Below, in pieces: positions 1-64,000 of a DNA stretch of 64,000 bases. The notes beneath the pieces were generated by a model. The model made no database searches and was not told where the DNA came from. It was given only the letters and a program-made list of their open reading frames with translations. Origin of the DNA: Paenibacillus daejeonensis DSM 15491 (GTDB taxonomy: Bacteria; Bacillota; Bacilli; Paenibacillales; Paenibacillaceae); contig NZ_KB899672.1 in assembly GCF_000378385.1 (NCBI RefSeq), positions 62,001-126,000 of the forward strand, read 5' to 3'. The position numbers and the translations under genes were made by a program. Each line of letters starts with the position of its first letter. Position 1 is the first letter of the stretch.

Positions 1-26
1 TGGAGAAAAGCGTATGCTTTCGAAGT

Positions 27-159
27 CGCTTTCTTGCAGAAAGCGTGTAGCGCTCGCCTTTGTACCCGGAATTCAACCTCTATAGAGTTTATCAAATCAA
101 GAATTCTGGGAACAACAGCGATCGTAAGAACGATTCACACACCCGCAGGCTCTCTTTTT
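27..159 (+). repeat. Structured dispersed repeat, copy 1
   Basis: Non-coding element related, in direct orientation, to 38899-39088. In order it contains a hairpin (CGCTTTC 27-33 with GAAAGCG 39-45), a long stem (CCCGGAATTC 65-74 with GAATTCTGGG 101-110) enclosing a small hairpin (CTC 78-80 with GAG 85-87), then a hairpin (ATCGT 121-125 with ACGAT 130-134), and it ends in a T run at 155-159. The corresponding stems in copy 2 carry different bases that still pair, which suggests selection for structure. Function is unknown: it could be a small transcribed RNA, a terminator-like repeat or a mobile miniature element. The true 5' boundary may lie before the window. Confidence 0.6.
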
Positions 160-192
160 CACCACGCTTTTAAATCCATGTTCATAAGGGAT

Positions 193-227
193 TAAGGAAT
201 TCATAAGAAATAAATTAAGATTCCTTA
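193..227 (+). other. Inverted repeat in ddl upstream region
   Basis: TAAGGAAT (193-200) pairs with ATTCCTTA (220-227) around an AT-rich 19-nt loop. It sits about 90 nt before ddl. It could be a regulator operator or a transcript hairpin. No convincing -35/-10 pair could be assigned around it. Confidence 0.35.
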
Positions 228-249
228 TCGGGGTCTTAAACAGACAGCG

Positions 250-309
250 CCATACTGAGTACAGACAGGCAGCCCATCAGCGGCTGCCCTTACTGAACAG
301 TATGGGAGG
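250..309 (+). promoter_or_regulatory. Nested 5'UTR hairpin overlapping the ddl ribosome binding site
   Basis: CCATACTG (250-257) pairs with CAGTATGG (298-305). Inside it, GGCAGCC (268-274) pairs with GGCTGCC (282-288). The last two bases of the outer arm belong to the GGGAGG Shine-Dalgarno sequence at 304-309, ahead of the ATG at 319. The geometry suggests a translational control element or an mRNA stabiliser. No known riboswitch family was recognised. Confidence 0.5.
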
Positions 310-318
310 CGCAGCACA

Positions 319-1386
319 ATGGCGACGAAATTATATCTTCTCTATGGCGGTCAATCCGCCGAGCATGAGGTTTCCCTGAAGACGGCCTTGACCGTGCTAA
401 ATGCAGTCGACAAGAATAAATATGTGGTACAACCGATCTATATTACGCGGGAGGGCATCTGGTGTCAGCCATGGATCGCGCAGGACGAGCTGCGTGAACC
501 CGAGCAGCTGCGCAGACAGCCGTCCCATGATTCGAAGGCAGCATCCATCGGAGCGTTCCTGACAGCAATGGCTGAGGGCGATAGTCTGGTGTTCCCGGTG
601 CTCCACGGTCCGGGTGGCGAAGATGGTACGGTCCAGGGCCTGTTGGAGCTGGCTGGCGTACCTTATGTGGGCAACGGCGTGCTTGCCTCGGCGGTGGGCA
701 TGGACAAACTGATGACGAAGCGAATTCTGGAGGCGCATGGTATCCGGCAAGCGCGCTATATCGAGCTGCAGCAGCGCGACTGGCAGACCGCACCGGAGCA
801 GGCGATAACCCTACTGGAGCAGGAGATTGGCTATCCATGCTATGTGAAACCGGCCAATATGGGTTCAAGCATCGGAATTAGCCGATGTGCCAATGTCGAA
901 GAGACGCGGGCTGGCATTGAACTCGCCCTGCGTTATGACGTCAAACTGGTGATTGAGGCCGAGGTAGTAGGCCGCGAAGTTCAATATGCGGTAATGGGCA
1001 ATGAACAGCCGCGCTGCTCGATTGGCGGTGAGTTTGTACGGGAACCGGATTTCTTTGATTATGACAAAAAGTACAAGCAGGGCGGGTTGGTCCAGCAGAT
1101 CCCTGCCGTCTTAACCCCTCAGCTTGATGAAGCGATGCGGGAAACGGCCCTCCGCGCCTTCCGAGCGCTGGATGGTGCTGGTCTGATGCGCGTGGATTTC
1201 TTTGTCACGGACGGTGGGATCGCGTATCTGAACGAAGTCAATACGCTTCCAGGCTTCACAGCCATCAGCATGTACCCCGCCCTATGGCGGGAGACGGACG
1301 GTACAGCCTACCGTGAGTTGATCGACAGCTTGATTGAACTGGCACGAGAGCGTCAGGGAGCTCGCCGCCAGGAGGTGCTGTCATGA
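319..1386 (+). CDS. ddl: D-alanine--D-alanine ligase
   Basis: A 355-residue ATP-grasp ligase that joins two D-alanines in the cytoplasm, giving the dipeptide MurF adds to the peptidoglycan precursor. The N-terminus carries the family signature GGQSAEHEVSLKTA. The central ATP-binding segment includes KPANMGSSIGISR (around residue 178), and the C-terminal metal-binding signature EVNTLPGFT is near residue 304. Length is normal. GGGAGG lies 9 nt before the ATG. The stop overlaps the murF start by 4 nt, so ddl-murF-alr is one translationally coupled operon that covers D-Ala supply and use. The leader hairpin at 250-309 may control the operon. Confidence 0.97.
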   Translation: MATKLYLLYGGQSAEHEVSLKTALTVLNAVDKNKYVVQPIYITREGIWCQPWIAQDELREPEQLRRQPSHDSKAASIGAFLTAMAEGDSLVFPVLHGPGGEDGTVQGLLELAGVPYVGNGVLASAVGMDKLMTKRILEAHGIRQARYIELQQRDWQTAPEQAITLLEQEIGYPCYVKPANMGSSIGISRCANVEETRAGIELALRYDVKLVIEAEVVGREVQYAVMGNEQPRCSIGGEFVREPDFFDYDKKYKQGGLVQQIPAVLTPQLDEAMRETALRAFRALDGAGLMRVDFFVTDGGIAYLNEVNTLPGFTAISMYPALWRETDGTAYRELIDSLIELARERQGARRQEVLS

Positions 1387-2798
1387 TTCGCAGAACACTG
1401 GGAGAGGTCGCAGAGATGCTGGGGCTGGGCAGTGGACAGCTGCAAGACGTGGAGCCGAATGTGCAAATTCGTGGCGTCTCTACCGATACGCGGACAATTG
1501 TCCCAGGCAGCCTGTATATCCCGATCCGGGGACCCCGCTTCAATGGACATGACTACGTGCGGGAAGCTATAGCTGCGGGAGCCGTCGCAGCGCTCTGGGG
1601 CGCGGATGAAGCGAATGCGCCGACTGGCGTCCCACTCCTGCTCGTTCGGGATACTGTGGCTGCCCTGCAGCAACTGGCCGCTGTTTATCGGAGTCAGCTG
1701 AAGACGCGTGTAGTCGGGATTACCGGCAGCAACGGCAAGACGTCAACCAAGGATATTCTCGCTGGTCTGCTCGGCACCGCCTACCGGACACAGAAGACAG
1801 CGGGTAACCTGAACAATGAGCTTGGAGTGCCACTGACGCTGCTGGCGCTGGAGGAAGATACGGAAATGGCCGTGGTCGAAATGGGGATGTCCGGTCTTCG
1901 CGAGATTGCGCTGCTGTCCTCGCTGGCGCGCCCCGATATTGCCATGATCACCAGTGTCAGTGAAGTGCATCTGGCGGATTTGCACACCCGGGAGCGAATT
2001 GTGGAGGCGAAGCTGGAGATTTTGGAGGGGCTGGCTGCGGACGGGCTGTTCATCTATCATGCCGACAACCCGCTGCTTACCGGGCGGATAGCAGAGCTGG
2101 AGCCCGGAGTAGCCAGGCTTACCTTTGGCGAGCGTGAGTCGCATGATCTGCATGCAACGAGCTGGACGATGAGTGAAGCGGGGATTGCTTTTGCAGTCAA
2201 TGATACGGAACTGGACAACTTGTTCCTGCCTATGATTGGCAAGCACCAGCTATCTAATGCGCTTGGTGCCATTGCAGCGGCCCGCCATCTGGGTCTAACA
2301 CCCGAGCAGATTCGGCAGGGGTTGCTCCGTGTCGAAGCCACGGGGATGCGTCAGGAGGTTGCCTATGCTGGCAAGCTGATGATTATTAATGATGCTTACA
2401 AATCCAATCCGCCGAGTCTTCGGTCCGCTCTTGATACGCTGATGTCGCTGCAGCCGCACAAGCGTAAGATTGCAGTCATCGGCAGCATGGTGGAGCTGGG
2501 TGAGGAGAGCGATGCGCTGCACACTGCAATCGGCGAGGCGCTCGATCCAAAACGGATCGACCGTGTGCTGACGATCGGTGAATCTGCGGCGCGGATTGCA
2601 GCAGCAGCAGCCCCCCGCTATCCTGCTGGCGCAGTGATGACGTACGATGAGACACAGCGTCAGGAGCTGGCGGCCGCGCTGCTGGCAGAAGCAGATCATG
2701 ACTGTATTATTCTCGTGAAGGGATCGCGGTCGCTGAGGCTGGAAGAAGTGGTCCAGAGGTTGCTGTCAGAGGTGCGCGAGCGGGAGGCTGCACGATGA
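1383..2798 (+). CDS. murF: UDP-N-acetylmuramoyl-tripeptide--D-alanyl-D-alanine ligase
   Basis: A 471-residue Mur ligase that attaches D-Ala-D-Ala to UDP-MurNAc-tripeptide, the last cytoplasmic step of the pentapeptide precursor. The Mur-type P-loop GITGSNGKTSTKD lies near residue 112, and the C-terminal domain has NDAYKSNPPS near residue 335, typical of MurF. AGGAGGTG precedes the ATG. The start overlaps ddl by 4 nt (ATGA) and the end overlaps alr by 4 nt, so translation is coupled across the operon. Length fits the family and all expected domains (N-terminal substrate, central ATPase, C-terminal) are present. Confidence 0.97.
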   Translation: MIRRTLGEVAEMLGLGSGQLQDVEPNVQIRGVSTDTRTIVPGSLYIPIRGPRFNGHDYVREAIAAGAVAALWGADEANAPTGVPLLLVRDTVAALQQLAAVYRSQLKTRVVGITGSNGKTSTKDILAGLLGTAYRTQKTAGNLNNELGVPLTLLALEEDTEMAVVEMGMSGLREIALLSSLARPDIAMITSVSEVHLADLHTRERIVEAKLEILEGLAADGLFIYHADNPLLTGRIAELEPGVARLTFGERESHDLHATSWTMSEAGIAFAVNDTELDNLFLPMIGKHQLSNALGAIAAARHLGLTPEQIRQGLLRVEATGMRQEVAYAGKLMIINDAYKSNPPSLRSALDTLMSLQPHKRKIAVIGSMVELGEESDALHTAIGEALDPKRIDRVLTIGESAARIAAAAAPRYPAGAVMTYDETQRQELAAALLAEADHDCIILVKGSRSLRLEEVVQRLLSEVREREAAR

Positions 2799-3958
2799 GC
2801 CGCTCAGGGACATGGACCTGGGCCGAGGTGCATCTGGACGCGCTGGCGCGCAATGTCCGGTTGCTGCGCGGGCGACTGCCGGCAGCCATCCGATTCATGG
2901 CGGCGGTCAAGGCCGATGGCTACGGGCATGGTCTGGTCGAAGCGGCTAGGACGGCAGTAGAGGCAGGAGCGGATGAGCTCGCGGTCAGTCAGTTAGAGGA
3001 AGGCGTGCGCCTTCGTGAAGTGGGCATCGGCGTCCCGATCCTGGCGCTGACACCTCCGCATCCCGAGGAAGCTGACCGGGCGGCCCGTTACCGGATCGCC
3101 GTGCCGGTATTCCAGGCGTCCTGGCTGCGCGAGATGCGGGCGGCCAGACGGACGAGTGAGCCGTTGGCATTGCATATCAAGATGGATACAGGGATGGGCC
3201 GAATCGGCTTAAGGAGCCGTGAGGAGCTGGCTGCGATGGCGCCCTGGCTGCGATCCGCCGACTTGGTAGTGGCTGGCGTCTATACGCATCTGGCGACAGC
3301 AAACCAAGCCGATCAGGCGTACTACCGCCAGCAGCTGCAACGTTTTGCGCACATGCGGAGCTGGCTGGCTGCGGAGGGATGGGCGGATGTCCCCGCCCAT
3401 TGCGGCAACAGTGCAGCAGCCATACAGTATCCGGAGGAAGCAGCAGATGGCATGGCAATGATTCGAGTTGGCGCGGCACTTTATGGTATCGACACGTGCG
3501 ACCCCGCGGTTCGGGAGCAGGTGGGGCTGCAGTTGGAGCCAACCCTCTCGCTTTATTCCACCATCGTACACGTCAAGCGGGTGCGTGCCGGGGAGTATGT
3601 AGGTTATGATTGTACCTACCGTGCGGAACAAGACGAGTGGGTGGGGACGGTACCGCTCGGTTATGCGGATGGGTACTCGCGGAGTTATGCCGGTTTCTAT
3701 CTGCTGGTCGGCGGTCGGCGTGCACCGATTCTGGGCAGAGTGTGCATGGATCAGGTGATGATCCGTCTGCCCCATGGGGTGCCGGTCGGTACGATCGTAA
3801 CCGCGATCGGACGCTCAGACGGCGCCGAGATTACGCTGGACGAGCTGGCGGCTCACAGCGGGACGATTCCACAGCATGTGCTCACGATGCTCGGCAGCCG
3901 GGTGCCGCGGATGATGCAGGTGTCAAGCCTCTCAAACGATATACGCGCTCTGTCTTAA
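2795..3958 (+). CDS. alr: Alanine racemase (PLP-dependent)
   Basis: A 387-residue fold-type III PLP enzyme converting L- to D-alanine. The PLP lysine is in AVKADGYGHG (about residue 38) and the second catalytic base is the tyrosine in GYDCTY near residue 270, followed by PLGYADGYSR. The C-terminal beta domain has GRVCMDQVMI. The start overlaps the murF stop. Having racemase, ligase and MurF in one operon couples D-Ala production to its use. The gene ends convergently with the AraC regulator at 3980, about 20 nt away, with no clear terminator between them. Confidence 0.97.
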   Translation: MSRSGTWTWAEVHLDALARNVRLLRGRLPAAIRFMAAVKADGYGHGLVEAARTAVEAGADELAVSQLEEGVRLREVGIGVPILALTPPHPEEADRAARYRIAVPVFQASWLREMRAARRTSEPLALHIKMDTGMGRIGLRSREELAAMAPWLRSADLVVAGVYTHLATANQADQAYYRQQLQRFAHMRSWLAAEGWADVPAHCGNSAAAIQYPEEAADGMAMIRVGAALYGIDTCDPAVREQVGLQLEPTLSLYSTIVHVKRVRAGEYVGYDCTYRAEQDEWVGTVPLGYADGYSRSYAGFYLLVGGRRAPILGRVCMDQVMIRLPHGVPVGTIVTAIGRSDGAEITLDELAAHSGTIPQHVLTMLGSRVPRMMQVSSLSNDIRALS

Positions 3959-3979
3959 GCAAGCTTGCAGCAGTGATGC

Positions 3980-4885
3980 CTAGTTGTGAAGGAAGCGCTG
4001 GCGGAAGCTGCGCGGCGACAGTCCTTCCAGCTTGGTGAAGTTCGCCGTGAAATAAGCCGCCTGATTGAAGCCAACCGCTTCAGCAATTCGCGAGATCGGC
4101 AGATCGCTTTGCAGCAGCAGCAGCTTGGCCTGCTCGATGCGGAAGCGCAGCAGGTATTCGGATGGCGCGCAGCCGAGATGGCGATGCATGCAGCGGGCAA
4201 TATAAACCGGGTGAAAGCGCAGGCTTTCGCCCATTTGCTGTGCCGTAAAACCGTCACGGTAATGCTCTCGGATATAAGAGGCTGCGGCCTCGGCACAGAG
4301 GGCAGATGCCGACGGCGGTGGTGATTCCAGTGAGTCCGCCAGCAGCTGCAGTGTCTCCTGAAACAGTTGCTGCTGCTGCCAGCGTACACGCCCCAGGTGA
4401 CTACGCTGCTGCAGGCTGATCAGCTCATCGATACGTTCGTATACCTTGCGGGGCTGGAGCAAAGCGGTGAACTGAGCGAGCGTGATCGGGAAGGTTGGCT
4501 CTGTGTAACTGGCCCGAGCTGAATCGTTGGCATGGGGCGTATCGCTGCCGCCCTCAGGCAATAGAGCCCAAGCAGGGGAACAGACCTCTTTCTCCACGGC
4601 CTCCCAATGGCCTGTCGTATGAAAATGAAGCCAGTAATAGGACGTATTCTCCTCGCAGGGCCGGGTGGCGAAATGATGGAGGTCCGGCCTCAACACCAAG
4701 GCGTGACCTGGTATTACTTTGTAATGCTGATCTGCCTCTCCAATAAAAAGGCAGCCCTCCCGGACGATAATGAGATCAAAAACGCCAAATGCCCTGCGGT
4801 TGGGATGCTTACGTCCTGTCGGCATTATGGCGGCACCGGAGACGATGTAATAAGGCAGCGGGGGCGCTTCAAAACACAAACGCAT
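3980..4885 (-). CDS. AraC family transcriptional regulator
   Basis: Starting at 4885 the protein is 301 residues: an N-terminal cupin-like sensing domain (about 1-150) and a C-terminal AraC double helix-turn-helix (about 205-300, including FTAQQMGESLRFHPVYIARC and ISRIAEAVGFNQAAYFTANF). The frame stays open to 5224, but 4885 is chosen because GGAGGAGG lies 5 nt upstream and the protein then begins in the conserved sensor region. The longer version would overlap the divergent MATE gene. The divergent arrangement makes the exporter at 5049 a plausible target (inference). The ligand is unknown. Confidence 0.9.
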   Translation of the reverse strand: MRLCFEAPPLPYYIVSGAAIMPTGRKHPNRRAFGVFDLIIVREGCLFIGEADQHYKVIPGHALVLRPDLHHFATRPCEENTSYYWLHFHTTGHWEAVEKEVCSPAWALLPEGGSDTPHANDSARASYTEPTFPITLAQFTALLQPRKVYERIDELISLQQRSHLGRVRWQQQQLFQETLQLLADSLESPPPSASALCAEAAASYIREHYRDGFTAQQMGESLRFHPVYIARCMHRHLGCAPSEYLLRFRIEQAKLLLLQSDLPISRIAEAVGFNQAAYFTANFTKLEGLSPRSFRQRFLHN

Positions 4886-5048
4886 AAGGTCCTCCTCCAG
4901 ATCAGACAGGTTGGAATTGTGATAGTTTCGGTTGGTCCACTGATACATGGAGTCCAGTATAGCATCTATAATGTGATGTGGATATGTTTCCGAGATTACA
5001 CGAGCACCAGCTCCGGAAGGCGGAGGGTGTACTAAAGGAGTAACAGTA

Positions 5049-6515
5049 ATGACAGCCAAGACAATAGATAGCATAGGCTCCAACCCGTTGAAGAAATACA
5101 CCTTGTGGGCTCTGGCGTGGCCCGTTTTTATTGAGTTGTTCCTGCAATTGATGTTAGGGGCTGCCGACACGCTGATGGTCAGCAAAATCTCGGATGATGC
5201 CGTCGCGGTTGTCGGCTTCTCCAATCAGCTGTTCGCGGCGTTGACCACGCTCTTCGTGACGGTTGCCAGCGGAGCCGGCATTCTGATTGCCCAGCGAATT
5301 GGTGCGGGCAAAAGAGAGGATGCGCGAACGCTGGCCATTATGGCCGTTAGTGTGACGTCCATTGTAGGGCTGCTGCTCAGCGTGGTCCTGTACCTGTTTC
5401 CTGGCGAGATTGCGTCCGCCTTGCAGCTGCCCTCGGAGCTACTGCCAATGGCACAGGTGTATATCTCAATCGTCGGGGGCGGTATGCTGCTGACGGCGCT
5501 GATGTCCACACTCAGTACGGTTATTCGCAATACGGGCAATACCAAGGGACCGATGTACACGGCGATTGGTATGAATGTGATTCATCTGTTTTTGAACTAT
5601 GCCTTTATTTATGGCGCATTTGGATTCCCGGAGTGGGGACTGACCGGCGTGGCCATCTCTACTGTCGTCAGCCGTCTGCTGGCCACCGTGCTTCTGTTCA
5701 TGATGTATGTAGGGGCGTTTGACCGCCGGATTGTTCTGCGGGACATGAAGGTGTTCGACCGCCGGTTGTTCGGCGAGGTGGTGCGGATCGGCTGGCCGCT
5801 CGGCGTGCATATGTCCTGCTGGGTGCTGACCCAGTTAGCCATTTTTACGTTCATTGCGATGCTAGGGGCCAAGGAGCTGGCGGCACGGACGTACATGAAC
5901 ACCCTGGAGTCCACCTGCTTCATGCTGGGGCAAGCGATCGCAATGGCCGCCCAGATCCAGATTGCTCATCTGTTCGGGGCGGGGCGGACACGGGAAGCGT
6001 ATAAGGCGGCTTACCGGGCACTCTGGATTGGGATTGGCATCGTCATCCCGGGATCGCTGCTCCTGCTGCTGTCTGGTGGCTGGCTGCTGGGAGTGTTCAC
6101 CTCGGACCGCGAGATTGTAGCCATGGGGGTCTCGCTGCTCGCGCTCAATCTCCTGCTGCAGCCGGGCAAGATGCTCAATATGGCTATGGGCAGCTCGCTT
6201 AATGCGCTGGGCGATACCAAGTTCACCATGATTACGTCGCTGACTTCGATGTGGATCATCGCCACCGGCCTGTCGTATGTGGCGGGAATTCACTGGGGCT
6301 GGGGACTGATGGGCATTTATGTGTGCATGATTATTGATGAATATGTACGTGGCATCCTGGCTTTCTTGCGCTGGCGGTCACAGAAGTATTTGAGGAAGGC
6401 GGAAGCCCGGCAGCAGGCTGCGGATGGTCCTGGCGGTACGGATGATCCGGGTCGCAGCGGAAGACCGTCCGGTGGCGGGGCGACGCTGCCGGCCCCGGTT
6501 GCTGGCGAGGTCTAG
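5049..6515 (+). CDS. MATE family efflux transporter
   Basis: A 488-residue membrane protein with about 12 hydrophobic helices in two homologous halves, the MATE architecture. Such proteins export cationic drugs or metabolites using Na+ or H+ gradients. The N-terminal half begins WPVFIELFLQLMLGAADTLM, typical of the family. AAAGGAG lies 8 nt before the ATG. The C-terminus carries a Gly/Pro/Asp-rich tail of about 35 residues after the last helix, probably cytoplasmic and disordered. The gene is divergent from the AraC regulator at 3980-4885. Substrate cannot be predicted. Confidence 0.93.
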   Translation: MTAKTIDSIGSNPLKKYTLWALAWPVFIELFLQLMLGAADTLMVSKISDDAVAVVGFSNQLFAALTTLFVTVASGAGILIAQRIGAGKREDARTLAIMAVSVTSIVGLLLSVVLYLFPGEIASALQLPSELLPMAQVYISIVGGGMLLTALMSTLSTVIRNTGNTKGPMYTAIGMNVIHLFLNYAFIYGAFGFPEWGLTGVAISTVVSRLLATVLLFMMYVGAFDRRIVLRDMKVFDRRLFGEVVRIGWPLGVHMSCWVLTQLAIFTFIAMLGAKELAARTYMNTLESTCFMLGQAIAMAAQIQIAHLFGAGRTREAYKAAYRALWIGIGIVIPGSLLLLLSGGWLLGVFTSDREIVAMGVSLLALNLLLQPGKMLNMAMGSSLNALGDTKFTMITSLTSMWIIATGLSYVAGIHWGWGLMGIYVCMIIDEYVRGILAFLRWRSQKYLRKAEARQQAADGPGGTDDPGRSGRPSGGGATLPAPVAGEV

Positions 6516-6568
6516 GCTGCAATGGGGTGCTAGTGGGGGGCCAATCGCTTCCAGCCTGAATGGAACGC

Positions 6569-6597
6569 TTCCCAAGGTCCGCGGACTGTGTTATAGT
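6569..6597 (+). promoter_or_regulatory. Putative sigma-A promoter of the que operon
   Basis: TTCCCA (6569-6574, 4 of 6 to consensus) and TATAGT (6592-6597, 5 of 6) are separated by 17 bp. They lie just before the structured leader of queC, so transcription would start around 6604. Confidence 0.5.
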
Positions 6598-6647
6598 ATC
6601 CTCGAACTGCATATCGATACCGGAGCTGTGCCTTGGCACAGAACCGG

Positions 6648-6686
6648 GAGAGGTTCGCGACCCCCCCTCTATAAAAATACTAAGGA
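6648..6686 (+). ncRNA. PreQ1-I riboswitch aptamer
   Basis: A five-bp stem, AGAGG (6649-6653) with CCTCT (6666-6670), encloses a 12-nt loop beginning TTC. It is followed by the characteristic A-rich tail ATAAAAATACTAAGGA (6671-6686). Stem, loop length and tail match the preQ1-I class, and the downstream genes make preQ1, the ligand. An intrinsic terminator follows at once, so ligand binding should terminate transcription. The loop bases that would form the small pseudoknot differ from the form I remember for B. subtilis, so the class assignment should be checked with the Rfam model. Confidence 0.85.
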
Positions 6687-6689
6687 TGA

Positions 6690-6716
6690 ACGGCATGCCT
6701 TGGTGTGCCGTTTTTT
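6690..6716 (+). terminator. Riboswitch expression-platform terminator
   Basis: ACGGCA (6690-6695) pairs with TGCCGT (6706-6711), followed by a run of T. It lies 4 nt after the aptamer tail and 24 nt before queC, the expected place for a transcription-attenuating preQ1 switch. Confidence 0.8.
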
Positions 6717-6739
6717 GTATTCCAGAAAGCAGGTAAACG

Positions 6740-7414
6740 ATGAGACAACAAGAAAAAGCCGTCGTCGTGTTCAGCGGTGGCCAAGACAGCACGACCTGTC
6801 TGCTATGGGCGAAGCGTGAATTTGGTACGGTAGAAGCCGTCACTTTCAATTATGGCCAGCGCCATGCAGCGGAGCTTACATGTGCGGCCTCCATCGCCGA
6901 AGAACTCGGCGTACGCCAGCATGTGCTGGATCTGTCGCTGCTCAGTCAGCTGGCCCCCAATGCGTTAACACGCCAGGATATTGCGATTGAACATGAGGAG
7001 GGCAGCCTGCCGACGACGTTTGTCGATGGACGCAACATGCTGTTCCTGACCTTTGCCGCAGTACTGGCCAAAAATATCGGTGCCCGTCATATCGTCACGG
7101 GCGTCTGCGAGACCGACTTCAGCGGCTATCCCGATTGCCGGGACGTCTTCATCAAGTCGCTCAATGTCACGCTCAATCTATCCATGGACTACAGCTTCGT
7201 CATTGAAACGCCGCTCATGTGGCTCGACAAGGCCCAGACCTGGGCACTCGCCGATGAACTGGGCGGTCTGGCGTATGTACAGGAGCGTACCCTGACCTGT
7301 TACAATGGCATCCCGGCGGCGGGCTGTGGCGAATGTCCGGCCTGTCTGCTGCGCAAGAAAGGGCTGGATACGTATCTTGCGGCCAAAGGCCAGGAGGAGG
7401 AAGTGATCCGATGA
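6740..7414 (+). CDS. queC: 7-cyano-7-deazaguanine synthase
   Basis: A 224-residue cytoplasmic enzyme making preQ0 from 7-carboxy-7-deazaguanine, ATP and ammonia in queuosine biosynthesis. The N-terminal PP-loop ATP pyrophosphatase motif is [12 protein letters not shown] (residues ~10-21). The C-terminal zinc site is the cysteine cluster [26 protein letters not shown] precedes the ATG. The stop overlaps the queD start (ATGA). It is the first gene of a riboswitch-controlled operon, so expression should fall when preQ1 is plentiful. Confidence 0.97.
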
Positions 7415-7845
7415 TCCAGCAAATTTATCCTTCACCTGCCCATGATTATCTATATGAGCTGCACAAAGATCTGCATTTTGCCGCGGCGCACTACATTCCT
7501 CATGAGTCGGCAGGGGCCTGCCAGACGATGCACGGTCACACGTATTTTGCTGATCTCACAATTGCTGGCGACGTGCTGGATGATGCGGGGTTCCTGGTGA
7601 ATTTCTCAACGATTAAAAGGCTGGTCCACGACCAGTTGGATCATACACTGCTTAACAATCACGCCATCTTCGGCGGCAAGCCGGAGCTGCGGAAGCCAAC
7701 GACAGAGGTGGTGGCACGGGTCGTGTGTGAGATGGTGCAGGCGCATCTCAATACGCTCCCGAACCGGCCGCAATGCCTGCAGGTTTATTTGCGGGAGACG
7801 CCGAGCAGCTACGTCATCTACCGGCCGAGGAGGGAGCGGACATGA
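7411..7845 (+). CDS. queD: 6-carboxy-5,6,7,8-tetrahydropterin synthase
   Basis: A 144-residue member of the PTPS/QueD family, converting dihydroneopterin triphosphate to 6-carboxy-tetrahydropterin, an early step to preQ0. Zinc ligands are visible as the His of FAAAHYIP and the HGH of [10 protein letters not shown], and the cysteine in AGACQTM is in the catalytic position. The reading frame is open further upstream, but the ATG at 7411 has GGAGGAGG 7-14 nt upstream and overlaps the queC stop by 4 nt, as expected for a coupled operon. It overlaps queE the same way. Confidence 0.96.
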
Positions 7846-8570
7846 GCGACAAGCCGATTCCGGTGCTGGAGATCTTCGGACCGACTGTGCAGGGTGAGGG
7901 TCGCTTCATTGGTCAGAAAACGATGTTCGTCCGCACCGCAGGCTGCGATTATTCTTGTAGCTGGTGCGACTCGGCCTTCACCTGGGACGGCTCGGCTGCC
8001 GGGTCCATCCGGATGCTGCCGGCCCAAGCTATCCTGGACGAGCTGACCAAGGTGGGCGGCGCTACGTTCCGTCACGTCACGCTCTCCGGCGGTAATCCGG
8101 CGCTGCTGCCGCAATTGGGGGTGCTCATCGGCTTGCTGCATGAGCAGGGCATCACCGTGGCGTTGGAGACGCAGGGCAGCCGGTACCAGCCTTGGTTCCG
8201 CGAGGTCGACGAGCTGACGCTCTCGCCCAAGCCACCCAGTTCGGGGATGAAGACGGATTGGGCCAAGCTGGACGCCATCATGGCTGAGCTGCAGGACCGT
8301 CATGAGCATACGAGCCTCAAGGTCGTCGTCTTCGACGAGACCGATCTGGCCTATGCCGCAGATGTGCACGCCCGCTATCCTGAGATGGCGATGATCGTGC
8401 AGCCTGGCAACGGCGAGCTGGAAGAGCAAGAGCCCCAGCGGATGCTGCCGTATCTAGCAGCGCGATATGAGTGGCTGGTGGAGGCTGTGATGGGATCAAC
8501 GGCACTGCGTCAGGTGCGTGTGCTGCCGCAGCTGCATACGTGGCTGTGGGGCAACAAGCGCGGCGTGTAG
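7842..8570 (+). CDS. queE: 7-carboxy-7-deazaguanine synthase (radical SAM)
   Basis: A 242-residue radical SAM enzyme that rearranges 6-carboxy-tetrahydropterin to 7-carboxy-7-deazaguanine. The [4Fe-4S] cluster ligands are in CDYSCSWC, a canonical CX3CX2C, around residues 32-39. The N-terminus IFGPTVQGEG is the usual QueE substrate-binding opening. The ATG at 7842 overlaps the queD stop (ATGA) and follows GGAGGGAGCGG, so it is preferred over an upstream in-frame start inside queD. The family usually needs Mg2+ for catalysis (family knowledge). Confidence 0.96.
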   Translation: MSDKPIPVLEIFGPTVQGEGRFIGQKTMFVRTAGCDYSCSWCDSAFTWDGSAAGSIRMLPAQAILDELTKVGGATFRHVTLSGGNPALLPQLGVLIGLLHEQGITVALETQGSRYQPWFREVDELTLSPKPPSSGMKTDWAKLDAIMAELQDRHEHTSLKVVVFDETDLAYAADVHARYPEMAMIVQPGNGELEEQEPQRMLPYLAARYEWLVEAVMGSTALRQVRVLPQLHTWLWGNKRGV

Positions 8571-8729
8571 GCAGGCGACAAGGGAAGTGGAACGGCCAAG
8601 CTGTACGCAGAGAAATGAAGCTAGCAAAGCAAGGTTCTTAAATAAGACTGTGAGCCAGTCACAAGTAAAGTATGCGAGTAGCAAGTAAGCGAGCGCTATA
8701 GCCTATCAGACAGAGGAGAGAGCAACAAC

Positions 8730-9212
8730 ATGGCAGGAAGAAGCAATGACGAGTTGAAGTCGCAGGGAGTCAGCCTTTTGGGCAACCAGGGCACCTCCTA
8801 TGTATACGAATACGATCCAGGTGTCTTGGAGGCGTTTGATAACAAGCATCCGAATCGTGATTACTGGGTTACGTTTAATTGTCCGGAGTTCACCAGTCTG
8901 TGTCCAATGACGGGGCAGCCGGATTTTGCCACCATCTACATCTCATATATCCCGGACCAGCGGATGGTCGAGAGCAAGTCGCTCAAGCTCTACCTGTTCA
9001 GCTTCCGTAATCACGGCGACTTCCACGAGGATTGTGTCAACATCATTATGAATGATCTGATCGCGCTGATGAATCCCCGCTATATCGAAGTGTGGGGCAC
9101 GTTCACCCCGCGTGGCGGCATCTCCATCGATCCTTACTGCAACTGGGGACGCCCGGATACCAAATTTGTGGCGATGGCTGAGCATCGGCTGTTGAACCGG
9201 AATTTGAAGTAG
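8730..9212 (+). CDS. queF: NADPH-dependent 7-cyano-7-deazaguanine reductase
   Basis: A 160-residue single-domain (Bacillus-type) QueF that reduces the nitrile of preQ0 to the aminomethyl group of preQ1. The catalytic cysteine lies in [14 protein letters not shown], and the NADPH-binding [12 protein letters not shown] motif follows. GAGGAGAGAG precedes the ATG. A 159-nt gap separates it from queE. No terminator is seen in the gap, so it is probably read with queCDE. Its product is the ligand of the riboswitch at 6648-6686, closing a feedback loop. Confidence 0.97.
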
Positions 9213-9218
9213 TTGGCA

Positions 9219-9470
9219 TTAGATGACTTGATATGCGTAGCGGTGGCGGAAGACGACTCCCAGCTGCTCCACACCAAACCGAAAACGCCCGGTGTTTGGT
9301 AGTGTGATGCCTCCCGTGGAACCTCCCGGGGCTTGCTGGTGTGACGCCGCTCGGGAATCGCTGGTGTTTGGTGGCGTGGTACCGTCTGGAGTACCACCTG
9401 TGCTTGGTCTCCGGACCACCGTCATGCTGCCGAACCTGTGCATATGGAGTAGTGCGCCGAATGCGGCCAC
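9219..9470 (-). CDS. Doubtful small protein, 83 residues
   Basis: An open frame with a GTG start at 9470, preceded on the minus strand by GGGGGGA about 9 nt upstream, would encode an 83-residue protein rich in Gly, Pro, Thr and Arg. It shows no recognisable domain. A chance LPNTG string occurs without the hydrophobic helix that sortase substrates need. It lies immediately 3' of queF in a GC-rich patch where several frames are open, so coding status is uncertain. Its leader would contain the long hairpin at 9484-9556. Confidence 0.25.
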   Translation of the reverse strand: MAAFGALLHMHRFGSMTVVRRPSTGGTPDGTTPPNTSDSRAASHQQAPGGSTGGITLPNTGRFRFGVEQLGVVFRHRYAYQVI

Positions 9471-9483
9471 CGTATAAAATCCC

Positions 9484-9556
9484 CCCACAGCAAAATAGCC
9501 ACTCTATCTGCCAAGGTAAACTAGACCTGGCAAGGCAGCGGCTATTTTGCTGGGGA
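9484..9556. terminator. Long inverted repeat / possible terminator after queF
   Basis: A perfect 13-bp stem, CAGCAAAATAGCC (at about 9487-9499) with GGCTATTTTGCTG (at about 9540-9552), is flanked by further C/G pairing. An inner stem (TGCCA with TGGCA plus GGT with ACC) fills the loop. It could end queF transcription, but there is no proper T run. The symmetry also fits a miniature inverted-repeat element. Confidence 0.45.
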
Positions 9557-9740
9557 CCTTATTAAATTACAAACAAGTGCGTACATGGCGCCAGTACCGC
9601 CAAAGACGCCAAAGACGCAACATCATGAGACTGGTTATTTTATGTAGAACACCACAACTTGATTATCCTGTTATGATGGGCTCAGAGTAGACTAAATTGG
9701 TTTCTGTAGGGACAATCCACTTCGGCTGGTTGCACATTTC
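9557..9740. other. Intergenic stretch with nothing recognised
   Basis: An AT-richer stretch between the long inverted repeat and the 50-bp arrays. No gene, convincing promoter or hairpin was found. Confidence 0.5.
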
Positions 9741-9931
9741 GACGCTAACGGCCACCACAGCGCTTATTTCGGTCAAAATCGATGGTTTCACATTCTAACG
9801 GCCATATAGCCTCCTATTGTTCGTGAAGTGGTCATTTTGTGTGTGATTTTGTGAAAATAGGTGCATCTGTGGCCGTTAGAATCGGACAACCCCTAAAAAG
9901 GAGCAAATAAGCGCATCTGTGGCCGTTAGAG
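9741..9931. repeat. Four-copy repeat in head-to-head pairs, 50 bp spacing
   Basis: Core CTAACGGCCA occurs on the plus strand at 9745 and 9795. Its complement TGGCCGTTAG occurs at about 9870 and 9920. Within each pair the spacing is exactly 50 bp. The best copies extend to TCTAACGGCCACAGATGCGC followed by TTATTT. The two plus copies face the two minus copies, making a large imperfect palindrome. There is no coding potential. Function is unknown. Confidence 0.65.
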
Positions 9932-9961
9932 CAACCAACTACTTCCCAAAGCCGTTCCGAG

Positions 9962-10145
9962 CCCCGCAATAGCTGCCAAACGGCAGTTGGATCCGCCCGC
10001 ATAGGACCCCAGCCCCGCACTAACTGCCAAACGGCAGTTAATCCGCCCCCAGCCAGCCCCAGCCCCGCAATAGTGCCAAACGGCAGCTTGATCCGCCCGT
10101 ATCGGGCACAAGCGCCAGATTAGTTGCCAAACGGTAGCTAATTCC
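9962..10145. repeat. Tandem array of four small hairpins, ~50 bp period
   Basis: The core TGCCAAACGGCA (hairpin TGCC/GGCA with a short AAAC loop) occurs at 9974, 10025 and 10074, with a variant TGCCAAACGGTA at 10125. Periods are 51, 49 and 51 bp. Flanks repeat too (CCCCGCA before, ATCCGCCC after, in the first three copies). The array ends about 50 nt before the stop of the minus-strand reductase at 10196. Confidence 0.7.
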
Positions 10146-10195
10146 TCCACAGTCGGCCCAGGGCGCTGGCAGCCGGAGCACCAGCCACCTGGCAG

Positions 10196-11176
10196 TTATT
10201 TCGATTTCGGCAGCGGCAGTCCGCGGGAGCTGTTGTACAGCGAGTACCATTCGATCCGGCTGAGCTCTACACGCTCGGCGCCTTCGCAGGCTGCGATGCG
10301 CGCGGGATTGGTCGTGCCGATCACCGGCTGAATGCCTGCCGGGTGCTTCATCAGCCAAGCGAGCACGATCGCTTCACGTGTCGCGCCTTTTTCTTCGGCG
10401 AGTTGGCCGACGATTTGTGCCGTCTGGCGGATCGCATCGCTCTCGTCGTCCAGCGAGCGGCCGGAGAAGCGACCCTGCGCCAGCGGGCCCCAGGCTTGGA
10501 GCTGAATGTTCTCTAACTGACAGTATTCCAGGGTTCCCTCTGGGAAGATGTTATCCTTGCCTTTGTCCTGATTGACATAGACCTGGGTGTTGACGAAGCC
10601 GGTGCGCGCCAGGCTCATCTCCAGCTGGTTCACAATGAACGGTTCGTCCGCATACGTCTGCAGCAGCTTGATTTGCCCCATGCTCATGTTGGAGACGCCA
10701 AAGCGCCGAACCTTGCCCGACTCCTTCAAGCGACGCAGGGCTCCCGCCACTTCCTCCGCCTCCATCAGCGGATCGGGACGATGCAGCAGCAGGATGTCCA
10801 GATAGTCTACGCCCAATCGTTCGAGGCTGCCGTCTACGCTACTAAGGATATGGTCTGCCGAGAAATTAAAATGGTTCGTGATACCCGGCTCTTCTAGGAC
10901 AATCCCGCATTTGGACTGGAGAATGATCTTCTCGCGCAGGCCGGGATGACGGCGCAGCACTTCACCGAAGACACGCTCCGATTTGCCCCGTGTATAGATA
11001 TCTGCCAGGTCGAACATGTTAATGCCGGCAGCCAGCGCCGCTTCGACCGCAGCCTGGCCCTGGGAATAGTGCTCCTCAGTCAGGGGCTCGCTGTTCCAGC
11101 CGCCGCCGAATGGCATGCAGCCAAGCACAAGTCTGCTCGCTTCGAATCCATGGCGGTTCAAGGGGATAGTGGACAT
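10196..11176 (-). CDS. Aldo/keto reductase (YdhF-like)
   Basis: A protein of about 326 residues with the (beta/alpha)8 aldo/keto reductase fold, NAD(P)H-dependent. Catalytic residues can be placed: Asp and Tyr in FDLADIYTRGKSE, Lys in ILQSKCG and His in ILLHRPD. The C-terminal cofactor region reads QPVIGTTNPARI. Overall it resembles the YdhF-type oxidoreductases. The ATG at 11176 is preferred to the one at 11185 because AGGAAG is too close to the latter. A cre-like site lies just upstream (11202-11216). Natural substrate is unknown. Confidence 0.9.
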   Translation of the reverse strand: MSTIPLNRHGFEASRLVLGCMPFGGGWNSEPLTEEHYSQGQAAVEAALAAGINMFDLADIYTRGKSERVFGEVLRRHPGLREKIILQSKCGIVLEEPGITNHFNFSADHILSSVDGSLERLGVDYLDILLLHRPDPLMEAEEVAGALRRLKESGKVRRFGVSNMSMGQIKLLQTYADEPFIVNQLEMSLARTGFVNTQVYVNQDKGKDNIFPEGTLEYCQLENIQLQAWGPLAQGRFSGRSLDDESDAIRQTAQIVGQLAEEKGATREAIVLAWLMKHPAGIQPVIGTTNPARIAACEGAERVELSRIEWYSLYNSSRGLPLPKSK

Positions 11177-11201
11177 GAAATACATCTTCCTCTCTCTTCA
11201 T

Positions 11202-11216
11202 AGTGAACGCTTTCAT
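11202..11216 (-). promoter_or_regulatory. cre-like site (CcpA operator candidate)
   Basis: On the minus strand the sequence ATGAAAGCGTTCACT fits the Bacillus cre consensus WTGNAANCGNWNNCW at every fixed position. It lies 25-40 nt before the reductase start, in the leader or promoter region, where CcpA binding would normally repress. Confidence 0.5.
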
Positions 11217-11228
11217 GAGCGCCAAAAC

Positions 11229-11272
11229 ATGCGGCATGACGGACCCGGACCATACGTCCCATCCGCCATGCC
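11229..11272 (-). terminator. Hairpin terminator of the 11286-12188 reductase
   Basis: On the minus strand GGCATGGCGGA pairs with TCCGTCATGCC (one mismatch) and is followed by GCATGTTTT. It sits just beyond the stop at 11286 and before the next minus-strand gene. Confidence 0.5.
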
Positions 11273-11285
11273 TGTCCTTGCTTGA

Positions 11286-12188
11286 TTATTGCAGGCCGAT
11301 CCAATCTTCCTGAGCGACCTCGGCCCAACGGGCTTTAATGGCGTTATACTGCGCTTCCGGCAGGTACCCCGCCTCTAGTAATTTTGCATTTTGAACCCAG
11401 CGCTCCGGCCGGGCAGTGCCGACGATCGCGGAGTGGACGCCTGGGACTGACAGGGTGTAACGCAGGGCCGTACTGACTGCATCCTGCATGTCTCCTGACA
11501 GGAAGTCATAGTCCAGCCGCTGCAGTCTGTCCCAGTAGGGCTGGACATAGCTGTCGTCGGGCTTGGTCTGATGCTTCCAGGCGGCATTGGCAATCGGTCG
11601 CTTGATGACAACGCCCATTCCTTGCTCAATGGCCTTGGGAATTGTCAGGTCGGCGGCTTCCTGATCAGCGATGTTCAGTGACGTCTCCAGGGAGTCAAAT
11701 TGACCCGATTGTACAGCGTACAGTGCAGCCTGATGATCGCCGCTATAGCCGATATAGCGGGTTTTGCCTTCTTCCTTGGCCTTCTTCAACACCTCAATGA
11801 CGTCCCCTTGACGGAGAATCTCCTCGCTGCAGCTGTGCAAGTGGATCACGTCAACATAGTCGGTCTTGAGACGCTGCAGGCTGCGGTCGATGCTAAGCTG
11901 CAACAGCTTGGGGTCCCAGGATTCGAAGTCGAGTCCGGAGGCATGTCCGCATTTCGTGAATAGGTAATAGTCGCCGCGACGGTGCGCCACAGTCTTGCCG
12001 ATCAGTTCTTCGCTGTCAGCGTAGCATTCCGCGGTATCGATCAGGTTCAGTCCCGCATCAAGGGCGCTGCCCAGCAGCCGGTCGACATCGGACACCGAAG
12101 CGTTCTGAAAACCGATTTCTGCTCCGCCAAAACCGAGTACGCTTACATTCATCTTCGTTTTCCCATACGATCGCAGTTCCACATGCAT
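11286..12188 (-). CDS. Aldo/keto reductase
   Basis: A 300-residue aldo/keto reductase, a paralogue of the gene at 10196 but from a different subfamily. Catalytic Asp and Tyr lie in IDTAECYADSEELIG, Lys in FTKCGH and His in VIHLHSCS. The C-terminal cofactor segment is SAIVGTARPERW. AAGGAGTGGATGC precedes the ATG at 12188. It is followed by a probable terminator, so the two reductases are likely separate transcripts. Substrate is unknown; such enzymes often reduce aldehydes or sugars. Confidence 0.92.
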   Translation of the reverse strand: MHVELRSYGKTKMNVSVLGFGGAEIGFQNASVSDVDRLLGSALDAGLNLIDTAECYADSEELIGKTVAHRRGDYYLFTKCGHASGLDFESWDPKLLQLSIDRSLQRLKTDYVDVIHLHSCSEEILRQGDVIEVLKKAKEEGKTRYIGYSGDHQAALYAVQSGQFDSLETSLNIADQEAADLTIPKAIEQGMGVVIKRPIANAAWKHQTKPDDSYVQPYWDRLQRLDYDFLSGDMQDAVSTALRYTLSVPGVHSAIVGTARPERWVQNAKLLEAGYLPEAQYNAIKARWAEVAQEDWIGLQ

Positions 12189-12264
12189 CCACTCCTTCTG
12201 AATTGTCTCACTTGTAAGTATACGTAATGTTTACCCAACATGAAAAGGGTTGAACAAAGTGAAT

Positions 12265-12378
12265 CTGTCCGCAGCCAACGAAGCCCCGCTCGTCGTAGGT
12301 GCGAAGCAGGGAGCGTTGGGCCTGTCCGCAGCCAAAGAAGCTCCGCCCCTCATCGGGACGTTAGCGGAGCGTTCAGCA
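12265..12378. repeat. Two-copy tandem repeat, 57 bp period
   Basis: CTGTCCGCAGCCAACGAAGC at 12265 recurs with one change at 12322. Each copy is followed by an inverted segment (CGCTC with GAGCG in the first; CTCCGC with GCGGAG in the second). It fills the gap between two minus-strand genes. No coding potential is seen. Confidence 0.55.
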
Positions 12379-12394
12379 TCGGATTCTTGAGCTG

Positions 12395-13045
12395 TTATTG
12401 GGCCTGGTTGCGCCAGCCAGCCAGGCTGTAGCTGCTCAACCGCCCGGAGCACACATCGCAGGCATAGACCAGACCGCCGGTCAGATCCACAAGCGATAAC
12501 TTCAGCTGATGCCCGGCGCCGGTGTCGATGCCCAGCTTGCCCGGGGCTTCCCAGATGTGTCCTGCAGGGGCCCCGAGGACGTGCGTCGCTGTGTGACCGA
12601 ACACGACAAGCTTATCCGAGACAGCGGGAGCGTTATAAAATACATTGCGGATGCTGAGCAGGTCTGTAGGGGCCTGACTGGTCAGTGCGATGCCGGGACG
12701 AATGCCGGCATGAACATAAATATGGTGATCATCTTCGTGCCACAAGGGAAGCTCCCGGGTGAAGCGGAGCAGCTCATCATCGAGCCAGGGCATCGCACCT
12801 GGATCGGCGGCATGGCGCCGCAGCAGCTTGTCTTCATTATTCCCCTTCAGCACGATGGCGCCCGCTTCGGCAAGCGTTTTGGCAAGCCGGAGCGCCCCTT
12901 TCGAATCAGGACCTTTGTTGACGTAGTCGCCTAGCAACAACAGCTGGTCACAGCCGGGCACATAGTGTGCCGATGCCAGCAGCTGGTGGAGACAATCGGT
13001 ATAGCCATGAATATCAGATACGACTAATGTTCGGTTCACGGGCAT
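12395..13045 (-). CDS. Metallophosphoesterase (Ser/Thr phosphatase-like)
   Basis: A 216-residue protein of the calcineurin-like phosphoesterase superfamily, close to bacterial PrpA/ApaH-type enzymes. Metal-site motifs run in order: VSDIHG (residues ~9-14), GDYVNKGPDS (~39-48), KGNNED (~67-72), YVHAG and VVFGHT. The second motif has Asn-Lys where the phosphatase group usually has Asp-Arg (GDxVDRG), and the third has GNN in place of GNH, so activity or metal binding may differ. The start has only a weak ribosome binding site. Its stop is about 200 nt from the next gene. Confidence 0.87.
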   Translation of the reverse strand: MPVNRTLVVSDIHGYTDCLHQLLASAHYVPGCDQLLLLGDYVNKGPDSKGALRLAKTLAEAGAIVLKGNNEDKLLRRHAADPGAMPWLDDELLRFTRELPLWHEDDHHIYVHAGIRPGIALTSQAPTDLLSIRNVFYNAPAVSDKLVVFGHTATHVLGAPAGHIWEAPGKLGIDTGAGHQLKLSLVDLTGGLVYACDVCSGRLSSYSLAGWRNQAQ

Positions 13046-13057
13046 GCACTCTTTCGT

Positions 13058-14194
13058 CTAGGTTGTGGCGGGGTAGAGTAGCGAGCGTTCGGCTGGGAAG
13101 GCCACGGTGACGGCTTGCCCCAGCTCGACTCTGTCCGGCGTCGTCAGATGCACGCGTTGACCATCACCGATCTCCACCATCAGCCGCCAGTGGTTGCCTT
13201 CATAGACCAGATGGACCACTGTGCCGCGCAGTACATTAAGAGAGCCATCAGCAGCAGGGGCGTGTGGTCCTTCATCCGTGAGCAGACGCAGATTGTCGGG
13301 ATGAAGCAGGAGCAGCGCTTGTTTACCCTCTGCTTGAAAATCAGCAGGCACGGCGGCGCTCAAACGCTCACCGGCCGCAGACACGACCGCTGACGCGCCT
13401 GCTCGCACAAACCCGGTCGGGGCTTCCAGCGCAACCCGAAGCGGGTTATGGAACCCCATCAGCTCGGCGACCCAGGGCGATACGGGCCGCTCGAAGATGT
13501 GCGTCGGCTCATCCAGTTGTTCAATCCGGCCCTCGCGCATAACGAGGATACGGTCGGCAAAAGCAAAAGCCTCCAATGTATCGTGCGTAACATACAACGA
13601 AGCGATGCCCAGCGAGCGAATCAGATACGACAACTCATGCCGCATCTGCAGCCTCAGCTTGGCATCCAGATTGGAGAGCGGCTCATCAAGCAGCAGCAGT
13701 CTGGGCTCAGTGACCAGCGCCCTGGCGATACCAACACGTTGCTGTTGACCTCCGGAGAGCTGGGAGGGCAGTCGACCGGCTAGCCCTTGCAGCCGCAGCA
13801 GCTCCATGACGCGGTCGACCCGGCGTCCACGTTCATCCGCTTTTTGCTTCTTGCGTTTCAACCCGTATTCAATATTGCCAGTTACATTCATATGCGGCCA
13901 GAGCGCATAATCTTGAAATACCATGTTCAACTGTCGTTTCTCGGGCGGGACATCCTTGCCGGGAGCGGTCACGAGCTGACCGTCCAGATGAATCTCGCCG
14001 CTGTCACAGCTCTGCAGGCCGCCGACCAACTGAAGCAGGGTCGATTTGCCACAGCCTGAGGGGCCCAGAATACTGATGACCTCGCCTTCCTTCATCTGCA
14101 GAGACAGGTCGTTCAGCGCCCGGTGCGAGCCATAGGTTTTCGTTAACTGCCGGATATCCAGCAGGTAGGGGGATGTAACGGTCATGATAGGCAT
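13058..14194 (-). CDS. ABC transporter ATP-binding protein (FbpC/PotA type)
   Basis: A protein of about 378 residues energising an importer with the permease and lipoprotein encoded next to it. Walker A is GPSGCGKST, the signature LSGGQQQRVGIARAL, Walker B LLLLDEPLSNLD, followed by the switch His in YVTHD. The C-terminal third is a TOBE-like regulatory domain. An in-frame ATG at 14185 is an alternative start. The order on the minus strand is lipoprotein (17024), permease (15911), ATPase (14194), with 12 and 28 nt gaps: one operon. Ferric iron is the classical substrate of this class, but the sequence does not prove it. Confidence 0.92.
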   Translation of the reverse strand: MPIMTVTSPYLLDIRQLTKTYGSHRALNDLSLQMKEGEVISILGPSGCGKSTLLQLVGGLQSCDSGEIHLDGQLVTAPGKDVPPEKRQLNMVFQDYALWPHMNVTGNIEYGLKRKKQKADERGRRVDRVMELLRLQGLAGRLPSQLSGGQQQRVGIARALVTEPRLLLLDEPLSNLDAKLRLQMRHELSYLIRSLGIASLYVTHDTLEAFAFADRILVMREGRIEQLDEPTHIFERPVSPWVAELMGFHNPLRVALEAPTGFVRAGASAVVSAAGERLSAAVPADFQAEGKQALLLLHPDNLRLLTDEGPHAPAADGSLNVLRGTVVHLVYEGNHWRLMVEIGDGQRVHLTTPDRVELGQAVTVAFPAERSLLYPATT

Positions 14195-14222
14195 TACCTC
14201 GCTTTAGTCAACTTAAATAAAT

Positions 14223-15911
14223 TTAGGAGAGCCAGCGTTTGCCGAGCCAGCTGCCTAGCAGCAATAGAAGAATGACGATGGTGCCGCTGAATACCGTCGC
14301 CGCAGTTGCGTAGCCATATTGGGAAAACTCAAAGGCTTTGTCGATCACCAGCGGCACAAGCGTATAATTCGGTGGCTTCAGAATCGATGCGATAGCCAGG
14401 TCGTAGACGCTTGTCCCGAAGGAAGCGAGCGTTGCTGTCAGGAGACCGCCTCGTACCAGTGGCAGCAGAATATCCTTCATCCGCCGGACGGTACCTGCGC
14501 CCTGCATCGCTGCAGCGTTCAGCATGCTGGCGGGAATCTTGGCGAACGCGCCAATCTGCAGGCGGACTGCATACGGGATCGCACCAGCAATGGCTGCCAT
14601 CACTAGCAGCGTAGGAGTGCCATACAGATGAAGACCCACCTGCTCCAACCAACGTTGATTCCAGACGAAGATATAGCCGATGCCGAGCACAACCCCGGGG
14701 ACAGCCAGCGACAGCACTGTCGAGAGATGGATCAGACTCTTAAAACGAAAACGAGTGAAGGTGACGACATAGGAAGTCAGGAACCCGAGAGCCATACTTA
14801 TGATGGCCGCCATGCCAGCGATCAAAAACGAATTCCGCATGCCCGTTAACAGCGGCAGGGTCCGATGTTCGCCGGGGTCGACCCGAAACAGACTGATATA
14901 GTGATCCAATGTCAGGTTGGCCCATGTCAGTCCGCCTCCCAACTGCTTGAGGAGGGACGTGGAGATACTGGTGCCCACAGGGATACCTACGGCTACAACC
15001 AGAACGAGCAGGACGACGGCACTCATCAGACCGCTGTAACGGCTCGGTTTGGGAGCCTGGACGACCGCTCTTGAAGTCAGGAAATCAACCCGAGATTTGC
15101 GCAAAGCGAAGAACAGAATCGCCATTGCGACAGCGAGGATTGCAACCAGATAGAGCGCTAGTACACCCGCCATATCAAAGCGGACCGGCGACTGATAGAT
15201 AGCTGTATAGATCGAATAGGGCAGCGTCGGAAAGCGGTAAACGGTCGCCAGCGCAGCCGGCAGGCCAAAATCTCCGATCGTGTCCATAAATACCAGCGTC
15301 CAGCCGGCTGTAATGGCAGGCAGACTAAGTGGCAGATGCACCGTCCGCCAGACGGTCAGCGGTCCGCCGCCATTCAGTTTGGCGGCATCGCCATACTGGC
15401 TGACATTCCACTCCAGCGCGGCCGTGACTGCCAGGTAGGCAAGCGGAAACTTGCACAGTGACATGACGAGAATGAGCCCGAACGGCTGAAAGATCAGCTC
15501 GGTCAACCACGTCCAGCCCAGCCACTGGTTGGCCAGTCCCCCCGACCCGGCGAACAGCACCCAGCCCTGAGCAATCATGAATGAGGGAACAATCAACAGG
15601 ACCCAGGCCGACACATCAAGCAGCCGTGACGCCCGAAAGGACCACTGACTGCGTAGAATGGCCAAGAGAGAACCCAATAGCGTACCCAAGAAGGCTGTTC
15701 CCAGGCCCAGGGTCAACGAATTTGTCAGTGATTGCCGCCACAGCGGCCGGTCGAACAGCTCCAGGAGCAAGCCGAAGCCGGTGTAGTTTACCTCGCCGAA
15801 GAACAAGCCGGGCAAAAAGATGTTCGTAATGACAGCCAGCAGAGGGTAGAGCATGCAGAGGAAGAGCAGGAGGAGCACTGCTCCGCCTGCCCAGAAACCG
15901 TTGGATCTCAT
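14223..15911 (-). CDS. ABC transporter permease (two-domain, FbpB type)
   Basis: A 562-residue integral membrane protein with about 12 helices in two fused permease halves, as in iron(III)-type importers. EAA-like coupling loops can be seen in each half (AKLNGGGPLTVWRTVHLPLS near residue 180; AAMQGAGTVRRMKDILLPLV near 495). AAAGGAG lies 7 nt before the ATG. It forms an importer with the ATPase at 13058 and the lipoprotein at 15924. Confidence 0.92.
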   Translation of the reverse strand: MRSNGFWAGGAVLLLLFLCMLYPLLAVITNIFLPGLFFGEVNYTGFGLLLELFDRPLWRQSLTNSLTLGLGTAFLGTLLGSLLAILRSQWSFRASRLLDVSAWVLLIVPSFMIAQGWVLFAGSGGLANQWLGWTWLTELIFQPFGLILVMSLCKFPLAYLAVTAALEWNVSQYGDAAKLNGGGPLTVWRTVHLPLSLPAITAGWTLVFMDTIGDFGLPAALATVYRFPTLPYSIYTAIYQSPVRFDMAGVLALYLVAILAVAMAILFFALRKSRVDFLTSRAVVQAPKPSRYSGLMSAVVLLVLVVAVGIPVGTSISTSLLKQLGGGLTWANLTLDHYISLFRVDPGEHRTLPLLTGMRNSFLIAGMAAIISMALGFLTSYVVTFTRFRFKSLIHLSTVLSLAVPGVVLGIGYIFVWNQRWLEQVGLHLYGTPTLLVMAAIAGAIPYAVRLQIGAFAKIPASMLNAAAMQGAGTVRRMKDILLPLVRGGLLTATLASFGTSVYDLAIASILKPPNYTLVPLVIDKAFEFSQYGYATAATVFSGTIVILLLLLGSWLGKRWLS

Positions 15912-15923
15912 TGCCAGGCTCCT

Positions 15924-17024
15924 TTATTGCACATTCTGGTCCGCGAACCAGGTCTTGATCTCGGACTCATGCTCAGCCGCCCAACGGTCGGGAGGCAGAA
16001 TAAAGGTGCCGTTCGGATTCCGCTCCGGCCGGGAGGTCGTGCCTTCGGCAAGCGGAGTGAAGAAGCTGTCGTTCGACTCCAGCGAGCTAAGCAGGTTCTG
16101 AGTTTCCGGCTTCATCATGAATTCCACAAAAGCTTGAGCGGCCTCCAGGTTAGCTGTATCCTTGCTGATGGCTACGACCCGCAGGGAGCCCGGCGCGCCT
16201 TCTTCCGGCCAGATGACTTCGACGGGGGATCCATCCATCTTTAGGGAGTAAGCATTATGCTCTTGCAGTGCTGCAGCAGCGATCTCACCACTCACCAGTG
16301 CATTGCCAACAGGACCGTTCTTTGGATAAATCGAGAACCCCTGTTTGAAGCGGTCGCTGTAGACCTGCTGGGCTTCCTCCATACCCCACTTGTAGAAGAA
16401 GGCGGAGACTAGCGGGTAGGCTGGTGCGGCAACGGCAGGGTCGGCATGTCCGACGCGCTCTTCTAGCGCGAAGAATTCTTCCCAGGTGGCAGGTGCGTTC
16501 TCCGGTGCGATCACATCCGTATTATAAGCAATGACGGCGGACGCATGGATGCCAATAGGGTAATAGGCCCGGTCCTCCGGCATCACCTCTTGGCCATATG
16601 TGCTGAGCAGCGCTTCGCCCTTGGCCTCATAGCCGGTGTGGAGGAAGTTGCGTTCGGCGAGACCACGGATCGACCCGTGCCCGTCCATCATAACGATATC
16701 CCATTGGGGATTGCCGCGTTCCGCTTCAATTTTGGCGAGCGCTTCACCGCCGCCGTAATGGACCGCTTCAATGGCGTAGCCGGTCGCCTCCTGGAATTTG
16801 GGGGCAATAAAATCTACAAAGTCATTGCCGTACAGCATCAACGGCTTTTGTTGCTCCGGTTGAGCCGATGTCTGCTCGGTTCCTGCGGAAGCATTCTCCC
16901 CTGATGTTCCTGCACCAGTGCTCGCGTTCGTCCCGGGCTGTGCAGCGCCGCCGCATCCGGCCAGCATCAACGATAAGGTTAGCGCGGGCACGAGGCCTTT
17001 GCGCCACTGTTGGATTCTTGTCAT
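15924..17024 (-). CDS. ABC transporter substrate-binding lipoprotein
   Basis: A 366-residue extracellular solute-binding protein. From the ATG at 17024 there is a lipoprotein signal peptide ending in the lipobox LMLAGC (Cys near residue 22), then a Ser/Thr/Ala/Gln linker and a type II periplasmic-binding fold. The frame extends upstream, but 17024 gives a proper signal peptide and has GGAGG 11 nt before it. It is the first gene of the importer operon and is divergent from a LysR regulator. The ligand is uncertain: the family includes iron(III), phosphonate and polyamine binders. Confidence 0.9.
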   Translation of the reverse strand: MTRIQQWRKGLVPALTLSLMLAGCGGAAQPGTNASTGAGTSGENASAGTEQTSAQPEQQKPLMLYGNDFVDFIAPKFQEATGYAIEAVHYGGGEALAKIEAERGNPQWDIVMMDGHGSIRGLAERNFLHTGYEAKGEALLSTYGQEVMPEDRAYYPIGIHASAVIAYNTDVIAPENAPATWEEFFALEERVGHADPAVAAPAYPLVSAFFYKWGMEEAQQVYSDRFKQGFSIYPKNGPVGNALVSGEIAAAALQEHNAYSLKMDGSPVEVIWPEEGAPGSLRVVAISKDTANLEAAQAFVEFMMKPETQNLLSSLESNDSFFTPLAEGTTSRPERNPNGTFILPPDRWAAEHESEIKTWFADQNVQ

Positions 17025-17161
17025 CTTCAATCGAACCTCCATCATCGGTTGAGTGGATGCGTCGGCATCGCACTTCTTGGTATCTACTGTATCAATGGAA
17101 GGTACGAGCAAGATTAATGGATTGTCAAAGCTTCATAAAATCTTATCTATGTTATCTATCC

Positions 17162-17190
17162 AACTATCAGTAAAATCTATAAAGATAGTT
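17162..17190. promoter_or_regulatory. Inverted repeat between LysR gene and importer operon
   Basis: AACTATC (17162-17168) and GATAGTT (17184-17190) form a 7-bp perfect dyad with a 15-bp spacer, 22 nt before the LysR start. It is a good candidate for an autoregulatory LysR site. TTATCTAT-like direct repeats just upstream may belong to the same operator region. Confidence 0.45.
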
Positions 17191-17211
17191 CAAATAGGGG
17201 AGGTCCCGAAG

Positions 17212-18120
17212 ATGAATTTGCAGCAGCTGAAAGTGTTTGTTCTTGCCGTTAAGCTAAAGAGTCTTTCTCTGGTAGCCGCGGAGCTGGAGATCAAGCAGCC
17301 GACCGTGACCTTTCATCTCAACAAGCTCCAGGACGCCTGTGGCGTGCCGTTGTTTATTACGCAGTCCTACCATGTGCTGCAGCCGACAGAGGAAGGGTGG
17401 GCGCTCTACCGTTATGCGCAGCAGGTAACCGCGCTCACCCATGATATGCAAGCGATGATGGAGGGCTACAGGCAGCAGCCTGGCGGCGTGATCGCCATCG
17501 GTTCCACACATACACCGGCTACCTATTTGCTGCCGGAGCTGCTCAAGGCCTATAAGCATGAGCTGCCTGGCGTCCGGATCGCGTTGGAGGTCAAGACGGC
17601 GCCTGTGCTGTTGGAGAAAATTCGGCATTACGAGCTGGATTGCGGGCTGGTCTCTTATGACAAGCTGGAGGACAATGAGCTGGCGGTGACCGCGGCGCTG
17701 CGCGATGATCTGATCCTCGTCTGTCCGCCGGACCACCCGTTGTCCATGGAGAAACAGCTAAGTCCGGAGCGCATCGCCGCCTATCCCTTCGTATCGCATG
17801 AGCCGGAATCGGTAAGCCGGCGTCTTATTGACGGATGGGCAAGACAATCCGGGATTGCCATGCATCTGGCCATGGAGGTCTCCTCGACCGAGACGATGAA
17901 GGAGATGATTCGCAGCGGACTGGGGATCGGCATTCTCTCCGAGCTGAGTATTCAACGAGAGATTCGGCAGGGGACGCTTGTAGGGTTGCGTCTACCGGGG
18001 GCTTCGTTTGGGCGACGCATCTACCTGGTGCATCATAAGAAGAAGCTGCTCAGCCCGGCCATGCAACAGTTTCTGGCGATGCTGCAGCGCGATGGTCTCG
18101 GGGGCGGGGCACACACCTGA
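17212..18120 (+). CDS. LysR family transcriptional regulator
   Basis: A 302-residue protein with the N-terminal LysR winged helix (about 1-60, LVAAELEIKQPTVTFHLNKL) and a C-terminal periplasmic-binding-like effector domain. The frame is open from 17053, but the ATG at 17212 follows GGGGAGG and places the helix-turn-helix at the usual position. It is divergent from the ABC importer operon, its probable target (inference from arrangement). The effector is not known. Confidence 0.93.
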   Translation: MNLQQLKVFVLAVKLKSLSLVAAELEIKQPTVTFHLNKLQDACGVPLFITQSYHVLQPTEEGWALYRYAQQVTALTHDMQAMMEGYRQQPGGVIAIGSTHTPATYLLPELLKAYKHELPGVRIALEVKTAPVLLEKIRHYELDCGLVSYDKLEDNELAVTAALRDDLILVCPPDHPLSMEKQLSPERIAAYPFVSHEPESVSRRLIDGWARQSGIAMHLAMEVSSTETMKEMIRSGLGIGILSELSIQREIRQGTLVGLRLPGASFGRRIYLVHHKKKLLSPAMQQFLAMLQRDGLGGGAHT

Positions 18121-18247
18121 GCTCCTCTCCCGTCGATCCCGGTCGCGTTAGCTGGCGGGGGTCGCTATGAATCTGGTATACTCTTAAAATGTTCATTACA
18201 TAGGCGATGAATGATTGTGAGGCAAGCTAAGGAGGGAATTGATAGAT

Positions 18248-19063
18248 ATGAATGATTTATGGTTATGGTTTGAGTATGCATTCCTTGGGTTGCTGCAGGG
18301 CTTGACTGAGCCGATCCCAATTTCTTCTAGCGGTCACTTGATTATTGCGCAATCGCTGCTGGGGATGGAAATTCATGGGCTCAGTTTCGAGGTGTTGGTC
18401 AATTTCGCTTCTCTGCTGGCGGTCTTACTCATTTATCGTAAGGATCTCCTGCGACTGGCTGCGGGAAGCCTGTCCTACATTCGCCATAGGGATGAGGCAT
18501 CCAGAGCAGATTTCCGATTCGTGGTTTATCTGATCATTGCGACCATTCCAGCCGGTCTGGCGGGCGTATTCCTGAATGATGTATTCACCAATCTAAAAGG
18601 TCTGTTCACGGTCGGTGTTACGCTGCTTGTGACAGGTCTGGCGCTATGGCTCATCCGCAATATGAGAGGACATAAGAAGGATGCCCAGCTTACCTTGAAG
18701 GATGCCCTCATCATTGGTCTGGCGCAGGCAGTCGCACTGATCCCCGGCATCAGCCGTTCGGGAGCGACGATTGTTGCCGCGATGGGACTGGGTCTGAACC
18801 GGACTACGGCGCTCCGCTTCTCCTTCCTCATGTTCATTCCAGTTAGTGTAGGCGGGATGGTACTGGAGGGGAAGGATATGATCCGCGATCCGCAACTTGC
18901 TAGCTTGGCCGTACCCTATGCGCTTGCGTTCCTGACGTCGCTGGTCGCTTCGTATTTTGCCCTGCGGTGGTTTATGGGCATTATGGAGCGCGGCAACCTC
19001 AAGTATTTCTCGTGGTACGCCTTCACCGTGGGTACGATCATCGTACTCAGCCACCTGCTATAG
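18248..19063 (+). CDS. uppP: Undecaprenyl-diphosphatase
   Basis: A 271-residue, about 8-helix membrane enzyme that dephosphorylates undecaprenyl pyrophosphate to recycle the lipid carrier for wall polymers; overproduction is known to give bacitracin resistance. Catalytic signatures are QGLTEPIPISSSGHL (residues ~17-31) and IPGISRSGAT (~164-173). AAGGAGG lies 12 nt before the ATG at 18248; a TTG three codons earlier is too close to it. It is followed by a strong terminator and appears monocistronic. Confidence 0.94.
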   Translation: MNDLWLWFEYAFLGLLQGLTEPIPISSSGHLIIAQSLLGMEIHGLSFEVLVNFASLLAVLLIYRKDLLRLAAGSLSYIRHRDEASRADFRFVVYLIIATIPAGLAGVFLNDVFTNLKGLFTVGVTLLVTGLALWLIRNMRGHKKDAQLTLKDALIIGLAQAVALIPGISRSGATIVAAMGLGLNRTTALRFSFLMFIPVSVGGMVLEGKDMIRDPQLASLAVPYALAFLTSLVASYFALRWFMGIMERGNLKYFSWYAFTVGTIIVLSHLL

Positions 19064-19073
19064 CACGCAAAGA

Positions 19074-19116
19074 AAGCTCCGACTGGGCCAATTCGCCTGA
19101 GTCGGAGCTTTTTTTT
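19074..19116 (+). terminator. Intrinsic terminator of uppP
   Basis: AAGCTCCGACT (19074-19084) pairs perfectly with AGTCGGAGCTT (19100-19110), followed by a run of T ending at 19116. Confidence 0.93.
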
Positions 19117-19150
19117 GATAACCATGGGCACCCGGACTGTTCGGGTTTGT

Positions 19151-20008
19151 TTAAAGTGTTGTTTCCTCGCGAATACGGCGGCGATACGTCTCCGGTGTCA
19201 TGCCTACCTGTTGCTTGAAGAGGCGACTGAAATGGGCCAGATGCTTAAAGCCTACTTGAAAGCCTGCCTCTGTGACAGAGAGACCCGAATCCAGCAAGAA
19301 CAGAACGCGCGCCTGGTTAATCCGCCGCTGGTAAATATATTCGAAGATGGTTACGCCCGTCACTTCCTTGAAAATCTTGGCCAGATAGGAACGGGTCAGA
19401 TGCAGCTTCTCTTCGAGCAGTTCCATCGTAATGGCTTCCTGGTAGTGCTGCTCGATATAAGAAATGATGCCCTGGACGTGCTTCTCCTTGTCGGAGGAAT
19501 AGTCCCGTGGCCGGTGCATCGGCTGCATGCAGCGATCATGGATGAAATACAGCAAGTCGATAAACGCCAACTGCAATCTGCAGTCGCCTGTCGCATCCTG
19601 ACACTGCTGCAGCTCATGCATGCGCAGGAGGATCCGTTCGACTTCTTCCTTGTGTTCACCGCGCAGACAGAGCCGATGGTTCTTGAATTCCTGGAAGGGC
19701 TGCAGCACATTGAGCGCACCAGGCAGATCAAGAAAAGGTTGTACGAGTGAGGGCTCAAAATGGACGATCGACCGAATGTACGGATGCGCAAGGTCCACCT
19801 TGGCGGAATGCAGCGTCATGCCGTACATCAGAATCAGATCGCCAGGAGCAAGGGTATAAATTTTGTCGCCAATCAGATAATTGACCTTGCCCTCATGAAA
19901 GTAATACACCTCATAAAAAGGATGGGAGTGCATCTTCGGCTCCAGCCTGCTGCTGCTACGGTATCCATAGGAGATCATCCCCCGAAGATCCTTGGCTGTC
20001 GTCATCAT
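19151..20008 (-). CDS. AraC family transcriptional regulator
   Basis: About 285 residues: an N-terminal cupin sensing domain (HSHPFYEVYYFHEGKVNYLI, residues ~27-46) and a C-terminal AraC DNA-binding domain (about 185-280, with ARVLFLLDSGLSVTEAGFQ). The start is placed at the ATG at 20008, which has GGGAGTG 3-4 nt upstream; another ATG follows directly. It is the last gene of the operon that begins at 23209, only 37 nt after the isomerase, so it probably controls the sugar-type pathway encoded upstream. Confidence 0.9.
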   Translation of the reverse strand: MMTTAKDLRGMISYGYRSSSRLEPKMHSHPFYEVYYFHEGKVNYLIGDKIYTLAPGDLILMYGMTLHSAKVDLAHPYIRSIVHFEPSLVQPFLDLPGALNVLQPFQEFKNHRLCLRGEHKEEVERILLRMHELQQCQDATGDCRLQLAFIDLLYFIHDRCMQPMHRPRDYSSDKEKHVQGIISYIEQHYQEAITMELLEEKLHLTRSYLAKIFKEVTGVTIFEYIYQRRINQARVLFLLDSGLSVTEAGFQVGFKHLAHFSRLFKQQVGMTPETYRRRIREETTL

Positions 20009-20045
20009 GATCACTCCCATCCGGATAGGTTAAGATTAGCGGGAA

Positions 20046-20918
20046 TTAGGCACGGTTGCTCTCGCCCAGCAGCGCCTTCAGATAATGCACGGTTTCCCGC
20101 AGCATCTGATCGGTGCCATATTGATTGCTGAAATCTTCAATCCCCAGATAGCCATCATAGCCTACAGACTGCAAATCGGCAATCACTTGTCCCCATGGTA
20201 CAATGCCTTCCCGTACCCCGGTCCAATTGGAAGACCAGCGAATCTCGCGCAGCTCGCTCACTGGTTCCTTGTCAGCTACCCAGCCGCCATTCTTGACATG
20301 AACATGGGCCAGATAAGGCCCGAGAAGCTCAAGACCCATGCGGTAGTTCTCGAATCCCTCATGAACCAGGTTGCCTGGATCGTAGAGGACGCCTACATGG
20401 TCAGGGTCGAGGCCCTCCAGCAGACGGTAAGCCGAAGAAGCGCTCGGTGCGATCGTCACATGATGCGTTTCAACCAGACCCTTCACCCCGTATTGGCGGC
20501 AAAGTGCTTCGGATTGCTTCAGATAGGCTCGTGCTTCCTCGAACAGCTCTGGGAACTTGCGGGTTCGATTATACGATGGGACGCCCAGACGGATGAACTT
20601 GGCTCCAAGCTCGCGTGCAGCAGCCAATACTTGCTCTGTGCCCTCCAGATCACCGCAGGCCAGATAAGGCGTCACGCTAAGGGTAGGAACGCCGGCGTCT
20701 TCAGCCGCCTTCTTGAAGCGCGCGATGGCCTCGTCGCCGCCAGAAGGGGGGAGGGTACACAGGTTATTGCCCCAGAAGGATGGTTCCTCTTTGGCAACCT
20801 CCTCAGACGTATCCTTATACCGCCATTCAATCCCCTGGATTCCCAGCTCGCGGGCCTTTGTGGCCAGCTCCTCTGGCGTTAGATCGGGAGTAGCTACCGT
20901 AAAAATGGATATTTTCAT
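20046..20918 (-). CDS. Sugar phosphate isomerase/epimerase (TIM barrel)
   Basis: A 290-residue xylose-isomerase-like TIM-barrel protein of the AP endonuclease 2 superfamily, which includes IolE, IolI and hydroxypyruvate/tagatose epimerases. Metal-binding features include VETHH, VLYDPGNLVHEG, HVHVKNG and a C-terminal LGIEDFS. AAAGGAGC precedes the ATG. It sits between two dehydrogenases and an AraC regulator on the minus strand, with 15 nt to the upstream gene. The substrate is probably a sugar or polyol derivative, not defined by sequence. Confidence 0.88.
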   Translation of the reverse strand: MKISIFTVATPDLTPEELATKARELGIQGIEWRYKDTSEEVAKEEPSFWGNNLCTLPPSGGDEAIARFKKAAEDAGVPTLSVTPYLACGDLEGTEQVLAAARELGAKFIRLGVPSYNRTRKFPELFEEARAYLKQSEALCRQYGVKGLVETHHVTIAPSASSAYRLLEGLDPDHVGVLYDPGNLVHEGFENYRMGLELLGPYLAHVHVKNGGWVADKEPVSELREIRWSSNWTGVREGIVPWGQVIADLQSVGYDGYLGIEDFSNQYGTDQMLRETVHYLKALLGESNRA

Positions 20919-20933
20919 CTGATACTCGCTCCT

Positions 20934-22007
20934 TTATTCGATCCGGATTGCTTGCGCCTGCGCCTTGAGGCACAGTTCCGCAGCTTTGAACGCATGATGC
21001 TGGGTCATTGCATGCTCGGTGCCATTCAGGCAGTCCAAGATCAGTTGCCCAAAATAAGGATAACCGACTTTGCCGCTCAGCTCCATATGCTGCTCGCCGT
21101 CCTCGTTAACCAAATACAAGTGGTTGCCTTGGTTGGAGCGGGCAATGTCGACATATTTGCGAAGCTCGATGTACCCCTTGGTACCCAGGATCGTCGTCCG
21201 CCCGTCACCCCAGGTGGAGAGACCGCTCGGTGTCAGCCAGTCGACCCGGAAGTACCCGGTGGCTCCGTTGTCGGCGCGCAGCGTCGCATCGCCATAGTCC
21301 TCCAGCTCAGGATAATCTTTGTTGTGATAGTTCGCGATTTTACTGTGGAGCACTTCGCCGTCCTGAGCGCCTGTATAGTACAGGAACTGTTCAATTTGAT
21401 GTGAGCCGATGTCGCACAGGATGCCGCCATACTTTTCTTTCTCGAAAAACCACTCCGGCCGTGACGGGGCATTAAGTCTGTGCGGCCCAAGGCCGAGCAC
21501 TTGAACAACGCGTCCAATTGCCCCTTCCTTGATCAGCTCACCTGCGAAGACGGCACTCTCGACGTGAAGCCGTTCGCTGTAATAAACTGCATATTTTTTG
21601 CCTGAACGTTCCACTGCTTCACGGGCATCAGCCAGCTGCTCCAGCGTCGTGAACGGAGCCTTGTCGACAAAATAATGTTTGCCATGATTCAATACGGTCA
21701 CGCCAAAAGGACCACGCTCCGATGTGATGGCAGCGGAAGCAACCAATTGCACCTCTGCGTCCTGGAGGATTTGTTCCTCGGACTCGGCGACTTGGGCTCC
21801 CGGATACTGCTCTGCGAACTTTTGCGCTTTGTCCGCATCGTTGTCATAGACCCATTTCAGCGTGGCACCCGCCTCGACAAGGCCATTGGTCATGCCATAG
21901 ATATGTCCGTGATCCAGTCGGCTGGCTGCAAAATAAAATTCTCCTGCGGTGACAACGGGTTGAGGCTTGCCTTTTGGTGCGTAATTCATGCCGTCCTGTT
22001 TACTCAT
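20934..22007 (-). CDS. Gfo/Idh/MocA family oxidoreductase
   Basis: A 357-residue NAD(P)-dependent dehydrogenase. The N-terminal region is a variant Rossmann fold (AASRLDHGHIYGMTNGLVEA in place of the typical GxGxxG), and the C-terminal half is the family's beta-sheet domain. DKAPFTT occupies the position of the usual EKP motif, and GGILCDIGSHQIEQFLYYTG carries the catalytic-region His. GGAGGGACTATTC precedes the ATG. It belongs to the 23209-19151 operon and likely acts on a sugar or cyclitol together with the second dehydrogenase at 22040. Confidence 0.9.
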   Translation of the reverse strand: MSKQDGMNYAPKGKPQPVVTAGEFYFAASRLDHGHIYGMTNGLVEAGATLKWVYDNDADKAQKFAEQYPGAQVAESEEQILQDAEVQLVASAAITSERGPFGVTVLNHGKHYFVDKAPFTTLEQLADAREAVERSGKKYAVYYSERLHVESAVFAGELIKEGAIGRVVQVLGLGPHRLNAPSRPEWFFEKEKYGGILCDIGSHQIEQFLYYTGAQDGEVLHSKIANYHNKDYPELEDYGDATLRADNGATGYFRVDWLTPSGLSTWGDGRTTILGTKGYIELRKYVDIARSNQGNHLYLVNEDGEQHMELSGKVGYPYFGQLILDCLNGTEHAMTQHHAFKAAELCLKAQAQAIRIE

Positions 22008-22039
22008 GAATAGTCCCTCCTAAGAACGTAGTATCGTAA

Positions 22040-23209
22040 TTAGTGCGTACCCGAAACATCTAACGTCTGGTAGTCATCGGCTTTTTTGCTGCTCTTCGAA
22101 CGTTCAATCTGCTCTTGCAGCTTGTTGTAGAATAGTTCCTCATCAATCGGCAGGTCGACCCAGTTATCTGTCCAGGTAGAGAGCAGCATGGCATTGGAGA
22201 TCATCAATCCCTTGATGCCTTCCTCACCAGGAGCCAGCAGCGGAGACCCGGTCTGAATCGCCTTCACCCAGTCCTGGGTAATGCCGGAGTGCTGATTGCC
22301 GCCGCCTGACACGGGAATATCAATCGCCCAGCATTCAGGCTGACCGAATCCGCCTTGGAAATCACGGTTAAACTCGGACTCCAGCACACGGGTGCGCCAG
22401 AAACGGATTTTGCCATCCTCAATGACGATCTTCCCGCGGTCTCCCGAAATCTCAAACCGGTTGGTACCCGGCGCCTCGAACGTCGAGGTAACGAATACGC
22501 CAGTGGCGCCATTCTCATATTCGACATAGGCCGTAACGTCATTCTCTACCTCAATGTCACGGTGCTTGCCAAAGGAGCAGAATGCGCGGACCCGCTTGGG
22601 CATAAGCCCTGTCGTCCACTGCCACAGATCCAATTGATGGGGATCCTGATTGATGAGGACGCCGCCGCCTTCACCAGCCCAGGTTGCCCGCCAGCCACCG
22701 GAATTGTAGTAGCTCTGAGAACGGTACCAATCCGTAATAATCCAATTCGTCCGCCGCACTTCCCCGAGCTCCCCGGAGGCGATCAGATCTTTCAGCTTGG
22801 CATACATCGGGTTGGTGCGTTGATTGTACATAATGCCATAGAGCTTGCCGCTGCGGGCTGCCGCTTCATTCATGAGTCGAACTTGCTTGGTATATACGCC
22901 GGCCGGCTTCTCCACAAGGACATGCAAGCCGTGATCGAACGCGGCAATGGCCTGTTCGGGATGCTCATAGTGCGGTGTGCAGATCAGGACGCCATCCACT
23001 TCTCCGGAGCGATAGAGCTCCTCTGGCGAAAGAAAGCGCTTTACATCGTCGCCCCATTCTTCCTTTGCAAGATCCAGACGGGACTGGCGAATATCGGATA
23101 CCGCAGTTAGCTTGGCGCCTTTTACCTCACCTGCGATCAAATACTTGGCATGACTGGTCCCCATATTGCCGAGCCCGATGATTCCGATTCTTACCGTTTC
23201 CACATGCAC
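22040..23209 (-). CDS. Gfo/Idh/MocA family oxidoreductase
   Basis: A 389-residue NAD(P)-dependent dehydrogenase with the canonical nucleotide motif IGIIGLGNMG (residues ~8-17), the EKPAGVY motif near residue 100 and the catalytic-region GGVLINQDPHQLDLWQWTTG. AAGGAAG lies 5 nt before the ATG. It is the first gene of a four-gene minus-strand operon with another dehydrogenase, an isomerase/epimerase and an AraC regulator. A perfect TATAAT (minus strand, 23224-23229) lies just upstream, but no good -35 could be paired with it. No transporter is present in the cluster. Confidence 0.92.
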   Translation of the reverse strand: MHVETVRIGIIGLGNMGTSHAKYLIAGEVKGAKLTAVSDIRQSRLDLAKEEWGDDVKRFLSPEELYRSGEVDGVLICTPHYEHPEQAIAAFDHGLHVLVEKPAGVYTKQVRLMNEAAARSGKLYGIMYNQRTNPMYAKLKDLIASGELGEVRRTNWIITDWYRSQSYYNSGGWRATWAGEGGGVLINQDPHQLDLWQWTTGLMPKRVRAFCSFGKHRDIEVENDVTAYVEYENGATGVFVTSTFEAPGTNRFEISGDRGKIVIEDGKIRFWRTRVLESEFNRDFQGGFGQPECWAIDIPVSGGGNQHSGITQDWVKAIQTGSPLLAPGEEGIKGLMISNAMLLSTWTDNWVDLPIDEELFYNKLQEQIERSKSSKKADDYQTLDVSGTH

Positions 23210-23361
23210 ACTTCCTTCCCTATATTATAAACGATATGCTTATTGTAGCATGAGAGAGCGCTTAACACTTCACTATCTGTTATCAATCCAGGACATTCAT
23301 TTGACTGTGGTTGTACTAGAGAGCCAACAGGTACAGGTAGCAAGACTAGGAAAAGTGTGCA

Positions 23362-23389
23362 TTGACTTGAAATGGGTTCGTGATATGAT
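23362..23389 (+). promoter_or_regulatory. Putative sigma-A promoter of the EamA gene
   Basis: TTGACT (23362-23367) and TATGAT (23384-23389) are separated by 16 bp, about 60 nt before the EamA start. It is the best promoter match in this divergent region. Confidence 0.55.
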
Positions 23390-23450
23390 ACTATCATTGC
23401 TTTGCGATACAGGCGCAGGCTGAATCAGACGATGGAGTGTAGAGAATCCC

Positions 23451-24395
23451 ATGGATAGAAAATGGTTGTATATTAGTGGATTAATTGCGGTGGCTGCCAT
23501 CTGGGGAGCTAATTTTGGCTTGTCCCGGTTTGCAATGGATGCCTTTGACCCTATTTTGTTTACGTTTTTGCGGTTTTGTTCGGCCGTGCCGTTTTTCTTT
23601 ATTCTGCTGAAGCTGCGGGAGGGGAGCGTTGGCATTCCGTGGCGGGTGGGGCTGGCGCTTGCAGCGATCGGCCTGTTCGGAATTGCTTTGCTGGAGATCA
23701 TGGTTATGTACTCGATTAAATATACCTCGCTGGCTAATGCATCTCTGCTTAACGTTGCACCATGGCCCATCTTCGCGGCGCTGTTGGCTCCTCTGTTTAC
23801 GAAAGAAGTCATTACCGCGCGTTTACTGGTTGGCGGTGGCGCAGCCATGGTCGGTGTCTGCTTTGTTATTCTTGGCGGCGGGGATAGCTTCTCGCTGGCT
23901 GGTGACCAAATGCTCGGTAACGCTCTGGCGCTCGGGGTCAGTCTGCTGGGCGCATTATTCAATCTTGCCTGTATGCCGTTCATGCGGCGGTACTCTGCAC
24001 TGCGGGTCAGCAGCTGGATGATTCTGTTCGGCAGTCTATTCATGCTGCCGCTAACCTGGGGCTCGTGGGGACAAGTACAGTGGGGCGCTCTGACAGCGAC
24101 CCATTATAGTATCTTGCTGTACAATATTCTTTTCTGTACTGTCATCGGGTTTGTTGTCTGGAATGCATGCATGTATCAAGTCGGCGCAGCCAGGGCCAAC
24201 TTTTTCCGTTATGTCGTACCGGCCGCAGCCGTCGTCGCGGGGTACTTGATGTTCGGGGAGCAGCTGACGTGGCTGCAGCTAGCCGGCGCGGCATGCATGG
24301 CGGGCGGTCTGGTCTGGATCAGCGTAGAGCGCAAACAGGCTGCGCCACTGCCGTCTCAGACAAGTGTTCAACAGGGAGCGGCACCGATAAAATAA
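23451..24395 (+). CDS. EamA/DMT family transporter
   Basis: A 314-residue membrane protein with ten predicted helices in two EamA repeats (about 5-140 and 155-290). Drug/metabolite transporters of this family usually export amino acids, nucleotides or other metabolites. The first helix contains VAAIWGANFGLSRFAMDAF, typical of the family. The Shine-Dalgarno sequence is weak (GGAG about 15 nt before the ATG). It is divergent from the Gfo/Idh operon and convergent with the LytTR gene. Substrate cannot be deduced. Confidence 0.9.
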   Translation: MDRKWLYISGLIAVAAIWGANFGLSRFAMDAFDPILFTFLRFCSAVPFFFILLKLREGSVGIPWRVGLALAAIGLFGIALLEIMVMYSIKYTSLANASLLNVAPWPIFAALLAPLFTKEVITARLLVGGGAAMVGVCFVILGGGDSFSLAGDQMLGNALALGVSLLGALFNLACMPFMRRYSALRVSSWMILFGSLFMLPLTWGSWGQVQWGALTATHYSILLYNILFCTVIGFVVWNACMYQVGAARANFFRYVVPAAAVVAGYLMFGEQLTWLQLAGAACMAGGLVWISVERKQAAPLPSQTSVQQGAAPIK

Positions 24396-24509
24396 AGTCA
24401 ATCCGTCCAACACAAAACAGCAGGGTGTTGCCTATCCCTCCCATTGGAGAGAAGGGCAGACCACCCGGCTATTGTTGTGTCAGGAGAAATCATGCACTCA
24501 GCACAATCC

Positions 24510-24833
24510 CTAACGGCTCTGATGATTGCGAACCAGCTGCTGCTGGCGTCTGGACACTGGTAGCGACTTGGCGTCTTTGGCACCAAAATAGAGCTGGTCA
24601 TCCTCGATGGAGCTTACCTTGCTTGTGTTAACATAACAATCCGACTTGATTTGAACGAAGCTCGCATGCCGGGTCAGCGCCTGCAGCTCATCAGCAGACA
24701 TTCTTTTTTTAATGTTGTAATTCTGACCGTGAAAGCTCACTTGTCCGTGGGATCCGAGCTTGAAGAACAAAATGTCCTTTTCTACCTCGAAATCCTCATA
24801 TACATTGCGGGATTGCACTGCTAAACCTGCCAT
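24510..24833 (-). CDS. Stand-alone LytTR DNA-binding domain protein
   Basis: A 107-residue protein whose second half resembles the LytTR DNA-binding domain: LQALTRHASFVQIKSDCYVN followed by a short beta hairpin and LPVSRRQQQLV. There is no receiver or membrane domain, so it is an orphan LytTR. The ATG at 24833 has AGGGGGG about 7 nt upstream and is preferred to the in-frame ATG at 24860. No kinase or partner is adjacent. Several Bacillota LytTR orphans control competence, bacteriocin or cell-wall genes, but nothing here fixes the target. Confidence 0.75.
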   Translation of the reverse strand: MAGLAVQSRNVYEDFEVEKDILFFKLGSHGQVSFHGQNYNIKKRMSADELQALTRHASFVQIKSDCYVNTSKVSSIEDDQLYFGAKDAKSLPVSRRQQQLVRNHQSR

Positions 24834-25066
24834 TCCAATTCCCCCCTTAAGAGATTGCAAAGCCGATTTATTGATAGCGCTTACATTATATCATGTTTTT
24901 GAAGCGATTTAAAGGGGGTAAGCAATAAAAAAACATAAAGGCTGTCTGGAGCCTTTTAAGCTGCTTCTGCACAGTCGCGACGCAGGCAATGCATCTGGTA
25001 TGATAGATGAAATGATTTCCGGCTATCTTCGCAACAGCCGAGACCGACACGAAAGGGGCGGCAGCC

Positions 25067-26521
25067 ATGGCCTATTGGCAGCGTATGTACCTCATCGGAA
25101 TGGTGCTCGCCATCATGCTCTGTATTATTGGAGAGTTGATCTGGATCCCGGATCCTATACATATCGGCTCCTCGTTATATTGGATTGATCTTCTTAATGG
25201 AATGGTCTACTTACTTGCGGTCGTGCCGCTGGTCTGGCTGGTAGCGGCGGTGGGTGGCATTGTGCATGCCCGCAAGGAGGCGTTGCGTGCTGGCCTGGAG
25301 GGACGAAATGAAGCACGCCGTAAACGGGGCTATAGCGTGGGATTGTATCTGGATGTGCTGCGCCGCGGGCTGCTGGTGCTGACTTCGCTGGTGGCGGCCG
25401 TCTTCATTAGCTGGATGGCGGCAACGGGTGAGATGCAATTGATGCTGATGGTCGCAATCGCAGGACTGCTCTTAGCGTCCTGGCTGATTGCGCTATGGGA
25501 CCTGCTCGTGCTGGAGCGCAGGCGCCGCGGCGGCAAGTTCCCCAAGCGATCGGTGGTGGCTTTTGTTGTTTCCGTGGCTCTCCTGTTTGCCTTGTTCTAC
25601 CCGATGCCGTACATGGTCACCTATCCCGGCCTCTCCGTTAACATGCACCGTTACGCCGTGGCGGAGGGAGACCAAGGTCGAGACGGACGAGGACAGATCA
25701 TGGGGGTACTCGTGTTTGACCGACCGGCCTTTCCCATTGACTGGCTGTATGCCGAGCTGTTCCCGAATTATAAATTCCGGGAAATCCGCAAGCTGGGGAT
25801 GTCTATCGGCTCTTATGAAAACCTGGTTCATAACCTCAAGATGGAAGCCAATGATCTGGGCAGCGCTGTAGGCTTCAAGCTGGCCGGGGTGGGCGATGGG
25901 GCGGTCGCCTACGGCGCCCAGGTCCAGAGCGTACAGATTGGCGGCCCTGCCTATGGAGAACTGCGCCCGGGGGACATCATTATCCGCATTAACACCCATG
26001 CCGTGTCCTCTTCCCTTACGCTAACCAATGTGATGCGCCTCATCGAACCCGGCGATCCGATTGAGGTCCGGCTGCTGCGTAATAACGAACCGATGACGGT
26101 GCGCCTGAATACGGTCGTGCATCCGGAGGACGAGAACCGTCCTGCAGTGGGGATCACAGTCGATGACGCGCTGATGCTCGATCTGCCGATGGACGTTCGT
26201 TTCCGGTCCTACTTCGCGCATGAGGGCGGTCCTTCTCACGGGGCGGCGCTGGCACTTACGCTGATTGACCAGCTGACGCCAGGCGGGGTGACCTTCGGCA
26301 ACCGGGTGGCTGTCACCGGCACGATCAACGCCAACGGGACAGTGGGCAAGATCGGCGGTATCCGTCAGAAAGCCTACACCGTTTATCGCAATGGGGCCGA
26401 TGTTTTCTTCGTTCCTTACGGTCAGGCACAGGAAGCGAGGCTCGGTGCGCCAGAGCTGAATATTGTTCCCGTACAGACACTCCGAGAGATCCTGGACTGG
26501 CTCAAAGCCAATCCTCGCTAA
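25067..26521 (+). CDS. Membrane-anchored PDZ domain, Lon-type (S16) protease
   Basis: 484 residues. The first ~190 contain about five hydrophobic segments, followed by an extracytoplasmic region, a PDZ domain (about 270-350, GPAYGELRPGDIIIRIN) and a C-terminal Lon-like protease domain. The catalytic dyad is Ser in GGPSHGAALALTL and Lys in VGKIGGIRQKAYTV. The downstream half resembles B. subtilis YlbL, which has only one membrane anchor; here a multi-helix domain precedes it. GGGGCGGCAGCC precedes the ATG. It is followed after 76 nt by the first LTA synthase gene, so the two may share a transcript. Substrate is unknown. Confidence 0.87.
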   Translation: MAYWQRMYLIGMVLAIMLCIIGELIWIPDPIHIGSSLYWIDLLNGMVYLLAVVPLVWLVAAVGGIVHARKEALRAGLEGRNEARRKRGYSVGLYLDVLRRGLLVLTSLVAAVFISWMAATGEMQLMLMVAIAGLLLASWLIALWDLLVLERRRRGGKFPKRSVVAFVVSVALLFALFYPMPYMVTYPGLSVNMHRYAVAEGDQGRDGRGQIMGVLVFDRPAFPIDWLYAELFPNYKFREIRKLGMSIGSYENLVHNLKMEANDLGSAVGFKLAGVGDGAVAYGAQVQSVQIGGPAYGELRPGDIIIRINTHAVSSSLTLTNVMRLIEPGDPIEVRLLRNNEPMTVRLNTVVHPEDENRPAVGITVDDALMLDLPMDVRFRSYFAHEGGPSHGAALALTLIDQLTPGGVTFGNRVAVTGTINANGTVGKIGGIRQKAYTVYRNGADVFFVPYGQAQEARLGAPELNIVPVQTLREILDWLKANPR

Positions 26522-26597
26522 TCACCTATCAGCATAGCCAGGCTAACCGCCATACAATTGGTCCATACTATGGAGACCATTCCACCCGGCGGGAGGC

Positions 26598-28487
26598 ATG
26601 AAGGAGATGAAAGGTCAATCGACACGTTCGGGAGCTTGGGCTTGGCAGCCGTTTGTCATGATGACGATAGTGATGGCGGTGAAAAGCCTCATAGCCTGGC
26701 AGGCTATTTTTGGTCCAGAGGCGGGTATGAGGCCGCTCATCACCGATCTGGCTACACTGTGGCTGCTGCTGGCCATTCTGGAGCTGGCATTCGTTCGGGG
26801 CAAGGCAATCTGGTATCTGATCATTAATTTGATGCTAACAACGATCTATTTCTCGGCTATCATGTACTACCATTATTATGGAGTCATTGTGACCTATCAC
26901 GCGCTCGGGCAGATCAATCAAGTGACAGCTGTCAAAGACAGCGTGTTCTCGCTGCTGCACCCGGAATATCTGCTGTTGTACACCGATATCATTCTAATCG
27001 GTGGGGGGCTGTTCGCCAGCCGTCGGCTGCGTGCGTGGCGGCGCAGCACATCGCGACAGCTGCCGGCCTTGCCGACAGCAGCAGCGGCCTTGATGCTCGC
27101 GGCCATATGCGGCGGTCAGATCGCCTGGAACCGGCAGCAGATCAATGAGCTGGTGCAAGCGAGAGGCATGGGGCTGCTGAATTATCAAATTTACCACATC
27201 GCATTGGATCGCCCACCGCCGCTCATACCGGCTGAGGAGATTACGCCATCGGCGATCAAGCAGCTGAAGGGAACGGTAGAGGCTTCATCCCCGCAACTGA
27301 GGGGGCAGGCACACGGAAGCCATGTCATCCTCATTCAACTGGAGGCGTTCCAGAGCTTGCTGCTCAATCAGGAGATCAATGGGCAGGCTATTACCCCCGT
27401 CATGAACGGGCTCGCAGCTCAAAGCCTGTTCTTCCCTCATTTCTATCAGCAAGTGGGCCAAGGGAATACCTCTGATGCCGAATTCGTTGTCAACACCTCG
27501 CTATTCATTCCGCCTATCGGTGCTGCCACCGATGTCTACGGTGGCAAGCAGCTGCCTGGTTTACCCCGAATGCTCCGGGAAGAAGGTTACTACGCGGCTA
27601 CCTTCCATACGAATGATGTAGCGTTCTGGAATCGGGACCGTCTGTATGGTGCCCTGGGCTTTGACGCTTTCTATGATCAGGCTTTTTTTGGAGAGCAGGA
27701 CAAGATTGCCTTCGGCGCATCGGATGAAGTGCTGTACCGGCGAACCGCGCAGGAGCTTGTGCAGCAGAGCAGACAAGACCAACGGGTCTACGCACACATC
27801 ATCTCGATGTCGGCTCATCATCCCTTCCGACTGCCGGAGGACAAGCGGCAGCTGCAGCTGCCGTCGAATTTTGTCGATACGTTGGTAGGCGATTATCTAA
27901 CTGCACAACATTATGCGGACTATGCGCTGGGCCAGTTTATTGAAGAACTGAAGCGCAGCGGCCTATGGGAGAAGAGTCTGGTAGCCGTATATGGCGACCA
28001 TCTGGGATTGCCGATGTATGCGCTAGGCGAGGAGGAATTAGACCTGCTGCACACTTTGCTCGGCAGACCCTATACCTATCCGGATATGTTGAATATCCCG
28101 CTGGTGCTGTCGCTTCCCGGACAATCTGAACCGCGCCAGTTGGAGCAGGTCGGCGGTCAGGTCGATATATTGCCGACTATAGCGAATCTGCTCGGGTTGG
28201 ATGTGGGGAGGGAGATCTATTTTGGACAGGACCTCCTTAATGGGCAGCACAATCTATTGCCGCAGCGCTACTACCTCCCTTCCGGATCCTTTGTGACGGA
28301 TACCGGCGTATTCATCCCCGGAGGAGGGTTCGCGGACGGCACGCTGTACCCGATCAATAGCCAAGAGCAGCGCACTCTTGGCGGCACTAGCCCCGTTTCC
28401 GAACAGTCCTACGAGCATGCACTCCGGCTTTTACGGCTCTCGGACAGCTACACCCGCCAATTACCGGATACCAAAATCAGTCAATGA
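26598..28487 (+). CDS. LTA synthase family protein (sulfatase-type), paralogue 1
   Basis: 629 residues: an N-terminal five-helix membrane domain (about 15-185) and an extracellular alkaline-phosphatase/sulfatase domain that transfers glycerol phosphate to growing lipoteichoic acid. The metal and nucleophile residues are intact: Glu in LIQLEAFQ, the catalytic Thr291 in GNTSDAEF and Asp/His in VYGDHLG. The start is uncertain because GGGAGG lies too near the ATG at 26598 and GAAGGAG abuts the in-frame ATG at 26607. A hairpin terminator directly follows the stop, so it is transcribed separately from its paralogue at 28830. Confidence 0.9.
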   Translation: MKEMKGQSTRSGAWAWQPFVMMTIVMAVKSLIAWQAIFGPEAGMRPLITDLATLWLLLAILELAFVRGKAIWYLIINLMLTTIYFSAIMYYHYYGVIVTYHALGQINQVTAVKDSVFSLLHPEYLLLYTDIILIGGGLFASRRLRAWRRSTSRQLPALPTAAAALMLAAICGGQIAWNRQQINELVQARGMGLLNYQIYHIALDRPPPLIPAEEITPSAIKQLKGTVEASSPQLRGQAHGSHVILIQLEAFQSLLLNQEINGQAITPVMNGLAAQSLFFPHFYQQVGQGNTSDAEFVVNTSLFIPPIGAATDVYGGKQLPGLPRMLREEGYYAATFHTNDVAFWNRDRLYGALGFDAFYDQAFFGEQDKIAFGASDEVLYRRTAQELVQQSRQDQRVYAHIISMSAHHPFRLPEDKRQLQLPSNFVDTLVGDYLTAQHYADYALGQFIEELKRSGLWEKSLVAVYGDHLGLPMYALGEEELDLLHTLLGRPYTYPDMLNIPLVLSLPGQSEPRQLEQVGGQVDILPTIANLLGLDVGREIYFGQDLLNGQHNLLPQRYYLPSGSFVTDTGVFIPGGGFADGTLYPINSQEQRTLGGTSPVSEQSYEHALRLLRLSDSYTRQLPDTKISQ

Positions 28488-28488
28488 G

Positions 28489-28535
28489 AGCCAGAGCTCG
28501 CAGAATCGCGGATTCGTGAGCATGGCTTTTCTTTT
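28489..28535 (+). terminator. Terminator after LTA synthase paralogue 1
   Basis: A hairpin begins right at the stop codon: AGCC (28489-28492) with GGCT (28524-28527), GCTC with GAGC inside it, and GAATC with GATTC at the top. It is followed by TTTCTTTT. Confidence 0.75.
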
Positions 28536-28719
28536 GTTCATTTTTCGCCAATTCCAGAACAGATTAAGGCAGCCATAACATTCCCTGACTTTTGACTTTC
28601 TGTAAATGCCGTAGCATAATATGCTTTATCGCTTCTGATTGAATGTGATTTTACGGGGTATTAATAGATATCCGAATCCCGTTCCAATTTTGTACATTTG
28701 AAGATTGACACCCAGGTTT

Positions 28720-28748
28720 TGAAACTATTTTGAAAACCAATTCGTTAT
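28720..28748 (+). promoter_or_regulatory. ECF sigma-type promoter candidate of LTA synthase 2
   Basis: TGAAAC (28720-28725) and CGTTAT (28743-28748) are separated by 17 bp, resembling extracytoplasmic-function promoters (SigM/W/X type). It lies 82 nt before the TTG start. A sigma-A -35 (TTGACA, 28705-28710) overlaps the region but has only a 15-bp spacer to TATTTT. In B. subtilis an LTA synthase gene belongs to the SigM regulon, which supports the idea. The rest of the 330-nt gap shows nothing else. Confidence 0.5.
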
Positions 28749-28829
28749 ATTAACATCGAGCAAACGGACGGATCCGGGATTCGTCCTGTTTGGTCCGCGG
28801 TCCGTGTATAGAGAAAGGTGGGGAAGAGC

Positions 28830-30701
28830 TTGTCCAGGTTTTTGAACGCCGTGCGCGCAAAGCCATTTATCTTTTTTTCAATCATCATGCTGCTCAAGAG
28901 CTGCTTGGCCTATCTGGTCATCTTTGACAATGGCTTATCCTTGATGCCGCTAATGACCGAGATTCCATTTGTCTGGGCATTGTTCTGCCTGATTGAATGG
29001 TTCGCGTCCAAGCGCAAGCTGCTGTATTATCTGATCGTCAATTTGTTACTTACAGCCATCTTCTTTGCAGCCATTATGTATTATAAGTATTATGGTGTCA
29101 TTGTGACGTATCATGCGTTGGATCAGGTGAACCAGGTGACGGCTGTCAAGAACAGCGTCTGGTCGCTGATGCATCCGTATTATCTGCTCATCTTTATTGA
29201 CATCATTGTGTTCAGCATCATGCTGTTCCGCAAGCGCACGCCGAAGGTGAACAACACGCCGCGGCCGCGCCGCAAAGCTCTGGTCATGAGCTTGTTCGCA
29301 CTCTCCGTTGTCCTGTGCTTCGTCAATATTATGCCAAACCGGGCGAGTATGAACGAGATCAAGAAGGCGGAGGATATGGGGATTCTCAATTATGAAGCTT
29401 ACACGATCTTCGCCAAGGATGAGAAGGAACTGGTTGAACCTGATAAGATCAGCCGGGAGAAGATCGAGCGTCTGAAGCGGACACAGGCCCTGGAGCAGGC
29501 CAATTACACGGCTGCAGCCCAAGGCAAGAACCTGATTATTATCCAGATGGAGTCGTTTCAGAACTTCCTTATCAACCTGGAGATTGATGGTCAGGAGATC
29601 ACACCGAACATGAACCGCCTGATGAATGAGAATTTCTATTTCCCGAATTTCTACCAACAGGTAGGTCAGGGCAATACTTCCGATGCGGAGTTTGTGGTGA
29701 ACACCTCGTTCTACATCCCGCCACGCGGTGCAGCCTCAGGCGTGTATTCTGGCAAACAACTGCCAAGTCTGCCCAAGCTGCTGAAAGAGCAGGGCTACAA
29801 CAGCGCGACGTTCCATACCAATGTGGTAGAGTTCTGGAACCGTGGTGAGATGTACCAAGCGCTAGGTTTTGACCGTTACTATGATGAGGAGTACTTCGGT
29901 ACAGAAGACGCTATTTTCTTTGGTGCTTCCGATGAGGTGCTCTATGATAAATCAGCTGATGAGCTCATCCGCATGCATGAGTCGGGTGAACCGTTCTATG
30001 CACAAGTCATTTCCATGACCGCACATCATCCGTTTACGATTCCGGAAGAGAAGTACCGGATGACGTTGCCGGAACGCTATGAGAAGACTTTCGTGGGTGA
30101 CTACATCCGTTCCCAGAACTACGCGGACCACGCACTGGGCGAGTTCATTGAACGGCTGAAGGAAAGCGGCGTATGGCAGGATAGCCTGGTTGTCGTATAC
30201 GGCGATCATTTGGGCTTGCCGATCTACTCGCTGACTCGTAGTGACAAGGAACTCATGGAAGAGATCTATGGCCGCGAATACAGCTATACCGATATGATTA
30301 ATATTCCGCTAGCCATCATTGCGGAGGACATGAGCTATCCAGCCGTATTCGAGCAAATCGGTGGGCAAGTGGATATCCTACCAACCGTAGCTAATTTGCT
30401 TGGCGTATCAATCGAGGACCGAATTTATTTCGGCCAGGATATCGTCAATCAGACGTATAACCTGCTGCCACAGCGTTATTATCTGCCATCGGGTTCACTG
30501 CTCAGCGATGATGCGCTGCTTATTCCGGGCGCTGGATATGATGACGGGACAGAGTACCCGCTGGCCGGTGAAGGTGGTAATGGAGGCAGCATTAGCGAAG
30601 ACGAGTACAACCGGGCGCTGGAGCTGTTGAACCTCTCAGACAGCTATGTCAGTCAACTGCCGGATCGTGCACCTGCGAAGGATAAGGATTCGTCAAACTA
30701 A
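28830..30701 (+). CDS. LTA synthase family protein (sulfatase-type), paralogue 2
   Basis: About 623 residues from the TTG at 28830, chosen because AAAGGTGGGG lies 6 nt upstream; a GTG at 28818 lies inside that ribosome site. Architecture equals paralogue 1: five N-terminal helices and an extracellular sulfatase-type domain with Glu in IIQMESFQ, the catalytic Thr283 in GNTSDAEF and Asp/His in VYGDHLG. The two proteins share long runs in the membrane domain (MYYxYYGVIVTYHAL) and the catalytic domain, pointing to tandem duplication. It has its own candidate stress promoter and ends at a strong bidirectional terminator. One copy may be a housekeeping synthase or primase and the other stress-induced (inference). 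Confidence 0.92.
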   Translation: MSRFLNAVRAKPFIFFSIIMLLKSCLAYLVIFDNGLSLMPLMTEIPFVWALFCLIEWFASKRKLLYYLIVNLLLTAIFFAAIMYYKYYGVIVTYHALDQVNQVTAVKNSVWSLMHPYYLLIFIDIIVFSIMLFRKRTPKVNNTPRPRRKALVMSLFALSVVLCFVNIMPNRASMNEIKKAEDMGILNYEAYTIFAKDEKELVEPDKISREKIERLKRTQALEQANYTAAAQGKNLIIIQMESFQNFLINLEIDGQEITPNMNRLMNENFYFPNFYQQVGQGNTSDAEFVVNTSFYIPPRGAASGVYSGKQLPSLPKLLKEQGYNSATFHTNVVEFWNRGEMYQALGFDRYYDEEYFGTEDAIFFGASDEVLYDKSADELIRMHESGEPFYAQVISMTAHHPFTIPEEKYRMTLPERYEKTFVGDYIRSQNYADHALGEFIERLKESGVWQDSLVVVYGDHLGLPIYSLTRSDKELMEEIYGREYSYTDMINIPLAIIAEDMSYPAVFEQIGGQVDILPTVANLLGVSIEDRIYFGQDIVNQTYNLLPQRYYLPSGSLLSDDALLIPGAGYDDGTEYPLAGEGGNGGSISEDEYNRALELLNLSDSYVSQLPDRAPAKDKDSSN

Positions 30702-30724
30702 GACATATTATAATAGAAAGAAAC

Positions 30725-30775
30725 ACAAGCAAGGCCGAGCATGGGCATTAAGCCCGTACTCGGCCTTGCTTGTTG
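30725..30775. terminator. Bidirectional terminator between LTA synthase 2 and VanW
   Basis: A 15-bp perfect stem, ACAAGCAAGGCCGAG (30725-30739) with CTCGGCCTTGCTTGT (30759-30773), encloses an inner GGGC/GCCC stem. It separates convergent genes. Confidence 0.8.
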
Positions 30776-30808
30776 TATATTCTAAAAGGTGTCCTTTTAT
30801 CTGCGGCT

Positions 30809-32269
30809 CTAAGGAGCTAACCCAATGCCGTCCTCCAGCAGCATCTCTGCGGGTGGGGCGATAGTGGTTTCATTCTCGCTGATGCCATCGCCAGCTACTC
30901 CAATCGTATGTGGAGTAGCTTTGTAGGTATCGCGCGAAATACGCTCCCGTGAGACTTCCTTGCCATCGCGTACCATTGTCCTGTAGGTTTCCACTATATA
31001 ACCAGGCTTACCCTCGGTAAGGCGGACGGTACGGCCAGGTAGAGCCTTGGCGCTTGGGACCTCGCGGGTTGGTGGATCAATCGTCTTCACGGTGTTGGAG
31101 CTGATTCGGTACGTGATGTTCGAGGGCAGGGTACCAAACAGCTTGATCGTCAGCTTGCGATTCTTGGTTTCTGTGCGGATGACCAGATGCTTGCCGGTTG
31201 TATTGCGGAAGCGGAAGTTGATGACGCCCTCAGAGAACGTAGCATCTTGGCCAAGCGGCATGTAGGAGACAGGCAGAGAATGATTGCGCCGTTCCACAAT
31301 TTCCAGTCCCGCGAGCAGAGCGGCTTGATAGAGTGTGCTGGATACCTGGCAAATGCCGCCACCGATGCCGGGCACCAGTTCGCCATTCAGGATGACCGGC
31401 GCTTCGCGGAAGCCATATTGGGCCTGCGCCGAAGCAATGACCTTGTCATAATCGAATACTTCGCCGGGAGCCAATACCCAATCCTGAAGGGTACGTGCTG
31501 TCGCTTCTACATTGAAGGCCCGTCCCACCGGGCTGGCACTGTAATCTGTCGTGTGCCAGGCAATCTTGCGTTCAACGCCCTGTGCCTTTAGCTTCTGCAG
31601 GGTGAGCTCGGGCTGAACGATCCGGATCGGAAGCTTCAGGGATGCGGTGCGATCCGCCGCAGGATCAGAGTCTGAGCTGTCCGTGCTCAACTGTTGCCAC
31701 AGCTCGGCAGTCCAACTGCGGACATGCTCTGATAACACCGGCATGTCGATGCGGTACGCTTCTCTGTGATTGTAGTAGAGGATCTTGTCCTCTGCAGTAA
31801 TCCGGCGGGTGGCATCCGCGGTCTTACTCTGATCCAGCCAGCCCCATTGATGCCGGATTCGTGCTTCGAACTGCTTGGTGTTCCAGGCCAGCTTCATCCG
31901 ATGCTCCCGGGGGAAGGTGAAGCGGTAGCGCGCGCGCTTTAGCAGACTGCCTTCCCGCAAACTCTGCACGGCTTGCAGGATCGGTTCGCGATTGACGCGG
32001 AAGCCGAGCTCGCCCAGGGACCAGGTCTGCTGCTTGTCCTTCGTCAAATTCGCCGTAATGGTCAGTTCCGTCGCTTCGAACGCTGTCCACGCCTCTTCCA
32101 ACTGCTCGATGGATTGATCGATCTGCAGCCCGCCGATGGGCACTCCATCCACAACTGTTCCGTCTGGTACCGTATCCTGGGTAGCATAGCTCATCATGAG
32201 CCCCCAGGCGGTGGATACAAGCAGCAGCGCAGCTATGGTTGCAATAAGAGACAGATGCAGTTTTTTCAT
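30809..32269 (-). CDS. VanW family protein with signal anchor (YoaR-like)
   Basis: 486 residues: an N-terminal hydrophobic signal/anchor, a YoaR-like putative peptidoglycan-binding region (about 30-220) and a C-terminal VanW domain (about 225-400, with NVEATARTLQDWVLAPGEVF and VPGIGGGICQVSSTLYQAAL). The ATG at 32269 is chosen for its GAGGTG ribosome site and because it begins directly with the signal sequence. VanW proteins occur in some vancomycin-resistance clusters and widely in Bacillales, with no proven biochemical role. Here it stands next to cell-wall genes but on the opposite strand. Confidence 0.9.
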   Translation of the reverse strand: MKKLHLSLIATIAALLLVSTAWGLMMSYATQDTVPDGTVVDGVPIGGLQIDQSIEQLEEAWTAFEATELTITANLTKDKQQTWSLGELGFRVNREPILQAVQSLREGSLLKRARYRFTFPREHRMKLAWNTKQFEARIRHQWGWLDQSKTADATRRITAEDKILYYNHREAYRIDMPVLSEHVRSWTAELWQQLSTDSSDSDPAADRTASLKLPIRIVQPELTLQKLKAQGVERKIAWHTTDYSASPVGRAFNVEATARTLQDWVLAPGEVFDYDKVIASAQAQYGFREAPVILNGELVPGIGGGICQVSSTLYQAALLAGLEIVERRNHSLPVSYMPLGQDATFSEGVINFRFRNTTGKHLVIRTETKNRKLTIKLFGTLPSNITYRISSNTVKTIDPPTREVPSAKALPGRTVRLTEGKPGYIVETYRTMVRDGKEVSRERISRDTYKATPHTIGVAGDGISENETTIAPPAEMLLEDGIGLAP

Positions 32270-32470
32270 CGCTTGAATCACCTCGCATGGTCTTGCTTCA
32301 TACATATGCAAGACATGCCGACATTATAATTAGGGCTTGTTAGGCGATTGCAAGTCCCCTCTTCCTTGTAATGAGAATTATTAAAATCCTGTCGATTGGC
32401 CGGATAATGGAAGGAATTGCGTACTTATTGTCGAATGTCTAGTAGCTGACTCTCTACAGGATGTGATAAT

Positions 32471-33157
32471 GTGATAGAAATGCAAGACATCTGGAAAACG
32501 TACGCGAACGGCTCCCATGCTCTGCGCGGCGTTTCCGTCCTTATAGATCGTAATGAGTTCGTCTATCTGGTCGGGCCTTCCGGTGCGGGCAAATCGACGT
32601 TCATGAAATTGATATATCGGGAGGAAGTCCCGACCAAGGGACAAATCTCCGTGAATGGCTTCAACATCGGCAAGCTGAAGCCACGCAAGATTCCGTACGT
32701 ACGCCGCAATATCGGCGTGATCTTTCAGGACTACAGACTGCTGCCCAAGCTAAGCGCCTATGAGAATGTGGCCTTTGCAATGGAAGTAATCGAAGCGCCG
32801 CGGCGGCTGATTCGCAAACGGACCATGGAAGTGCTGGAATTGGTCGGGTTGCGGGACAAGCATGCCAGCCTGCCGGCCCAGCTCTCAGGCGGCGAACAGC
32901 AGCGCGTGGCGATTGCCCGGGCGATCGTCAATAACCCGGCGGTTATCGTCGCTGATGAACCAACAGGCAATCTGGACCCCGATACCTCCTGGGGAATCAT
33001 GCATCTGCTGGAGGAGATCAACTTTCGGGGCACGACAATCATCATGGCAACCCACAATCGCGAGATCGTCAATCGCCAGCGCAAGCGAGTGATTGCAATC
33101 GAGGAAGGGCTTATTGCCCGGGATGAGGCAAGAGGGGAGTACGGGTATGAAATTTAG
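32471..33157 (+). CDS. ftsE: Cell division ATP-binding protein FtsE
   Basis: A 228-residue ABC ATPase partner of FtsX. Walker A is GPSGAGKST, the signature LSGGEQQRVAIARAI, Walker B VIVADEPTGNLD and the switch His is in ATHNRE. The GTG start at 32471 follows AGGATG. The gene overlaps ftsX by 11 nt. FtsEX does not import; in Bacillus and streptococci it activates peptidoglycan hydrolases at the membrane, which fits the M23 hydrolase encoded after ftsX. Confidence 0.96.
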   Translation: MIEMQDIWKTYANGSHALRGVSVLIDRNEFVYLVGPSGAGKSTFMKLIYREEVPTKGQISVNGFNIGKLKPRKIPYVRRNIGVIFQDYRLLPKLSAYENVAFAMEVIEAPRRLIRKRTMEVLELVGLRDKHASLPAQLSGGEQQRVAIARAIVNNPAVIVADEPTGNLDPDTSWGIMHLLEEINFRGTTIIMATHNREIVNRQRKRVIAIEEGLIARDEARGEYGYEI

Positions 33158-34061
33158 CACCATGCTCCGTCATCTCCGGGAAGGCAGCAAAAGCTTGCTG
33201 CGCAACGGCTGGATGACCTTTGCCTCCATTAGTTCGATCTGTATCTCGCTATTTATCTTGGGCGTCTTTATGCTGCTTGCCCTCAACGTTAACAACTTGA
33301 CGGAGCAGATTGAGAGCCAGGTACAGATTCGGGTGTTCATGCAGCTGAACACGGAGCAGGACAAGATGGATGAACTTCATACGACCATCGGCAACATGCC
33401 GGAGGTCAGCAGTGTCGTCTTCGTTTCGAAGATGGAGGGGCTCGAATTGCTGCGGACCAGTCTGGGTGATGATGGCCGTGAGCTGCTCGATGGCTACGAT
33501 GAAACTAATAATCCATTGCCGGATTCTTTTACCGTCGAGGTCATTAATCCGCAGGAAATCGGGTTCGTGGCCAAGAAAATTGATGCCATCAATACGGAGA
33601 ATGACGCACCAATCAGTAGCGTCAAGTACGGTCAGGGCACCGTGGAAACCTTGTTCAAGGTGACAACGGCCGTGCGCAATATTGGACTGGTTATTGTAGC
33701 AGGTCTGGCGCTTACGGCGATGTTCCTGATTTCCAATACGATCAAAGTTACGATTCTCTCGCGCAGCCGGGAGATTAAGATTATGAAGCTGGTTGGAGCA
33801 ACCAACCCGTTTATCAGTTGGCCGTTTTTTATTGAAGGTGCAATGATAGGATTTATAGGTTCGGTTCTGACGTCTTCGATTGTTATGTTTGGTTATTCAC
33901 AGCTCGTGTCCTTCTCGCAATTCGAACTGGGTCTGATGATGATCCGGCTGGTAACCGTTCAGGAATCCGCATTGCTGGTATGTGCGCTGCTGATCGGCAT
34001 CGGCACCTTGATTGGCGTGTGGGGCAGTACGATATCGATTCGAAAGTATTTGAAAGTGTAG
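33147..34061 (+). CDS. ftsX: Permease-like cell division protein FtsX
   Basis: A 304-residue protein with four predicted membrane helices: one near the N-terminus, a large extracellular domain (about 50-165), then three helices near 170-300. The ATG at 33147 lies inside the end of ftsE and follows GAGGGGAGTACGG. The frame is open further upstream, but only this start gives the conserved MKFSTMLRHLREG opening. The extracellular domain in this family contacts the hydrolase or its coiled-coil adaptor. Confidence 0.95.
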   Translation: MKFSTMLRHLREGSKSLLRNGWMTFASISSICISLFILGVFMLLALNVNNLTEQIESQVQIRVFMQLNTEQDKMDELHTTIGNMPEVSSVVFVSKMEGLELLRTSLGDDGRELLDGYDETNNPLPDSFTVEVINPQEIGFVAKKIDAINTENDAPISSVKYGQGTVETLFKVTTAVRNIGLVIVAGLALTAMFLISNTIKVTILSRSREIKIMKLVGATNPFISWPFFIEGAMIGFIGSVLTSSIVMFGYSQLVSFSQFELGLMMIRLVTVQESALLVCALLIGIGTLIGVWGSTISIRKYLKV

Positions 34062-34073
34062 GTGAAGAGATTC

Positions 34074-35378
34074 GTGAAGAAAGCACTTGCCGCATTGGCT
34101 TTTCTGCTGGTAGCGGTCGTCGTCTTGCAACCGGTGGGCGGACAAGCCGCTTCAGAGGTTGACCGGATCAACCAGGAGCTGAACAAAGTCCGCTCGCAAA
34201 TGCAGGAAGCAACGAGCAACAAAGAGCAGGCAGAGCAAGAGCACGATGCCGTAACCATGCAGAAGGAAGAGACGACAAAGTCGATTAATCAGATCCTGGA
34301 TGAGATCGATAACGTCTCGCTAAACCTGCAGAACACTCAAATGCAACTGGTGACAACGGAAGGTGAACTGCTCGATGCAGGCAGAAGCCTGGAAGACACG
34401 GAGGCCCGTATTGTAGAGCGGGACAAACTTCTGGATTCCAGAGTGCGGCTTATGTATACGAACGGTTTTGTATCTTATATGGATGTGCTGATGAGCGCTA
34501 CGAGCTTCAGCGACTTTCTGGATCGTGTGGATGCACTCTCGTCGATCATGAATCAGGATAAGGATATTCTGGAGGAGCACCGCAAGGATAAGGAGCTCAT
34601 CCTGGTCAAGAAGGCGGAAATTGAGACAAAGCTGGATGAGGTTAAAGACCTCTACGGACGTTTGGAAAACTATCATGTTCAACTGCTGGCCAAAGAGAAA
34701 GAAAAAGAAGTCATGATTCTTCAATATAATGATCAGTTGGAAGAGCTGGAGGGAATCTCAGACGAGCAGGAAGCACTGCTCATGAGCCTGGCCTCGAAGG
34801 TCTCCGAATTGGAAAAGGAAAGAACGGCAGAGCTTGAACGTCAGCGCAAGGAGCAGGAGCGTCTCCGTGAGGAGGAGCGTCAGCGCAAGCTCAAGCAGCA
34901 ACAACAGCAACAGCAGCAACAAAAACAACAGCAAATGCAGGCACAAACGCGAGCGGAATCGCAATATCAGGATACAGGGGGCAGGCTGCTGCGTCCCATC
35001 TCTTCCTCTTATCGCATGAACTCGCAATTCGGTCCCCGGATCGACCCCATCACGGGAAAGCGGGGCAGAATGCATAACGGCGTCGATTTTGCAGCACCGG
35101 CTGGCACGCCGATTTACGCGGCGGAGTCGGGCGTGGTAACTGTAGCCCAGTCGACAAGCGGCTATGGCAATACCGTCATTATTGACCACGGGGGCGGCAT
35201 GTGGACCTTGTATGCCCATATCCGCAATGGCGGCATCAAGGTGAAGGCCGGTCAACAAGTGAAACGCGGTGAAAAAATAGCAGAGGTGGGCAGCACCGGA
35301 CGCTCCACAGGCAATCACTTGCACTTTGAGGTGCGGATCAACGAAAAGCCCGTTAACCCTGTGAATTATCTGCGCTAA
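34074..35378 (+). CDS. Coiled-coil M23 (LytM-type) peptidoglycan hydrolase
   Basis: 434 residues from the GTG at 34074, with AGGTGA 8 nt upstream; another GTG lies at 34062. Order: signal peptide (1-26), long heptad-rich coiled coil (about 30-250) with a glutamine-rich stretch near its end, then an M23 endopeptidase domain (about 315-434). The zinc and catalytic residues are intact: HNGVD and the HLH of GNHLHFEVR. The architecture resembles EnvC/PcsB-type FtsEX partners, but unlike degenerate EnvC this domain should be active. Its location 12 nt after ftsX supports regulation by FtsEX. Confidence 0.92.
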   Translation: MKKALAALAFLLVAVVVLQPVGGQAASEVDRINQELNKVRSQMQEATSNKEQAEQEHDAVTMQKEETTKSINQILDEIDNVSLNLQNTQMQLVTTEGELLDAGRSLEDTEARIVERDKLLDSRVRLMYTNGFVSYMDVLMSATSFSDFLDRVDALSSIMNQDKDILEEHRKDKELILVKKAEIETKLDEVKDLYGRLENYHVQLLAKEKEKEVMILQYNDQLEELEGISDEQEALLMSLASKVSELEKERTAELERQRKEQERLREEERQRKLKQQQQQQQQQKQQQMQAQTRAESQYQDTGGRLLRPISSSYRMNSQFGPRIDPITGKRGRMHNGVDFAAPAGTPIYAAESGVVTVAQSTSGYGNTVIIDHGGGMWTLYAHIRNGGIKVKAGQQVKRGEKIAEVGSTGRSTGNHLHFEVRINEKPVNPVNYLR

Positions 35379-35399
35379 GGGGAATGGATGCCTAACCTG

Positions 35400-35519
35400 C
35401 CCGGTACACCACCGGGTTGCGATCCTTCCCGTAAAACGGTATACTACCCCTTACAAGCCGCCCTTCACGGGGCGGCATCCGCTGTTTGTAGCGACCGGGA
35501 ACCTCGCGTCACACCGGTC
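35400..35519 (+). other. Cluster of three hairpins before the processing protease
   Basis: CCCGGT/ACCGGG (35400-35416), GCCGCCC/GGGCGGC (35457-35476) and GACCGG/CCGGTC (35493-35519) fill the 216-nt gap between the M23 gene and the S41 protease. None has a T run, so they may be processing or attenuation structures. No promoter could be assigned confidently. Confidence 0.4.
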
Positions 35520-35594
35520 AAGCAAGTTTAATAAAAGCTGTAAGCTTGTCATACACTGTTTAAGAGCTTGTTCAAAAAGTAAGGTGGTGAGGGA

Positions 35595-37067
35595 ATGCAA
35601 TTCAAAGGCAGAACGGTAGCTGCCTATATCGCACTGACGATCGTGGCAACGGTCTTGTTGACGCTGATGGTCGTGGATCGGTCGCTGCTGCAGGAGCTCA
35701 GTAGTCGGGCAGGTCTCGTGACGGCTCAGGGTGACCAGGTGATTACGGAGAAGCTGACGCAGGAAGAACTGACCAAACTGAATACGGTATTGTCGTTAAT
35801 TGAGACCAAGTACTACAAGCCGGTTGACCGGGAACAGGTGGTCAGTGGTGCCCTCAATGGAATGATGGGGGTCCTTGAAGATCCCTATTCGGTCTACATG
35901 GAGCATGATGCGGCCGAGCACTTCTCTGAATCCATTGAAGGCTCCTTCACTGGCATTGGTGCCGAAGTATCGATGGAGAACGGACAGGTCATTGTCGTCT
36001 CGGCCATCAAGGATTCGCCGGCCGAGCGCGCGGGCCTGCTGCCCAAGGATATAATTCTGTCGGTAAACGGCGAGCGGCTCGATGGTTTGCAGCTGAGCGA
36101 AGCGGTTGCCAAGGTGCGTGGTCCCAAGGGGTCCAAGGCCGAGCTGCAGATCCAGCGCGGACAACGGGCACAGCCGATCCAAGTGACGGTCGTGCGCGAC
36201 GAGATCGATGTGGAGACGGTATTCTCAGAGATGCTGCCGGGCGGAATTGGTAAAATCGAAATCCGTCAGTTCGCTATGAACACGGGTGATCGCTTCGGTG
36301 AAGAGCTGGCGACACTAGAAGAACAGGGCATGAAAGGGCTCATTATTGACGTGCGGAACAATCCGGGCGGCGTACTGCCGGTAGTCGTTTCCGTGACCGA
36401 GCCGTTCATTCGTTCGGGCGAGCCAATTGTCCAGATTGAAGATCGGAACGGCGATCGGGAGCAGACGGTCTCCAAGGGAGCCGGCAAGCCTTATCCGCTG
36501 GTTGTCTTGACCAACAAAGGCAGTGCCAGTGCTTCAGAGGTGTTGGCTGGCGCGCTCAGCGAGCGGGCAGACGCTACAATTGTGGGCGAGACAACCTTTG
36601 GTAAGGGCACAGTCCAGGTCAGCTACAATAAAGTGATGAGCGACGGTTCCCTGGTGAAGATGACCATTGCCAAATGGTTGACGCCTGATGGCAACTGGAT
36701 TAACGAGACGGGGATTGAACCGGATGTGGAAGTGCTGCCGCCGGACTTCTTTAACGCACCGCGGTTGTCCAAGGAACAGACGCTGAAGCGGGATATGCTG
36801 GGTGAAGAAGTTCGCAGCGCACAATTAATGCTCAGCGGATTGGGCTACAGCACCGGACGTAAAGACGGTTACTATAGCGAAGAAACTGCTAAGGCGGTAG
36901 CGGCATTCCAGCAAAGCGTATCTCTGCCGGCAAGCGGTGAAATGGATCAAGCCACCGCCGAGCGGCTAGAAGAGAAGCTGATTGAATGGATCCGCGATGA
37001 TAGCAACGACAATCAACTCAAAGCGGCAGTCGAAGAACTGCAGAAAAAGCTGGACGCTTCGTCCTAG
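35595..37067 (+). CDS. C-terminal processing peptidase (S41, PDZ, peptidoglycan-binding)
   Basis: 490 residues: an N-terminal membrane anchor, a PDZ domain (about 105-175), an S41 catalytic domain with Ser in NKGSASASEVLAGAL (about 308) and Lys in TTFGKGTVQ (about 336), and a C-terminal peptidoglycan-binding domain (about 395-460). This matches the Bacillus CtpA/CtpB group, which process secreted or sporulation proteins. AAGGTGGTGAGGGA precedes the ATG. The neighbourhood (ftsEX upstream, MinJ-like downstream) matches ctpB (yvjB) of B. subtilis. Confidence 0.93.
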   Translation: MQFKGRTVAAYIALTIVATVLLTLMVVDRSLLQELSSRAGLVTAQGDQVITEKLTQEELTKLNTVLSLIETKYYKPVDREQVVSGALNGMMGVLEDPYSVYMEHDAAEHFSESIEGSFTGIGAEVSMENGQVIVVSAIKDSPAERAGLLPKDIILSVNGERLDGLQLSEAVAKVRGPKGSKAELQIQRGQRAQPIQVTVVRDEIDVETVFSEMLPGGIGKIEIRQFAMNTGDRFGEELATLEEQGMKGLIIDVRNNPGGVLPVVVSVTEPFIRSGEPIVQIEDRNGDREQTVSKGAGKPYPLVVLTNKGSASASEVLAGALSERADATIVGETTFGKGTVQVSYNKVMSDGSLVKMTIAKWLTPDGNWINETGIEPDVEVLPPDFFNAPRLSKEQTLKRDMLGEEVRSAQLMLSGLGYSTGRKDGYYSEETAKAVAAFQQSVSLPASGEMDQATAERLEEKLIEWIRDDSNDNQLKAAVEELQKKLDASS

Positions 37068-37218
37068 TCGCTGGGTCTGATTGGATGGGAGCGAGGGCAG
37101 GAATTCGGCGTCTGGGCGTCGAATGGGTAGAAGGCTGGCGATCGCCCATGCGGCGGAAGTCAGCCTTCTGCTATGTTAAGTCCTGATGGGTGCTGGCGCG
37201 AGAGGAAGTGACCGTGAA

Positions 37219-38520
37219 TTGGAAGTCGTGACTGAGGTGCTGTACCAGCTGGGAGCCGCCGTGTTGCAGCTGATAATGCAGCCGTTTTTTTATATCGCAC
37301 TTGGATTGATTATTCTGATCTACCGCTACCAGATGCAGGTGGAGCAGCGGTTGTTTCATGCGCGGCTGCATCCGTGGCTACTGGAGACCGGCCGCTCCCT
37401 GGCTGGTGGTGTAGCTGTGGGTCTGCTTGTCTCCGTGGTGGCCGCTTTTATCGGTGTAGGCCTCACGCCGGACACCGCCCTGTGGGTGTGGGGGACAGCC
37501 GGCCTATTGCTGTTGCTTAGGATCCGATGGTTGTGTCTCGCTTACAGTGTGGGCCTGTTAGGTCTGCTGCAGGGAGCCGTACATTGGCTGGATCCACAGA
37601 CGCTTGATCCGCTTGCGACGAGGCTGGTCGCGTCGCTGGGAGCGCTCGATATCCCCGGCCTGCTGTTGCTTGTGGCTCTCCTACACGTGGCCGAGGCCTT
37701 GCTGACCGGGTGGCAAGGTGCTCGTCTGGCCAGTCCGCTGGTACTTAGCGGCAAGCGAGGGCGGCTGGTTGGAGCTTACCGCCAGCAGGGATACTGGCCC
37801 GTACCGCTGCTGCTGGTCACTCCTGCGGCGGGAGGCTTCCAGGCAGCAGATGCCGTGCTGCCCTGGACCCCGCTCCTGCACAGCGGTGAGTGGGGGGGCG
37901 GTTGGACGATCGTCGGGCTGCCGGTCATTATCGGGTTTACGGCACTGACCCGTTCGCTGCTTCCCGCACAGAAAGCACGCCAAAGCGCGCGGCAGCTGTT
38001 GCTCTACAGTTTCCTGTTGGGCGTTGTAGCTGCATTAGCTGCCTGGTGGCCGCCGCTGACCGTAGCTGCCGCCCTGTGCGCGCTCGTACTGCACGAGGTG
38101 TTAACCCTAATCAGTGCTTGGCGCGAGTCGACTCGCAGTCCGTACTATGTTCACGACGGTCCCGGCCTGCGGGTGCTCGCTGTCGTGCCAGGAAGCCCCG
38201 CTGCGGAGCTAGGGATCGTTACCGGCGAGGTGCTCTACAAGGTGAATGGGCTTCGCGTGCGAACGCAGGCGGAACTGCACGAGTCGTTGGCCCGCAGCAG
38301 TGCAGCGTTCTGCAAGCTGGAGGTGCTCAATCTGGAGGGACAGAGCAAGTTCCTGCAGCGTGCCCGCTATGAGGGCGAGCATCATCAGCTGGGCATCATC
38401 CTGGCGCCTGACGAATATGCCGACCAGTACGCTCCCGCAGCCCAACCTTCGCTCTGGCGCTTGCTGCGCGGAGGCAAGCCACGGCGCAAGCGCGATACCC
38501 CGGATCCTCTCTCATTCTGA
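37219..38520 (+). CDS. minJ: MinJ-like membrane protein with PDZ domain
   Basis: About 433 residues with seven or more hydrophobic helices in the first ~310 residues and a C-terminal PDZ domain (GLRVLAVVPGSPAAELGIVT, KVNGLRV). In B. subtilis MinJ links DivIVA to MinCD at poles and septa and is encoded after ctpB, as here. The start is uncertain: the ATG at 37186 lacks a ribosome site, whereas a TTG at 37219 has AGAGGAAG upstream (GTG at 37228 is another option). Identification rests on synteny plus topology, so the gene name is moderately sure. Confidence 0.78.
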   Translation: MEVVTEVLYQLGAAVLQLIMQPFFYIALGLIILIYRYQMQVEQRLFHARLHPWLLETGRSLAGGVAVGLLVSVVAAFIGVGLTPDTALWVWGTAGLLLLLRIRWLCLAYSVGLLGLLQGAVHWLDPQTLDPLATRLVASLGALDIPGLLLLVALLHVAEALLTGWQGARLASPLVLSGKRGRLVGAYRQQGYWPVPLLLVTPAAGGFQAADAVLPWTPLLHSGEWGGGWTIVGLPVIIGFTALTRSLLPAQKARQSARQLLLYSFLLGVVAALAAWWPPLTVAAALCALVLHEVLTLISAWRESTRSPYYVHDGPGLRVLAVVPGSPAAELGIVTGEVLYKVNGLRVRTQAELHESLARSSAAFCKLEVLNLEGQSKFLQRARYEGEHHQLGIILAPDEYADQYAPAAQPSLWRLLRGGKPRRKRDTPDPLSF

Positions 38521-38537
38521 GTAGCTAATCAACCCAA

Positions 38538-38582
38538 AGAACCTTCAAGTTCATGGCGACATGGAACTTGAAGGTTCTTTTC
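38538..38582 (+). terminator. Intrinsic terminator of the ctp-minJ unit
   Basis: AAGAACCTTCAAGTTC pairs with GAACTTGAAGGTTCTT (16 bp around a short loop), followed by TTTT. It lies 18 nt after the minJ stop. Confidence 0.9.
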
Positions 38583-38607
38583 TATCGTTCAGAAATTTAG
38601 GATGTGT

Positions 38608-38832
38608 CGGCAACCCGCTGGTCGTGCGCTGTAACGCACCATTGTTCCTTTATTTGCTCGGCAACCCGCTGGTTATGAGCTGTAATGCACCATTGTTCCT
38701 CTATTTGCTCGACGGGCCGCTGATTGTGCGCTGTAACGCACCATTGTTCCTTTATTTGCTCGGTAGCCCGCTGGTTGTGAGCTGTAACGCACCATTGTTC
38801 CTTTATTTGCTCGGCAACCTGCTGGTTGTGCG
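38608..38832. repeat. 51-bp tandem repeat, about 4.4 copies
   Basis: Units beginning CGGCAACCCGCTGG or a variant start at 38608, 38659, 38710, 38761 and 38812 (partial): an exact 51-bp period. Each unit contains a region that can fold (GTGCG with CGCAC in copies 1 and 3, weaker in 2 and 4) and the constant CACCATTGTTCCTTTATTTG. The frame stays open across the copies because 51 is a multiple of three, but there is no ribosome site and the only ATG is in the preceding terminator, so coding is doubtful. Confidence 0.8.
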
Positions 38833-38898
38833 TGTTGTTCTATCCGTACTTCAGTCTGTTTAAAAGGGCCGGAGAGGCACGGAATCGAATCTGGTCAA

Positions 38899-39088
38899 CG
38901 CTTTCTGAAAGAAAGCGACATCGGGAGCATAAACTGCGGAGCGTTCGCCTGAAAGCTTTTCGCAGAAAAGCTAGCTTCGAAAGCATACGCTGTCCCCGGA
39001 TTTCACCCCTAAATGGGGTAAAAATCAAAGAAATCTGGGGACAATAGCGATCGGAAGATCGATCCGTGACCGTAGGTTCCTATTTTTT
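38899..39088 (+). repeat. Structured dispersed repeat, copy 2
   Basis: Related to 27-159. Hairpins in order: CGCTTTC/GAAAGCG (38899-38917), AGCTTTTC/GAAAAGCT (38954-38972), long stem CCCCGGATTTC/GAAATCTGGGG (38994-39040) enclosing ACCCC/GGGGT (39005-39019), CGATC/GATCG (39048-39061), then a T run (39083-39088). It lies between convergent genes, directly after the stop of the gene at 39091. Copy 2 has one additional hairpin and about 55 nt more than copy 1. Confidence 0.65.
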
Positions 39089-39090
39089 AT

Positions 39091-39849
39091 CTACTGCACT
39101 CTCCGTCTAAAGAAGAGGAGTCCAAGAAGGAGCAGCGCCACGACTCCAGCCGCGGAATAGGCCGTGAGCGCGACCGTCTCATTCGCTCCCTGCTGCTTGA
39201 CGCCGATGCCGATCAGCGCCCAGACGAAGACGAGCATGAACGCGGCATCCGTGAAGCGGTAGCCGATAATGGCCGCTAGCGCCACTGCAATCACAATCAG
39301 AATGACCGTCCACGTCGTATCGCCAAGCCCGAAGCCTTCCCAGCCGGCATCATAAAGCAGAACCGTAATGTTCACGATGGTCGCTACACTGATCCAGCCC
39401 ATGTAGATACTGAAGGGGAGGTAGACAAATATGCGCTCTCCGAGAGTCTTGGGCTCACTGGAGGTCCGAATCCGCGTGTACAGGACAATCAGCGACAGCA
39501 GCAGAGCCAGCATGACGCCTACGGACACGGGGAGCAATTCGTAGTGCCACACAATAATCCACGTACAGTTAAATAGACAGGTGAGCAGGAACCAAATGCC
39601 GACGCGCTGCACACTGTCCCGGTTCATGGTGCGGGGCATCGCCTGGTAGATGATAAAGCCAATGAGCAGCACATAGATTAGGCTCCAAATCGAGAAGACA
39701 TAGCCAGCCGGTGTAATCAAAACCGGATATTGATCGGATAATTCACCAGTTGTCTTGCCGGCAATGGGCAGTGTATTCGCCAGTGTGTTAACCACCAGGA
39801 CAGCGATGAGACCTAGCACATTCAACCAACGGTAAGGGTGAGATCGCAC
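39091..39849 (-). CDS. TspO/MBR-like tryptophan-rich membrane protein
   Basis: A 252-residue membrane protein with about seven to eight helices. Patterns such as PAGYVFSIWSLIYVLLIGF, CLFNCTWIIVWHYE and YLPFSIYMGWISVATIVN recall TspO/tryptophan-rich sensory proteins, which bind porphyrins or act in stress responses. The start is a GTG at 39849 preceded by AGGAGG at 7 nt. It stands alone on the minus strand with the structured repeat beyond its stop. The family assignment is by recognisable pattern; the role in Bacillales is not established. Confidence 0.78.
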   Translation of the reverse strand: MRSHPYRWLNVLGLIAVLVVNTLANTLPIAGKTTGELSDQYPVLITPAGYVFSIWSLIYVLLIGFIIYQAMPRTMNRDSVQRVGIWFLLTCLFNCTWIIVWHYELLPVSVGVMLALLLSLIVLYTRIRTSSEPKTLGERIFVYLPFSIYMGWISVATIVNITVLLYDAGWEGFGLGDTTWTVILIVIAVALAAIIGYRFTDAAFMLVFVWALIGIGVKQQGANETVALTAYSAAGVVALLLLGLLFFRRRVQ

Positions 39850-39950
39850 ATTGCTTCCTCCTCTTGGCCGAGTCAGTCGCTACCTGACGGACTGTCATCG
39901 GTTGTTAGATATGCTATTATATTCACCCATTGTCCTGCTATTCAAACGAA

Positions 39951-40829
39951 CTAGCGAATGTCACAGGCGAAGGTGAGGGATGCCGCCAACGTCGCACCCG
40001 CTTCAACAAGCGGAAGCTCCTCGCGGACCACTAATTCTTCGTTCTTGGCCATCCAGGGCTCCACGCATACAAAGGGCTTGCCCTGCACACTCCACAGAAC
40101 AACATACTTGAAGCAGTCGCTGTAAGTGAGTCTGACCGTACATGTCTCGGACAAGGGGAAGGCGATCTGCTGCTCGCTCGCATCCAGCAGCGCGACAGAT
40201 TCCACCAACTCGCTCAAATCGATGGCACCCGAGACCTGCTTGACCTGATTGTCGTTGTAATCCAAGTACTGCGTAGCATCCGTATCATAGACAATAGCCT
40301 TGCTGTCGGTGGCAAAGTACGGATGGAAGCCCGCCACCATCGGCATCGGCTCGTCGGAATGGTTAATATATTGCTGCTCCAAGTGCAGCTGTCCTTCCTT
40401 CAACCGGTAGGTGAAGAGCAGCTCAAAGGCGAACGGATAGGATTGCAGCGTTTGCTCATTGCTCGTCAACCGAATGGTCAGTGCGGCCTCCGAAGATTCC
40501 GATACGGAGACGACTTCCCATGGCAGCACCCGGGCTACGCCATGGTTGGCCATAGGGTAGACCGTGCCATTCCATTCATACTGCTTGCTTGGGAGCTGAC
40601 CGCAGATCGGGAACAGTATCGGGTTGCCGCCACGGATATTGGCCGCGGGATCGCGAAAGGTCGCTTCGTCAAGATAGAAGAGCGATTGGCCGTGAAGCAC
40701 GAGCTCAGTCATGATTCCTCCGCGTTCTGGGCAGATGCGTGCGAGGGAGTTGCTGGCAGCATCTCGCAGTTCATAAACGGGAAAGACATCTTGGACTTGC
40801 ACGACGCTGTAATTCATGTTGGTTGACAT
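39951..40829 (-). CDS. Aldose 1-epimerase family protein
   Basis: A 292-residue beta-sandwich protein of the galactose mutarotase superfamily, interconverting anomers of sugars or sugar phosphates. Visible features: GGNPILFPICGQLP, MANHGVARVLPWEV and MVAGFHPYFATD, the last with the conserved His-Pro. AGGAGGCCTTT lies directly before the ATG at 40829; an upstream in-frame start lacks a ribosome site. No sugar pathway genes are adjacent. Confidence 0.88.
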   Translation of the reverse strand: MSTNMNYSVVQVQDVFPVYELRDAASNSLARICPERGGIMTELVLHGQSLFYLDEATFRDPAANIRGGNPILFPICGQLPSKQYEWNGTVYPMANHGVARVLPWEVVSVSESSEAALTIRLTSNEQTLQSYPFAFELLFTYRLKEGQLHLEQQYINHSDEPMPMVAGFHPYFATDSKAIVYDTDATQYLDYNDNQVKQVSGAIDLSELVESVALLDASEQQIAFPLSETCTVRLTYSDCFKYVVLWSVQGKPFVCVEPWMAKNEELVVREELPLVEAGATLAASLTFACDIR

Positions 40830-40928
40830 AAAGGCCTCCTTAGTAGTAGCTGAAGGTAGAGTGGTAGTTGAACATACACTGTTAGAATCATACCATATCC
40901 GAACCAAAGGGCTTGAATTTTGAGTGAA

Positions 40929-41930
40929 TCAGGCGAATCTATAGTAGAAGAGCAGGAACGTGGACAGCACAAATAGAAAATTAAGGGAGACAAAGATCAT
41001 TTGATCCGTCCGTGATTTATGGATTGCTACAGGCGGTTTGTAGAAGCTGGTCCCTTCAATGATAAACATCAATAGAACAACATGTATCATGAAGTGTCCG
41101 ATCAACTCTGTTATCCCGAACAGCATCGTAGTCGATATAAAAATCAAGGTAAGAACGAAGGCAAGCAGCCGGTTGAGAATGCCGACAACCAGCAGGTAGC
41201 CGACCACGAACTCAATGAAGCCTGTCATCACGATAAAAGTGCCAGGAGCAAAGCCAAAGGTCGGCACGTTATGATTTGCAATAATATCTTCAGCCATGAT
41301 GGGATACACCCATTTCTCCACAGCCACCCAGCACAGGGACAGACCCGTACCGAGGTAGAGCAGCGGGAAGCCCAGCTTGGATTCCCGAGTACGCTCCAGA
41401 ACAAGCACGCCGATGACAGCAAAATAAAAACCGTAATCCAGCATGTGGAACCAGCCGACGGAGGAGGTTAAATAGATAAGCAGACCCAGCAGTACCAGTG
41501 CGCCGGCCTTGGATGCGAATTTGAAGGGGACGAGCAAGAGCAGGATCGCTGTCCACATCAGCACGCGTTCGATCGTGTGCTCAATCGCGAATTCGGGGGC
41601 GAACATAGAGCCAGAGATGGCCTGCACAATCAACGCCGCGGCCGTTCCGTACTTCAATAGCATCGGCAGATAGCCGCGCAGTTGATCCAGACCGGTGTCG
41701 ATCCGCTCTGACACGCCCCAAGTGGATAATCGGCCAACAACCTGGGTGAGCCCGGCAAGAATGACAGCCGTCACAATCGCCAGAATCATAAAAAAGGGAG
41801 ACAGAATCGTCGTTATGTCCTCTTTGACAGGCTGAACTTCCGTGAACCATTTCACGTGAGCATGCGCCGCAACCGGTAGTAGAAGGCATGCAGCAAACAG
41901 GATAGCGACCGTGCAGAAAAACCTTTGCAT
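40929..41930 (-). CDS. DoxX-like membrane protein
   Basis: 333 residues with an N-terminal signal-like helix ending in AHAHVKWF and about eight further membrane helices. The C-terminal half resembles DoxX-type proteins (LLYLGTGLSLCWVAVEKWVY, MTGFIEFVVGYLLVVGILNR). DoxX relatives are linked to redox balance, but the role here is unknown. AAAGGGG precedes the ATG at a slightly long spacing. It is divergent from the hybrid histidine kinase. Confidence 0.75.
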   Translation of the reverse strand: MQRFFCTVAILFAACLLLPVAAHAHVKWFTEVQPVKEDITTILSPFFMILAIVTAVILAGLTQVVGRLSTWGVSERIDTGLDQLRGYLPMLLKYGTAAALIVQAISGSMFAPEFAIEHTIERVLMWTAILLLLVPFKFASKAGALVLLGLLIYLTSSVGWFHMLDYGFYFAVIGVLVLERTRESKLGFPLLYLGTGLSLCWVAVEKWVYPIMAEDIIANHNVPTFGFAPGTFIVMTGFIEFVVGYLLVVGILNRLLAFVLTLIFISTTMLFGITELIGHFMIHVVLLMFIIEGTSFYKPPVAIHKSRTDQMIFVSLNFLFVLSTFLLFYYRFA

Positions 41931-42013
41931 GTTTTCTTAGCCCCTTTATTGGTCATTTGTTTATTCCATGATCGTAAGCAAGCTTGAAAGAATATACGCC
42001 GGGAGGACTTACC

Positions 42014-45000
42014 GTGAATATTACTTCGCTACGCACCCGGATGATTGTGCTCATCCTGATTGTTACCCTAATTCCGCTGACAATTGTCGGCATCGCCAAT
42101 TATTTGTCCGTCCGGGAGGTTGCCGGGGCGCCTGTTCTGCATATATTGTGGCGGACCGTGTTTTTTATTATGCTGGCGGAGCTGACAATCTTCGGATTGA
42201 TTCTCATGCTGTTCAATCGGTTGATCGCAAGAATCAGCAGTATCCTGCAGGTGACGGAAAAGGTCGCTGAGGGCGAGTTCGATGTGCCGCCAATACCTGT
42301 AGGTCGTGGGGATGAGATTGACCAGCTGGCCGGGTCGGTGAACGGCATGATTGATCATTTAAGGGAAATGTTCGAGAAGCTTGAAACCATTATTAACCAA
42401 AATGGCTTTGCCTTTATCGTCATGGATCAAAATTACAAGGTGACGTATTTCAGCAAAACAGCTGAACGTCTGCTCGGTTACCGGGCGGAGGAGGTGCTCC
42501 ACCTGGCGACGCCGCTGACTTTCATTGCGTCAGAGGATGTGCAGGCTGCAGCAGCGGAGCTGTCAGAGCAACTGGGGCGCCCTATTCCGGCTGATCTCAC
42601 CCTGTTCCACGAATTGAGGGATCTCCAGCTCACCTACAGCCGGGAATGGACGTTTGTGCATAAGGACGGAACCCGGATTCCGGTTGAGCATTTCTCCAAC
42701 GGTCTCAAGGATCGGGAGGGGGGCTTCGCCGGATCGATTGGCATCGCCCGCGACATTACCGAGCTCAAGCATTCGGAGAAAGCGCGGAGCCGACTCTTGG
42801 AAGTCATGGAGGCAGCCAAGGACCTCGTCGCAACCTTTGATCCGCAGGGGCGACTCATCTATATGAATCCGGCGGGGATGGCGCTGCTCGAGCTCTCAGA
42901 AGAGGAGACCATAACAGGAGAAGTGGCGGACCACCCGCTGCTATTCTCGCCGTTGCACGAGGGCTTGGCTTATGCGCGGAATCAAGGCTATTGGGAAACG
43001 GAATCCTCCTATGAACGAAGCGACGGGCGCATCGTTCATGTCTCCCAGATCGTCGTGGTCCATCACAAGGAACAGGCAGGAGAGATGTTCTACTCCATTA
43101 TTGCCCGTGACATTACCGGTCAGAAGCTGGCCCAAGCGGAGAGCGAGCAGGCCAAGCGCGAGGCCCTCGAAGCGAGCCAGGCCAAGAGCCGTTTCCTGGC
43201 GCGAATGAGCCATGAGATCCGGACGCCGCTCAATGGGATTATCGGACTGACGCAATTGATGAAAAAAACCGAGTTAAGCGTGCTGCAGCGGCAGTATCTG
43301 GACAATCTGTCCCTGTCGTCTCAAACGCTGCTGGGGCTCATTAATGACGTGCTCGATGTCTCGCGGATCGAGGCGGGCAAGCTGTCGCTGGAAGAAGCGC
43401 CATTTGATCCCGGCATGATGCTCGTGCGCTTGTGTGACGCCATGAGCCTCTATCTGGGCCACAAGCAGGAGTTGGAGTTTCTGGTGGATACACCCGCTGA
43501 ATTGCCAGCCAGTCTGATTGGGGACTGTCAGCGTATTGAGCAGATTCTGCTGAACTTGTGTATGAATGCTGTTAAATTTACACCTAGTGGACGGGTGGAG
43601 TTGAAGCTGGAAGTTGCCGAGCTAAGAGAAGGCGCCAGGGAAGTGACCTTCTGCGTACAGGATACTGGAATTGGCATCGCGCCCGAGGAGCTGAGCCGTC
43701 TGTTCCAGCATTTCACCCAGGCCGACGGAACGGCGAGCCGCAAATATGGCGGCAGCGGGCTGGGACTTGTTATCGTGAAAGGTCTCATCGAACAGATGGG
43801 CGGTACACTGGAGGTATGGAGTGAGCCAGGGAAAGGCAGCTCCTTCCGCTTTACGCTGCGTCTGATTCAACGGGAAAAACGGCATGTCGGCACAACCTCG
43901 CTGACGGGTACAAATGAAACAGCGCGCAAATCCGTCTGGGTTGTCGAGGATGATGTGCGGATGCGTGAGCACTGGTGCTCGACGCTGAGCGAGATGGGAC
44001 TGCAGCCGCGTCCCTATGACAGCTGGTCAGCAGCGCTCACGGATCTGGAGGCCGGCGAGAAGCCGGACTTGCTTATGCTGGATATGGAAATGCCGGATAT
44101 GTACGGGGAGGACACGTGGCTGGCCTGTCATGCCGCCGCCGAGCGGGCGGGTGCCCGCACGCTGATGCTCACAACAGTGCATGGCCGGGAAGAAGTGCAG
44201 CGGCTGTCGGAACACTCTCGTCCCGACGCGCTTCTCGTCAAGCCGGTCAGCAGGTTGAGCCTATATCAGTGCTTGCAGCCATTGATTGAAAAACGCGCGC
44301 TTCAGCCTGATACACAAGATGCAGGGTCCATTCCCAAAGATCCTGCGCGGATTGCAGGGAGGCAGGCGCGTATTCTGCTGGCAGAGGATAATAAAATTAA
44401 CCAGTTGGTTGCAGTGGACATGCTGCGAGGCCGGGGCTTCGAGGTGGGCGTCGCCGAGAATGGGATGCAGGCGCTGGATCTGATGGCCAGCGATTCATGG
44501 GATCTGGTGCTGCTCGATATTCATATGCCGGAGATGGACGGGACCGAGGTGGTCCGCCGCATACGAATGGATCCGACATGTGCAGGGCTTCCGATCATCG
44601 CGCTCACAGCCAATGTTCTCAGTCGAGACCACCAGCATTATCTCGCACTGGGCATGAATGCTGTCATTACGAAGCCGATTGATGAAGAGCAGCTCTTTGC
44701 CGTTATCGAGCGCTGGCTCCCTCAGCTGATGTGGAGCGGGCGAGCTGTGCCAACGCTTAGCGACGAGGCTGCACAGCAGGAGGCGGAGCGCCCGGCAGAT
44801 GGGGCATTCTGTTACGAGGAAGCGCTGGCGCGGCTCAATGGAAAGGAGCGCATTCTGCAGCACATGCTGCAGTTATTCGACCAAGAGTATGCAGACTTCG
44901 GTATGCGCCTCGGCGTCGCCCTGCAAGCAGGAGATTACCAACTCGCTCATCGGTTGGCGCACACGCTCAAGGGCGTTGCGGGCAGTCTCGCTGCCCGACG

Positions 45001-45133
45001 GCTCATGTCACTCAGCGCTGCCCTCGAAGAACAGCTGCAACAGGAACGGCCAGATCAGAAGGCGCTCGGGGATGGACTTAAGCTGCTGGTGGAAGAAATC
45101 ATCCAGGTGCGAAAACAAATGAAAAAATCCTAA
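42014..45133 (+). CDS. Hybrid sensor histidine kinase (HAMP-PAS-PAS-HisKA-HATPase-REC-REC-HPt)
   Basis: 1039 residues from the GTG at 42014, with GGGAGG 7 nt upstream (a TTG at 41984 is less likely). Order: two N-terminal helices with almost no extracellular loop, HAMP (~70-125), two PAS domains (~130-375), HisKA with His400 in RMSHEIRTPLNG, HATPase (~505-625, DTGIGI, GGSGLGL), receiver 1 (Asp690 in LLMLDMEMPD), receiver 2 (Asp835 in LVLLDIHMPE) and a C-terminal HPt with His983 in AHTLKG. It can run a full internal phosphorelay. A response regulator follows 123 nt downstream. Confidence 0.93.
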   Translation: MNITSLRTRMIVLILIVTLIPLTIVGIANYLSVREVAGAPVLHILWRTVFFIMLAELTIFGLILMLFNRLIARISSILQVTEKVAEGEFDVPPIPVGRGDEIDQLAGSVNGMIDHLREMFEKLETIINQNGFAFIVMDQNYKVTYFSKTAERLLGYRAEEVLHLATPLTFIASEDVQAAAAELSEQLGRPIPADLTLFHELRDLQLTYSREWTFVHKDGTRIPVEHFSNGLKDREGGFAGSIGIARDITELKHSEKARSRLLEVMEAAKDLVATFDPQGRLIYMNPAGMALLELSEEETITGEVADHPLLFSPLHEGLAYARNQGYWETESSYERSDGRIVHVSQIVVVHHKEQAGEMFYSIIARDITGQKLAQAESEQAKREALEASQAKSRFLARMSHEIRTPLNGIIGLTQLMKKTELSVLQRQYLDNLSLSSQTLLGLINDVLDVSRIEAGKLSLEEAPFDPGMMLVRLCDAMSLYLGHKQELEFLVDTPAELPASLIGDCQRIEQILLNLCMNAVKFTPSGRVELKLEVAELREGAREVTFCVQDTGIGIAPEELSRLFQHFTQADGTASRKYGGSGLGLVIVKGLIEQMGGTLEVWSEPGKGSSFRFTLRLIQREKRHVGTTSLTGTNETARKSVWVVEDDVRMREHWCSTLSEMGLQPRPYDSWSAALTDLEAGEKPDLLMLDMEMPDMYGEDTWLACHAAAERAGARTLMLTTVHGREEVQRLSEHSRPDALLVKPVSRLSLYQCLQPLIEKRALQPDTQDAGSIPKDPARIAGRQARILLAEDNKINQLVAVDMLRGRGFEVGVAENGMQALDLMASDSWDLVLLDIHMPEMDGTEVVRRIRMDPTCAGLPIIALTANVLSRDHQHYLALGMNAVITKPIDEEQLFAVIERWLPQLMWSGRAVPTLSDEAAQQEAERPADGAFCYEEALARLNGKERILQHMLQLFDQEYADFGMRLGVALQAGDYQLAHRLAHTLKGVAGSLAARRLMSLSAALEEQLQQERPDQKALGDGLKLLVEEIIQVRKQMKKS

Positions 45134-45147
45134 CAATTTTCTAACAA

Positions 45148-45176
45148 TTGTATTGTTGACTCCAAATCTCTATAGT
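45148..45176 (+). promoter_or_regulatory. Putative sigma-A promoter of the response regulator
   Basis: TTGTAT (45148-45153) and TATAGT (45171-45176) lie 17 bp apart, about 80 nt before the regulator start. This allows expression apart from the kinase gene. Confidence 0.5.
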
Positions 45177-45256
45177 ATCATGAATACTAGCATTACATTC
45201 GACAAAATTCATCAGTCGCTGGTTGACATGAGTTAAACGATAGAGGTGGACGGGTT

Positions 45257-45967
45257 ATGTATCGAGTGCTAGTCATAGAAGATGACATAATTATGGGGGA
45301 CATGCTGTCCATGTATTTGGCTGAAGAAGGCTATTCGGTCAAGCTGGGTCCGACAGCCGCTGATGGCATGCGACTGCTCCAGGAATTCGACCCTCACATC
45401 ATATTGCTAGACCTGATGCTTCCTGACCGTGACGGGATGGAATTGTGCGGGGAGATTCGGGTGACCTCTCAGGTGCCGATCATGATTATCTCCATGAAGA
45501 CGGAGGTATCTGAACGGGTACATGCTCTAAAAGCGGGAGCAGATGATTATCTCTGCAAGCCGTTCAGCATGCATGAACTGACGGCACGTGTGTACGCGCT
45601 CATTCGCCGTACGCAGGCGATGAGCCGGCCCGCCGAGCTCAGGCAGAGCGAGCCTGTCCAGCCGCCGCCTGCCGAGCCGATTCAGCTGGATATCGACCGC
45701 CGCTCCTTGAAGGTGCGGGGGACACCGGTGGATACGACTTTTTCAGAGTTTGAAATTATGAAGCTGTTTTTGGCGCATCCAGGCAAAGTATTCTCCCGGG
45801 AGGATCTGATCAATGCTATTCGCGGCTTTGATTCCTTCGTTACCGACCGAGCTATTGATGTTCATGTGGTTAATCTCCGCAAGAAGATTGAGCAAAACCC
45901 CCGGGAGCCACGGTTTATCCGGACGGTATGGGGCGTAGGTTACAAGTATATCGTTCAGCCTGATTAG
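45257..45967 (+). CDS. OmpR/PhoB-type response regulator
   Basis: A 236-residue two-domain regulator: receiver (~1-120, acidic EDD near residue 9 and phospho-acceptor Asp in ILLDLMLPDRDG, conserved Lys in LCKPF) and C-terminal winged helix (~145-235, FSEFEIMKLFLAHPGKVFSR, VHVVNLRKKIEQNP). GAGGTGGACGGGTT precedes the ATG. Its position between the hybrid kinase and a GGDEF-EAL protein suggests the kinase's HPt or REC chain may feed it (inference). Confidence 0.95.
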   Translation: MYRVLVIEDDIIMGDMLSMYLAEEGYSVKLGPTAADGMRLLQEFDPHIILLDLMLPDRDGMELCGEIRVTSQVPIMIISMKTEVSERVHALKAGADDYLCKPFSMHELTARVYALIRRTQAMSRPAELRQSEPVQPPPAEPIQLDIDRRSLKVRGTPVDTTFSEFEIMKLFLAHPGKVFSREDLINAIRGFDSFVTDRAIDVHVVNLRKKIEQNPREPRFIRTVWGVGYKYIVQPD

Positions 45968-46105
45968 TGCGAGCCGGGCTAACACTGTTCTAAAAGCTAA
46001 CATTCTCCTAAAGGGAATCCCCTACTTTTCTAAATGCTTTCTGTCATACTATCTCAGACAACCTGAGACGACCGAGAATACAATGGCAGGAGGAGAGGCG
46101 CGAGG

Positions 46106-47443
46106 ATGGAGAGCTTCAGGCAAATGCCTGGCTATGTCCGGGGCGAGATCGAGCAGCGGCTGCTGGACCGGCTGACCGGTCTGGCAACCCGCGAAGCAGC
46201 CATACCTATCATTGAGGGAGCGCTGGGCAGTCTCAAGACAGCTGCAGTGATGCTGCTCAACCTGGATCGGTTTTATCTAATTAACGAGAGTGACGGAATA
46301 GACTTTGGAGACGCCGTTTTGTCGGCATTCGCCGAGAGGCTGCTCCAAGCACGAGGTTTGGGCGGCTACCCAATCTGCCGGTACGGCGGGAACACGTTTC
46401 TCTTTGTATTGGATGAAGAAGATGTGGAAGCCCAGGCTGAGCGGATTCGCAAGATAGCCGAGCTGCCCCTGCATGTGCAGCAACGGGAGCTGCAGCTGTC
46501 TGTCAGCTGCGGAATTGCCCAGGCTCCCTACCACGGCAAGCACGCGCCTGAGCTGCTGCGTCATAGTGATACCGCGTTGCACCAGGCCAAAACCTTGCAC
46601 TACACAACAGCTAGTGTTTCTTATTCTGTTGAGCTGGGCCGGGCTTCTTGCCGCCGCAATGTGGTAGAAGGCGGACTGCGGCGGGCTCTGGAGCTGGGTG
46701 AACTGCGGGTGATGTTCCAGCCGCAGTATCAGGCAGAGAATGGGGAGCTGCGCGGCGTAGAAGCGCTTCTGCGCTGGGAACATCCGGAGCTGGGGTCCAT
46801 CTCACCCGCGGAGTTCGTACCGATTGCAGAGGAGACAGGGCTGATCCGTGGTATTGGGGAGTGGGTCATCCGCGCTGCGGGGTTGCAATTCACACGCTTT
46901 CGTGAGTTTGTGAGCGGCGGGCAGCCGTTCCGGCTATCTGTGAATTTGTCCGCAGTACAGCTCAGTGATCCCACCTTTGCCGAACGAATCATCCTGCTCC
47001 TGGATGAATTGGAGCTGCCTCCAGCATGTCTGGAGCTCGAACTGACCGAGAGCTTCCTGCTGCAGGAAGTGGAATTGGCCAAGCAGAATCTTCTTCATTT
47101 GCAAGGGAACGGAGTGCGAATTGCTCTGGACGATTTTGGAACCGGGTATTCTTCGTTGAGCTACTTGTCACAGTTGCCCGCAGACGTCGTGAAGCTCGAC
47201 AAGTCTTTTGTGCAGCCTCATGATGAAGATCAGACGTGCTGGCTGATTGCGGAGAGTATTGTCGGGATGGCCCGCAAGCTAGGGCTGGAGGTTGTGGCAG
47301 AGGGCGTGGAGAATCAAGAACAGCTGGCGCGTGTCAAAGATTGGGGCTGCGATGCAGTACAGGGGTATCTGTTTTGCCGTCCGCTTGAAGGGGTGGAGCT
47401 GGATGCCATGCTCTCGCAGACGTACGGAGGCTCAATGCAATAA
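46106..47443 (+). CDS. GGDEF-EAL protein with degenerate GGDEF, likely c-di-GMP phosphodiesterase
   Basis: A 445-residue cytoplasmic protein with no membrane or sensory segment. The N-terminal GGDEF-like domain (~15-165) has RYGGNTFLF in place of the GGDEF active site, so cyclase activity is unlikely. The C-terminal EAL domain (~185-430) keeps its catalytic residues: EALLRW, VNLS, ELELTES, ALDDFGTGYSS, KLDKSFV and AEGVEN. It is therefore probably a c-di-GMP-degrading enzyme. GGCAGGAGGAGAGG precedes the ATG. It follows the response regulator after 138 nt and ends in a bidirectional terminator. Confidence 0.92.
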   Translation: MESFRQMPGYVRGEIEQRLLDRLTGLATREAAIPIIEGALGSLKTAAVMLLNLDRFYLINESDGIDFGDAVLSAFAERLLQARGLGGYPICRYGGNTFLFVLDEEDVEAQAERIRKIAELPLHVQQRELQLSVSCGIAQAPYHGKHAPELLRHSDTALHQAKTLHYTTASVSYSVELGRASCRRNVVEGGLRRALELGELRVMFQPQYQAENGELRGVEALLRWEHPELGSISPAEFVPIAEETGLIRGIGEWVIRAAGLQFTRFREFVSGGQPFRLSVNLSAVQLSDPTFAERIILLLDELELPPACLELELTESFLLQEVELAKQNLLHLQGNGVRIALDDFGTGYSSLSYLSQLPADVVKLDKSFVQPHDEDQTCWLIAESIVGMARKLGLEVVAEGVENQEQLARVKDWGCDAVQGYLFCRPLEGVELDAMLSQTYGGSMQ

Positions 47444-47445
47444 AA

Positions 47446-47478
47446 AAAAGAAGCCATCTTCCGCAGATGGCTTCTTTT
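47446..47478. terminator. Bidirectional terminator between EAL gene and small protein
   Basis: A perfect 14-bp stem, AAAAGAAGCCATCT with AGATGGCTTCTTTT, around a 5-nt loop. It serves convergent genes on both strands. Confidence 0.92.
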
Positions 47479-47497
47479 GCTTATGTGTAGGTGTGGG

Positions 47498-47716
47498 TCA
47501 GGATACTTCCAAATACAGCTTCGTGCCGTCATTGTACTGAAAGATTGCCACGTCACGAATGATTTCCACGGACTTGATCCGTTTCCACCGCTTATAGAAT
47601 TCGAAGTCCAGCGCGAGCTCGGCTAGCTTGGCATGCAATAGGTCATAATATTGATTATGTTCAGATGGATAGTATACAGGGACCGATTTATTTTTGAACG
47701 TAACGACTTTCATCAT
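47498..47716 (-). CDS. Small conserved-type protein of unknown function, 72 residues
   Basis: A short acidic/basic protein with no signal peptide or membrane helix. GGAGGTG lies 6 nt before the ATG at 47716, and a good terminator follows its stop, both arguing that it is real. No motif was recognised. Composition (many Lys, Tyr and Glu; alternating beta-like pattern at the end) suggests a small alpha/beta fold. It stands between signalling genes and the manganese catalase. Confidence 0.65.
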   Translation of the reverse strand: MMKVVTFKNKSVPVYYPSEHNQYYDLLHAKLAELALDFEFYKRWKRIKSVEIIRDVAIFQYNDGTKLYLEVS

Positions 47717-47725
47717 CGCACGCAC

Positions 47726-48061
47726 CTCCGCTCTTTTTTATCATCTTATCCCAGAGATTTTAGATGGTTATAAAGGAGGCGTCAGGCCATTGTTTAATTT
47801 GCTAACATTTTTTTAATAATTAGAGCTGACCAGTGGAATCAGGCCTGTGCCTGGTTGAGATAAAGCCGCCTCATTGACGGACACTGTACAACCATTGTAC
47901 AACCATTATATTATACGTGCAAACGGAGCTTTTGGTTTCCCTTCAATCAAAAATGTAAAAAAAATTTACGTCATTGTAATCTTAAAGCAGTACGGGCGAC
48001 AAGGCTTGTCCACCACGCAGGAAAGGGCCGCCAAGAAGGGGCCCTGCTTGCCATATCAAGT
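47726..48061. other. 336-nt intergenic region before the catalase stop
   Basis: No gene is seen. It holds an AT-rich central part, the direct repeat TGTACAACCATTGTACAACC near 47885, and on the minus strand a GC-rich hairpin (GGGCC/GGCCC, about 48024-48045) just beyond the catalase stop that may be a weak terminator with a poor T run. Confidence 0.45.
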
Positions 48062-48958
48062 TTACAGATTGCCGGAACGCTTGAGCCGCTTGACGATTTC
48101 CAAGTAATCGTCTGCTGTAATACCAGGAGCAAACTCCTCCGGAAGCTCGCGCAGCTCGGGGATAGGGGAACCCTCTGGCGTGCCGACAATGACCTCCAGC
48201 TTGCCGCCGGTCTCGGGATGGGTGCCTTTCCAAATCTGGTCGACATCCCGATAATCATCATAGCTGAACGTATACAGCTTGCGTCCGAATCCCATCGCTT
48301 CAAATTTGCGTGCACTATCGAACTGCTGGTTGCTCAGATCAGGAATCGGAATCAGCTTGGTCATATCTACCCCGGTGGCAATCTCCAGAGCCTTGGCGTA
48401 GGCAAGCACATGGACACCGCCTCGCACCAGCAGGTATCCGATCATCTCGCGGGCGACGGGGTGGTTGGTCATTTCATAGACCCGCATTTTGTGCGTGCGA
48501 GCTCCACATTCAAGGAAGAAGTTATGCAGCAGATCGAGCACCAGATTTCCGCTGTTGAAGACGTAATCTCCGCGCCAGGGCTGACCCATAGAGTCGCCTG
48601 CAAGGGCAGTCTGGGCAGTTGCGATAAAATGATAGGTATTGCGTTTATTGAGCCCTTCGTGGAGCGGTGTAGAATCGGGCTTGCCAGGACTGGTTGTGCC
48701 GGTCAGAATCAGATTAATTGCAGTGGAGACCAGCTCGACGTGGCCCAGCTCTTCGGCCGTGATGCTGGCGACCAGATCGTAGAAGGGCTTGAGCTTGGTC
48801 TTGCCGCGGAAGTTGAAGGACTGAAACAAATAATTATTCAATGTCGACATCTCACCGAATTTGCCGCCCAGCAGCTCTTGGACAGCGGCCGCAGCGTTGG
48901 CGTCGGCAAACGTAGACGCTGGTAGTTCGATCTGAAGCTTATTGATCCGGGTAAACAT
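48062..48958 (-). CDS. Manganese catalase
   Basis: A 298-residue non-haem di-manganese catalase destroying hydrogen peroxide in the cytoplasm. Metal ligands are visible in the ferritin-like four-helix core: Glu in GKFGEMSTLNNYLFQ, the Glu/His pair in EELGHVELV, then Glu in FFLECGARTHKMRVYE and His in RGGVHVLAYAKAL. GAGGTGGAGCACAA precedes the ATG. Related Bacillus proteins (YdbD, CotJC) are stress- or spore-associated. It is divergent from the histidine kinase at 49157. Confidence 0.94.
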   Translation of the reverse strand: MFTRINKLQIELPASTFADANAAAAVQELLGGKFGEMSTLNNYLFQSFNFRGKTKLKPFYDLVASITAEELGHVELVSTAINLILTGTTSPGKPDSTPLHEGLNKRNTYHFIATAQTALAGDSMGQPWRGDYVFNSGNLVLDLLHNFFLECGARTHKMRVYEMTNHPVAREMIGYLLVRGGVHVLAYAKALEIATGVDMTKLIPIPDLSNQQFDSARKFEAMGFGRKLYTFSYDDYRDVDQIWKGTHPETGGKLEVIVGTPEGSPIPELRELPEEFAPGITADDYLEIVKRLKRSGNL

Positions 48959-49156
48959 TTGTGCTCCACCTCTCTTGGCAATTCACTAGTTCCAAGTGTA
49001 TGCGCACCCGCTGGCGGGCAGACCATCAGAATAAGCGCCGGCCTCGCAACAATCCGGTCGATGCATGTGGAACGGTGTAGAAGGAATGGTGTACAATAAG
49101 AAGGTGCATTTATCGGAAGACAGCAGTTGTTCTGCTTGCCGGAAGGGAGGAGAGTC

Positions 49157-50710
49157 TTGCAGTTCTACAAGGCCTTTCTAACAAACATTAGCTTGCTTAT
49201 TACCATCGGATATATTTTTAATCTGGTCTATAAATATATATTTGTCCGCACAGCTAGCACGCTGCAGACGGGCCTGGTTCCCGTGCTGTTCATCTGCTCG
49301 GGCTGGCTTGCCATGCTGTTTGGCCTGCAGTTGACGGAGACGATTTTGTTTGATCTGCGTTATGTGCCGATTTTATTTGCAGCCCTTGTGTTCCGCAAGC
49401 CAGCAACCTTGATTCTAATTGGTTTGGGAATCGGCGCAGGACGGTTGTTTTTTGGCATCAATGCTGCAGCCTGGGCCGGGTTTGCCAACATGATTATTCT
49501 GGGGATCGCCAGTAGTCTGCTGGTGATTTGGTTCCGGGACCGGGATTGGTCCTACCGCTGTAAGGCACTCATTGCTATCCTGACAATTAACACGTTAAAT
49601 ATCATTAACATTGCGCTGCTGGGTATCATCCCGGTTTACGAATTTTTTACGCAAATCGCTATTTATACCTACCCGCTCGGCTTGATCCTTAGCGGCTTGT
49701 TCATCTTCATCATTCGTGACTTTCAGAAGGAACGGAAGCGGGTCCAGGACCTTCGCAATATGAATGTCATTCTGCGGAGACAGACGCGGGAGCTGCGTAC
49801 CGCCAAGCGCGAACTGGAAGAGAAGGCCAGACAACTGATGCAAGCGTCCCGGTACAAGTCCGAGTTTTTGGCCAACATGTCGCATGAGTTAAAAACACCG
49901 CTTAACAGCATTATTTTGCTCTCCCAAATGATGAAAGAAAACGAAGAAGAGAAACAGACACATGCACCAGGCGAGGTTAATTATGCCGACATCATCCTGG
50001 CTGCTGGCAATGATTTGCTTTATCTGATTAATGATATCCTTGACCTGTCCAAGGTAGAAGCTGGCAAAATGGATATTAACATTGAATATGTTGCGATGGA
50101 CGAGCTGTTGCAGATGACGGAGCATCAATTCAGGGCGCTGGCCCAGCAAAAAGGTTTGCACTTCGAGGTGATGCTTGGTCAGAATTTGCCAGGCGGGCTG
50201 TATATTGATGCACTTCGGGTCAATCAGATTTTGCGTAATCTGTTGGTCAATGCGTTCAAGTTCACGGAGGAGGGGGGCGTTACCCTGCAAGTGTCGGTCG
50301 AAGACAGCTCCCAGGAGGAAGGAAAGCCGCTGCGCATGAACAAGCGCCGCTTTCTCTCATGGAACAATGCGGCTTGGTATGGTGGCTTCAACTCCGCAGT
50401 CAACCGGGCCATTCGGCGGGGGCAGCGTACGGAATCCGATGTCTTGCAGAGAGTGATGCCCCAACAATGGATTGTGTTCGCGGTTCAGGATACGGGCATT
50501 GGCATTGATGAAGAGAAGCAGCAGCAAATATTCGAGGCATTCCAGCAGGCTGACGGAGCGACCACGCGCAAATACGGGGGGACCGGACTGGGTCTGTCGA
50601 TCAGTCTGCAGCTTGCCCATCTGCTAGGGGGGACGCTAACGCTTCACAGCCGGCGCGGCGAGGGCAGTACATTTACGCTAAGGCTGCCGCTTCGAGAGAA
50701 TCAATCGTGA
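49157..50710 (+). CDS. Sensor histidine kinase with 5TM-LYT-like sensor domain
   Basis: 517 residues from a TTG at 49157, with GGGAGG 6 nt upstream. The N-terminal ~185 residues form five to six helices like the 5TMR-LYT sensor, then a coiled linker, HisKA with His243 in NMSHELKTPLN, and HATPase (N box near 355, DTGIGI near 445, GGTGLGL near 477). Between the N box and the DTGIGI box there is an unusual insert of about 50 residues rich in Arg, Trp and Asn. No response regulator is adjacent. It is not fused to a receiver. Confidence 0.9.
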   Translation: MQFYKAFLTNISLLITIGYIFNLVYKYIFVRTASTLQTGLVPVLFICSGWLAMLFGLQLTETILFDLRYVPILFAALVFRKPATLILIGLGIGAGRLFFGINAAAWAGFANMIILGIASSLLVIWFRDRDWSYRCKALIAILTINTLNIINIALLGIIPVYEFFTQIAIYTYPLGLILSGLFIFIIRDFQKERKRVQDLRNMNVILRRQTRELRTAKRELEEKARQLMQASRYKSEFLANMSHELKTPLNSIILLSQMMKENEEEKQTHAPGEVNYADIILAAGNDLLYLINDILDLSKVEAGKMDINIEYVAMDELLQMTEHQFRALAQQKGLHFEVMLGQNLPGGLYIDALRVNQILRNLLVNAFKFTEEGGVTLQVSVEDSSQEEGKPLRMNKRRFLSWNNAAWYGGFNSAVNRAIRRGQRTESDVLQRVMPQQWIVFAVQDTGIGIDEEKQQQIFEAFQQADGATTRKYGGTGLGLSISLQLAHLLGGTLTLHSRRGEGSTFTLRLPLRENQS

Positions 50711-50838
50711 TCCAAGTTAGGAAGGGGGAATATGAGGTTCGTTACTTATGGGGCTTCCTCACCAGGGGAGGAAATGGTACACTTTTAATGATGGGTTAAC
50801 TAGGGAAGTTGTAATCTGACACATTAAAGGAGCCTGTG

Positions 50839-52206
50839 ATGGCTAAAATAAAAATCAAGTTTGCTTGTACGGAATGCGGGACCGAGTCTCCGAAGTGGCT
50901 CGGCAAGTGTCCAGGGTGCGGGGCTTGGAACACGATGGTAGAGGAGAAGGAAACCACTGTCCGCACCCAGGGAATCGGCTTGTCGAATCTTCATGCGAAA
51001 GAAAAAGCGCTTCCGATCATAAGTATTAAAGGGGAAGAGGAACCGCGCATCGCCACCAAGCTGAATGAGTTGAACCGCGTGTTGGGCGGGGGCGTAGTTC
51101 CGGGCTCCCTCATTTTGGTTGGCGGCGATCCGGGCATCGGCAAGTCCACGTTGCTGTTACAAACCTCGCATGCCCTCGCCTCCAAGGGATTAACAGTACT
51201 ATATGTGTCAGGTGAGGAATCGGTCAGACAAACTCGCATGCGCGCTGATCGCTTGGGGGCGTTGACCGAAACACTGTATGTCTTGTGCGAGACCAGTCTC
51301 GATCACATCAGCGATGCAATCGAAGCTACCAAGCCCGATTTTCTCGTCATTGACTCCATTCAGACGGTCTATGAACCCAATGTCCAATCCGCGCCGGGCA
51401 GTGTGGCTCAAGTTCGGGAGTGCACAGCGCATTTCATGCGGATCGCCAAAGTAAAAGGCATCGCTACCGTTCTTGTTGGTCATGTGACCAAGGAAGGGGC
51501 GATCGCGGGGCCGCGTCTGCTGGAGCATATGGTGGATTGTGTGCTTTATTTCGAAGGGGAACGGCATCACACGTATCGTCTGCTGCGTGCGGTCAAGAAC
51601 CGCTTCGGCTCGACCAACGAGATCGGTATTTTCGAGATGGAGGAAGCTGGCTTGCGGGAAGTGACCAATCCTTCCGAGCTGTTTCTCTCCGAACGGCCGC
51701 TGGGTGTCGCGGGCTCCACGGTTGTGGCGAGCATGGAGGGCACGCGGCCGATGCTTATTGAATTGCAGGCGCTTGTGACGGCGACCAATTTCCCGTCCCC
51801 TCGCCGTACAACGACCGGGATCGATCATAATCGAATGGCACTCATTATCGCAGTATTGGAAAAACGCATGGGCATGTTTCTGCAGAATCAAGATGCTTAC
51901 CTCAATGTCGCGGGTGGCGTCAAGCTTGACGAACCAGCCGTTGATTTGGGGGCGGCGATCTCGCTGGCGTCCAGCTTTCGAGATGTCCCGACACGCCCGT
52001 ACGACGTCGCCTTTGGCGAAATCGGGCTTACGGGAGAGGTCCGTGCGGTGTCACGGGCAGAACAACGGGTTAAGGAAGCTCAAAAGCTCGGCTTCCGGCG
52101 TGTGATCATGCCGCAGAAAAGTCTGAAAGGGTGGAAGCCGCCCGAAGGAATTGAAATCATCGGCGTGAATACCGTCTCAGAAGCGCTCTCGGCAGCGCTT
52201 GGCTAG
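50839..52206 (+). CDS. radA: DNA repair protein RadA
   Basis: A 455-residue RecA-like ATPase acting in recombination and branch migration. It has an N-terminal zinc finger (CTECG ... CPGCGAW), Walker [11 protein letters not shown], the family motif KNRFGSTNE and a C-terminal Lon-protease-like domain. AAAGGAG lies 6 nt before the ATG at 50839; a GTG at 50836 is too close. It is followed by disA with only 10 nt between, as in Bacillus, but here it is preceded by a kinase gene, not by clpC. Confidence 0.97.
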
Positions 52207-52216
52207 AGGAGGCCAT

Positions 52217-53293
52217 ATGAAAGAAACCAACCAACAAGACATCACCAATCAACTGCTGCAGCTGGTCGCACCCGGTACAGCATTTCGCGAGGGGGTGGAG
52301 AATGTCCTGCGTGCCAAGACGGGTGCGCTCATCGTCGTCGGTTACAGCCCTGAAGTGATGGAGGTGGTGGACGGCGGCTTCTCCATCAACTGTGACTTCT
52401 CGCCCAACTACCTGTATGAACTGGCCAAAATGGATGGCGCTATCATCCTGAGTGAAGATCTGCGCCGCATTTTGTTTGCGAACACACAGCTTATTCCGGA
52501 TAGTTCGATTCCTTCCATCGAGACAGGAATCCGTCACCGGACGGCAGAACGCGTGGCCAAGCAAACGGGCAAACTGGTCGTTTCCATCTCGCAGAGGCGC
52601 AATGTCATCACCTTGTACCAGGGTCAGCTCCGTTATTCGCTGAAGGAAATGGGCGTCATTCTCACCAAGGCCAATCAGGCCATTCAGACGCTCGAAAAAT
52701 ATAAAGCGGTACTAAGCCAGGGGCTGACAAATCTGTCGGCTGCCGAGTTTGAGGAACTGGTTACGCTGCAGGAAGTGGCGGCTGTCATCCAACGCGTAGA
52801 GATGGTGCTGCGTATCAAAACGGAGATCAAACGATACGTCAATGAACTCGGCACTGAAGGACGACTCATCAGCATGCAGATGGATGAGTTGGTCGGCGGT
52901 GTAGAGGAGGATGCGTGGTTCCTGCTCAAAGATTATGCAAGGGACAACGGGGACGAACGGATCCGCGAGATTCGGGCGGGATTGAAGAAGATGAGCTCCG
53001 AGGAGCTGCTGGATATTCATCATATCGTCAGGCTGTTAGGCTTCCCTTACACCAATACGATAGCAGATGAAGCGATCCTTCCGCGCGGCTATCGGCTGTT
53101 GCACAAAATTCCGCGACTGCCGATCATTATCATCCATAACCTGGTCGAACGCTTCAAGCATTTGCCTGATGTGGTCAATGCAAGCATTGAGCAATTGGAT
53201 GAGGTAGACGGAATTGGCGAGGTCCGGGCACGTGCCATCAAGGAAGGTTTGAAACGAATTCAAGAGCAGGTATTGATTGACAGACAAATTTAA
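52217..53293 (+). CDS. disA: DNA integrity scanning diadenylate cyclase DisA
   Basis: A 358-residue enzyme that makes c-di-AMP and pauses at branched DNA. The N-terminal DAC domain has both catalytic motifs, KMDGAIILS (DGA, about 74-76) and [10 protein letters not shown] (RHR, about 105). A long helical spine follows, with a C-terminal helix-hairpin-helix DNA-binding region ([17 protein letters not shown]). AGGAGGCCAT precedes the ATG at 52217. RadA inhibits DisA activity in B. subtilis, so the adjacency is functional. Confidence 0.97.
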
Positions 53294-53429
53294 TTCCCAT
53301 ACAATATTAGAATGCTTTCGTGTGCTTGCTGGCAATTCCGAAACTTGGAACCATTATGGTTGCCAGTTCGTAAATAGGAGCAGGTGCGAAGATTTGTAAA
53401 TGGGCATAGTAAAGATGAGGTGGATAGAG

Positions 53430-54179
53430 ATGATCACGAAATCGATACCGAATCTTTTTACCATAGGCAATTTGTTTCTGGGCGTTGTAGCGATTATTCT
53501 CGTGTTCAATGAACGGCCGGAATATGCGGCCATGATGGTCATTATCGCCATGCTCCTGGATGGCGTGGATGGCAAGGTCGCCCGGGCGCTTAATGTGCAG
53601 AGTGAATTCGGCAAGGAGTTGGACTCCTTGTCGGATGTCATTTCCTTCGGCGTGGCGCCGGCTTTCATTATGTACGTTGTGGCTTTTCAGGAGCTCAATC
53701 CGGCGGCGGCTTGGATCATTACAGCCCTGTTCCCGATCTGCGGAGCGCTGCGGCTGGCCCGGTTTAATGTTGTGCCTGGGACACCAGGCTATTTTATCGG
53801 CTTGCCGATTCCTGCCGCAGGCGGTGTGTTGTGTACATTGGCTTTGTTTTATCAGGATATTCCGGTCGCGGTTCTGCTGCTCAGTATGATTGTGCTTTCT
53901 TACTTGATGGTTAGCAAGGTGAAATACCCGAACTTCAAAAAGGTCGGTATTCCGAAAGGGTCCATCTGGGTTATTCCACTTGTGGTATTAATCGCAGTGG
54001 TCCTCGGTATCATCTTTCCGGATCAACTAGCAAAAATCATTTTTGTGCCACTGGTGTTGTATGCACTGTATGGCCTAAAAAAAAACGTTGACCGCCGGCT
54101 TTCCGGAAAATCCCGCAAGCGTCGGGGCCAAGTCATGGAAGCGAAGGAAGAGTCGGCGAACTCGGAGAATAGCGCGTAA
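53430..54179 (+). CDS. pssA: CDP-diacylglycerol--serine O-phosphatidyltransferase
   Basis: A 249-residue integral membrane enzyme making phosphatidylserine from CDP-diacylglycerol and serine. The CDP-alcohol phosphotransferase motif is complete: DGVDGKVARALNVQSEFG then KELDSLSD, with all three Asp. About seven helices follow, and the C-terminal tail is basic (KNVDRRLSGKSRKRRGQ). AGGTGG lies 6 nt before the ATG at 53430; an upstream in-frame ATG lacks a ribosome site. Its place after disA differs from B. subtilis, where yacL follows disA directly. Confidence 0.94.
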   Translation: MITKSIPNLFTIGNLFLGVVAIILVFNERPEYAAMMVIIAMLLDGVDGKVARALNVQSEFGKELDSLSDVISFGVAPAFIMYVVAFQELNPAAAWIITALFPICGALRLARFNVVPGTPGYFIGLPIPAAGGVLCTLALFYQDIPVAVLLLSMIVLSYLMVSKVKYPNFKKVGIPKGSIWVIPLVVLIAVVLGIIFPDQLAKIIFVPLVLYALYGLKKNVDRRLSGKSRKRRGQVMEAKEESANSENSA

Positions 54180-54210
54180 TACAGGATAGAGATGAGACAT
54201 TGCAAGGCTG

Positions 54211-54248
54211 GCACTTACCTCATGTGTGATGGGGTAAGTGCTTTTTTT
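54211..54248 (+). terminator. Intrinsic terminator of pssA
   Basis: GCACTTACCTCAT pairs with ATGGGGTAAGTGC (one G-T wobble), followed by seven T. Confidence 0.9.
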
Positions 54249-54323
54249 GATTATAATCGTTTTTCTCACGTTACCTTAGTTGTTAACAAGGTGTGCACAG
54301 GGTGTTGGTAACTGCACAAACCC

Positions 54324-54456
54324 TGTGGACAAACCTGTGATTTTTGGGGATAAAGCTGTGGATACGTAAAAATAGAGCTAGTTTATAACAATTTCAACAT
54401 AAAAATGTGCATAACCTCGATGAATGAAGGACGTTAAATTATCCACACTGGATAAC
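54324..54456. promoter_or_regulatory. DnaA-box cluster
   Basis: Perfect boxes: TGTGCATAA (54406-54414, minus orientation) and TTATCCACA (54439-54447, plus). Near-perfect in minus orientation: TGTGGACAA (54324-54332), TGGGGATAA (54345-54353) and TGTGGATAC (54357-54365). TTATCCACACTGGATAA also forms a dyad at 54439-54455. The region is AT-rich and lies between the pssA terminator and the end of the convergent epimerase gene. dnaA and dnaN are not adjacent, so it resembles a DnaA-titrating or regulatory cluster, not the origin. Confidence 0.7.
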
Positions 54457-54507
54457 TTTGGTGCAAAACCTTTGCCGATCCGCTGAGAGGCGCACTTGCG
54501 AAGGCCA

Positions 54508-55350
54508 TTACAACGCACCTGCATCTCTTGCCGAGTAGAACGAAGGATAAATCGGTCGATAGTTCAAATCGTCTCTTATTCGCGTTGTATCGACGACCAT
54601 GTCCCACGGATCATAATCCTTTTGCAATGCTTCTGACGGTATCTCGCTGTGATTAAGTTGAAAAAGCTCAGCAATTGAGATCGGCGCATCGTCGCCAACA
54701 TTATAGATTCGGCCATCATAACCCGGTATCATGGCTGCAAGCATCAGGGCTTGGCTTACGTCCGCATGGTGTACCATATGGATTCTCTTGGCTGGATTCC
54801 AACTACGGAAGTACGGCAGACTTTCAGTGATGTGGGGATCGTGCTCCCCATAAACAAAGGGCAGCCGAACGATGCGCACACCCAATCCCTGCTCGCGATG
54901 GAGCTGCAGCAGCGCATCTTCGGCTTCAACTTTACTTTGCGGATAAGGATGCACGGGTCTAAGCTCATCGTCTTCGCGGCATGGTCTCCAGCGATTAATC
55001 GAACCATAGACGTTATTGGTACTCGTAAAAACAAACCTTGGCACACCTGCCTTCAACGCCGCTTGAGCCAAGGCTATACTGCCATCGAAGTTTGCTGTTC
55101 TAGTCGTATTCTCGTCTACCCCGCGGAACTGTGCAGCCAAATGAATTACAACATCCGTACCCTGGAGATCGTCAGCATAGCTTTCCGGCTGCAAAAGATC
55201 GCCTTCCAACAGCTCGGCCCCTTGCTGATAAAGCCAATCCGCTTTTGCGGCGTTCCTTACTAACAATTTAACTTGGTGTCCGCGCTGCAGTATACGGGGG
55301 ACAACACGGCTTCCTACTTTACCTGTTGATCCTGTCACGAAAATGTTCAT
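54508..55350 (-). CDS. NAD-dependent epimerase/dehydratase
   Basis: A 280-residue extended short-chain dehydrogenase: Rossmann glycine motif GSTGKVG (~7-13) and the catalytic YPQSK, with the upstream Ser/Thr in FTSTNNVYG. It probably acts on a nucleotide sugar or similar, undetermined. GAGGAGG precedes the ATG. It is divergent from an XRE regulator, 115 nt apart, and both are visibly more AT-rich than the flanking housekeeping genes, suggesting acquisition as a unit. Confidence 0.88.
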   Translation of the reverse strand: MNIFVTGSTGKVGSRVVPRILQRGHQVKLLVRNAAKADWLYQQGAELLEGDLLQPESYADDLQGTDVVIHLAAQFRGVDENTTRTANFDGSIALAQAALKAGVPRFVFTSTNNVYGSINRWRPCREDDELRPVHPYPQSKVEAEDALLQLHREQGLGVRIVRLPFVYGEHDPHITESLPYFRSWNPAKRIHMVHHADVSQALMLAAMIPGYDGRIYNVGDDAPISIAELFQLNHSEIPSEALQKDYDPWDMVVDTTRIRDDLNYRPIYPSFYSARDAGAL

Positions 55351-55465
55351 TTTTAGAATCCTCCTCAGCTCTTGAATGTCTTAGGCTTAGCTTAGTAGAA
55401 GGCTCGACTAGTTGCCTTCCTGTGTTTATCGTATGATTGGGAGTGTCAGGATAAGGAGGAGTATG

Positions 55466-56287
55466 ATGAAGGAGGATCCATCCAAAAGGTTACTAGGTGA
55501 TTTTTTGCGTTCTCGTCGCGAACGCCTTTCTCCAGAAGATGTAGGGATAGCATCTTATGGACGACGACGGGCGCCTGGGCTTCGAAGGGAAGAAGTAGCC
55601 CAGCTTGCCCATATTGGAACTTCATGGTATACCTCATTGGAACAAGGTCGAAGTGTCAATCCATCAGAGGATGTACTCAATAACATTGCACACGCGTTAC
55701 AATTGACGGAGGATGAACGTGAACACCTCCATCTTCTTGCAAAACCGGCGCAGCAGGAACGGGCAGTTGATGAGCAAATGCATAGGGGTTTGGAACGGAC
55801 AATAAGTGCTCTTGAGCCTAATCCAGCTTTTATTCTCACTAGATATTGGGATCTGTTGATATGGAATAAAGCGGCTGCATTCGTTTTCCAATTACCGCTA
55901 TTTTCGAATCATATGCAGCAGAGAACCAATTGGTTGAAGCATCTTTTGACGGGCGGCTTGCTGGGGGCAGACAAATACAGAGCGCAAGTTGTGATCGCAC
56001 AGTTTCGTGCAGATTATGCGCATTTACGCGATGATCCAAGGTTTAATGAGCTCATTGAGGAATTAATGAAGACCAGTCAACTGTTTTGTGAGTTATGGCC
56101 GTTACATGACGTTCAGGCCGTTACGGATCGCTACAAACGAAGTTACGATCCTCTTATCGGAGAGATGGAGTTTGAACATCTGGTCCTCCAACCGTCAAAA
56201 AATCCTGACTTGAAGATTATGATTTATACAGCTTCAACAGATACGGCGGCGCGTTTGCACAGTTTAATAAACACGCTGTCAGATTGA
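55466..56287 (+). CDS. XRE family regulator with MmyB-like sensor domain
   Basis: A protein of about 273 residues: N-terminal XRE helix-turn-helix (~10-75, RREEVAQLAHIGTSWYTSLE) and a C-terminal MmyB-type ligand-binding domain (~95-270). AAGGAGG lies 6 nt before the ATG at 55466 (an ATG directly before it is closer to the site). The divergent position next to an SDR gene is the usual setting of MmyB-like regulators that repress their neighbour. AT-rich codon use differs from nearby genes. Confidence 0.9.
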   Translation: MKEDPSKRLLGDFLRSRRERLSPEDVGIASYGRRRAPGLRREEVAQLAHIGTSWYTSLEQGRSVNPSEDVLNNIAHALQLTEDEREHLHLLAKPAQQERAVDEQMHRGLERTISALEPNPAFILTRYWDLLIWNKAAAFVFQLPLFSNHMQQRTNWLKHLLTGGLLGADKYRAQVVIAQFRADYAHLRDDPRFNELIEELMKTSQLFCELWPLHDVQAVTDRYKRSYDPLIGEMEFEHLVLQPSKNPDLKIMIYTASTDTAARLHSLINTLSD

Positions 56288-56297
56288 TAAGTCATAT

Positions 56298-56322
56298 AAA
56301 AAAGCCGTCCCGGGGGACGGCT
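56298..56322 (-). terminator. Terminator of the 56364-56759 gene
   Basis: AGCCGTCC (56303-56310) and GGACGGCT (56315-56322) form an 8-bp stem. On the minus strand it is followed by TTTTTT, so it ends the minus-strand transcript. It has no T run for the plus-strand XRE gene. Confidence 0.8.
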
Positions 56323-56363
56323 AGTCTTGCCTGTATAGAGAGCTGCGCTTGGCTTGGTGAGAA

Positions 56364-56759
56364 TCAGGTCAGGTTGAACAGGCCAAGGGTGGAACATTTC
56401 TGCGATTCGGCATCAACGACTTCCTCCAGCTTAATGTTCAGTAGGTTGCAAAGCGCGGACATATAAAACAAGTTCTTGCCGAGCTCAGACTTCAGGACGT
56501 CCTTGCAATGCTCGCACAGGTCCCCTTCCATATGGCTGGCTAACTGGGTACGCGCTTCTTCCCAGGCGACGCCTTCGGGATAATCCTGTTTGCGGGCGTT
56601 GAGCTCCACGCAGCCACACTCAGTGACAGCCTTGGTGACGGCACGGTTGACGGATGCGCCGGCTTGCCCATACTTCGATAAAACGTCAAGCAAACTCCGG
56701 TGACGAAGCAGCAATTCGGACACCTGCTGCTGAAATTGCTCCAGTGTTGGGGCGCTCAT
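56364..56759 (-). CDS. Conserved Firmicute protein of unknown function
   Basis: A 131-residue protein from the ATG at 56759, with GAGGTGG 5 nt upstream. It contains invariant-looking Cys residues (CGCVEL, LCEHCKDVL), Cys-X2-Cys pairs that may bind metal, and ends in the motif STLGLFNLT. Most of the rest appears helical. I recall similar ~130-residue proteins in Bacillales but cannot name the family with certainty. It lies on the minus strand between the XRE gene and yacL, a place where Paenibacillus-type genomes may have it. Confidence 0.75.
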   Translation of the reverse strand: MSAPTLEQFQQQVSELLLRHRSLLDVLSKYGQAGASVNRAVTKAVTECGCVELNARKQDYPEGVAWEEARTQLASHMEGDLCEHCKDVLKSELGKNLFYMSALCNLLNIKLEEVVDAESQKCSTLGLFNLT

Positions 56760-56936
56760 CAGTTCCACCTCATTCCATGATTTGCTTTCCACCTCCCATT
56801 ATAGTCGATTTGACCCCCACTTTACAAAAGTCTTTTTGGAATGGAAACGGTTAGCACCTGCTTCTACCAACTTCCGGACCGGGCCCCGTTTAAGGGTTCG
56901 AAAACTGGCACATAATGGGTAGTGGAGGTGTGGAAA

Positions 56937-58037
56937 ATGATGATGAAACGTATGATTCAATTGCTTGGTCTTATCTTAGGAGGCATGCTGGGGACGGAAG
57001 TGAACCGCCAGATCGGCGGCGCAATGCTGCGCTCGCAGGGACTGATTGCGATGTCGGATTTCTCCGGTATGCATTACATGAGTATGGCGCTTGGTGCGCT
57101 CGGCGGGTGGATCCTCGCGACACTGCTGGCAGCTCCGCTTATACGGTTGATGCGGCAGGGGGCTGATCAAGCCGCACAGCTGCCAACCGGCGATCTGGTA
57201 TCCGGCGGAGTCGGACTGGTAGCGGGCTTGGCCGTGGCGGCTCTGGTCTTCCCTGCGATGTCTCAGCTCTCCGGAGCTTGGTTGCTCTTGCCTGCTGCAC
57301 TGACGTTGTTCCTGGGCTATATGGGTCTGCGGATTGGTTGGATGAAGCGCGAAGCGATTGCGGATGCGTATCATGTCTTTCTCGAATCGCGCGCGCCGAA
57401 GGAGGCACCACCCGAGACGCCTCGCTTCGAAGAACATAAGATTCTGGATACGAGTGTTATCATCGACGGCAGAATTGCGGATATTTGCAAAACAGGCTTC
57501 ATTGAGGGCACGCTGGTCATTCCGGAATTCGTGCTGGAGGAGCTGCAGCATATCGCTGATTCCTCTGATCTGCTCAAGCGCAATCGCGGTCGGCGGGGGC
57601 TGGACATTCTGAACAAAATTCAGAAAGAGCTTGATGTCCATGTCTTGATCTACGAAGGGGACTTCGAAGAAATTGGCGAGGTGGACAGCAAGCTGGTGAA
57701 GCTGGCCAAGGTACTCGGCGGCAAGGTAGTCACCAATGATTTTAATCTCAATAAAGTATGCGAGCTGCAAGGGGTATCCGTTCTCAACATTAATGATCTG
57801 GCCAACTCGGTGAAGCCGGTCGTGCTGCCCGGCGAGGAGATCGTGGTTCAAGTGATCAAGGATGGCAAAGAGCATGGACAAGGTGTCGCGTATTTGGATG
57901 ATGGAACCATGATCGTGGTTGAAGGCGGACGCGATTATATCGGGATGACAATGGAAGTGCTAGTGACCAGCGTGCTGCAGACCTCTGCCGGACGAATGAT
58001 TTTTGCCAAGCCCAAGCTGCTCGAGCGCGCCCAATAA
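56937..58037 (+). CDS. yacL: Membrane PIN/TRAM domain protein (YacL)
   Basis: 366 residues: four N-terminal helices (~1-130), a PIN nuclease-like domain (~170-290) with acidic residues in [23 protein letters not shown] and TNDFNLN, and a C-terminal TRAM domain (~295-360). GGAGGTG lies 6 nt before the ATG at 56937. The length equals B. subtilis YacL, and its position before ispD is conserved. The substrate is presumed RNA. Confidence 0.93.
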
Positions 58038-58150
58038 AACATCCGGCAGGCTGATCTGGGGCGAGCTGACCGCCTAGATTGCGGATTGCAAAGGATAAGG
58101 GTATGATGAAGGTATTCTATCCTAATCAGCAAGGCAGGTCAGGCTAACCA

Positions 58151-58864
58151 ATGCAGAATCAATCATGGGCGGCAGTTGTTGTCGCCGCAGGCCGCGGAAC
58201 CCGCATGGGGACGGCCGAAAGCAAGCAGTATCTCTCGCTTGGCGGCAAGCCGATTCTGGCTCGCTCGCTGGCGCTGTTCCAAGCGATGTCCGAAGTATCT
58301 GAGATTGTACTGGTTGTGGGCTCGCAAGATGTTGAGCGCTGCCAGGCTTGGACACAGCTCTACGGGTTGGGCAAGCTGACCAGCGTGGTCGCTGGCGGCG
58401 CAGACCGTCAGGAATCCGTGTATCTCGGCTTGCAAGCCGTTACCGCTTCATGGGTTCTCGTACATGATGGCGTACGTCCGCTGGTGAGCCAGGAGGCCGT
58501 CCGGCGCTGCTGCTCGCTTGCTGAGCGCGAAGGTGCAGCTGTACTGGCTGTTCCTGTGAAAGATACAATTAAACAGGTGGACGGAGACGGCCTGATTGTG
58601 GCCACTCCGGATCGGCGAAGCTTGTGGGCGATCCAGACCCCGCAGGCTTTTCGCTATGACCTGTTGCTCTCTGCCCATCAGGAAGCCATGCGGTCCGGGT
58701 TTTCTGGAACAGACGATGCGATGATGGTGGAGCATGCGGGCAGGCCGGTCAAGGTCGCCGAAGGGGAATATACCAATCTTAAAATTACCACACCGGAGGA
58801 TTTGCCTTATGCGGAGTTCTTGCTCACGCAAGGCATCGACAATCCGGACGGGGGAGGAGCTTAA
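58151..58864 (+). CDS. ispD: 2-C-methyl-D-erythritol 4-phosphate cytidylyltransferase
   Basis: A 237-residue cytidylyltransferase making CDP-methylerythritol in the MEP isoprenoid pathway. The nucleotide-binding motif VVAAGRGTRMG is at residues 9-19, then SKQYLSLGGKPI; the C-terminal region contains GTDDAMMVEHAG. The ribosome site is weak (AGG upstream). It is followed 3 nt later by ispF, the third gene of the local conserved run. Confidence 0.95.
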   Translation: MQNQSWAAVVVAAGRGTRMGTAESKQYLSLGGKPILARSLALFQAMSEVSEIVLVVGSQDVERCQAWTQLYGLGKLTSVVAGGADRQESVYLGLQAVTASWVLVHDGVRPLVSQEAVRRCCSLAEREGAAVLAVPVKDTIKQVDGDGLIVATPDRRSLWAIQTPQAFRYDLLLSAHQEAMRSGFSGTDDAMMVEHAGRPVKVAEGEYTNLKITTPEDLPYAEFLLTQGIDNPDGGGA

Positions 58865-58867
58865 CAG

Positions 58868-59359
58868 ATGATAAGGGTTGGACAAGGTTTTGATGTGCAT
58901 CAGCTGGTCGAGGGACGTCCCTGCATTATCGGCGGGGTCAATATCCCCTATGAGCGGGGCCTGCTGGGCCACTCCGATGCAGACGTTCTGCTGCATGCAA
59001 TAAGCGATGCCATACTGGGTGCCCTCGGATTGGGCGATATCGGCAAGCATTTTCCCGATACAGACGAAGCCTTTAAGGACGCTGACAGCTTGAAGCTGCT
59101 CGAGGACGTCTGGGCCATGGTAGTGGATCGGGGCTACGAGCTGGGCAATCTAGATGCAACCATTATCGCACAGAAGCCGAAGATGGCGCCTTATATCCCG
59201 CAGATGGTAGAAGTGATCGCCGGGGCGCTGGGAGCTGAATTATCCCAGGTGAACGTTAAGGCGACGACGACCGAGCAGCTGGGATTCACCGGCCGGGGCG
59301 AGGGGATCGCCGCCCAGTCGGTTGTCTGTCTAATTAGAAAGGAAGGAATCTCACTATGA
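58868..59359 (+). CDS. ispF: 2-C-methyl-D-erythritol 2,4-cyclodiphosphate synthase
   Basis: A 163-residue trimeric zinc enzyme cyclising CDP-methylerythritol 2-phosphate. The zinc ligands are in GFDVHQL and [15 protein letters not shown], with the tail motif [28 protein letters not shown] precedes the ATG. It overlaps the gltX start (ATGA). IspD and IspF are the usual adjacent pair in Bacillales. Confidence 0.96.
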
Positions 59360-60816
59360 CACATGAAGTGCGCGTGCGCTATGCGCCGTCACCGACCGGG
59401 CATTTGCATATCGGCAACGCCAGGACGGCCTTATTCAATTATTTGTTTGCGCGCAGCCAAGGCGGCAAATTCATCATCCGCATCGAAGATACGGATCTGA
59501 AACGTAACGTTGCAGGCGGCGAGGAAAATCAGCTGAATTATCTGAAGTGGCTCGGCATCGACTGGGATGAGAGTATCGATATCGGCGGGGGGTACGGTCC
59601 TTACCGGCAAACGGAGCGTGTGGATCTCTACCGTCAGCATTACGAGGAGCTGCTCGAGAAAGGACTCGCCTACCGTTGCTACTGTACGGAGGAAGAATTG
59701 GAGCGGGAACGCGAGGAGCAGACGGCGCGCGGCGAAACCCCGCGTTATTCCGGCAAGCATCGCGATCTGACGCCTGAGCAGCAGCAGGCCTTTGAAGCGG
59801 AGGGTCGGGTGCCGAGCATCCGGTTCCGTGTACCGGAAGGCCGCACCTATACGTTTAACGATATGGTCAAAGGCGAAATCAGCTTTGAATCAGAGGGAAC
59901 AGGCGACTTCGTTATTGTGAAGAAGGATGGCATACCGACGTACAATTTTGCCGTCGCGATTGACGATCACCTCATGAAGATTAGCCACGTGCTGCGGGGA
60001 GAGGATCATATCTCCAACACGCCGCGGCAGTTGATGGTCTATGAGGCGTTTGGCTGGGAGCCACCAATCTTCGCTCATATGACGCTGATTGTTAATGACC
60101 AGCGCAAGAAGCTGAGCAAGCGGGACGAGTCGATTGTGCAGTTTATTGAGCAATACGATCAGCTTGGCTATCTCCCGGAAGCCTTGTTTAACTTCATCGC
60201 GCTGCTCGGCTGGTCGCCGGAGGGTGAGCAGGAGATCTTCACTCGCGGTGAGCTGGTGGACATTTTCAATGCTGCCCGTCTGAGCAAAAGTACTGCTGTG
60301 TTCGATACACAAAAGCTCAGCTGGATGAATAATGAGTATATTAAGAAAGCTGATCCGGCCCGAATCGCTGAGCTGGCCTTGCCGTACCTGCAGCGTGCCG
60401 GCAGGCTGCCAGACGTGCTGGATCCCGAGCAGCGGAGCTGGGTGGATGAACTGGTACTGCTGTATCAGGAGAAGCTGACTTGTGTGTCGGAGATCGTGCC
60501 GCAGACGGCACTGTTCTTCCAATCCGAGGTGGAGGATGAGGCCGAGGCAGCGGCCGTATTGGCTGAAGAGCAAGTGCCAGCTGTACTGGCGGCCTTCGCT
60601 GCACAATTGTCTGCAGCAGAAGAACCCTTGACTGTGGACGCGATCAAGGCCATGATCAAGGCGGTGCAGAAGGAAACAGGCGCCAAAGGGAAGCAGCTGT
60701 TCATGCCGATTCGCGCCGCAGTAACCGGGCAGACGCACGGGCCTGATCTGAATCTCACCCTCAAGCTGCTAGGCAGTGAGAAGGTGCAGGCAAGACTCGC
60801 GGACAGACTGGGTTAG
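59356..60816 (+). CDS. gltX: Glutamyl-tRNA synthetase
   Basis: A 486-residue class I synthetase charging tRNA-Glu. The HIGH-type motif is [15 protein letters not shown] (~9-23), and the KMSKS-type motif is KLSKRDES (near residue 252). In Bacillales this enzyme also charges tRNA-Gln before amidation (family knowledge). It overlaps ispF by 4 nt. The transcript ends or continues into the T-box leader of cysE. Confidence 0.97.
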
Positions 60817-60828
60817 AACGGGACGATC

Positions 60829-60857
60829 TTGTCATCCCAGAGGGATAAGAGTATACT
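60829..60857 (+). promoter_or_regulatory. Sigma-A promoter of the cysE-cysS T-box operon
   Basis: TTGTCA (60829-60834) and TATACT (60852-60857) are separated by 17 bp, each 5 of 6 to consensus. It lies immediately before the T-box leader, allowing cysE-cysS to be expressed apart from gltX. Confidence 0.7.
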
Positions 60858-60935
60858 AGGGGTACGATTTCAATGCCGATTAACAAGCATTTAACTGGGT
60901 TGAACGTATACGCCAGTAATCAATATACACAGCTA

Positions 60936-61240
60936 TGAACAGGAGAAGTAAGCCGGAACTGGGATCTCAGAGAGGACGACCGGCGCCATGCGGCAGATTG
61001 CCGCGGCGCCGGCTGTGAGTCGTCCATCCCCGCCGGCCGAACATGCGCCTGGGAGCCGCGCACCGAGCCTCACGTCCGAGCGACGCGAGGGGTAGGCTGT
61101 GCCGCAGGCCTGCGTTACAGGCTTAGAGGAGAAGACCGGCATGCCGTTTTGGCGTGCTGCAGATGTCTTCCAAGCAGAGTGGGACCGCGTCGAGACGTCT
61201 CTGCAGCGCAGGCTGCAGGGGACGTCTTTTTTTGAAGGAT
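60936..61240 (+). ncRNA. T-box riboswitch (probable tRNA-Cys)
   Basis: Stem I begins CAGG (60940-60943) then AGAAGTA (S-turn side), with a long GC-rich distal arm (GGACGAC/GTCGTCC enclosing CCGGCGCC/GGCGCCGG). The 3' specifier side carries TGC (61044-61046), a cysteine codon, before GCCTG that closes the stem. The T-box sequence GAGTGGGACCGCG lies at 61177-61189, followed by the terminator. Uncharged tRNA-Cys should switch on cysE and cysS. The fourth base of the UGGN bulge is G, giving a G-U wobble with the U73 expected in tRNA-Cys. Confidence 0.85.
61193..61234 (+). terminator. T-box terminator hairpin
   Basis: AGACGTC (61193-61199) pairs with GACGTCT (61221-61227), with CTGCAG/CTGCAG above it, followed by seven T. 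This is the OFF-state structure competing with the antiterminator around the T-box. Confidence 0.85.
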
Positions 61241-61328
61241 AATCAGACGCAACGATACGATGGGGGACGGCTGAACATGCGAGAGATGAAGAAGCGGGTT
61301 AATCGTGAGCTGCGGGGAGGTGGATGGA

Positions 61329-62063
61329 ATGGGCCATATCAAATCAGACATTAAGGCGGTCATGGAGAACGATCCGGCTGCCCGCAATAAGTGGGAGGTT
61401 GTCTTTACGTATTCCGGCCTTCATGCCATTTGGGCCCACCGGATCGCTCATATTTGCCATCGCCGCGGCATGCCGACGCTGGCCCGCTGGATCTCTCAGG
61501 TGAGCCGATTCTTCACTGGGATCGAGATTCATCCTGGTGCCAGGATCGGGCGCGGCCTCTTCATCGACCATGGCATGGGCGTCGTCATCGGAGAGACGTG
61601 CGAGATCGGAGAGAATGTGGTCATCTACCAAGGGGTGACCCTGGGCGGTACCGGCAAGGAACGCGGCAAGCGGCATCCAACGATCGGCAATAACGTCGTC
61701 ATTGCTTCAGGAGCCAAGGTATTGGGATCCTTTACGGTGGGGGACAATGCTAATATTGGAGCCAACTCGGTCGTTCTCCGGGAAGTGCCACCCAACAGCA
61801 CAGTGGTTGGGATCCCGGGACGGATCGTCAAGCGTAATGGCGTGCGGGTACGAGACCGGCTGGATCATGCCCAGCTGCCCGATCCGGTGGTCGAGATGTT
61901 CCGTCAGATGCAGGCGGAGATTCAGGAGTTGCGGACTGAGCTGAATCGGGTAAGACAGGAACGAGGGGCGAGGCAGGAGCGCCCTGACGATCCGGAGGAC
62001 CCGGAAGCAGGAGCGGGAACGGATAGACAAGCGATAGGTAGTGGGGGGAATACAAGAACATGA
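61329..62063 (+). CDS. cysE: Serine O-acetyltransferase
   Basis: A 244-residue left-handed beta-helix acetyltransferase making O-acetylserine for cysteine synthesis. The hexapeptide repeats and catalytic region read [20 protein letters not shown] and [26 protein letters not shown] precedes the ATG at 61329, preferred over a GTG at 61305. A hydrophilic Arg/Glu-rich tail of about 35 residues extends beyond the usual end. It overlaps cysS by 4 nt and is controlled by the T-box. Confidence 0.95.
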
Positions 62064-63484
62064 CGGTATCAATCTATAACACGCTGACCCGGCAGCGGGA
62101 AGCTTTTGTCCCGCAAGAGCCGGGAAAGGTCAAGATGTATGTGTGCGGTCCGACGGTCTATGATTACATTCATATCGGAAACGCGCGACCAGTCATTTTC
62201 TTCGATGTGGTACGGCGTTATTTGGAGTCGGTCGGTCACGAAGTGAACTATATTGTGAACTTTACCGACGTCGACGACAAGCTGATTCGCAAGGCGGAGC
62301 AGCTCGGTACGACTGTCCCGGAGGTGGCGGACACCTTCATCGACGCTTTTAACCGGGACATTGAGGGGCTCGGCGTACGCAAGGCAACGCTGAATCCACG
62401 GGTGACCGACCATATCGGAGAAATCATTGCTTTTATCGAGGGGCTAGTCGACAAGGGCTACGCCTATGCGAGCAGCGGTGACGTCTACTTCCGCACCGCG
62501 AAGTTTTCGGAATATGGCAAGCTGTCGCATCAGAACCTGGATGAACTGCAGATGGGTATCCGCATCGGCATTGATGAGCGCAAGGACGATGCCCAAGACT
62601 TTGTCCTGTGGAAGGGCGCCAAGCCTGGCGAGATCTTCTGGGAGAGTCCGTGGGGAGATGGACGGCCAGGCTGGCATATCGAGTGCTCGGCGATGGCCCG
62701 CAAGTACCTGGGCGACACACTGGACATTCACGGTGGCGGGCATGATTTGCAGTTCCCACATCATGAGTGCGAGGTCGCACAGTCCGAATCCCTGACGGGG
62801 CATCCGCTGGCTCGTTACTGGATGCATAATGGGTACATTCATATCAACAACGAGAAGATGTCCAAATCGCTCGGCAATGGTATTACGGTACGGGCGCTGC
62901 TGGAGCGGGTCAAGCCAGAGGCGCTCCGTTATTTCATGCTGGCCACGCACTACCGCAGCCCGCTCAACTTCAGTGATGAGACGATCCAGCAGGCAGAGAA
63001 CAGCGTAGAGCGGATTCGCAATAGCCGAGACAACCTGGAGCATCGGCTGAAGGCGCTGCAGGTTGAGCCGGGACAGCCGCTGCCTGCAGGTCCGAAACCG
63101 GAGCTCGGAGAGCGGATTCAAGCGATTCGGGATACCTTCCACCAGAAGATGAACGATGACTTTAATACGCCGGATGCCATAACCGCCTGGTTTGAGCTGG
63201 TCAGCGAAGCCAACCAGTATCTGCAACGCGAGGTCGTGTCGGCGCAGGACTTGGAAGAACTGCTGGCACTCACTGCGGGGATGGACCGGGTACTGGGTCT
63301 GCTGCCTGCAGAGCAGCCGGACAACGGTCTGGCGGCATCAGAGGTGGAGCGCATGATCGAGGAGCGGATTGCCGCCCGCAAGGCCAAGAACTGGGCGCGA
63401 GCCGATGAACTGCGCGATCAGCTCGCAGCCGAGGGAATTATCCTTGAGGATACGCCGCAGGGCATCCGCTGGCGGCGCAAATGA
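62060..63484 (+). CDS. cysS: Cysteinyl-tRNA synthetase
   Basis: A 474-residue class I synthetase for tRNA-Cys. The HIGH-type motif is [16 protein letters not shown] (with the first zinc Cys), the later zinc ligands are in HIECSAM and FPHHECE, and the KMSKS motif is EKMSKSLGN. The C-terminal domain has the usual tRNA-binding DALR region. It overlaps cysE (ATGA) and mrnC. Coupling cysteine synthesis to its synthetase under one T-box is typical of Bacillales. Confidence 0.97.
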
Positions 63485-63963
63485 CGGGGCCGCACACAGA
63501 AGAGGCTGCAGATATGGGGCTGTGGTTCCATGTCCCGGCCAAACCGCCGCAACAGTTAAACCCTGTCGTCCTGGCCTATATCGGGGATGCTGTATTTGAG
63601 CTGCTGGTGAGGCAGTATCTGTTGTCACGTGCGAACCATAAGCTGCATCATTTGCATTCCCAGGCTGTCACATACGTCTCGGCGAAAGCGCAGAGCGCGC
63701 TGCTGCGCCGGATGCAGCCGCTCTTGACGGAGGAAGAGGCAGATGTTGTCCGGCGGGGACGGAATGCGAAGTCAGGCGCTCCCCCCAAAAATGCAGATGT
63801 TCAGGAATACCGGCTTGCCACATCGCTGGAATGCCTGGTCGGATACTTGTATTGCTTGAAGCGGACAGACCGTCTGCATCAGTTGCTGCAGCTGGCTTGG
63901 CCGGATGAGGCGGGCCCGCCGCAAGAGGATCACCATGAGGAGGATACACGGGATGGACAATGA
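63481..63963 (+). CDS. mrnC: Mini-ribonuclease 3
   Basis: A 160-residue RNase III catalytic domain without the double-stranded RNA-binding domain, maturing 23S rRNA in Bacillus. Catalytic acidic residues lie in AYIGDAVFELLVRQYLL and SLECLVGYLY. The ATG at 63481 overlaps the cysS stop. The C-terminal tail is acidic (about 20 residues). It overlaps the next gene by 11 nt, continuing the conserved cysS-mrnC-rlmB order. Confidence 0.95.
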   Translation: MTGPHTEEAADMGLWFHVPAKPPQQLNPVVLAYIGDAVFELLVRQYLLSRANHKLHHLHSQAVTYVSAKAQSALLRRMQPLLTEEEADVVRRGRNAKSGAPPKNADVQEYRLATSLECLVGYLYCLKRTDRLHQLLQLAWPDEAGPPQEDHHEEDTRDGQ

Positions 63964-64000
63964 CAAGCAGGAAGAGTGGATTGCCGGGAAGCATCCGGTA
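63953..64000 (+). CDS. rlmB: 23S rRNA (guanosine 2'-O)-methyltransferase, start only
   Basis: The window ends 16 codons into this gene. The opening residues run ...QEEWIAGKHPV, the characteristic IAGKHPV start of the TrmH/RlmB family, and the location after mrnC matches rlmB (yacO). GAGGAGGATACACGG precedes the ATG. The rest lies outside the window. Confidence 0.75.
   Translation, partial: MDNDKQEEWIAGKHPV

Follow-up and report, generated by a model that had tools for sequence, protein, structure and literature searches.

ERIC is an intergenic hairpin of ∼127 bp with inverted ends that occurs in many copies. The Correia repeats of Neisseria are also named NEMIS, and the bcr repeats of the Bacillus cereus group are structured interspersed repeats from the same class of bacteria as Paenibacillus. 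ERIC was reported to act as an RNA hairpin in Yersinia, and for Neisseria and Yersinia palindromic repeats (Correia, YPAL) are reported to determine mRNA stability (PMC2267715). Paenibacillus is not named in the main text of PMC2267715 or PMC12306157. Here we describe a structured, intergenic element of which genomes of Paenibacillus and of many related bacteria carry dozens to >100 copies. Two copies lie in the window, the whole stretch of 64,000 nt of Paenibacillus daejeonensis DNA that was analysed. The many intergenic copies are able to fold, which places the element among the dispersed structured intergenic repeats.

With ERIC the element shares a many-copy intergenic hairpin, inverted ends and a possible action as RNA. 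Compared by description rather than by sequence, it differs in the order of its hosts and in having a multi-helix junction, conserved strands and optional modules, whereas ERIC is one long stem. NEMIS/Correia and YPAL, likened by description only, are also palindromic repeats but have different hosts. The bcr repeats belong to another host group, and covariance model R1 of the element matched no genome beyond its own family in a class-wide draw. REP and BIME sequences with RAYT are likewise high-copy extragenic hairpins, although the element is much longer than REPs. It resembles the cis-regulatory RNA classes of Rfam in its conserved junction strands, covarying stems and apparent position in mRNAs, and differs from them in that there was no gathering-score match and no gene function common to its copies. 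Our searches of the open literature found no description of the element, and a full-text search there for the letters of its core sequence returned no paper. It appears to be without an existing name. By analogy, and without implying kinship, it may work like ERIC, NEMIS and the bcr repeats; it stands apart from them in its broad distribution, its conserved junction, the modules inserted into it and its sense bias.

Sequence inspection showed that both copies noticed in a first-pass annotation exist and that the core and linkers are common to both. Their extents, given there as 38899–39088 and 27–159, were too short, as the outer arms of copy 2 start at 38851 and 38874 and copy 1 exceeds the window start (Table 1). 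Helix P0 of copy 2 is decayed. Its 5' arm is expected to pair at ∼39080–39091, and its own pairing in the arm test is weak (-3.6 against a median of -9.1). The hairpin CGCTTTC..GAAAGCG, common to both copies, is part of an optional module, which copy 2 carries in forward and copy 1 in inverted orientation. A D-alanine-D-alanine ligase gene (window 319–1386) comes after copy 1. Directly 5' of copy 2 is a 51-bp tandem repeat of 4.4 copies (window 38607–38830), and stretches like it were also seen on genome contigs C4, C5, C6, C7, C8, C10, C15 and C16.

Table 1. Positions of the two element copies and their parts in the window.
Feature	Position	Strand	Basis or remark
Copy 2, whole (long form, two modules)	38851..39091, ends approximate	+	boundaries by comparing copies
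Copy 2 P0 outermost arm, 5' side (TCAGTCTGTTTAAAA..)	38851..38868	+	end motif seen in other copies
Copy 2 P1 5' arm GAGGCACGGAATCGAATCTGG	38874..38894	+	pairs and covaries with 39055-39070
Copy 2 optional module 1 (hairpin + ACATCGGGAGCATAAACTGC)	38897..38937	+	missing in short-form copies
Copy 2 P2 mini-hairpin GC-GGA-GC	38936..38942	+	both pairs covary (GC/AU, CG/UA); overlaps final 2 bases assigned to module 1
Copy 2 P3 base, 5' strand TCGC	38945..38948	+	pairs with GCGA at 39047-39050
Copy 2 optional module 2	38951..38991	+	missing in short-form copies
Copy 2 P3 5' strand GTCCCCGGATTTC	38992..39004	+	consensus fold and covariation
Copy 2 apical hairpin ACCCC..GGGGT	39005..39019	+	in fold; differs among copies
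Copy 2 P3 3' strand GAAATCTGGGGAC	39030..39042	+	consensus fold and covariation
Copy 2 conserved core strand AATAGCGATCGGAAG (family form AACAGCGATCGGAAG)	39043..39057	+	column conservation in alignment A1
Copy 2 P1 3' arm AAGATCGATCCGTGAC	39055..39070	+	arm-swap test, covariation
Copy 1, cut by window start	1..163	+	P0 and P1 5' arms upstream, in fetched locus L048
Copy 1 module, inverted insertion	9..48	-	compared copies
Copy 1 P3 TTTGTACCCGGAATTC..GAATTCTGGGAACAA with apical hairpin	59..115	+	fold, compared copies
Copy 1 core strand and P1 3' arm	116..140	+	arm test, compared copies

From the outside inwards, the layout is a pair of terminal inverted arms (P0), then P1, the mini-hairpin P2 and a long P3 with a variable tip. 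P0 arms of TCAGGCTGTTGAAAA/TTTTCAACAGCCTGA or of GCCCTCAAAA type were seen in copies from the window's genome (G000) and from a second genome of the genus (G004), so that copies of the window's genus carry terminal inverted repeats. The optional modules are ∼40 nt long and consist of a hairpin and a TTCGGAAGCATACGCT-like tail. One insertion point lies between P1 and P2 and the other between P2 and P3, and modules occur in either orientation; the copies most like copy 2 have one or two, and 42/103 copies of the genome belong to a short length class. Tandem inverted modules were seen in relatives L112 and L116. The idea that P0 is a host palindrome that pre-dated insertion of the core was rejected, as there was no bare P0 hairpin among nine end-motif sites (L175–L183) picked as lacking a recognised copy. 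The core was found in L176 and L182, truncated or decayed pieces of the element were recognised by eye in L175, L178, L179 and L183, and three had none of it.

By its covariation the element is a conserved, presumably transcribed structured RNA with a three-helix junction formed by P1, P2 and P3. Copy 2 folded much better than its shuffles (z -6.8, 0/200 as good), and the part of copy 1 that lies in the window gave z -2.5 with 4/200 as good. Consensus folding produced 27 pairs, 14 of them with compensatory changes. Alignment A1 drew its 55 copies from G000, from further genomes of Paenibacillus and from six viral contigs. The named P1+P2+P3 structure (27 pairs) was paired in 97.8% of its cells, both-side changes were present at 16/27 pairs in 102 cells, and 0/500 shuffles reached any of five measures. 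Shuffle controls ignore relatedness, on which a slide control and the orthologous loci bear; when the partner was slid by one column, pairing fell to 32–53%. The sequence of P1 varies widely with pairing retained, one P1 pair being AU in 23 copies, UA in 23, GC in 7 and CG in 1. P2 is tiny, shows GC/AU and CG/UA variation with every cell paired, and has mostly a G-N-A loop (G-N-A or G-N-N-A in 100/113 parsed copies, 34/147 being unparsed). Several pairs of the long P3 that are nearly constant in A1 covary in other genera, and its base TCGC/GCGA, constant in A1, varies there with pairing kept at some pairs. In 23 further copies from genomes G289 and G201, in an alignment that had been fitted to the model, 94.3% of cells were paired and 16/27 pairs had both-side changes, with 0/500 shuffles as good. 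A1 has 32 invariant columns, mostly in strands CTGGAGAAGCGnAGCGnTCGCCTTTGTC and GGACAACAGCGATCGGAAG; some of them vary in other genera, the strands being near-invariant overall.

The outer helices were examined by an arm swap among 98/103 copies of the window's genome (L055, L066, L090, L101 and L104 were left out). Own arms paired at -18.5 against -15.4 kcal/mol for permuted arms in P1, and at -16.3 against -11.0 kcal/mol in P0, with 0/2000 permutations as good in either case. The own arm was better than the median foreign partner in 87/98 copies for P0 but in only 62/98 for P1. Strand counts of G-U versus A-C were 101 to 46, but 62/101 came from one pair; the remainder was 39 to 46.

The first-pass annotation had proposed covariation in three stems on the basis of the two window copies. 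The main stem CCCCGGATTTC/GAAATCTGGGG covaries across 55 copies. The third stem (ATCGT/ACGAT versus CGATC/GATCG) failed, with 459/500 shuffles pairing as well on the same number of copies, and its 3' strand covaries instead with the outer 5' arm, in P1. The fold of copy 2 includes the apical hairpin, which is variable among copies, its pairs being outside the covariation count. The broader suggestion, that this is a family of conserved RNAs or functional repeats, was borne out by the covariance model, the genome searches and the covariation counts, and the further copies do covary. In a check of one 14-mer at ≤1 mismatch in its own genome only, no transposon shared the terminal motif; a mobile phase of the element is likely despite the absence of a matching transposon end. 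The element was also rightly placed outside the named RNA families: Rfam 15 has no gathering-score match in the window, and below that score only chance-level matches were obtained at the element (MAT2A_A at E 4.6 within the window; mir-4716 at E 0.63 in L161). Elsewhere, a sub-threshold T-box match was seen at L166 34–265 (53 bits against a cut-off of 93, E 8e-9).

Only two copies had been recognised at the outset. A 15-mer of the core, GGACAACAGCGATCG, has 181 sites in G000 at ≤2 mismatches, against 9 for a reversed-pattern control. A 25-mer at ≤2 mismatches has 122 sites there (control 0), 38 in G004 and a single one in G003; four further genomes of the same genus have none. BLAST of copy 2 against G000 (7.46 Mb, 36 contigs) returned at least 45 matching pieces, the best 40 of 171 candidates being scored. 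An exact 24-mer scan over named genomes matched 30 stretches, all from Paenibacillus. The 100 loci fetched from G000 gave, together with the window, 103 distinct copies, a subset of the ∼180 sites, and the first 40 had been picked for likeness to copy 2.

Covariance model R1 matched 244/295 genomes of the same family (13/19 genera), 192/246 genomes of the order (31/47 genera) and 27/299 genomes in the class-wide draw, all of the latter in the same family; these genome sets overlap. Searches of >40 genomes scored 11 to 13 candidates per genome, which makes their copy counts lower bounds. With 150 candidates scored each, four complete genomes had 92, 89, 25 and 62 copies at E≤1e-6. The model found at least 9 to 11 copies in each of the five same-genus genomes with 0–1 sites of the 25-mer, and because copies are still found there, the 25-mer difference is partly sequence turnover. 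With another copy as query, the element was found on three Paenibacillus plasmid records; plasmid records searched with the window copy gave no match, nor did the phage records searched. A 20-base core pattern was present in 22 viral contigs; of these, L260 and L265 appear by eye to be chance matches. A holin-type protein motif lies just 3' of the core in 16/22, and the two such proteins that were scanned (L139, L144) were both Phage_holin_4_1. The contigs with the holin motif (L139, L141–L144, L255–L259, L263, L266–L270) are phage-like, several ∼26 kb long, with one copy each.

Copies at orthologous sites were compared next to each other. G000 and G004 have five intergenic sites with copies in common, and three further groups of orthologous copies were found among other genomes. 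At the locus L151/L171/L169, P3 is CCCCAAATTT/AAATTTGGGG, CTCCGAATTT/AAATTCGGAG and CCCTGTATTT/AAATACAGGG in three genomes. The core strands there are nearly unchanged and P3 is rewritten yet paired; the adjoining intergenic DNA has diverged more. An outer arm reads CAGAT/ATCTG in one member of the pair L037/L194 and CAGAC/GTCTG in the other. The core is inverted at 2/5 G000/G004 sites, L081/L120 and L026/L118, the latter resting on a short match of one flank. In L081/L120 the inverted core lies between similar outer arms, as if flipped in place or inserted twice. One site has a single copy in G000 and two in another genome (L162). Cores tend to be more like copies of their own genome, so gene conversion or re-insertion may have occurred, and conversion among copies might mimic compensatory changes at a single site. 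From these comparisons we infer that copies arose by dispersal and that some have long been kept at their loci. The ends of G004 contigs C148 and C108 match the two flanks of window copy 2, the pattern expected if the assembly broke at a repeat.

The neighbouring genes are diverse, with no common function, and thus point to no regulon for a signal; a search for one by neighbour class in G000 and elsewhere was negative. The downstream genes do not form a single functional class, as a leader of the riboswitch or T-box type would call for. BPD_transp_1 (ABC transporter permease) was found in 15/94 downstream versus 3/83 upstream neighbours in G000, and was absent among the first 25 families listed for 36 and 40 neighbours outside that genome. 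Gene directions were taken from a longest-ORF heuristic, not annotation. Outside the window's genus, 87 deduplicated copies were distributed as ++ 42, -- 6, +- 19 and -+ 19 (signs for the two neighbouring genes relative to the element), with one undetermined; copies sense to both genes thus greatly outnumber those antisense to both. This tally consists of 29 copies from L147–L174 (minus L166), 35 from G289 and G201 and 23 from regions picked for lagging-strand copies; it omits the window-genus genomes G000, G002, G003 and G004 (L146, L152, L166 and the G004 loci) and the pair of copies in L164 that turns up again in L227. The bias was weak in G000 (n=103; ++ 38, -- 27, +- 25, -+ 12, one undetermined) and in G004 (n=26; ++ 9, -- 6, +- 7, -+ 3, one undetermined).

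With about even confidence, we favor an mRNA element that acts in cis, probably as a site of processing or stability that is recognised through the conserved junction and that was spread by copying and then kept. A core that stays fixed, outer pairing that varies, the sense orientation and the absence of a gene class are the reasons for reading it as a site of mRNA processing or stability, and a trans-acting factor is suggested because the junction is fixed within covarying stems. The element would sit in mRNAs, in 5' leaders, between cistrons and at 3' ends, where the factor, most likely a ribonuclease or an RNA-binding protein, would recognise the junction and set the processing or stability of the adjoining messages. 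The data show the covariation of the fold, its distribution and the sense orientation outside the window's genus; the cis action, the factor and the mechanism we infer. The weak orientation bias in the window's genus, unlike that of an obligatory sense element, counts against the mRNA reading, as do the opposite core orientation at 2/5 of the G000/G004 sites and neighbours without shared function. A rather unlikely alternative is MITE-like mobile DNA, in which the hairpin serves a transposase in trans and is selected for spreading with no gain to the host. It would account for how abundant the copies are in the window's genus and for their mixed orientation there, and it is favored by the inverted ends, the high identity among G000 copies, the 122 and 38 sites of the 25-mer in G000 and G004 versus 0–1 in five other same-genus genomes, the truncated copies, the modules inserted both ways, and the copies on plasmid records and in viral contigs. 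However, those five genomes each hold the model copies noted above, and the 35 G000 sites of a single end motif include, by our own reading, no opposed pair at insertion-sequence spacing. Mobilisation by a RAYT/Y1 transposase was rejected, as G000 has 0 matches to Y1 (PF01797), which 92/246 genomes of the order possess. No target duplication was apparent by eye, and an unsystematic look turned up no clean empty site. The sense bias outside the genus and the orthologous retention with stem compensation are also unexpected for a purely selfish insertion. The two readings may also apply one after the other: an old functional RNA may have been made a mobile repeat by one lineage, or a mobile repeat may have been kept as a functional RNA.

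Near-invariant junction nucleotides and dozens of copies per genome are also what one might see if many RNAs titrated a protein in trans or sensed a metabolite, with neighbours incidental or riboswitch-like. We consider this improbable, given neighbours of every kind, no promoter-like site around two scanned copies (simple sigma-70 consensus), and copies that follow a gene in sense but face an opposed next gene, which are as frequent as upstream-only ones (+- 19, -+ 19). The DNA sequence d(GCGNAGC) forms a very stable hairpin, which the G-N-A mini-hairpin P2 resembles, and a single-stranded-DNA hairpin for replication or chromosome organisation would explain a leading-strand preference. Listed copies agreed on one strand per chromosome half in 53/69 cases in G289, 47/64 in G201 and 7/7 in G390, the listing covering 150 copies out of 268 matches. 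By the sign of GC skew the majority strand was the leading strand in G289 and G201; the skew regions were picked near majority-strand copies, so the strand counts rest on the chromosome-half listing. Such a role is nevertheless very improbable. G087 had no strand bias among 10 listed copies, and among the 23 copies in regions picked for the lagging strand, 20 had the sense orientation for at least one neighbour (7 of them for both) and 3 were antisense to both, where the model predicts most antisense. Only ten of the 23 have co-directional neighbours (7 sense, 3 antisense). The lagging label was assigned by chromosome half; local GC skew nearly vanishes in L239 and L244 and has the opposite sign in L252, and at least one of the 23, L237:2408, is a leading-strand copy. 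Since the lagging-picked copies are mostly sense to a neighbour, gene direction explains orientation better than replication does, and an orientation that follows gene direction argues for action as RNA. The terminal T run beside a strong hairpin, noticed early and present in both window copies, would fit a family of intrinsic transcription terminators, but this is extremely improbable: a consensus scan of two regions, the window and L151, found no terminator-like site at the element, intact P0 places the T run inside a stem, and many copies lie between co-directional genes.

Carried further, the cis-acting mRNA reading would make the element an order-wide class, read by a dedicated factor in tens to >100 unrelated transcripts per genome, selected at many sites and forming a global post-transcriptional layer shared with phage-like late operons. 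We put this forward tentatively, with somewhat less than even confidence. If the element proved to be selfish throughout, it would be unusually old for mobile DNA, with no mobiliser yet in sight. An RNA whose conserved junction occurs at tens to ∼180 sites per genome across much of the order, and that was retained at some orthologous sites, would make up a large share of Paenibacillus transcripts that annotation misses. Should it serve processing or stability, it would show a dispersed repeat turning into a genome-wide regulatory signal, and would offer a handle on the factor that reads it.
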